Virus record (IMG/VR): IMGVR_UViG_3300037245_002403
Coordinates: 1 to 21,920 of that record
From: a virus
Strand: one strand, 5' to 3'
Length of the DNA: 21,920 nucleotides
How positions within the stretch are numbered: position 1 is the stretch's first letter; every line of letters starts with the position of its first letter. The notes under the pieces were generated by a model. The model was given only the letters and a program-made list of their open reading frames with translations, did no database searches and was not told the origin of the DNA. Below, piece by piece: positions 1 to 21,920 of this stretch. The position numbers were made by a program, and so were the translations under genes.

Positions 1-210
1 AAAGAGGTAGCAGTCTGGATCAGCATCGAGAAAGCGCGGGCGAAGGAGGACTTCCCCGGCGTCATCTCTGCGCTGCTGCGAGAGCTTGCAGACGCCGTCG
101 AGGGCGGCGAGCGCAACATCCCGCTCCACGTAGAAGTCGGTGACGACTCGGTGTGGTGCGGGTTTCTCGAAACCGTGTGCAAGATGGAGGAGGTCAGCGA
201 CGATGGGTGA
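1..210 (+). CDS. Unknown protein, 5'-truncated
   Basis: Frame 1 is open from the first base to the TGA at 208-210, giving the last 69 residues of a protein that begins outside the window. The fragment has an amphipathic helical stretch rich in Ala, Leu and Glu, then a short segment with VEVGDD and WCGF. I do not recognise a family. Its stop overlaps the start of the next gene, and that gene's strong Shine-Dalgarno sequence lies in its final codons. It is therefore probably part of the same + strand operon. Confidence 0.55.
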   Translation, partial: KEVAVWISIEKARAKEDFPGVISALLRELADAVEGGERNIPLHVEVGDDSVWCGFLETVCKMEEVSDDG

Positions 211-343
211 CTGGGTCTGGCTGTCATGTACCTACGTCGTGGGCGTTGTCCACGGCGTGTTGCTCCGTCGATGGTTCACAGCCTGGTTTTTGCGGCGCGG
301 CTTGCGTAACTCAATCGTGCATGATCATAGGAGGTGGGAGTGA
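203..343 (+). CDS. 46-aa membrane peptide
   Basis: The ATG at 203 is preceded by GGAGGAGGT with about 8 nt spacing, and it overlaps the previous stop (ATGGGTGA). The product has one hydrophobic segment at about residues 4-20 (WVWLSCTYVVGVVHGVLL), followed by a strongly basic, Arg- and His-rich tail. This predicts a single-span inner-membrane peptide with its tail inside. No family is recognised. Small membrane proteins of this kind are common in phage early operons, but nothing here shows a specific role. Its TGA is overlapped by the next gene's GTG start (GTGA), which supports it being translated. Confidence 0.5.
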   Translation: MGDWVWLSCTYVVGVVHGVLLRRWFTAWFLRRGLRNSIVHDHRRWE

Positions 344-552
344 GCGCGTCGAGAGAATCCAAACCGAACGACCGAGTCAAGGTGCTCGTCACAACAATAG
401 TGGCGGATATCTACGGCAGCCCGGATCGCTTCGAGTTGTACGTGAGACCCGAGCATGCCGAGATCTCCAAGATCATTCAAATCAAGTACCCCGACGGCAC
501 GCTCGAAGACTGGACCGTCGTCGGTATCTGTCAACCGCGGAGGGATCGATGA
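340..552 (+). CDS. 70-aa hypothetical protein
   Basis: I place the start at GTG 340. AGGAGGT at 329-335 gives good spacing, and the GTGA overlaps the previous stop. An in-frame GTG at 334 lies inside the Shine-Dalgarno sequence and is less likely. The 70-residue product reads as a small alternating beta protein (VKVLVTTIVADIYG, then KIIQIKYPDGTLEDWTVVG) and could be a small barrel or nucleic-acid-binding fold. No family is recognised. Its last codons hold the ribosome-binding site of the methyltransferase gene, and its TGA overlaps that gene's ATG. Confidence 0.55.
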   Translation: MSASRESKPNDRVKVLVTTIVADIYGSPDRFELYVRPEHAEISKIIQIKYPDGTLEDWTVVGICQPRRDR

Positions 553-555
553 ATG
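539..555 (+). promoter_or_regulatory. One Shine-Dalgarno serving two ATGs 4 nt apart
   Basis: GGAGGG at 539-544 precedes ATG 549 (spacer 4 nt) and ATG 553 (spacer 8 nt). The two ATGs open different reading frames, each exactly 331 codons long. The spacing would allow initiation at either start. The ATG at 549 opens the recognised methyltransferase; the ATG at 553 opens the overlapping +1 frame. Confidence 0.45.
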
Positions 556-1544
556 GGTTGGCTCTTTGCGCCGGGATTGGCGCGAGTGATGTGGGACTCA
601 AGCTTGCCATGGGCCGGGCCTACAGAACTGTGGGTTACGTCGAACGGGACGCCTTTGCGAGTTCCGTCATCGTGGCGCGCATGGAAAGCAAGGCCTTGGA
701 TCCGGCTCCTATCTGGGACTGTCTCACAACCTTTGATGGCGCAGCATGGCGCGGGTGTGTGGATATCATCACTGCGGGATTCCCGTGCCAGCCCGCTTCC
801 GTTGCCGGCAGGGGACTGGGCACTGGCGACGAGCGGTGGATCTGGCCTCTCATTGCTCGGGTCATTCGCGATGTGGGACCGCGCTACGTGCTGCTGGAGA
901 ATGTCGCAGGCCTCCTTGGCGTTAATAGCGGAGCGGCGTTCGGAGAGGTTCTCGGGGACTTGGCCGCATGCGGGCTCGATGCGGAGTGGGGTTTGTATAG
1001 CGCGCAAGAGACAGGCGCACCCCATCTCAGGGAGAGGGTCTTCGTATTCGCGTGGGCAGTACCCGACGCCAGCAGCGACACAGTACGGGACGAACCAGGG
1101 CGGTCGGCACCTCGATGGTCCCGTGCGTCCGAGCCTCGAAACGTGGGCGCGGCACTGGCCGACACCTACCGCAGGCGATGCGAAGGGGAGCGGCCAGAGG
1201 TCGGTCGAGACGAACAACGCGAACGACGGGGTGAGCCTGACGGATGCAGCGGTGCGACCGTGGGCCACGCCGGGGGCGAACGACTGGAAGGGCTCAACGA
1301 AGCCGGGTCAGAGGCGGGGGCAGCTCGACGAGCAGGTTACCCACCGCCACCCCACGATGCCGAGGGATGGCGAGAGTGGACCGGGCGACATGGTTTTGGA
1401 CCCGCGTTTCGTCGCGAGTCTCATGAACCTACCTGCGCTTTGGTGCGTGACCGAGTCGACATGCTCCGAGTGCTCGGGAACTCATGCGTCCCGAGCCAAA
1501 TTGAAAACGCCTTTCGAGAGCTGTGGAAAAGGAGCGGACTGTGA
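549..1544 (+). CDS. DNA (cytosine-5) methyltransferase
   Basis: This enzyme transfers a methyl group from S-adenosylmethionine to C5 of cytosine in a specific DNA sequence. Family motifs appear in the right order over 331 residues: motif I LCAGIGASDVG (about 6-16), motif IV GFPCQP with catalytic Cys80, motif VI LLENV (115-119), motif VIII GAPHLRERVF (156-165), and the C-terminal LGNSCVP (309-315). The region between motif VIII and the end (about 170-290) is Arg/Gly/Glu-rich and probably includes the target-recognition part. The chosen ATG overlaps the previous stop (ATGA). Upstream in-frame codons would overlap two earlier genes. No cognate restriction enzyme is visible, so it is probably an orphan phage enzyme that protects or marks phage DNA. 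A second open frame covers the whole gene. Confidence 0.9.
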   Translation: MNGLALCAGIGASDVGLKLAMGRAYRTVGYVERDAFASSVIVARMESKALDPAPIWDCLTTFDGAAWRGCVDIITAGFPCQPASVAGRGLGTGDERWIWPLIARVIRDVGPRYVLLENVAGLLGVNSGAAFGEVLGDLAACGLDAEWGLYSAQETGAPHLRERVFVFAWAVPDASSDTVRDEPGRSAPRWSRASEPRNVGAALADTYRRRCEGERPEVGRDEQRERRGEPDGCSGATVGHAGGERLEGLNEAGSEAGAARRAGYPPPPHDAEGWREWTGRHGFGPAFRRESHEPTCALVRDRVDMLRVLGNSCVPSQIENAFRELWKRSGL

Positions 1545-1548
1545 ATAG
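553..1548 (+). CDS. Candidate overprinted +1-frame ORF over the methyltransferase
   Basis: The +1 frame is open for 331 codons, from ATG 553 to TAG 1546-1548. From about residue 115 on, its product reads like a known type of phage protein rather than random shadow sequence. It shows WRMSQASL (115-122), FSGTWPHAGSMRSG (133-146), YGTNQGG (178-184), RPSLETWAR (192-200), WPTPTAGD (202-209), WATPGANDWKGS (237-248), GQRRGQLDEQ (252-261) and LDPRFVASLMNLP (282-294). From memory, phage proteins often annotated as hypothetical or methyltransferase-like carry such motifs (SWRTSQ.SL, GTWP.SG.MR.G, WPTPTA.D, LNP.WVEWLMG.P). The methyltransferase frame is clearly real. This one may be a second true product, an alternative C-terminus reached by frameshifting, or a shadow that also underlies misannotated database families. 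Confidence 0.3.
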   Translation: MGWLFAPGLARVMWDSSLPWAGPTELWVTSNGTPLRVPSSWRAWKARPWIRLLSGTVSQPLMAQHGAGVWISSLRDSRASPLPLPAGDWALATSGGSGLSLLGSFAMWDRATCCWRMSQASLALIAERRSERFSGTWPHAGSMRSGVCIARKRQAHPISGRGSSYSRGQYPTPAATQYGTNQGGRHLDGPVRPSLETWARHWPTPTAGDAKGSGQRSVETNNANDGVSLTDAAVRPWATPGANDWKGSTKPGQRRGQLDEQVTHRHPTMPRDGESGPGDMVLDPRFVASLMNLPALWCVTESTCSECSGTHASRAKLKTPFESCGKGADCE

Positions 1549-1672
1549 GAATGGGACCTCGTCAGGAAAATCTCAAACACGTTTCGAGAATTTTGAACGA
1601 ACGAAAACTCTAACCGAAACCGAACGGCGTCAACGACTGCACCGCCGGGCGGGGTGCATAGAGGAGGAGGCC
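1541..1672 (+). promoter_or_regulatory. Short gap with an alternative upstream GTG start
   Basis: These 132 nt separate the methyltransferase stop from ATG 1673. The frame of the next gene is open across them. GTG 1541 overlaps the methyltransferase TGA (GTGA) and has AGGAG 6 nt upstream (1530-1534), the same arrangement as most gene junctions here. Starting there would add a 44-residue basic, polar N-terminus to the 85-aa protein. I see no convincing sigma-70 promoter; TTGAAC occurs near 1591 without a matching -10. The region is either an N-terminal extension or a leader. Confidence 0.35.
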
Positions 1673-1930
1673 ATGAGCGAGCCGACGCCGGAAGAGAGGG
1701 CCGATTACGTTCTCCGCTGCATGACCGGAGCCGACGGGATTGCTGCCGAGATCCGCGCCGCCGTCGAGGCCGAGCGGGAGGCGTGCTGTGCCGCGATTTG
1801 CACGATGTGTAAAAGGCATGGACCAGCGGTCCACGTTGCTGGGTACTGGAAGCACGTACTTGACGATGGAAAGCTGGAGTTCTTTTGTTCTGCCGCCGCC
1901 ATCCGAGCCCGAGGAGAGAGCAATGACTGA
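1673..1930 (+). CDS. 85-aa small protein, paralogue 1
   Basis: The ATG at 1673 follows GAGGAGGAGG. The product begins MSEPTPEERADYV, has a helical AAEIRAAVEAEREACC segment, and ends AAAIRARGESND. The next gene has the same start (MTDPTPEERAR), the same central IRAAVEAE helix and the same end (AAAIRNRGES), so the two are tandem duplicates with divergent middles. Cysteines in the CCAAICTMC region could bind metal, but the spacing is not diagnostic. The function is unknown; I recall the C-terminal AAIRARGE phrase from other phage hypothetical proteins. Its final codons carry the ribosome-binding site of the next gene, and the two overlap by 8 nt (ATGACTGA). An alternative start at GTG 1541 is possible. 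Confidence 0.6.
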   Translation: MSEPTPEERADYVLRCMTGADGIAAEIRAAVEAEREACCAAICTMCKRHGPAVHVAGYWKHVLDDGKLEFFCSAAAIRARGESND

Positions 1931-2207
1931 CCCGACGCCGGAAGAGAGGGCGCGAAAGCACTGCGACTCGCCGTTCCACGACACGCGGGAAGGGCTCTGC
2001 TCGTATTGCGAGCTACTCAGTCGCGAGATCCGCGATGCGTGCGTTGCCGAAGTCAATCTCTACATCGAGGCGGCTCTTGACCGTATCCGCGCCGCCGTCG
2101 AGGCCGAGACCGAGCGGTGTGCGGAGAGATGCGAGAGCGGCGGGATGGTGAACGGTGATTACTTCGCCGCCGCCATCCGAAACCGAGGAGAGAGCGATGC
2201 CGATTGA
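1923..2207 (+). CDS. 94-aa small protein, paralogue 2
   Basis: The ATG at 1923 follows GAGGAGAGAG and overlaps the previous gene by 8 nt. The protein starts MTDPTPEERARKH, carries a possible zinc-ligand-like cluster (C14, H19, C27, C30 in CDSPFHDTREGLCSYC), then the helix DRIRAAVEAETERCAERC, and ends AAAIRNRGESDAD. It is clearly related to the preceding protein at both ends. No enzymatic motif is visible. The last 11 nt overlap the next gene, whose ribosome-binding site falls in the codons for the conserved RGES end. The repeated C-terminus may therefore be kept partly for its translation signal. Confidence 0.65.
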   Translation: MTDPTPEERARKHCDSPFHDTREGLCSYCELLSREIRDACVAEVNLYIEAALDRIRAAVEAETERCAERCESGGMVNGDYFAAAIRNRGESDAD

Positions 2208-2601
2208 TCTCGAAGCGATTCGGAAGCGTATCACGCTATGCCTCGATTTATCACCCAAGGCCTCGACTATTCAGGTAGTCCTAGACGCCATCCAGCTCGC
2301 CGACGAGTTGGAGGAGGCGCGGAAGGGGTTGCGTAGAGGGTTCTTGCGCGAGCAAGCGCACGAGATGGCGTTCGCGGCTGGCAGGGACGAGATCGCCAAG
2401 CTGCGCGAGGCGCTGGAGTGCTTGAAGACTGATGGTCGGTATTTGTTTGTGCGTGAACGAACAGGTGACCCAGAGATGCCATACATGTGGGTCGCCCTCG
2501 GCACCCTGCTTTGCGGCGAAACGATCAGCCTGCTTGGGCGCGCACTAAGAGATGTAAGTGAAAGTGAGTCAACCAAAAACCAGGAGGAGAACGATGGCTA
2601 G
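2197..2601 (+). CDS. 134-aa helical hypothetical protein
   Basis: The ATG at 2197 is preceded by CGAGGAGAGAG and overlaps the previous gene by 11 nt. The product is mostly helical and charged: MPIDLEAIRKRI, then VLDAIQLADELEEARKGLRRG and AGRDEIAKLREALECLK, a likely coiled coil at about residues 30-80. A more hydrophobic segment (MWVALGTLLCGETISLLGRAL) lies near the C-terminus. I do not recognise a family. It sits directly before the ATPase gene; the end of its coding sequence (NQEENDG) contains the GGAGGA site for that gene, with an 8-nt overlap. Confidence 0.6.
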   Translation: MPIDLEAIRKRITLCLDLSPKASTIQVVLDAIQLADELEEARKGLRRGFLREQAHEMAFAAGRDEIAKLREALECLKTDGRYLFVRERTGDPEMPYMWVALGTLLCGETISLLGRALRDVSESESTKNQEENDG

Positions 2602-3397
2602 TTATCTTGAAAATGTGACAGAAGACCACCCGGTGTTGCCGCCGCGGATATTGATCCACGGGAAGGGAGGAGTCGGCAAGACCACATTGTCTGCTGACCT
2701 GCTCGCCCCGATCTTCATCACCGCGGAGGAGGGACTCGGCACCATCTCGGTGCCCGAGTTCGGGAAGCCGGAAACGTACAACGATGTGATCGGGATGGTC
2801 CGCGATCTCATCACCGAAGACCACAAGTACAAGAGCCTCGTCATCGATACGATCGACAAGATCGAGCCGATGGTATGGCAACATGTGTGCGAAGAAGACA
2901 GCGGCAAGCAGACACACACGCATGTCGAGGGCTTCGGGTTCGGAAAAGGCTACGTGTTTGCTGATCAGTACTGGATCAAGCTCCTCAAGGGGCTCGACCT
3001 CCTGCGACGCAAAGGCATGACGGTATGCCTGCTCGCGCATTCGGAAGTCAAGACCATCAGCGACCCGGTTCTCGGGCCGTACGACATGACTGTGCCGAAG
3101 CTCCACAAGCGAGCGATGGCGCTGATTGTCGAGTGGGCCGATATCGTTGGCCTGCTGGATATCCGTCGCGCCACCATCGACAAGAAGAACGAGGGCAGCA
3201 GCAAGAAGGTGACCACAGCAGTGTCGATAGGGGGTGCGCGATTCATCACGCTCGATCCGGGTGGATCAGGTGAGGCGAAGAACCGCTACGACCTTCCGAG
3301 CCCCATGGATATCCCGAAGGTCAATCCGTTCGCACCGTTGCGAGCGGCCATTGTTCAATCAATCAGTGGCACAACAGAAGTGAAGGAGGTTGCGTAA
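2594..3397 (+). CDS. Sak4/RecA-like AAA ATPase
   Basis: This is a 267-aa P-loop ATPase of the phage AAA_24/Sak4 type, RecA-fold proteins that act with a phage single-strand-binding protein in recombination or replication. Walker A is HGKGGVGKTT (22-31) and Walker B is SLVIDTID (81-88, Asp85). A beta strand, VCLLAHSE, follows and fits the sensor position of this fold. The length is normal for the family. ATG 2594 has GGAGGA at good spacing; an in-frame ATG at 2558 lies within the previous gene without a matching site. A DUF669-like gene and a PD-(D/E)XK nuclease follow at once, which is the usual recombination-module context and supports the call. A ParA-type role is unlikely because the partner genes and C-terminal region do not fit. 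Confidence 0.85.
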   Translation: MASYLENVTEDHPVLPPRILIHGKGGVGKTTLSADLLAPIFITAEEGLGTISVPEFGKPETYNDVIGMVRDLITEDHKYKSLVIDTIDKIEPMVWQHVCEEDSGKQTHTHVEGFGFGKGYVFADQYWIKLLKGLDLLRRKGMTVCLLAHSEVKTISDPVLGPYDMTVPKLHKRAMALIVEWADIVGLLDIRRATIDKKNEGSSKKVTTAVSIGGARFITLDPGGSGEAKNRYDLPSPMDIPKVNPFAPLRAAIVQSISGTTEVKEVA

Positions 3398-3399
3398 TC

Positions 3400-3900
3400 A
3401 TGCCCGAAATCAATCAGGACCTGAGCAACGTCGAAGCCAGCAGCGAGTTCAAGGCGATCCCCACCGGGGTCTACCCCATGGTGATCGTGGACTCGGATTA
3501 CCTGCCGAACAGCAAGGGCACTGGGAGCTACCTGAAGCTGAAGATCCAGTGCCTCGATGAGCAGATCGGGAAGCGGGTTCTCTTCGAGAACCTCAATCTC
3601 GACCACCCCAACGACACCGCGGTGCAGATCGCGAAGGCCGCGCTCAAGGAGATCGCGCAGGCCGTGGGTCACGCCACGCCTGACAAGATCGGCAACAGCG
3701 AGGAGCTTCACGATGTGCCGATGCTGGTGTCGGTGGTGCGGAAGAAGGCCAAAGAGCATCGGCAGCAGTTCGCCGACTCGGACGGCTTCGAGAACGAGAT
3801 CCGCGGCTACAAGGCCATCGGCGGAACCGGTGCCACAGCCGGCGAAGGTTCTGGCGCAGGGGTTGCGCCCCCGCCGGCCACGGGCGACGTTCCCTTCTAA
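3400..3900 (+). CDS. DUF669-like single-strand DNA-binding protein
   Basis: The 166-aa product has a beta-rich core (residues about 20-115) beginning AIPTGVYPMVIVDSDY and including LKLKIQCLDE and VLFENLNL, which fits the DUF669 phage family. A low-complexity Gly/Ala/Pro linker follows, then the tip GDVPF. That layout (OB-like core, flexible linker, short acidic-aromatic end resembling DDIPF of bacterial SSB) suggests it binds single-stranded DNA and recruits partners through its tip. It lies 2 nt after the ATPase stop, with GGAGGT upstream in that gene's last codons. Its TAA overlaps the nuclease ATG. The family assignment is from memory of the fold pattern and context. Confidence 0.78.
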   Translation: MPEINQDLSNVEASSEFKAIPTGVYPMVIVDSDYLPNSKGTGSYLKLKIQCLDEQIGKRVLFENLNLDHPNDTAVQIAKAALKEIAQAVGHATPDKIGNSEELHDVPMLVSVVRKKAKEHRQQFADSDGFENEIRGYKAIGGTGATAGEGSGAGVAPPPATGDVPF

Positions 3901-4679
3901 TGGCCGAACTCCCCACGCTTCGGGACCCGATGCCTTTCGTGGTCGAGAGCATCGAGGACGCCCTATCTGAAGCGTGGGTGAAGCGGCAGCGGGACCGGGC
4001 AGGGACTCCCTCCCGGCTCCCGTTGTCGCAGGTGGGCGGCTGCCAGCGCAAGGTCTGGTACGGGCTCCAAGCCACAGGCGAGCCAAGCCCACCCGAGACC
4101 ACCCTCTTGCACATCTTCGACTACGGCAACGCCGTGGAAGACTACGTCGTCAGGCTGCTCAGGATGGCCGGCTACGAAGTCGAAGACGTCGACCCCGACA
4201 CGGGTGAGCAGTGGCGCGTCGAAGACCACGACGGACGCGTCTCGGGCCGGCTCGATGGAAAGATCACCTACGGGCTCCAGCGCCGGAAGGCCCTGCTTGA
4301 GATCAAGAGTGCCAACGCGAACCAGTACCGGAAGCTCCAAGACGTTGGCGTGCAAGCCTGGAATCCAAAGTACATCTCTCAGGTGACCTACTACATGGGG
4401 CTCGCCGAGCTTGACCACTGCGTGTTCGTCGTGCTGAACAAAAACCAATTTTACCTCGGCGAGGGCACGTGGAAATTCAGCGTGCTCCATGTCGAGAAGG
4501 TCCGCTTCGACAACAAGCGTTACGAACAGCTGCGCCTGAAGGCGCTCGACATTGTGAACGCGGAATCATGCCTCGCTCGGCCCGAGCTGGGGAAGAGCCA
4601 GTACTGCGGCTTCTGCAAGTACTGCGATGTCAATGAGTGGTGCTGGTCGCCAACACGAGGAGTCAAATTCGATGAATAA
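3900..4679 (+). CDS. PD-(D/E)XK (Cas4/RecB-like) nuclease with Fe-S cysteines
   Basis: The 259-aa protein carries the full nuclease signature: GNAVE (Glu80), SGRLDG (Asp119), LLEIKS (Glu134, Lys136) and QVTYYM (Gln161). One cysteine near the N-terminus (SQVGGCQRK, Cys48) and a C-terminal group (YCGFCKYCDVNEWC: Cys236, 239, 242, 248) match the split cysteine arrangement of Cas4/AddB-type nucleases that hold a 4Fe-4S cluster. It probably acts as a DNA exonuclease in phage recombination or DNA processing, together with the ATPase and single-strand-binding protein just upstream. Its start overlaps the previous stop (TAATG). No cas1 or cas2 gene or array is present, so a CRISPR adaptation role is not supported. 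Confidence 0.85.
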   Translation: MAELPTLRDPMPFVVESIEDALSEAWVKRQRDRAGTPSRLPLSQVGGCQRKVWYGLQATGEPSPPETTLLHIFDYGNAVEDYVVRLLRMAGYEVEDVDPDTGEQWRVEDHDGRVSGRLDGKITYGLQRRKALLEIKSANANQYRKLQDVGVQAWNPKYISQVTYYMGLAELDHCVFVVLNKNQFYLGEGTWKFSVLHVEKVRFDNKRYEQLRLKALDIVNAESCLARPELGKSQYCGFCKYCDVNEWCWSPTRGVKFDE

Positions 4680-4863
4680 AACGGAAGAGGTTCTGCGACT
4701 CACAATCGAGGCTATCTCTAATCTGGAACGAGCAAAGCTGCGGCTCGAAAATCCCGGAGGCCCGCCCTACCGTGGCGACATTCAGGTGTTGCTCAAAGAC
4801 GGCAGCGATCTCTCGAAGGAAGCGTGGCAGCTGTACAGAAAGATTGGCGACCCTAGTCCGTAG
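4672..4863 (+). CDS. 63-aa hypothetical protein
   Basis: I chose ATG 4672, which overlaps the nuclease stop (ATGAATAA) and has AGGAG 9 nt upstream. An in-frame ATG at 4627 lies well inside the nuclease gene. The product starts MNKTEEVLRLTIEAISNLE and looks like two short helices around a loop with NPGGPPYRGD. No family is recognised. It is the last gene of the + strand arm. Its final 11 nt overlap, tail to tail, the last gene of the - strand arm, and its stop lies inside a hairpin. Confidence 0.55.
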   Translation: MNKTEEVLRLTIEAISNLERAKLRLENPGGPPYRGDIQVLLKDGSDLSKEAWQLYRKIGDPSP

Positions 4864-4879
4864 GCGGTAGATGGTCGCC
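4846..4879. terminator. Hairpin at the convergent gene junction
   Basis: GGCGACC (4846-4852) pairs perfectly with GGTCGCC (4873-4879). Inside, CTA/TAG (4853-4855 with 4868-4870) and CCG/CGG (4858-4860 with 4865-4867) can also pair around a TAGG loop, with 2-nt bulges on each side. The structure covers both stop codons of the two converging operons. On the - strand it is followed by AATCTTTCTG, a weak T-rich stretch; on the + strand there is none. A shared or bidirectional terminator is plausible but not proven. Confidence 0.4.
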
Positions 4880-5101
4880 GCAGAGCCGCCAGCACTGACG
4901 AAGCTCTACGCTGCACGCCTTGAGTTCCTCTTGCAAGAAGTCCATCGTACTGCTTGCCATCGTCTGCTCGTATCGAAGCTCGACGCGTTCTTGCTTGGCG
5001 GGAACCGTTACGCCGAAGTACTGCAGCGCATTCGTTCCGCCACCCGTAAGCAGCGCGGCAATCAAGGCCCACTTGATCGAGTCATTGTTTCCGTTTGCCA
5101 T
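4853..5101 (-). CDS. Single-TM small protein (spanin- or holin-like)
   Basis: I place the start at ATG 5101, which has AGGTGA 5 nt upstream. A GTG at 5110 lies too close to that site. The 82-aa product has a short polar N-terminus, one membrane segment at about residues 10-30 (WALIAALLTGGGTNALQYFGV), then a charged helix (QERVELRYEQT...FLQEELKACSVELRQC) with coiled-coil character. That plan fits an inner-membrane spanin subunit, or less well a small holin. It follows a lipoprotein gene and a cell-wall-hydrolase-like gene, which supports a lysis role. Three cysteines in the distal part (CSVELRQCWRLC) are notable. It is the last gene of the late operon. Confidence 0.55.
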   Translation of the reverse strand: MANGNNDSIKWALIAALLTGGGTNALQYFGVTVPAKQERVELRYEQTMASSTMDFLQEELKACSVELRQCWRLCGDHLPPTD

Positions 5102-5119
5102 CTTCGTCACCTGGTTTCG

Positions 5120-5374
5120 CTACTCGGTTTCCTCTGGATACGAGTAGGCCGCGTGTACCTCAATGCACTTCGCTTCCAGCATTTCGTACCGGTCGCTCAG
5201 TGGCTTGTAGCGCAGGACCCGCCCCTCTTCCGTTTCCATGTAGATCTCGTCAAGCGCCAGCGCGATCTCATCCGCGTTCCTGTCTTCAGAGAGAATCGTG
5301 CAGTCCACCGTGGAGGCCGGATCGGCGCAGCCCAACGCGATCAGGCTTACCACCACTATGCATGCTTTCGTCAT
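5120..5374 (-). CDS. Small lipoprotein, possible outer-membrane spanin
   Basis: The 84-aa product starts MTKACIVVVSLIALGCADP, a lipoprotein signal with the modified cysteine predicted at Cys16 (lipobox ALGC, slightly relaxed at -3). The mature part is short and acidic, with two more cysteines. Its ATG overlaps the stop of the papain-like gene (ATGA), and GGAGGA stands just upstream. In diderm phages, a small lipoprotein beside a single-TM coiled-coil protein and a wall hydrolase is typical of an o-spanin/i-spanin lysis set. It lacks the Pro-rich composition of classic Rz1, so a different envelope role remains possible. Confidence 0.55.
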   Translation of the reverse strand: MTKACIVVVSLIALGCADPASTVDCTILSEDRNADEIALALDEIYMETEEGRVLRYKPLSDRYEMLEAKCIEVHAAYSYPEETE

Positions 5375-5958
5375 CCCTTCCTCCGTTCAAGCTTCGAGAG
5401 CTTTCTGATGCAGGTGTACTTGCTGGGGTTGCAGTTTACAAAATCCCAGATGTCATCCGGTGACGCCAACTTCGCCGACACCCCGAACTCGAACCCCACA
5501 TCGGCATAGGCCTGCGCCACGAGATACGAGCAGATCGGGAAGTCATCGAGCCCGCCCATCCACTTGAAGAGAGGGTAGATCCCGAACTTGCCGAGGATGC
5601 CATCGAGTGCGTGGAGAACGACCTTCCCGTACCCGTAGGTGTCGCCGTTGTAGAGAGTTGCTCGATCACAGATCTCTTGGCGATCTTCCTCGTTGATGTT
5701 GTTGGGTCTCCAGATGGATACGAGATCTTCACGCCCTCCATAGCACCGCTCGAGATCGTGTATCTGCACGCCCGCGAATATCGCTTCAATGATCGAACCA
5801 TCGCCATCGAGCATGAGCCCGGCGTGGCTCACTACCGACTCGCCCTCGCCGGCTTCCTGTGTGCCAAATCGAATGAGCCTCCCCGCCCACCCAGAACTCC
5901 GCGAGAGCATGATGTCTGCAGACCGATAGTTTGCCGCGACTCGAAGCCCTGTACTCAT
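5371..5958 (-). CDS. Permuted papain-fold hydrolase (YiiX/NlpC-P60-like)
   Basis: The 195-aa product fits the circularly permuted NlpC/P60 superfamily (YiiX/YaeF-like). It has an N-terminal ADIMLSRSSGWAGRLIRFGT segment, then SHAGLML with likely catalytic His45, IIEA with Glu58, and later FPICSYLVAQAY with likely nucleophile Cys143. Relatives are amidases or peptidases acting on cell-wall peptides or acyl-amide bonds. No signal peptide is visible, so like most endolysins it would need a holin or other export help. ATG 5958 overlaps the preceding stop (ATGA); upstream in-frame codons lie inside the secreted-protein gene. Its place before a lipoprotein and a TM protein suggests it is the endolysin or an accessory wall enzyme; proof would need activity data. 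Confidence 0.72.
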   Translation of the reverse strand: MSTGLRVAANYRSADIMLSRSSGWAGRLIRFGTQEAGEGESVVSHAGLMLDGDGSIIEAIFAGVQIHDLERCYGGREDLVSIWRPNNINEEDRQEICDRATLYNGDTYGYGKVVLHALDGILGKFGIYPLFKWMGGLDDFPICSYLVAQAYADVGFEFGVSAKLASPDDIWDFVNCNPSKYTCIRKLSKLERRKG

Positions 5959-7958
5959 CGTAAGATCCCACCCGACAGCGTGAACCCAGATGCCTTCGGT
6001 ATCGTGCCGGCACACTTCAGAGTAGGGTCGTCAGGATAGTCGTTGCAGCAGCTAATTTCGTCAATGGCGAAATCTGCACTCTCTCCTCCATCCTCGTAGT
6101 GGGCGAAGAATCGGATGCCGTCTATGTTGCCAGCAGCATCAGGGCCACCGTCCACGTTGTCCTGCCATACGCTTCCACCGTTCCAAACTTCCGAGTCAGT
6201 ACCGAGCCACACCGCCGCGCAGTCACCAAAATTTCCAGTATCTGGAAGATTCAGTAGAACGCATGTCTCGGCCGTTGCCCCGTAAGCGAATCGGAGTCTG
6301 CGTGTCTCGCCGAGTATCTCGGTGATGCCCTGGAATCGAGGCGAACTCTGCGAGTTATCGTCAGAGCGAAGATAAATCTCAGCGTTATCGGACCCGGGAT
6401 CCGTGTCGTATCGCAGTTTGAGTCCTGAAGCAGCTCCTCCCGCTCCTATCATTTCTATGATGTTGAAAGTATCCACTGAGTCAGGTTCCGACACGAATTG
6501 GATATTCATATCGCAGACGATGGAGTCAGTTACTGGCCACGCATTGTCAAACTCCATCCCCTCGGCCGCTACGGTGTCATTGATCCTTAAAGAGTATTTT
6601 CCGCCGCCGGTCATCTCACCGTAATTGCAGTCTGGGAAGCCATCTACATTAGAGACTTTCGGGTAGCCGGCAGTGTTGCTGCAATTTGCGTCGTTGTATT
6701 CAAAGTTCTCGGAAAAAAGCACTCCGCCCGGGAGCGGTGTTGGCGTAGCGGTGGCAGTCGGCGTGGGCGCTGCGGTCGGCGTTGCAGTCGGCGTGTACCC
6801 TGGCGGCCATGTCGGAGTAGCCGTCGGCGTAGCCGTAGCCGTAGGCGTCGGGCCAGCGGTCGGCGTCGGACCGGGCTCACCTTCGATTTCTTCTGCGGGT
6901 CCGATCCACTGGCCTAGATTGTCAGCCCATTCAGCTTGCATCATGTGGCTGATTCGACGGCTACCCCGCACGGTTTCGTTTATAGTTTCTTCATCTCCGT
7001 GGAAAAGATCGAGAGATATCCGGCTGAGACCACCTCCGTGAGGCTCTGCGCCACCGCCGCCACAGTCGCCAGTTTTGTACGTGCCATGATTGAGCCATTC
7101 GGCAACGACATCATCGCCCTCCCCCGCTCCGTGAAGTGCGGTTACGCGGGTATGCAAAAAATGCGATCCAGAGCCGCTTAGAGTGCCGGATTCCGCACTG
7201 ACGCATGCCTCCATACGGCACCACCCCACATCGACCATGCACTCCTCGAAGGTCATTTTGGGCAATAGCGCGCAGGTGGTACCGGCATGGTGGTGAGCAG
7301 CCTGGATCCATTGCAATGGATCCATGTTTTGACCACTAGGCCCACCCTCGCTCCATTCTCCATTCCTGAGATATTCAGAGGCGTGACAACTGTTTTGAAA
7401 CTTTGTTGAGATTTGCATACCGAGACTGCCACCAAAATCCCACTGATATATTTTCACGCGATGTTCATCGCATTGACCACCCTGCGATGCGCCTGTCCAC
7501 TCTTTCGTCACCTGGAAATAGTAACGCTGGCACATGCGCTTAGTGCCGGAAGAGACAGTGCCTTTGCTGTGTATCCACGTAGTTCCATTGCCGAACTCAT
7601 CGTACCCCATATTGAACACTCCGGTGACAGTGTGCCCTGCTGGCATGTCTATCGGGGCGGGGTTCGTTATGATGTGGTCGTTGCCAAACATGAAGTTCGT
7701 CGGGGAGCCATCCAGGGAAGCCATGCTCTCGCAGGTCTTGCCGGAAGAATCCGCAAATACATCGCAATCTTCGCCCTCGTCTTCATCCGTGCAACACGCA
7801 TACGGATTTCCAGCCGACACGCAGTTGCCGACATCTTGCCAGACTCCCTGCATTTGCGTACTGCAAACACAGTTGTCACCGAGAGTGTCGCATAGCTCCT
7901 CTACCGCGAGGGCGACAGAGGGCAGCAATAGCAGTAGAGCAAGAGCAAGATGTCTCAT
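5955..7958 (-). CDS. Secreted Cys-rich protein C, Thr/Pro linker and eight-Cys domain
   Basis: This 667-aa protein has a canonical Sec signal peptide (MRHLALALLLLLPSVALA, cleavage after ALA at about residue 18). The mature N-terminal half (19-350) has 16 cysteines, including PYACCT (53-57). A PTPTATP-type linker (353-402) follows, then a C-terminal domain (403-640) with 8 cysteines that is paralogous to the end of the neighbouring protein. With 24 cysteines it should fold in an oxidising compartment (periplasm or outside), unlike ordinary virion proteins. The C-terminal domain begins VLFSENFEYND and is beta-rich, resembling a ConA/lectin-like sandwich. The gene overlaps its neighbours by ATGA junctions in the late operon. 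A role in envelope decoration, receptor shielding or adhesion is inference; no catalytic motif was seen. Confidence 0.72.
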   Translation of the reverse strand: MRHLALALLLLLPSVALAVEELCDTLGDNCVCSTQMQGVWQDVGNCVSAGNPYACCTDEDEGEDCDVFADSSGKTCESMASLDGSPTNFMFGNDHIITNPAPIDMPAGHTVTGVFNMGYDEFGNGTTWIHSKGTVSSGTKRMCQRYYFQVTKEWTGASQGGQCDEHRVKIYQWDFGGSLGMQISTKFQNSCHASEYLRNGEWSEGGPSGQNMDPLQWIQAAHHHAGTTCALLPKMTFEECMVDVGWCRMEACVSAESGTLSGSGSHFLHTRVTALHGAGEGDDVVAEWLNHGTYKTGDCGGGGAEPHGGGLSRISLDLFHGDEETINETVRGSRRISHMMQAEWADNLGQWIGPAEEIEGEPGPTPTAGPTPTATATPTATPTWPPGYTPTATPTAAPTPTATATPTPLPGGVLFSENFEYNDANCSNTAGYPKVSNVDGFPDCNYGEMTGGGKYSLRINDTVAAEGMEFDNAWPVTDSIVCDMNIQFVSEPDSVDTFNIIEMIGAGGAASGLKLRYDTDPGSDNAEIYLRSDDNSQSSPRFQGITEILGETRRLRFAYGATAETCVLLNLPDTGNFGDCAAVWLGTDSEVWNGGSVWQDNVDGGPDAAGNIDGIRFFAHYEDGGESADFAIDEISCCNDYPDDPTLKCAGTIPKASGFTLSGGILR
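6039..6752 (-). repeat. Eight-Cys domain, copy in protein C
   Basis: This encodes residues 403-640 of protein C. It matches the C-terminal domain of protein B in order and content: an ENFEYND/ETFETG start, S..VCDM, LRSD.N, LR.A.GAT...C, GDC.A.W, and a closing ISCC..(Y/F)P.DP...C. Cysteines fall at 416, 434, 472, 556, 570, 627, 628 and 639. The spacing is 18, 38, 84, 14, 57, 1 and 11, nearly the same as in protein B. The nucleotide sequences have diverged, so this is an old duplication. Confidence 0.8.
6753..6902 (-). repeat. PTPTATP linker of protein C
   Basis: A 50-codon low-complexity tract of Pro-Thr-Ala repeats (residues 353-402), seen on the + strand as repeated GGCGT(A/C/T)G(C/G)(C/G)GT-like units. 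It separates the Cys-rich N-terminal part from the eight-Cys domain and should form an extended, possibly glycosylated stalk. Such tracts are typical of secreted multidomain bacterial proteins. The simple repeats could also change length by slippage or recombination. Confidence 0.8.
7303..7324. repeat. Perfect 22-bp palindrome inside a coding region
   Basis: TGGATCCATTGCAATGGATCCA is identical to its reverse complement over all 22 bases and includes two GGATCC hexamers. It lies within the gene for protein C and encodes MDPLQWIQ (about residues 202-209). It could be an RNA hairpin, a dimeric protein-binding site or chance. Confidence 0.9.
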
Positions 7959-9727
7959 GGAGCATCACACCTCGTAGCTGGATCAGCAGGGAAGAGGGCG
8001 CAACAGGATATATTGTCGAACGAATGGCGGTATGTGAGATTCCCGCCTCCATTACTTCCCCAATCGAATCCAGTAATAGCACCAGCCGGATCTGGCGCGG
8101 TCCCATCTGCGTTGTCAAAATGGTAACCGTCAGTCTTGTCCCAGTCTTCCCCGACCGCGTTGTACCAGATCGCGTTGCAATCTCCATTGCTCCCAGCGTC
8201 AAGGATACTGTCGTCAATGGCTCTCAGCGCAATGCAGGCCGCTTCGGTCGCCCCGTGAGCGATCCTGAGCTGGAAGGTCGTTCCGACCATCGGGGTAATG
8301 TCTTCTTCGGAAGTATCGGCCGTATTGCTGTCCGACCGCAGCCATATCTTTCCATCACCTTCGGTTCCATCACCGTCTACCTTTAGCGTCGACCCAGCAG
8401 AGCCAAGCTCAGAATACATCTGGAAAAATATCGCATTCACACCTGAATCAGAATCGGCCTCGATCTCGAATAGCATGTCGCACACAACAGAATTGGATGC
8501 GTTCCATATGCTCTTGAATTGTATGATCTGGTTTTGTCCATCATCGTCTATTTCGGCTGCATAGGTGCCGCCGCTTTCTTCCATCCCAGTCCAGGCGCAA
8601 TCAGGATTTTGGACGTCGTGGCTAATATTCGGATGATCAGCGTGCTTGCAAACCGTTTGGCCTGTCTCGAAGGTTTCCAGCGCCAGCAAGACATTAGGAT
8701 CTGCGGCCGGCGTAGCCGTAGGTGTAGAGGTAGGCGTCGGCGGGACGTTCGTCGGCGTGGCCGTCGCTGTCGAGACTGGTGTAGACGTCGGCGGACCGGC
8801 AGTCGGTGTCGGCGTCGGCGTCGCGGTCGGCGTCGGCTCCGCGTATTCACACGCATTACACTGCGCAGATCGGTCAGAAGCCAGCCCGCTCAATCCAAAC
8901 CGGCAGATTGAACAAATCTCGCGGTCAGTCATCGCAGTGCTGAAGTGGAAGCACTCGTAGAGTTGGCCATCCAAGAAGCCTGATGAGCCGCGTCCACCCA
9001 CCAATAGGTTTATGCTTTGAGAAAGAGTGTCATCTTTGGTGGAACAAGGACCATTACAGTCCTCCACTCCATTGACAAAGATTTCGTTTTTTGTAGCGCA
9101 ACCTGTCTCTGAGCCAGTGCAGCACGCCCAAGGAATATCCTCTGCGGTGCAGCCCGTTGCGTCTGCTTTGTGACGACCGACTACATGCGCCCAGGTGTAC
9201 TGCGCCATCGTATCAGTCGCCGTTCTCTCAACAGTACTCTTGAACCAATACTCAGGACGGTAGCCAGCCGAGTACGTCCGCAGGGCGATTGTATTGGTGT
9301 CGTCATCTATTATCGTAGAAACCTGATCTGCTTCCATCCTCACCCAGCAACCCAAGGTGTTTTCCGTTACGCCATATCTCGCGTCCGAGACGATATCGAA
9401 CCTCATGCTGCCATCGAAGTCAGTAGCGTTGCTTCCGCCACCAGGGTCTGTGCCGCTAGACCATGTTCCCGATGCCCACACGGCATTGTTGGCCACCCCA
9501 TTTGTAACTCCGCACACATCTCTCTCGGCACTTGTTTCGTCAGCGCCGCTCAATATCCAACAGCCCTCGATGTCGGGGTCTGCCATGAATGCAGGTAGCG
9601 CGGTCGGCGTAGCGGTCGGCGTTGCCGAGGGAGTTGCGGTTGGTGTAGGCCCCTGGTCCCATACAACGAGCACGCCGAGGTTGAAGTAGGCAAAAAGCGC
9701 GATCAGTAGTACGCGACAAATACTCAT
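7955..9727 (-). CDS. Exported Cys-rich LamG-like protein B with two Thr/Pro linkers
   Basis: From ATG 9727 (ATGA overlap with the upstream gene) this is a 590-aa protein. It begins MSICRVLLIALFAYFNLGVLVV, a signal anchor or weak signal peptide with no clear cleavage site. A PTPTATP linker (26-45) follows, then a Cys-rich domain (about 51-290) with a LamG/ConA-like pattern (DFDGSMRFDI, LGCWVRM, WAHVVGRHK, IFVNGVED, LLVGGRG..FLDGQLYECFHF). A second linker (297-343) leads to the eight-Cys domain (346-588). It has 23 cysteines in total. LamG folds bind glycans or proteins, so a surface-binding role is likely. The N-terminal anchor could hold it in the host membrane, with the stalked domains projecting outward. 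It lies between the other two exported proteins in the same coupled operon. Confidence 0.72.
   Translation of the reverse strand: MSICRVLLIALFAYFNLGVLVVWDQGPTPTATPSATPTATPTALPAFMADPDIEGCWILSGADETSAERDVCGVTNGVANNAVWASGTWSSGTDPGGGSNATDFDGSMRFDIVSDARYGVTENTLGCWVRMEADQVSTIIDDDTNTIALRTYSAGYRPEYWFKSTVERTATDTMAQYTWAHVVGRHKADATGCTAEDIPWACCTGSETGCATKNEIFVNGVEDCNGPCSTKDDTLSQSINLLVGGRGSSGFLDGQLYECFHFSTAMTDREICSICRFGLSGLASDRSAQCNACEYAEPTPTATPTPTPTAGPPTSTPVSTATATPTNVPPTPTSTPTATPAADPNVLLALETFETGQTVCKHADHPNISHDVQNPDCAWTGMEESGGTYAAEIDDDGQNQIIQFKSIWNASNSVVCDMLFEIEADSDSGVNAIFFQMYSELGSAGSTLKVDGDGTEGDGKIWLRSDSNTADTSEEDITPMVGTTFQLRIAHGATEAACIALRAIDDSILDAGSNGDCNAIWYNAVGEDWDKTDGYHFDNADGTAPDPAGAITGFDWGSNGGGNLTYRHSFDNISCCALFPADPATRCDAP
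7958..8692 (-). repeat. Eight-Cys domain, copy in protein B
   Basis: This encodes residues 346-590 of protein B, the paralogue of the C-terminal domain of protein C. Cysteines are at 360, 377, 416, 498, 517, 575, 576 and 587, with spacing 17, 39, 82, 19, 58, 1 and 11. Shared motifs are SVVCDM, LRSDSN, LRIAHGAT, GDCNAIW and the end ISCC..FP.DP...C. The domain is beta-rich and Asp/Gly-rich, consistent with a jelly-roll or ConA-like fold stabilised by disulfides. Confidence 0.8.
8699..8839 (-). repeat. Second PTPTATP linker of protein B
   Basis: A 47-codon Pro/Thr/Ala/Ser tract (residues 297-343), with units such as PTPTATPTPTPTAG and PTSTPVSTATATP. It joins the LamG-like region to the eight-Cys domain. 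Its composition matches the linker of protein C, which supports shared origin or repeated spread of the linker between the two genes. Confidence 0.8.
9593..9652 (-). repeat. First PTPTATP linker of protein B
   Basis: A 20-codon tract (residues 26-45, starting GPTPTATPSATPT) directly after the N-terminal hydrophobic segment. Its position suggests a stalk that lifts the LamG-like domain away from the membrane. Confidence 0.8.
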
Positions 9728-11880
9728 TTCGTGTACGAAACCTGACAGTGAATAAATTGACCAGACAGAACTTGGCTGACTATCTCTATCCCGAACCACT
9801 CATCTTCAGCGACTGTGCAATTCGCATTGCAAGTACCAGTGCCGTAATTGACGTTCCTCGCAGACAGGTTGGCATACAGATTGGTCCACGCCCTATCGGT
9901 GCCAGTCGTACTGTACTTGACCACCTCAAATCTTTGATTGTTAGGAGATGTGTCCCCGGTTGCAAGGCATTTGAATTCGTAAATCACGTACTCGGAGTTG
10001 GCCTTTCCGCACATAATATTGTCATCAACCGCTCCGAACTCCCACATGATGTTGCACTCGTCGTACTGCGTTGTCAGATCGCGCTCAAGCTGTGTAGAGT
10101 CTCCCTTGCTGTAGAGAATCCCATCGCCCTTGGTGAATAGCTTGAGCCGCCCCGTCCCTGCATTGGTGACGGTATCACTCGCCCCCTGGTTTTTGAGTTC
10201 AAGCACGCATTCCAATGCGCTACCCGGATCACATGTTGCTTCAAGAGAGCCCGCGGTAAACTCAGAGTCTGGGCCAAGCGTGACGTTTTCTCCTGACACC
10301 GACGAGTTTGCCACGGCACCGAACGTCGTTTCATCCTGCCGGTACTGAAGCTCAGAGCCTGCGCCACCCGGCGCGTTGCCTTCACCACCAGTGTCGCCCG
10401 CAGCGCAGTCGCCTGTAGCCGCGATCAGTACGCCGGAAGCATCGAATCGAGCGCACTTTGACGCAACCGTAGTGTTCTTGATCTCTGGTGAACTGGCGAG
10501 ATCGATATGCAGCGCCGAGTGCGCGGCATTCACACCAGCCTCTACAACGTGCGCAGTCAGGTCTGCCAACTCGATGTCAGCGATGCAAAGCTCTCCGGCA
10601 TCCTTGGTGCCATCATCGTCGAGGTCTTGAAATGCACACGCTGCCGTCACATCCCACGCCACGCAGGCGGGACCAGTCACGCGATCCCCGACACAGATTC
10701 TTCCGTCAAGCTTCAGCGCCTCGTTGATCATCCGCGCAGTAGGAGTGCCATCGTGGTCTGGGTCAAAGTAAATGTTGCCATTGGCCTGACGGACGTAAGG
10801 GTCTTCCGCGCCTTCCGTGCCATCATTATCAAGCACCTCAGCAGACGCAGCCGGGTCGGCGTTGCCGGGAGTACCATCCCCGCAGTCACCCGTAGCCGCG
10901 ACCAGTATCCCGCCGGCATCGAACCGAGCGCACTTGCTGGCTGCCGAGCTGTCCTCCACGGACTGCGACGAGTCCAAGTCAATCGCTATTGCCGGGTGAG
11001 CATCCGAGGCTGCATCGTGTGCAGTCAGATCGGCCTGATCGATATCGGCGATACAAAGCTCGCCCGCGTCCTTGGTGCCGTCGTCATCGAGGTCCTGGAA
11101 TGCGCACGCCGCCGTCACATCCCATGCCATGCAGGCAAGGGCATCGCCCTCTTCCACATCACCTACGCAGACGCGTCCAGCGAACCGGCCACCGCTTGCC
11201 ACGAACTTCTGGTACTCGTTCCAGTCACCCGTGTTGGGCGCGCTGTTCACGATCGTCTCGCCCACCTCGCCACCCGTGGGCAGCGAGCCGCCAGCAACGC
11301 CCGGGATGGTGCAAGTCGTCCTGCTGCTTCCGGGGTCATCGAGACACTCGACGCCCGTGCCCGCCACGTTCAGCGTGCGCTGGTCAGGCAGGTTGGAGCC
11401 GTCGTCTTGGATGACATGCCCACCGCTCCCGTACTCAACTCCCCACTCGTCGCTGGTGTCGTCCCATCTCATATTCGGAATGTTTGGGCACACCAAGAAG
11501 ACCGTACCGCCACCAGCGCCAGCGTCCACGGTTCGCACCATCGCGTACCCACGCGTGAAGATCACTGGCTGCGGCTGTTGGTCATGGATAGTCATATCGA
11601 GAATACGGGTACAACTTGATCGGTCGCTATCGACTGCCGGGCAATCGTAAAGCGAGACTACAGAGTTGCTGCCGCCCATATAGACTTCTGTTCCAGGGAT
11701 ACATGCAGTCATGTCTTGGTGCAGCGGAGGCCCGTCGCCGACAACAGAGAACCCGTAGCTGAACGTGACCGTGTTAAGCGTTTGAAGATTCTCGACGGTG
11801 TTTGTGTTGCTCCACGGCTGGCCGCTCGAGATTCCAGGCAGCAGGAGTATCAAAGCGAGGAACAGCAGTACCTTTCTCAT
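9724..11880 (-). CDS. Secreted protein A with EF-hand repeats and fibre-like region
   Basis: This 718-aa protein starts with a strong Sec signal peptide (MRKVLLFLALILLLPGISSG, cleavage near residue 20). It has 26 cysteines. Two about 105-residue repeats (235-337 and 393-496) share AWDVTAACAFQDLDDDGTKD, SKCARFDA.G and AATGDC. Each contains a full 12-residue EF-hand loop (DLDDDGTKDAGE, 263-274 and 419-430) with Asp at 1, 3, 5 and 9 and Glu at 12, so it should bind calcium. After that, GGAGSELQYRQDETTFGA (about 505-522) resembles modules found in phage tail fibres and bacterial adhesins. ATG 11880 overlaps the stop of the tail-collar gene (TAATG). A secreted fibre or adhesin acting at the host surface is the best inference; a virion protein with an unusual leader is possible. 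Confidence 0.72.
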   Translation of the reverse strand: MRKVLLFLALILLLPGISSGQPWSNTNTVENLQTLNTVTFSYGFSVVGDGPPLHQDMTACIPGTEVYMGGSNSVVSLYDCPAVDSDRSSCTRILDMTIHDQQPQPVIFTRGYAMVRTVDAGAGGGTVFLVCPNIPNMRWDDTSDEWGVEYGSGGHVIQDDGSNLPDQRTLNVAGTGVECLDDPGSSRTTCTIPGVAGGSLPTGGEVGETIVNSAPNTGDWNEYQKFVASGGRFAGRVCVGDVEEGDALACMAWDVTAACAFQDLDDDGTKDAGELCIADIDQADLTAHDAASDAHPAIAIDLDSSQSVEDSSAASKCARFDAGGILVAATGDCGDGTPGNADPAASAEVLDNDGTEGAEDPYVRQANGNIYFDPDHDGTPTARMINEALKLDGRICVGDRVTGPACVAWDVTAACAFQDLDDDGTKDAGELCIADIELADLTAHVVEAGVNAAHSALHIDLASSPEIKNTTVASKCARFDASGVLIAATGDCAAGDTGGEGNAPGGAGSELQYRQDETTFGAVANSSVSGENVTLGPDSEFTAGSLEATCDPGSALECVLELKNQGASDTVTNAGTGRLKLFTKGDGILYSKGDSTQLERDLTTQYDECNIMWEFGAVDDNIMCGKANSEYVIYEFKCLATGDTSPNNQRFEVVKYSTTGTDRAWTNLYANLSARNVNYGTGTCNANCTVAEDEWFGIEIVSQVLSGQFIHCQVSYTK
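10393..10704 (-). repeat. EF-hand repeat, unit 2
   Basis: Codes for residues 393-496 of protein A. It is similar in protein and DNA to unit 1: the stretch around 10618-10675 closely matches that around 11086-11140. It includes the calcium-loop sequence DLDDDGTKDAGE and four of the same cysteine positions. The high DNA similarity points to a fairly recent or homogenised duplication. Confidence 0.85.
10870..11178 (-). repeat. EF-hand repeat, unit 1
   Basis: Codes for residues 235-337 of protein A, starting GRVCVGD and ending GDCGDGTP. It is aligned with unit 2 over its full length, with small differences after ADLTAH. The two units are separated by a 55-residue spacer that carries a weaker, incomplete calcium-like motif (DPDHDGTP). 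Confidence 0.85.
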
Positions 11881-12944
11881 TAGAACACTCCTGTGTAAAC
11901 GAGGTAACCCATGACCGTTGAGAGCTGTCTGTTTTCGTGTGCGTCTCCAGAACCAAAGGATGCAATGGTGTGTGTGTGGGTAGGAGCGTCAGCTATCCCA
12001 GTCGCATCTACATCTGGAGTGGTGTTGTCACCCTTTCCGATGCTATCCAGCTGCCCGCCGCTTGAGTTCATGTTGAGATCGTGGTCGTGAACCCCGTCAG
12101 CGCCCGTGTCGCCGCCGTGATCATGCGCGGGGGTCTCGGCCTCTGTGAGAGTGTGTTCCTTCTCGCCGTAGTAGGTCGAGTCGGGATCGGAGCCGCCTGC
12201 ATCGGGGTAGTTGTCGTAGTCATCGGGCTCGGCGTCCGAGTCGAGTGCATCCCAGTACCCAATCGGAACTCGACCGCGCATGTCGGGCACGCGAAAGTAG
12301 GTGTCCGCAGGAACGCCCATCGTGGGGTGAGTATCGTAGGCTCCATTGCCGAACCCTGTGGAGCCGTAAAGATCCGCCAGCACCGGGTAAGTGGTCACGA
12401 GATGCTCAGCGCCATCGCATGCAACCCAGCCATCGATCGCGGCTTGCCTCACCGGGCCAGAGGTCATCCTGAGATCGCCAACCCCGATAGCTGCCGAGAA
12501 GGCACTCGGGTCGAGAGACCTCGCGAAATAGAGCAGGATCCCATTCTCGGAAATGCTTGTTGGGACGTTGGTGCCAAGAATCGTGACATCGATATTACCG
12601 CCCCCCGCTGTAGCCCCGACGATAAAGGACTGTTCTGCACCTTCGCCGCCGAGCATCACCACGCGGCGTCCCTCGTTGAAGTACTCAACCTGATCCTGAT
12701 CGATGGTGTTGATACGAAAGACGGAGTCAGAGACCTTCGTAACCGTTTTCGCACTACGAGGGTTCATGTCAGGCAAGAGGCTCAGCCACTCGGGGTCGTC
12801 GTACCACTCACGGATGACCGCCATGTTCTCGCGGATCGTGTTGTTGACTTCCTTCCCCGTCCACCCTTCGGGAGCGCCAGCAGGAGAAGCAGCGTTGTTG
12901 TTGCTGGCCTCTTGGGACCACTCACTCAGGTTGTAGGTTGTCAT
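11880..12944 (-). CDS. Tail collar-domain fibre protein
   Basis: I use ATG 12944, which has AAGGAG 9 nt upstream; ATG 12966-12968 has no good site. The 354-aa product contains a phage tail Collar domain (PF07484-like): GDLRMTSGPV, DGWVACDGAEHLVTTYPVLADLYG, FRVPDMRGRVPIG. A His/Asp/Gly-rich distal part follows (HTLTEAETPAHDHGG, THTHTIASFG), ending in RQLSTVMGYLVYTGVF. The HDH/HTH pattern is typical of fibre tips that hold metal ions in a trimer. It probably forms a receptor-binding fibre or tail-tip part of the virion. The gene overlaps the ejection-protein gene upstream and is coupled to protein A downstream (TAATG). Confidence 0.88.
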   Translation of the reverse strand: MTTYNLSEWSQEASNNNAASPAGAPEGWTGKEVNNTIRENMAVIREWYDDPEWLSLLPDMNPRSAKTVTKVSDSVFRINTIDQDQVEYFNEGRRVVMLGGEGAEQSFIVGATAGGGNIDVTILGTNVPTSISENGILLYFARSLDPSAFSAAIGVGDLRMTSGPVRQAAIDGWVACDGAEHLVTTYPVLADLYGSTGFGNGAYDTHPTMGVPADTYFRVPDMRGRVPIGYWDALDSDAEPDDYDNYPDAGGSDPDSTYYGEKEHTLTEAETPAHDHGGDTGADGVHDHDLNMNSSGGQLDSIGKGDNTTPDVDATGIADAPTHTHTIASFGSGDAHENRQLSTVMGYLVYTGVF

Positions 12945-14832
12945 TGCCTCGTTCTCCTTCGGAGTCATCCGCGGAAGCCGCTAGGCCACCGAATGTAATT
13001 ATGCCACGCCGCGCCAAGCTCTTCATGATCGCCTGGCTTGCACTGGGACTCGCGTATGTGAGCATTTCAAGCTGTGGAATCAGACTCTTGTCAGTGAGCG
13101 CAGCATTTGCGAGCTGGTCGCCAACGTGTCTCCCGTACCGCGAAACGATCTTCGCGTAGGTGACTCCGATGCCCTCTACCAGAGCACCAACGCCCAACGG
13201 TGCCAACATTCCAGCCGGATGAGTTGACGCCATCGCGCCGGGGACCGAGAGCGCTCCTGCCCCAAGCGATGCACCATGCCGCGCCCTGCCGGACGAAAGC
13301 GACTTGGCCCTGGCTGCACCTTCCGCGCCTTCGCGTGTGATCATCTCGACCTGATCGAGTGCGCGGTCAGAGCCGAAGAGCATCGAGAGGGCCTCGGCCT
13401 CCTTGCCTACGGCCTTCTTGGCTGCCTGTCCTGCGGTCCCAGCGATGTCTGTGCCAGCCACCCCAGCGCTGCGCTGAATCGCGCGGTCCAGTGCGATCCG
13501 CTTGAAGGCCTCCCGAAGGTTGGGACCACCTGCGAGATCGGCCAGCCCGAGCACCTTCTCCATCGTCTTGACCGGCTGGGCCGAGGAGAGCACCGAATCG
13601 AAGAACGCCTGTGCGCTCTCGTTCGCGTCTTTCCCGACGCCCTTCTTGAGCACCACCGAGCCGGGGCCGCGCTTGGGCGCGTATTCGTGCTTGATCCCAG
13701 ACTCCTCGACTGCGTTGCGCCATGACCGCCAAGCGTCCGCGGCCTCGGGGCTCTGCTTCGAGAGAGCCTCCCACGCATCGTCAATCGGCCCCAAGAACCC
13801 GCTGGCCAGCCCGTGCTCAGCTGTGCCGCCAAGCGTGGAGGCGTCACGTACGTCTGAGAGCGCATCGCGCCGCAATTGCTGCAGATCGTCCGGGGTCATC
13901 TTCGCGTATCGCTCAGGGTCATTCAGGACGTCCTGGGCGGAAGGTGGCATGCGCCGCGGTCCCACCTTCTGCTCGATGTCGGCTGCAACATCGAAGATCT
14001 CCTGCCCCGGCGTGGTGGTTCCGGGGTGGGTCTCGCGTAGCGTCTGCCGTGTGGCCTCGGATTCGCGCCATGCGGCCCTTTCGTGGGCCTTCTGGAGCCG
14101 GTACCCCTCTCGGGTCGCATCAAGCGCCTCATCGGCTCCTGCGGGACTCTCGATGGCAGCTCGCAGCTCGGGTACCTCGTTGAGCTTGTCGAGCGCACGG
14201 CCAGCCTGCCCCGGCGAGTACTCGCCCGCCAGCTTGCCTGTGCGGGCCACATGCGCGGCCTTCCCGGCGAGCTTGGCCCCACCCACCGAGCCAATCGGGT
14301 CAGCGACCATCTCAGCGCCTGCTTGCCACATCGGCCCGAGCCCAGCCTCCTCTGCGGCCTGCCCGGCTGCAGCACCCGTGATCGAGCCCACCAGCGGGGC
14401 CATCACGCCCATCGCCGGCATGAAGGGAGCTGCGAAGGCGACGTTGGTCCCAGCACGCTCCGCGAATCGCTCACCTGCCGTCACGGGTTTCATGTACTCC
14501 TCACCCGTTGCGGCCTTCATCACGTAGCGGCCCGGCTTCTCGAAATGCTCGGCCGCACCGAGTTCCAGCGGAGGCGGGTCAGCCACTCCTTCCGGCAGAC
14601 CCATCCCGCCACCCCAGGGCGGCTCCATCGGCTGGCTGAGCCCGCGAGCCCCGAGGTCGAGCAGGGTGCCCGCAGCACCGGGTGCGACGATAGCCGCGCC
14701 CTGAATCGCCGAGCGTGCCATACCGGGCGTCTCGGGCTCGGGATCGGCAGCGGCAGCGCGCTTCTCCTCGATGCGTGCAATCGCTCGCTTGCGCTTGATT
14801 CGCGCTATCGCAGCTGCGCGGCTAGAGGGCAT
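12922..14832 (-). CDS. Large ejection (internal virion) protein
   Basis: A 636-aa protein with a basic N-terminus (AIARIKRKRAIARIEEKR) and several Ala/Gly-rich hydrophobic stretches: about 43-66 (IQGAAIVAPGAAGTLLDLGA), 132-166 (FAAPFMPAMGVMAPLVGSITG) and near 545-580 (LGAGALSVPGAMASTHPAGM). Long charged helices lie between. This mix of helical and membrane-active segments, at the end of the internal-protein block and before the tail fibre, fits a protein injected with the DNA to form a channel across the envelope (the role of T7 gp16-type proteins). No lytic transglycosylase motif is visible. Its ATG overlaps the previous gene by 11 nt, after a GGAGGAGG site. Confidence 0.65.
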   Translation of the reverse strand: MPSSRAAAIARIKRKRAIARIEEKRAAAADPEPETPGMARSAIQGAAIVAPGAAGTLLDLGARGLSQPMEPPWGGGMGLPEGVADPPPLELGAAEHFEKPGRYVMKAATGEEYMKPVTAGERFAERAGTNVAFAAPFMPAMGVMAPLVGSITGAAAGQAAEEAGLGPMWQAGAEMVADPIGSVGGAKLAGKAAHVARTGKLAGEYSPGQAGRALDKLNEVPELRAAIESPAGADEALDATREGYRLQKAHERAAWRESEATRQTLRETHPGTTTPGQEIFDVAADIEQKVGPRRMPPSAQDVLNDPERYAKMTPDDLQQLRRDALSDVRDASTLGGTAEHGLASGFLGPIDDAWEALSKQSPEAADAWRSWRNAVEESGIKHEYAPKRGPGSVVLKKGVGKDANESAQAFFDSVLSSAQPVKTMEKVLGLADLAGGPNLREAFKRIALDRAIQRSAGVAGTDIAGTAGQAAKKAVGKEAEALSMLFGSDRALDQVEMITREGAEGAARAKSLSSGRARHGASLGAGALSVPGAMASTHPAGMLAPLGVGALVEGIGVTYAKIVSRYGRHVGDQLANAALTDKSLIPQLEMLTYASPSASQAIMKSLARRGIITFGGLAASADDSEGERGNDNLQPE

Positions 14833-16246
14833 TGGCCTCCTCCTCTTGCATCACGGCCAGCTCGGCCTCGATCTCTTCTTCCGTGATGCCGTCGGGGCCA
14901 CCCGGCAGATCCTTGTCGCTCGCGACCATCGCCGCCGCCGCCTTGCCGTAGATCTCTTCGTAGGCTTGCCGCGCAGCGGGCCGCTCCTTTGCATCCATAT
15001 TCGAAAGCACGTAATCGATGGCCCTGGCTCGCCACTCGGCGATCTTGTTCTCTGCGGTCTCGGAGACCTGATCGTCATCACCGACCAGCTCTGCGAGGTT
15101 CGGGAACAGGGGCGTCAAGAAGGCACGCTCCTTGTCACTGGCCTGCGCTCCCGACATCGCCTTAATGAACTCGGCCACGGCCAAGGACTTGATCTGCTGA
15201 TAGTTCGAGATCGCGGGTGTAGGTGCTCCTGTTGCCATCGTGTCCAGCCACGCCACAAACTGAGTACCCCGGCCTGTCTCGCCGTGCTCGTCTGCTACGC
15301 GCTGTGCCGCAGCTTCCACCCGGCTGACCGTCTCCTGGAATGACACCAGACCGAGTACCTTGTTGCGGAACTCGCCCTTGCCGCGCACATAGCGGCCACG
15401 GCCTTCCTTGCCGAGCATCGGAATCTCGAAGGCATCGCCCTTCACGACGTCGCGTGCCATGCCCTGCTCGACGCCCTGGGCGACCAGAGACTGGTACTGC
15501 ATCTGCTGGCTTTCCTTCTCCCAGTTCTTCGCCGGGCTCACGTTCACGGTTGTGCCAGAAGCCGCCGTACCGCGGCCCACTTCGAACCACTCGCCGCTCT
15601 CGGCGTTGTACTCTTGCTGCACCCGCTCGTCTCCCTCGTACACCGTGCGTGTCGTGGGCACCTTGGGCTTGGTCTCGGGGAAGAGCACCGCGTACTGCTC
15701 GGTCATGTTCTTGGCGTCTTTGATTGCGCCGAACTTGTTGAGGTCCGCAATCGCGAGCTGCCATTCCTCGGGCGTACTCATCGAGCCGTGGTTCTGCTCC
15801 ATGTAGGACCGAAGCGCCATCTTCCGGTCCTGCGCATTCTTCTGGGCCGCAGCGGACATCTTCTGGGCCTCCTGCCGCATCCCGTTCATCCTGATCTGGC
15901 CCAGTGCTTGCGGCCCCGCCCACGGATTCTGCATTGCGCCGCTCACGCCTGCGGCGTATCCCGCGCCGGCCAGGGCGTTCACTACGCCTGCAAAGATTCC
16001 CCAACCCTTCGAGTCGCGGAAGTCGCCCTTACCCTGCTGCGGCATATAGTCCGCGAGCCCACCACCGCCACCAGTGGGTGTAGTGGCAAGAGCTCCACCA
16101 CGGCTACTACCCGGTGTGGGCGGGATGTCGAGCGCCACGGGGTCGGGTGCGCCACCTTCGTAAGCCCCGAAGCCGGGGTCAGTCACGGGAGGCCCCATCG
16201 GAGAGGGCGGCTGCGCGCCCGGTACGAGATTTCGTAGGTCAGCCAT
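14822..16246 (-). CDS. Ejection-type internal virion protein
   Basis: A 474-aa protein with a Pro/Gly-rich N-terminus, one hydrophobic segment (about 81-103, GWGIFAGVVNALAGAGYAAG), then long helical parts (RQEAQKMSAAAQKNAQDRKMAL) and an acidic C-terminus (TEEEIEAELAVMQEEEANAL). It lies between two other ejection-type genes, in the slot that corresponds to T7 gp15. It is probably an inner-core protein that leaves the virion with the DNA. No enzymatic domain was recognised. It starts at the TAATG overlap with the upstream gene. Confidence 0.6.
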   Translation of the reverse strand: MADLRNLVPGAQPPSPMGPPVTDPGFGAYEGGAPDPVALDIPPTPGSSRGGALATTPTGGGGGLADYMPQQGKGDFRDSKGWGIFAGVVNALAGAGYAAGVSGAMQNPWAGPQALGQIRMNGMRQEAQKMSAAAQKNAQDRKMALRSYMEQNHGSMSTPEEWQLAIADLNKFGAIKDAKNMTEQYAVLFPETKPKVPTTRTVYEGDERVQQEYNAESGEWFEVGRGTAASGTTVNVSPAKNWEKESQQMQYQSLVAQGVEQGMARDVVKGDAFEIPMLGKEGRGRYVRGKGEFRNKVLGLVSFQETVSRVEAAAQRVADEHGETGRGTQFVAWLDTMATGAPTPAISNYQQIKSLAVAEFIKAMSGAQASDKERAFLTPLFPNLAELVGDDDQVSETAENKIAEWRARAIDYVLSNMDAKERPAARQAYEEIYGKAAAAMVASDKDLPGGPDGITEEEIEAELAVMQEEEANAL

Positions 16247-17001
16247 TACTCACCTCCCATCATGCCCTTCATCGGGTTGAGCAGTCCGCCAATGCCGCCC
16301 ATGAGTGCCTGACCCCACTGGAAGGGCTGCTTCTGCACACTGTCCGTGATCGACTCACCCATCAGCGGGTTGCTGGTCATGAAGCCCTGCAGCTGCTGCA
16401 GTTGCATATAGGGATTCATGTACTGCCGCATCTCTTCCTGCTTCCGCTCCGCATCTTCCTGCTCGTACTGGAGACCAACCTGTCCCTGGATGCGCGCATC
16501 CGCGTATTGCAGCTCCTGGAAATTGCCAGTCATACCCAGCGCAGTCATCATGTTGTTTCGCTCGTTCATGTAGTTCTGTCCGTAGATTCTCGATGCCGTC
16601 GACTGGCCCGCGTCCTGCACCGCATTGGCCATCGCGCCGCCACCGAACCTGCCCGCACCCGCGTACTGCGATACCTGCGAACCCTGCGAGGCTGAGACCG
16701 AGCGGTTCACTACATCTTCGAGCCAGGGATTGCTCGACGGGTCGAGATATTTCCCGCTCATCACATCGTTCCAGCCGCGTTGGCCAGTTCGATTCACCGC
16801 GCCCTCTTCCGCCGTACCCATGATCGAATCCAACGCGCCCTGGCGCTGCCCGGACATCGGCGTGTAGGTAGACGGCAGCGGCTGTTGGTTGTCGTAGAGG
16901 TTGCGCGCCTCGTCGAGCGTGAACTCGCCCGCCCTACGGAGATCTTTATTGATCTTCGTGCGAGTCTGAGATTCTTGTCTTCCGCCGAATGCTGCTCCCA
17001 T
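16246..17001 (-). CDS. Ejection-type protein with NPWL/GRFGGGA motif
   Basis: A 251-aa protein with DPSSNPWLEDVVNRSV (about 107-122) followed by GAGRFGGGAMANAVQDAG. This motif recurs in short-tailed-phage internal proteins (NPYL..., G..GSGA...). The rest is Gln/Met-rich and helical (GLQYEQEDAERKQEEMRQYM), with a short Gly/Met-rich hydrophobic C-terminus. It is probably the first of three ejected core proteins (the T7 gp14 position). Its start overlaps the GNAT-like gene (TAATG), and its stop overlaps the next ejection protein in the same way. Confidence 0.68.
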   Translation of the reverse strand: MGAAFGGRQESQTRTKINKDLRRAGEFTLDEARNLYDNQQPLPSTYTPMSGQRQGALDSIMGTAEEGAVNRTGQRGWNDVMSGKYLDPSSNPWLEDVVNRSVSASQGSQVSQYAGAGRFGGGAMANAVQDAGQSTASRIYGQNYMNERNNMMTALGMTGNFQELQYADARIQGQVGLQYEQEDAERKQEEMRQYMNPYMQLQQLQGFMTSNPLMGESITDSVQKQPFQWGQALMGGIGGLLNPMKGMMGGE

Positions 17002-17483
17002 TACGCACCCTCCTCAGGGATATCGAGATCCATCGCGTACCATGTCGCGATCTCCTCAACCCCCGGAATGAATTTCTTCCATCCACGCCGGCCCACCACC
17101 TCGATCTGGTTGCAACCATGTTCAATAGCAATGCGCACCAACCCTGCCCATACCGTGGGAGCCCACACATCGATATCCTTCCCGCCGCACAGCCCCACGC
17201 TGAATACCTTGCGCTCGGGATAGCAGATGCCTTCCGCAGCAAGCACTGCGAAGACTTCCTTATTCGCGTAATCGTAGGCAACCATCACGATCGACATGCC
17301 CTGCTCGACGTTGTCTTTCACGGCCTGAATGTTCATCCGGCCCGCCGAGTACTTGAAGCTCATCTCCAAGTAAGGCGCGAGCTTTCCCCAGTGCTCCATG
17401 GCTTCGTCAGCCGTCAGCTCGAAGAAGCGCACATCGCGCTCCTGCAGCGGGTGAAGCTTCCTGACCGTTGCGCCCTTGCTCAT
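17001..17483 (-). CDS. GNAT-like protein in the virion block
   Basis: The 160-aa product has a pattern typical of the acetyltransferase (GNAT) fold: a beta strand EVFAVLAAEGICYPE, the helix TVWAGLVRIAIEHG, then NQIEVVGRRGWKKFIPG. The classic acetyl-CoA Q/RxxGxG/A loop is not obvious, so activity may be lost. GNAT-like proteins with a VxxxGRxGW end occur in phage virion clusters, and T7 gp13 sits at the equivalent place. It may help assemble the internal core or tail rather than act as an enzyme. It starts 5 nt after the C1q-like gene. Confidence 0.55.
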   Translation of the reverse strand: MSKGATVRKLHPLQERDVRFFELTADEAMEHWGKLAPYLEMSFKYSAGRMNIQAVKDNVEQGMSIVMVAYDYANKEVFAVLAAEGICYPERKVFSVGLCGGKDIDVWAPTVWAGLVRIAIEHGCNQIEVVGRRGWKKFIPGVEEIATWYAMDLDIPEEGA

Positions 17484-17488
17484 CCGTT

Positions 17489-18049
17489 CTATCCCACCTC
17501 TACGATCGAAAGATTGATGTCGCCGATCTTGATGTTCTGCGTGTTGGTCTCGTTCCAGATCCAGACCTCGACCGTGTCGTCTACGGCTAGGTCTGCGATT
17601 CCGCTCAAGGCCACCGAACCGTGCTGCCCTCCTCCTGCCGCGAGGTCCCGGTGCCCGTGAAGGCCCATGACCTCCGTCGCGCCGTCATTCTTGTAGACCG
17701 CATAGCCGAACTCCGCAGCTGCCCCGGCTACGCTCTCAAGCGTCATGGAGACGTTCACGAGATATATCCCGGCCCTCGTGACGGTGATGTGGTCGTTCGT
17801 GTAATCCGGGGCGGCTTCACGAGACTCTCCGTTCGCGTTGAAGGAGACGATCTGGACACGGTTCTCTTGGCCTGTATCAGCGATCGTGTGCTCTGCCTCT
17901 ACGTCAGAGGCATATATATCTGCGAACGAGCGGCCAAGGTTTATGAAATCGCCTATAGCGCCCGCGTAGTCAACTATCTGTCGTCGATGCTCTGCATCAT
18001 TCTCGTTGAAACCAGGCGGCTTGATTGCGCCAATTTTCTCAGTCGCCAC
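17489..18049 (-). CDS. C1q/TNF-like jelly-roll virion protein
   Basis: A 186-aa protein starting at GTG 18049. This start has AGGAG at 7 nt spacing and overlaps the nozzle stop (TAGTG). After a helical N-terminus (about 1-60), the C-terminal 110 residues show alternating strands: HITVTRAGIYLVNVSMTLESV, FGYAVYKNDGATEVMG, GSVALSGIADLAVDDTVEVWIWNETN. This is the C1q/TNF-like jelly roll found in phage fibres and decoration proteins. It probably trimerises and decorates the tail or head-tail junction. An alternative is a short tail fibre. Confidence 0.6.
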   Translation of the reverse strand: MATEKIGAIKPPGFNENDAEHRRQIVDYAGAIGDFINLGRSFADIYASDVEAEHTIADTGQENRVQIVSFNANGESREAAPDYTNDHITVTRAGIYLVNVSMTLESVAGAAAEFGYAVYKNDGATEVMGLHGHRDLAAGGGQHGSVALSGIADLAVDDTVEVWIWNETNTQNIKIGDINLSIVEVG

Positions 18050-19596
18050 TACCTATCTCCTGCGGGAAACGCCTTGAAATCGAACCCCTGAAACTGGTTG
18101 ATCTTGCCAGACGTTGTGAACTGCGCACGCATGTAGCGCCCGCCCACGCGGTAAGGGATGACGCCGGCACTGTTGATCGAGGCTGCCTTCGGATTCCGAT
18201 AACCGTAGATTCTGGTGTCTGTTTTTGGATCAAACGAAGCATTCAACCTGAGAAATATATCCCCATCCCCCTTGAATACCGGTCTGACCCACTGCAAGAT
18301 TCCGCGCTTCCCGTCTGCAATCTCGAAGTCTCCCGCCTCTATCACGCCAGAGATGAAATTATCGGATCCAAATGCTGAGAGCTGGTGAGAGCCCGCAACG
18401 AAGGCGGCGAGGATCTCTCGGTTCGCGGCACCCGCACCGATTGTGTCCATATTGGTGTTGCCGAGTTCGGCCGTGTCGTCCATGTCCCAGTCGGCGTAGG
18501 GATCTTCATCGAGGCTGTCGTTGGCAGGGAGGTAGGTGATGATTCGGTCAACGCTCTTCTCGATATTCCAGAACTTCTGAAGCTCGTACTGGTACCCGAG
18601 AATAAGGCTTTCGCCACCTTCCACAGGCAGAGCCCACACGATAGAGCGTGTGTCGGGATCGTGAACCACCGAGCAGCGTGCCGCAGCACGAACCCAATCA
18701 ATCCTGTCCATGATGGTTGAATCTACCTTCTCGTGGCCGATCGGTGCGGTTTGCGCACCGTTAAATACCATGAAGCCTTCTTCGGCGAGGAAGTAGACCA
18801 ACCCGCCAACCGCCACAGCGGTTCCGGGTACCGTGGCTCCGCGCTGGTCATCAGCCTTGCGAAACGCGAAGACTGCAGGCGCTCCGATGTAGTCCATGCG
18901 GTATAGCTGGCGGCTGCGGAAGATGGCTGTCCACTCGGCAGCGGGGATGATGTCGGTGATCGGGCCTCCATCGCCCTGCAGTATCTGGAAGTCCGATTGC
19001 GTATCGACCGCTTCTTGTGTGCCAACTTGCGGCCACAGCAGCGGGTTCCCGATGGCGCACCAATGAAGTCCCGCTTCCTGCGACCCGATGGCGGCGGCGT
19101 TGTCGTTCTGGCCCACGATGTCGCCCAGGACTACGAACTCGCCTACTATGGCAATTACGGCTGCACGCGATGCGTTGCCGTCACCCGCTCCAGCCGCATC
19201 GTTGAGGTCTTCCATCTCAGTGTCGGGAGTTTGCATCGTTTGGACTTGCTCGATGTAGTTGGTCGCGAACTTGCGATCCCCGTAAACATTGAACTCCCAA
19301 TGGTCTTCGAGCCCCATTGTGTAGCCCGCAGTCCTCGATATATCGCGCCAGTCGTTGTCCACGATGTCGTAGAGATAGCTAATCGTTCCAGCCATGAGAA
19401 ACGGAGAGCCATCTTGCGTGGCGCCTCGAAACGCACCGTTGCAGAAACCAGGCAGCGGGGTGACATCTACTGCGCTCAAGTCGCGGATGCTCTTATACCC
19501 GTCCGCTGTCGGGAGGAGGTTTCGAGCAATCGGGACACCCGGCGTCGAGACGTCGGCCCTGTCCGGTAGCCACTCGGGTAGTTCAATCATCACCAT
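18049..19596 (-). CDS. Tail nozzle (P22 gp10/SU10-like beta-propeller)
   Basis: I place the start at ATG 19596, which overlaps the adaptor stop (TGATG); a GTG at 19608 has its purine site too close. The product (515 aa) has repeated beta-blade segments, e.g. GFCNGAFRGATQDGSPFLMAG, SYLYDIVDNDWRDIS, KFATNYIEQVQ, VVLGDIVGQ, WTAIFRSRQLYRMDYIG, VGGLVYFLAEEGFMVFNG. This fits the packaged-DNA stabilisation/tail nozzle proteins of short-tailed phages. It would form the tail tube below the adaptor ring. The order adaptor then nozzle is standard for this virion type. Confidence 0.75.
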   Translation of the reverse strand: MVMIELPEWLPDRADVSTPGVPIARNLLPTADGYKSIRDLSAVDVTPLPGFCNGAFRGATQDGSPFLMAGTISYLYDIVDNDWRDISRTAGYTMGLEDHWEFNVYGDRKFATNYIEQVQTMQTPDTEMEDLNDAAGAGDGNASRAAVIAIVGEFVVLGDIVGQNDNAAAIGSQEAGLHWCAIGNPLLWPQVGTQEAVDTQSDFQILQGDGGPITDIIPAAEWTAIFRSRQLYRMDYIGAPAVFAFRKADDQRGATVPGTAVAVGGLVYFLAEEGFMVFNGAQTAPIGHEKVDSTIMDRIDWVRAAARCSVVHDPDTRSIVWALPVEGGESLILGYQYELQKFWNIEKSVDRIITYLPANDSLDEDPYADWDMDDTAELGNTNMDTIGAGAANREILAAFVAGSHQLSAFGSDNFISGVIEAGDFEIADGKRGILQWVRPVFKGDGDIFLRLNASFDPKTDTRIYGYRNPKAASINSAGVIPYRVGGRYMRAQFTTSGKINQFQGFDFKAFPAGDR

Positions 19597-20255
19597 CAGT
19601 ATCGCCACGCCTTTCCGTCGTTCATCCTGCTCTCAGGGCGCATCACGCCGCCCGGCCTGTACCGCGAGCGCGCATCCGCAGCGGTGAGGCTGTTGCGCCC
19701 TCGCTCGTAGAGCTTCTCCCATGTAGCCATGCGTGCATCGTTCACAATGAATGGCTCGGCCTCAAGCAGCGAGCCGTAGAGGTAGAGGTCGGGATACTTC
19801 TCAAGCATCCAGTTGCTGCTATTGGTGGTGGTGAGTGGCTGGATTCTCGCGTAGTAGTCGAGCACATACGGGAATTGATCCTCCTCGGCATCGGTCGGAT
19901 CAGGAGCGAAATAAACCTGATTGCCAACCATTGTGTGTATCCGAGGAACGCCCGAGACGTTGCTCGACCCTAGCGTGAAGAATCTTGCAGGCGGCACGTA
20001 CTGTGTCACCCCGCCGGGGAATGGAAGCGTGACGCGCCACCCTTCGACCGCCTCGATGAAACCGCTCGGCAGATCGAAAGCTTGAGCTCCGTAAAGGCTA
20101 CCCGTATCGATGTTGACCATCTCGCGGCATCTCACCTCGCGATTGAAGCGAGACTCCGTGAGCTTAATGAAGTCCTGCACCTTGTCCTCGATATCGGATT
20201 GAACCAGATAGGCTCGAATGGAATCCTGCAGCTCTGTGAAGTTCGAAAACGGCAT
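19596..20255 (-). CDS. Phage head-tail adaptor protein
   Basis: I use ATG 20255, which overlaps the previous stop (TAATG); upstream in-frame codons fall inside the 116-aa gene. The 219-aa product begins MPFSNFTELQDSIRAYL and continues with LTESRFNREVRCREM, AFDLPSGFIEAVEGW, and a C-terminal PDLYLYGSLLEAEPFI. This is the common pattern of the phage adaptor (gp6/SU10-type) that forms a ring between the portal and the tail nozzle. The length is normal. The next gene, the nozzle, begins at its stop codon. Confidence 0.82.
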   Translation of the reverse strand: MPFSNFTELQDSIRAYLVQSDIEDKVQDFIKLTESRFNREVRCREMVNIDTGSLYGAQAFDLPSGFIEAVEGWRVTLPFPGGVTQYVPPARFFTLGSSNVSGVPRIHTMVGNQVYFAPDPTDAEEDQFPYVLDYYARIQPLTTTNSSNWMLEKYPDLYLYGSLLEAEPFIVNDARMATWEKLYERGRNSLTAADARSRYRPGGVMRPESRMNDGKAWRY

Positions 20256-20605
20256 TAGATTTTCCCCGGTGCTGTTCTCAGCTTCGAGTAGTCCTTGTCG
20301 TTGAGGCGTCGCATGACCTTGGCCTTGTCCTCTTCGTTCCAGCGCATGAAGTCGATGTCGTCTTCTTGCGCCCACTTCTCCAAAACGATCATCGGGATAG
20401 ACGCCACCTTGACCCAGCCTCGACCGTTCCAAAGCGAGCCCGAGAAGTTATCTTCGTTTTGGAGATCAACATTGGCCTGCAAGATCTCCGAGCAGTCTTG
20501 CTCGGCGTGGAATTCCACAGCGTGCTTGCCAGTGGTATTCAAACGCATACGCCTTCGAATCGGCGATCCCTCTGCGCTGACATCTTCCCAAGGTGTCTGA
20601 GCCAT
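20255..20605 (-). CDS. 116-aa protein between capsid and adaptor
   Basis: The ATG at 20605 has GGAG upstream and lies just below the capsid hairpin. The product begins MAQTPWEDVSAEGSPIRRR and is polar and acidic, with DLQNEDNFSGSLWNGRGWVKV and MIVLEKWAQEDDIDFMRWNEEDKAKV. No domain is recognised. Small proteins at this position in short-tailed phages can be head-completion or stabilising proteins, which is inference from order alone. Its TAA overlaps the adaptor start. Confidence 0.55.
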   Translation of the reverse strand: MAQTPWEDVSAEGSPIRRRMRLNTTGKHAVEFHAEQDCSEILQANVDLQNEDNFSGSLWNGRGWVKVASIPMIVLEKWAQEDDIDFMRWNEEDKAKVMRRLNDKDYSKLRTAPGKI

Positions 20606-20618
20606 TTGTCACTCCAGC

Positions 20619-20660
20619 GGGCGGCGGTCAGTCCGCAGCAACGGTCCCTGACCGCCGCCC
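20619..20660. terminator. Strong hairpin after the capsid gene
   Basis: GGGCGGCGGTCAG (20619-20631) and CTGACCGCCGCCC (20648-20660) form a perfect 13-bp GC-rich stem with a 16-nt loop, 12 nt after the capsid stop in the direction of transcription. There is no T tract on the - strand, so it is not a textbook intrinsic terminator. It could partly stop transcription or stabilise the capsid mRNA end so that capsid is made in excess over downstream genes. Confidence 0.7.
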
Positions 20661-20672
20661 TTGTTCACTTAC

Positions 20673-21674
20673 TTACGCCTGCACGGTGAGGTCGAAGACT
20701 CCACCATGTGCCGCTTCGTTGCAGACCTCAAGGGTCCACTCGACAAGCATCTCGCGCTTGATCGAGTCGCCCGTCTTGGCGAGGTCAAATTGCTGCCAGG
20801 GCCGCAAGTACGCTGCTTTCGCGTACTCGGGGTCGATCAGGAACAGCTCCCGATCCGTGGCTGACGTCACACGAATGTGACGGGTCGGCACGACTCGCAG
20901 CTCGCCGAAGTTGCTGACGTAGAGATCGGCTGTCGCGTAGATCGTGCGACCTGCGCGATCCGAACGCGTCACGCCGGAAGTTCCGGCACCGCCCACGCCG
21001 TCAAACGTCGAGATGGCCGTCTTCTGGACCGGCCCGCAGAGCAGCATGCTCGGCTTCCCGCCATTCGCCCACGCGGACTGCATGACCGTATCGATCATGG
21101 CTTGGGTCAACGCCAGAAGAGCTGCGTTGTTCGTTCGCGCCGCAACGATGCCGGCAGCGAAGCCGCCATCTTCGCCGGGTGTGCCAGCCGTGTTGAAGAC
21201 CGTATTGGTCTCCAGCCACGCCGCCATACCCCCCGAGAGACGCGCCGCTGCGTTCGTCGCACCGGCACTGGGGTTGTTCGACAGCATCGACGTATCGACA
21301 TCCGTCTTCAGCTCGCGAGCGGCCTTCGCTGCGAGATACGCAATCTCCGAGTCGCGGCCATACTTCTCCGTGACTTCGAGCGTCCCGGTCACGTTGATGA
21401 CCTTGGTCGAGATCTGCGTGTAGTTCCCGACGACTTCTGTCGGCGTGGCTTCGGCGAAGGTGGCGTCCTCGCCTTCCCACTTCGCATTATCCGCGGCGGG
21501 AGTTGCCAGAACGTCCTTCTGCCACTGGTGGTACCGCTGCCCCGCTGTCGTTGTGCCGATGGCACTCAGAAACGGGGTCTCTGTCGGGCTGATGTTGAAG
21601 ATCAGATCACTGATATCCTCCCGCAGCCCTGCGGCCTCGTAGGAATCGTAGATCCCTGTCGGTGTTTGCGTCAT
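20673..21674 (-). CDS. Major capsid protein (DUF5309/SU10-like)
   Basis: The 333-aa product matches the DUF5309 major-capsid family from memory. It starts MTQTPTGIYDSYEAAGLRED, then LIFNISPTETPFLSAIGTT, WQKDVLATPAADNAKWEGED, TQISTKVINVTGTLEVTEKYG, and later PSMLLCGPVQKTAISTFDG and TRHIRVTSATDRELFLIDPE. It has the HK97-like fold features expected of this family (N-arm, E-loop region, P- and A-domain). ATG 21674 has an AGGA site upstream. It is followed by a strong hairpin and then adaptor and nozzle genes, the normal order for a podovirus-like head and tail. Confidence 0.85.
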   Translation of the reverse strand: MTQTPTGIYDSYEAAGLREDISDLIFNISPTETPFLSAIGTTTAGQRYHQWQKDVLATPAADNAKWEGEDATFAEATPTEVVGNYTQISTKVINVTGTLEVTEKYGRDSEIAYLAAKAARELKTDVDTSMLSNNPSAGATNAAARLSGGMAAWLETNTVFNTAGTPGEDGGFAAGIVAARTNNAALLALTQAMIDTVMQSAWANGGKPSMLLCGPVQKTAISTFDGVGGAGTSGVTRSDRAGRTIYATADLYVSNFGELRVVPTRHIRVTSATDRELFLIDPEYAKAAYLRPWQQFDLAKTGDSIKREMLVEWTLEVCNEAAHGGVFDLTVQA

Positions 21675-21686
21675 CGTTCAATGTCC

Positions 21687-21920
21687 TCATGTGCGTCGGC
21701 CCGCCCCACCGCCGCGCCGCTGTCGCGAGCGCTTCTGCTCGCGCATCAGCCACGCAGCTTCCTGAGCGTCTTTGCTCTCGGGGTTTTCTTTGAGCCTCTG
21801 CATTACGGCGTTCTCTTCTTCGCGGTGCGTGTCCCCAGGGTCGCGTTGGACACCGGGACGCACTACGCGGGGAAGACCCGCCACCTTTTGTCGGACACTC
21901 GGCGCTTTCTTCCGTGTCGC
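21687..21920 (-). CDS. Unknown protein, 5'-truncated by the window edge
   Basis: The frame is open on the - strand from the window end to the TGA at 21687-21689, giving the last 77 residues. They are rich in charged and basic residues (EEENAVMQRLKENPESKDAQ, then REQKRSRQRRGGGAGRR). No start is required within the window: a GTG at 21884 exists, but open frame continues upstream of it. From its position before the capsid gene it may be a scaffold or small head gene, but nothing in the sequence proves that. Confidence 0.4.
   Translation of the reverse strand, partial: ATRKKAPSVRQKVAGLPRVVRPGVQRDPGDTHREEENAVMQRLKENPESKDAQEAAWLMREQKRSRQRRGGGAGRRT

Follow-up and report, generated by a model that had tools for sequence, protein, structure and literature searches.

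A phage C5-cytosine DNA methyltransferase probably encoded as two subunits in overlapping frames of one stretch of DNA

Main finding

In a 21,920-base viral contig (the whole stretch analysed, here called the window), two long reading frames share the same DNA, and we conclude, with a probability of about 0.88, that these frames specify the two subunits of a heterodimeric C5-cytosine DNA methyltransferase. The frame 0 product, alpha, would be the AdoMet-binding catalytic large domain, built from motifs I–VIII together with motif X, which packs back against the domain from the C-terminus; in place of the small domain of ordinary enzymes, alpha would have only a disordered linker that must stay open. 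The +1 product, beta, would provide the small domain, with motif IX and with WPTPTAxD modules expected to determine the target sequence, and the two chains should assemble like those of M.EcoHK31I. Such an alpha–beta enzyme would methylate the phage’s own DNA, presumably as protection against host restriction. In most relatives, beta would be initiated at an internal codon just 5′ of the PCQ; in the window, as in a minority of relatives, it would more likely be initiated at an ATG 4 nt past the alpha start, with the Shine-Dalgarno sequence shared.

Two reading frames at one locus

The virus record carries a head and tail module (with an SU10-type capsid protein), and directly 3′ of the methyltransferase lies a recombination module with a Sak4-like annealing protein, a single-strand binding protein and a Cas4-type exonuclease. 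On the plus strand, where all features of the locus lie, a Shine-Dalgarno sequence, GGAGGG (539..544), is located 4 nt 5′ of the ATG at 549 and 8 nt 5′ of the ATG at 553, as read from the sequence and by Shine-Dalgarno scoring. These two codons belong to a double start, ATGAATG (549..555), in which the alpha ATG at 549 overlaps a +1 TGA (550–552) and is followed by the beta-frame ATG at 553. The alpha ORF (549..1544, frame 0, 331 aa) contains motifs I–VIII and X with the disordered linker between them; the beta ORF (553..1548, frame +1, 331 codons) is recognized by a PHROG_1008 match and a beta HMM score, and contains the beta core (target recognition and motif IX) at ~853–1548. An earlier note on this DNA had reported the GGAGGG, the two ATGs and two 331-codon ORFs ending at 1544 and 1548, and all of these, together with every peptide it quoted, are present in the sequence. 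The equal length on which it remarked is true of both ORFs but is by itself no evidence of coding, because it follows from ATGAATGG, in which the TGA is the +1 codon preceding 553, and from a nearby stop.

Alpha has the features of a catalytic large domain

Frame 0 was thought in the earlier note to have all C5-methyltransferase motifs, but its PF00145 match (1.8e-26) covers residues 2–169 only, that is, motifs I–VIII. The complete set expected of a single-chain C5-cytosine methyltransferase is split, with IX in +1 and X at the end of frame 0. What alpha does share with the PF00145 class is motifs I–VIII, the PCQ nucleophile and the AdoMet fold, as seen in the Pfam match and in the AF2 model compared with M.HhaI. 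The PCQ of motif IV, with the catalytic Cys80, is at 783..791 and the ENV at 897, both in frame 0. Motif X (MLRVLGNSCVPSQIENAFREL..., 1461..1541), read as LRVLGNSCVPSQ, is again in frame 0, as indicated by alpha-phase substitutions and a confident C-terminal helix in the AF2 model. The linker between VIII and X is rich in R, E, G and D. AF2 confidence follows the same division: pLDDT is ~95 for residues 1–170, below 50 across most of 175–306, and 92–97 for ~310–331. The model matches M.HhaI with a Z of 22.7, with 197 of 327 residues aligned and the alignment spanning model residues 1..331. Taken together, this confidence pattern and the M.HhaI match indicate that alpha is a complete large domain in which a floppy linker replaces the small domain. 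A reading of alpha as a carboxymethyltransferase (CmoX) was rejected, as GFPC is present instead of the SPPC signature (PMC12783734). In one relative (L056), the motif VIII segment GAPHKRDRIWIV occurs again within the alpha linker, which looks like a partial duplication of VIII and the recognition region.

Beta carries the recognition region and motif IX

The stretch at 861..1058 is dual-coding, with alpha motifs VI–VIII in frame 0 and the conserved N-terminal core of beta (SFA.WDRATCCWRMSQASL ... GTWPHAGSMRSG) in +1. It is followed at 1060..1395 by the target-recognition region (TRD) of beta in +1, opposite the alpha linker in frame 0 and marked by beta-phase substitutions and modules, and then at 1396..1446 by motif IX (LDPRFVASLMNLPALWC), also in +1 with beta-phase substitutions. 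The family consensus of this motif is LNPxWVEWLMGFPxGW; the window copy is degenerate, with SLMNLP where the family has WLMGFP. We assign it to motif IX because two relatives (L175 and L004) carry the same motif in frame 0, inside near full-length PF00145 matches. With I–VIII and X in frame 0, and the TRD and IX in +1, the large domain therefore belongs to frame 0 and the small domain to +1.

The PHROG_1008 profile (‘DNA methyltransferase’) matches the window beta (1.6e-24, residues 73–305) and 108 of 108 aligned betas; among Pfam and NCBIfam models, none matches any of these 108 or the window beta. The window beta sequence alone retrieved no relatives from viral contigs, and alignments were required to find them. 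A sequence search of the PDB with beta found no solved-structure relative, and AF2 modelled beta on its own poorly (pLDDT 61, pTM 0.28), too poorly for a fold search; this might be expected of a chain that requires a partner, but it proves nothing. The last two results would also suit a separate overprinted protein with some other function, for example in regulation or anti-restriction. We consider this improbable, as beta ends in the motif IX that is absent from alpha, alpha has no structured TRD in its AF2 model, the frame change in L175 and L004 places IX within alpha, and a few loci hold the TRD, IX and X together in +1. All of these point instead to beta as the small domain.

Selection acts on the +1 frame

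We generated 2000 synonymous shuffles of the window’s frame 0; the +1 frame was fully open in 0.05% of them and open from codon 102 in 2.35%. Against a beta HMM trained on 136 loci other than the window, the window’s +1 frame scored 152.1 bits, compared to 38.9 ± 10.7 for the shuffles and a shuffle maximum of 73.1. Synonymous codon use, measured in 146 dereplicated loci, is near background in motifs I–V and extreme beyond alpha residue ~105 (window nt ~861). Examples of frozen codons are the Arg of LRP (CGA in 99/107, 15.5 expected), the Val of VLEN (GTG in 69/69, 16.6 expected), the Ala of GDLA (GCC in 114/114, 41 expected) and the Gly of GYDAEW (GGG in 130/140, 34 expected). The window shares the family codon at 18 of the 24 frozen sites, one of which is a codon-invariant Trp.

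Substitution rates in 69–74 independent locus pairs were resolved by alpha codon position, where alpha position 1 is the wobble base of beta. At positions 1/2/3, the rates have alpha phase in motifs I–IV (0.184/0.116/0.434) and from the PCQ to just before ENV (0.150/0.105/0.394), mixed phase in VI–VIII (0.193/0.096/0.273), and beta phase in the recognition region (0.378/0.145/0.104) and IX (0.250/0.098/0.076), before returning to alpha phase from the end of IX to the alpha end, which includes X (0.179/0.103/0.381). This switching shows that the coding frame runs from 0 to both, then to +1 and back to 0. The nearest relative of the window has 42% alpha identity; with no closer one, the case for selection in the window itself is made by the shuffles and by distant comparison. 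In that comparison, the window’s VIII–X segment aligned to 210 relatives with a median z of 6.96 in +1 (176 above 4), versus 0.48 in frame 0 (4 above 4).

Overprinting by two proteins, the first of three explanations offered in the earlier note, was to be abandoned if +1 had no homologues outside methyltransferase loci and no purifying selection, or if close relatives had stops there. Codon constraint and substitution phase show selection in +1, and from ~45 nt before the PCQ onward relatives have 18 +1 stops where ~557 are expected. The shuffles, substitution phase and stop avoidance thus bear out this first explanation, and these sequence data make it nearly certain that beta is a translated protein. 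Homologues of beta, which the note proposed to look for, do exist; all are at methyltransferase loci and none elsewhere, as a nested subunit predicts.

The note’s third explanation, frameshifting that joins the two frames, would take the form of a programmed +1 shift near the end of VIII that fuses I–VIII to TRD–IX in one chain. Every transition goes in one direction and some actinophages (L009, L010) close frame 0 just past VIII, as such a shift would allow; however, constraint on the new frame should then appear only past the shift site, and here it is already present in VI–VIII, beginning ~65 codons before the end of VIII and 5′ of the only useful junction. Motif X, moreover, is back in frame 0 and still selected there, so the full alpha must be made. 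Because the +1 constraint precedes the junction and X stays constrained in frame 0, we regard frameshifting as very unlikely; pairs of an internal Shine-Dalgarno and start 5′ of beta in a subset of loci also speak against it, and no slippery site was noticed, although not by systematic search. That the +1 frame is a non-coding shadow, in which frame 0 motifs and codon bias give look-alike peptides and the PHROG_1008 annotation is an artefact, is barely credible: the beta family is indeed found on methyltransferase DNA only, and shuffled genes still reaching ~39 bits mean that part of the likeness is shadow, but the real score is twice the shuffle maximum (152 versus 73), +1 stops are avoided, and the phase switch already contradicts it, with the beta wobble base fastest and the alpha third position slowest in the TRD and IX. 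The earlier note’s second explanation, a database family that is a shadow of methyltransferases, therefore holds only for where PHROG_1008 is found; the family itself is a constrained protein.

The nested arrangement is widespread

Scans of viral contigs yielded more than 160 loci, and further loci came from plasmids, more phages and bacterial genomes of many phyla. The best beta match is in +1 of the best alpha match in 172 of 172 viral and phage loci that have both, with none standalone, and in 87 of 89 plasmid, phage and bacterial-genome loci, counts in which a bias toward a conserved +1 frame is present as most loci were fetched by beta similarity. Beta is also in +1 in five loci that were retrieved through alpha only (L008, L009, L010, L091 and L092). 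Judged from these matches, the nested arrangement is present in hundreds of phages and bacteria. In each of the two exceptions, alpha itself is broken: in L184 (Mycobacterium phage Llama, 894–1653) and L218 (~2883–3734), the alpha frame changes between V/VI and VII/VIII, and in Llama this leaves two annotated ‘DNA methylase’ genes. The break may reflect a sequencing error, decay or a further frame trick.

In the majority layout, found in 228 loci, frame 0 holds X and +1 holds IX. Nine loci (L175, L217, L230, L003, L004, L035, L082, L088 and L089) have IX and X in frame 0 and only the recognition region, with its WPTPTA repeats, still in +1. Two of them, L082 and L088, have a +1 frame that closes early; loci of this type may be degenerating or differently organized. 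In a third layout, found in three or so loci, the TRD, IX and X are all in +1.

Most annotation covers just one chain of the pair. Nested +1 betas have been deposited as Paenibacillus phage Shelly gp56 (‘g55 internal gene’) and Escherichia phage K1G gp35. Some records give beta and miss alpha; in Synechococcus phage Sc-Yong805-2 (L002, 1339–2268), beta is deposited as a ‘hypothetical protein’ and the intact alpha frame is unannotated. In an E. coli prophage in RefSeq, alpha alone is annotated, though the beta frame is open.

Likely starts of beta

Among the relatives, +1 stops are mildly depleted up to codon −16 before the PCQ (176 seen, 363 expected) and nearly absent beyond it, and from this onset we infer that +1 translation usually begins 20–45 nt 5′ of the PCQ. 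Where a Shine-Dalgarno lies at −34 to −28 of the PCQ, a start is found at −23 or −20 in 27 of 31 loci, and the deposited beta starts of Shelly and K1G are internal, with ORFs that are not co-extensive with alpha.

A different pattern is seen in the 27 of 123 dereplicated loci, the window among them, that have an NTGAATG-type alpha start. The +1 frame is open from the alpha start in 25 of these 27, versus 30 of the 96 others (Fisher 6e-9, inflated by shared descent), and shuffles of the NTGAATG loci predict 15.2 of 27 open rather than 25 (P < 5e-6, likewise inflated by shared descent). In this subgroup, the sequences suggest that one Shine-Dalgarno may serve both subunits. The likeliest beta start in the window is ATG 553, because it is the sole +1 start with a good Shine-Dalgarno; the internal candidates (ATG 736, GTG 757 and TTG 853) lack one. 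A start of the 553 type was ruled out for the family as a whole: among dereplicated loci in which an alpha start was called, roughly one in two has +1 stops 5′ of the PCQ.

Comparison with known two-chain methyltransferases

Lee reportedly found in 1995 that the small-subunit gene of M.EcoHK31I is nested within the large-subunit gene in a different frame; here, such a nested second gene is shown by the +1 overlap, which is under selection. In M.EcoHK31I, the larger chain has motifs I–VIII and X and the smaller chain has IX (PMC3404938). The window resembles this enzyme (and M.EaeI), with I–VIII and X in alpha and IX on a second polypeptide, and 228 loci share the layout; this kind of enzyme is therefore already known. 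Several features differ. The predicted TRD of M.EcoHK31I was placed in the larger subunit (PMC3404938), whereas here the TRD evolves in the small-subunit frame; the window’s two ORFs, unlike those of M.EcoHK31I, are co-extensive with starts 4 nt apart; and M.EcoHK31I is part of a restriction-modification system, whereas no endonuclease gene was recognized among the window genes examined. M.AquI is likewise a split C5-methyltransferase with its catalytic part and its TRD/IX part on separate chains, but its second chain also bears X (PMC3404938), which is like the minority type of L009, L010 and L052 and unlike the window.

PHROG_1008 is the beta family itself, and PHROGs makes no mention of its +1 partnership with another methyltransferase gene. 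A widespread nested arrangement is not described in the literature searched, and the main text of the GeneTack survey (PMC3711429) mentions no such methyltransferase cluster. Thus, the two-polypeptide kind is known from M.EcoHK31I and an internal methyltransferase gene has been noted in a few phage records; new here are the breadth of the arrangement, the placing of the TRD in beta, the modular TRD arrays and the NTGAATG double-start subgroup.

These results have practical implications. Because beta has no Pfam or NCBIfam model, many methyltransferases of phages and prophages have a putative specificity half that goes unseen or carries the wrong label, and methylome work that expresses alpha alone would be expected to find it inactive. 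The alpha/beta overlap is long, lies on one strand and is conserved widely among prokaryotes, with each domain of the enzyme evolving in its own frame, and the pair is well suited to testing both overlapping-gene evolution and split methyltransferase tools.

Recognition modules in beta

The variable region of beta consists of W/L-PTPTAxD units spaced at ~34 residues. The window has three in frame +1, at 1060 (YPTPAATQYG), 1156 (WPTPTAGDAKGSG) and 1261 (WATPGANDWKGS); across the beta ORFs of 229 loci, the number is 0–7 and usually one to four. Module number differs in 11 of 37 close pairs (≥88% identity over ≥350 nt), which suggests gain and loss, or exchange, of modules between close relatives. 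Multispecific phage methyltransferases have exchangeable recognition domains, and the beta array, by analogy, resembles these.

More tentatively, and with somewhat less than even confidence, we propose that, for the window and the other NTGAATG loci, two starts 4 nt apart in different frames behind one Shine-Dalgarno would let a single initiation region set the subunit ratio, with the first ~100 beta codons translated but unconstrained, and that a frame-locked pair with shuffling, +1-only WPTPTAxD modules could serve phages broadly as a platform for altering methylation specificity.

Elsewhere in the window (5955–9799, minus strand), two adjacent probable virion proteins contain long PTPTATPT-type repeats that link otherwise distinct domains.
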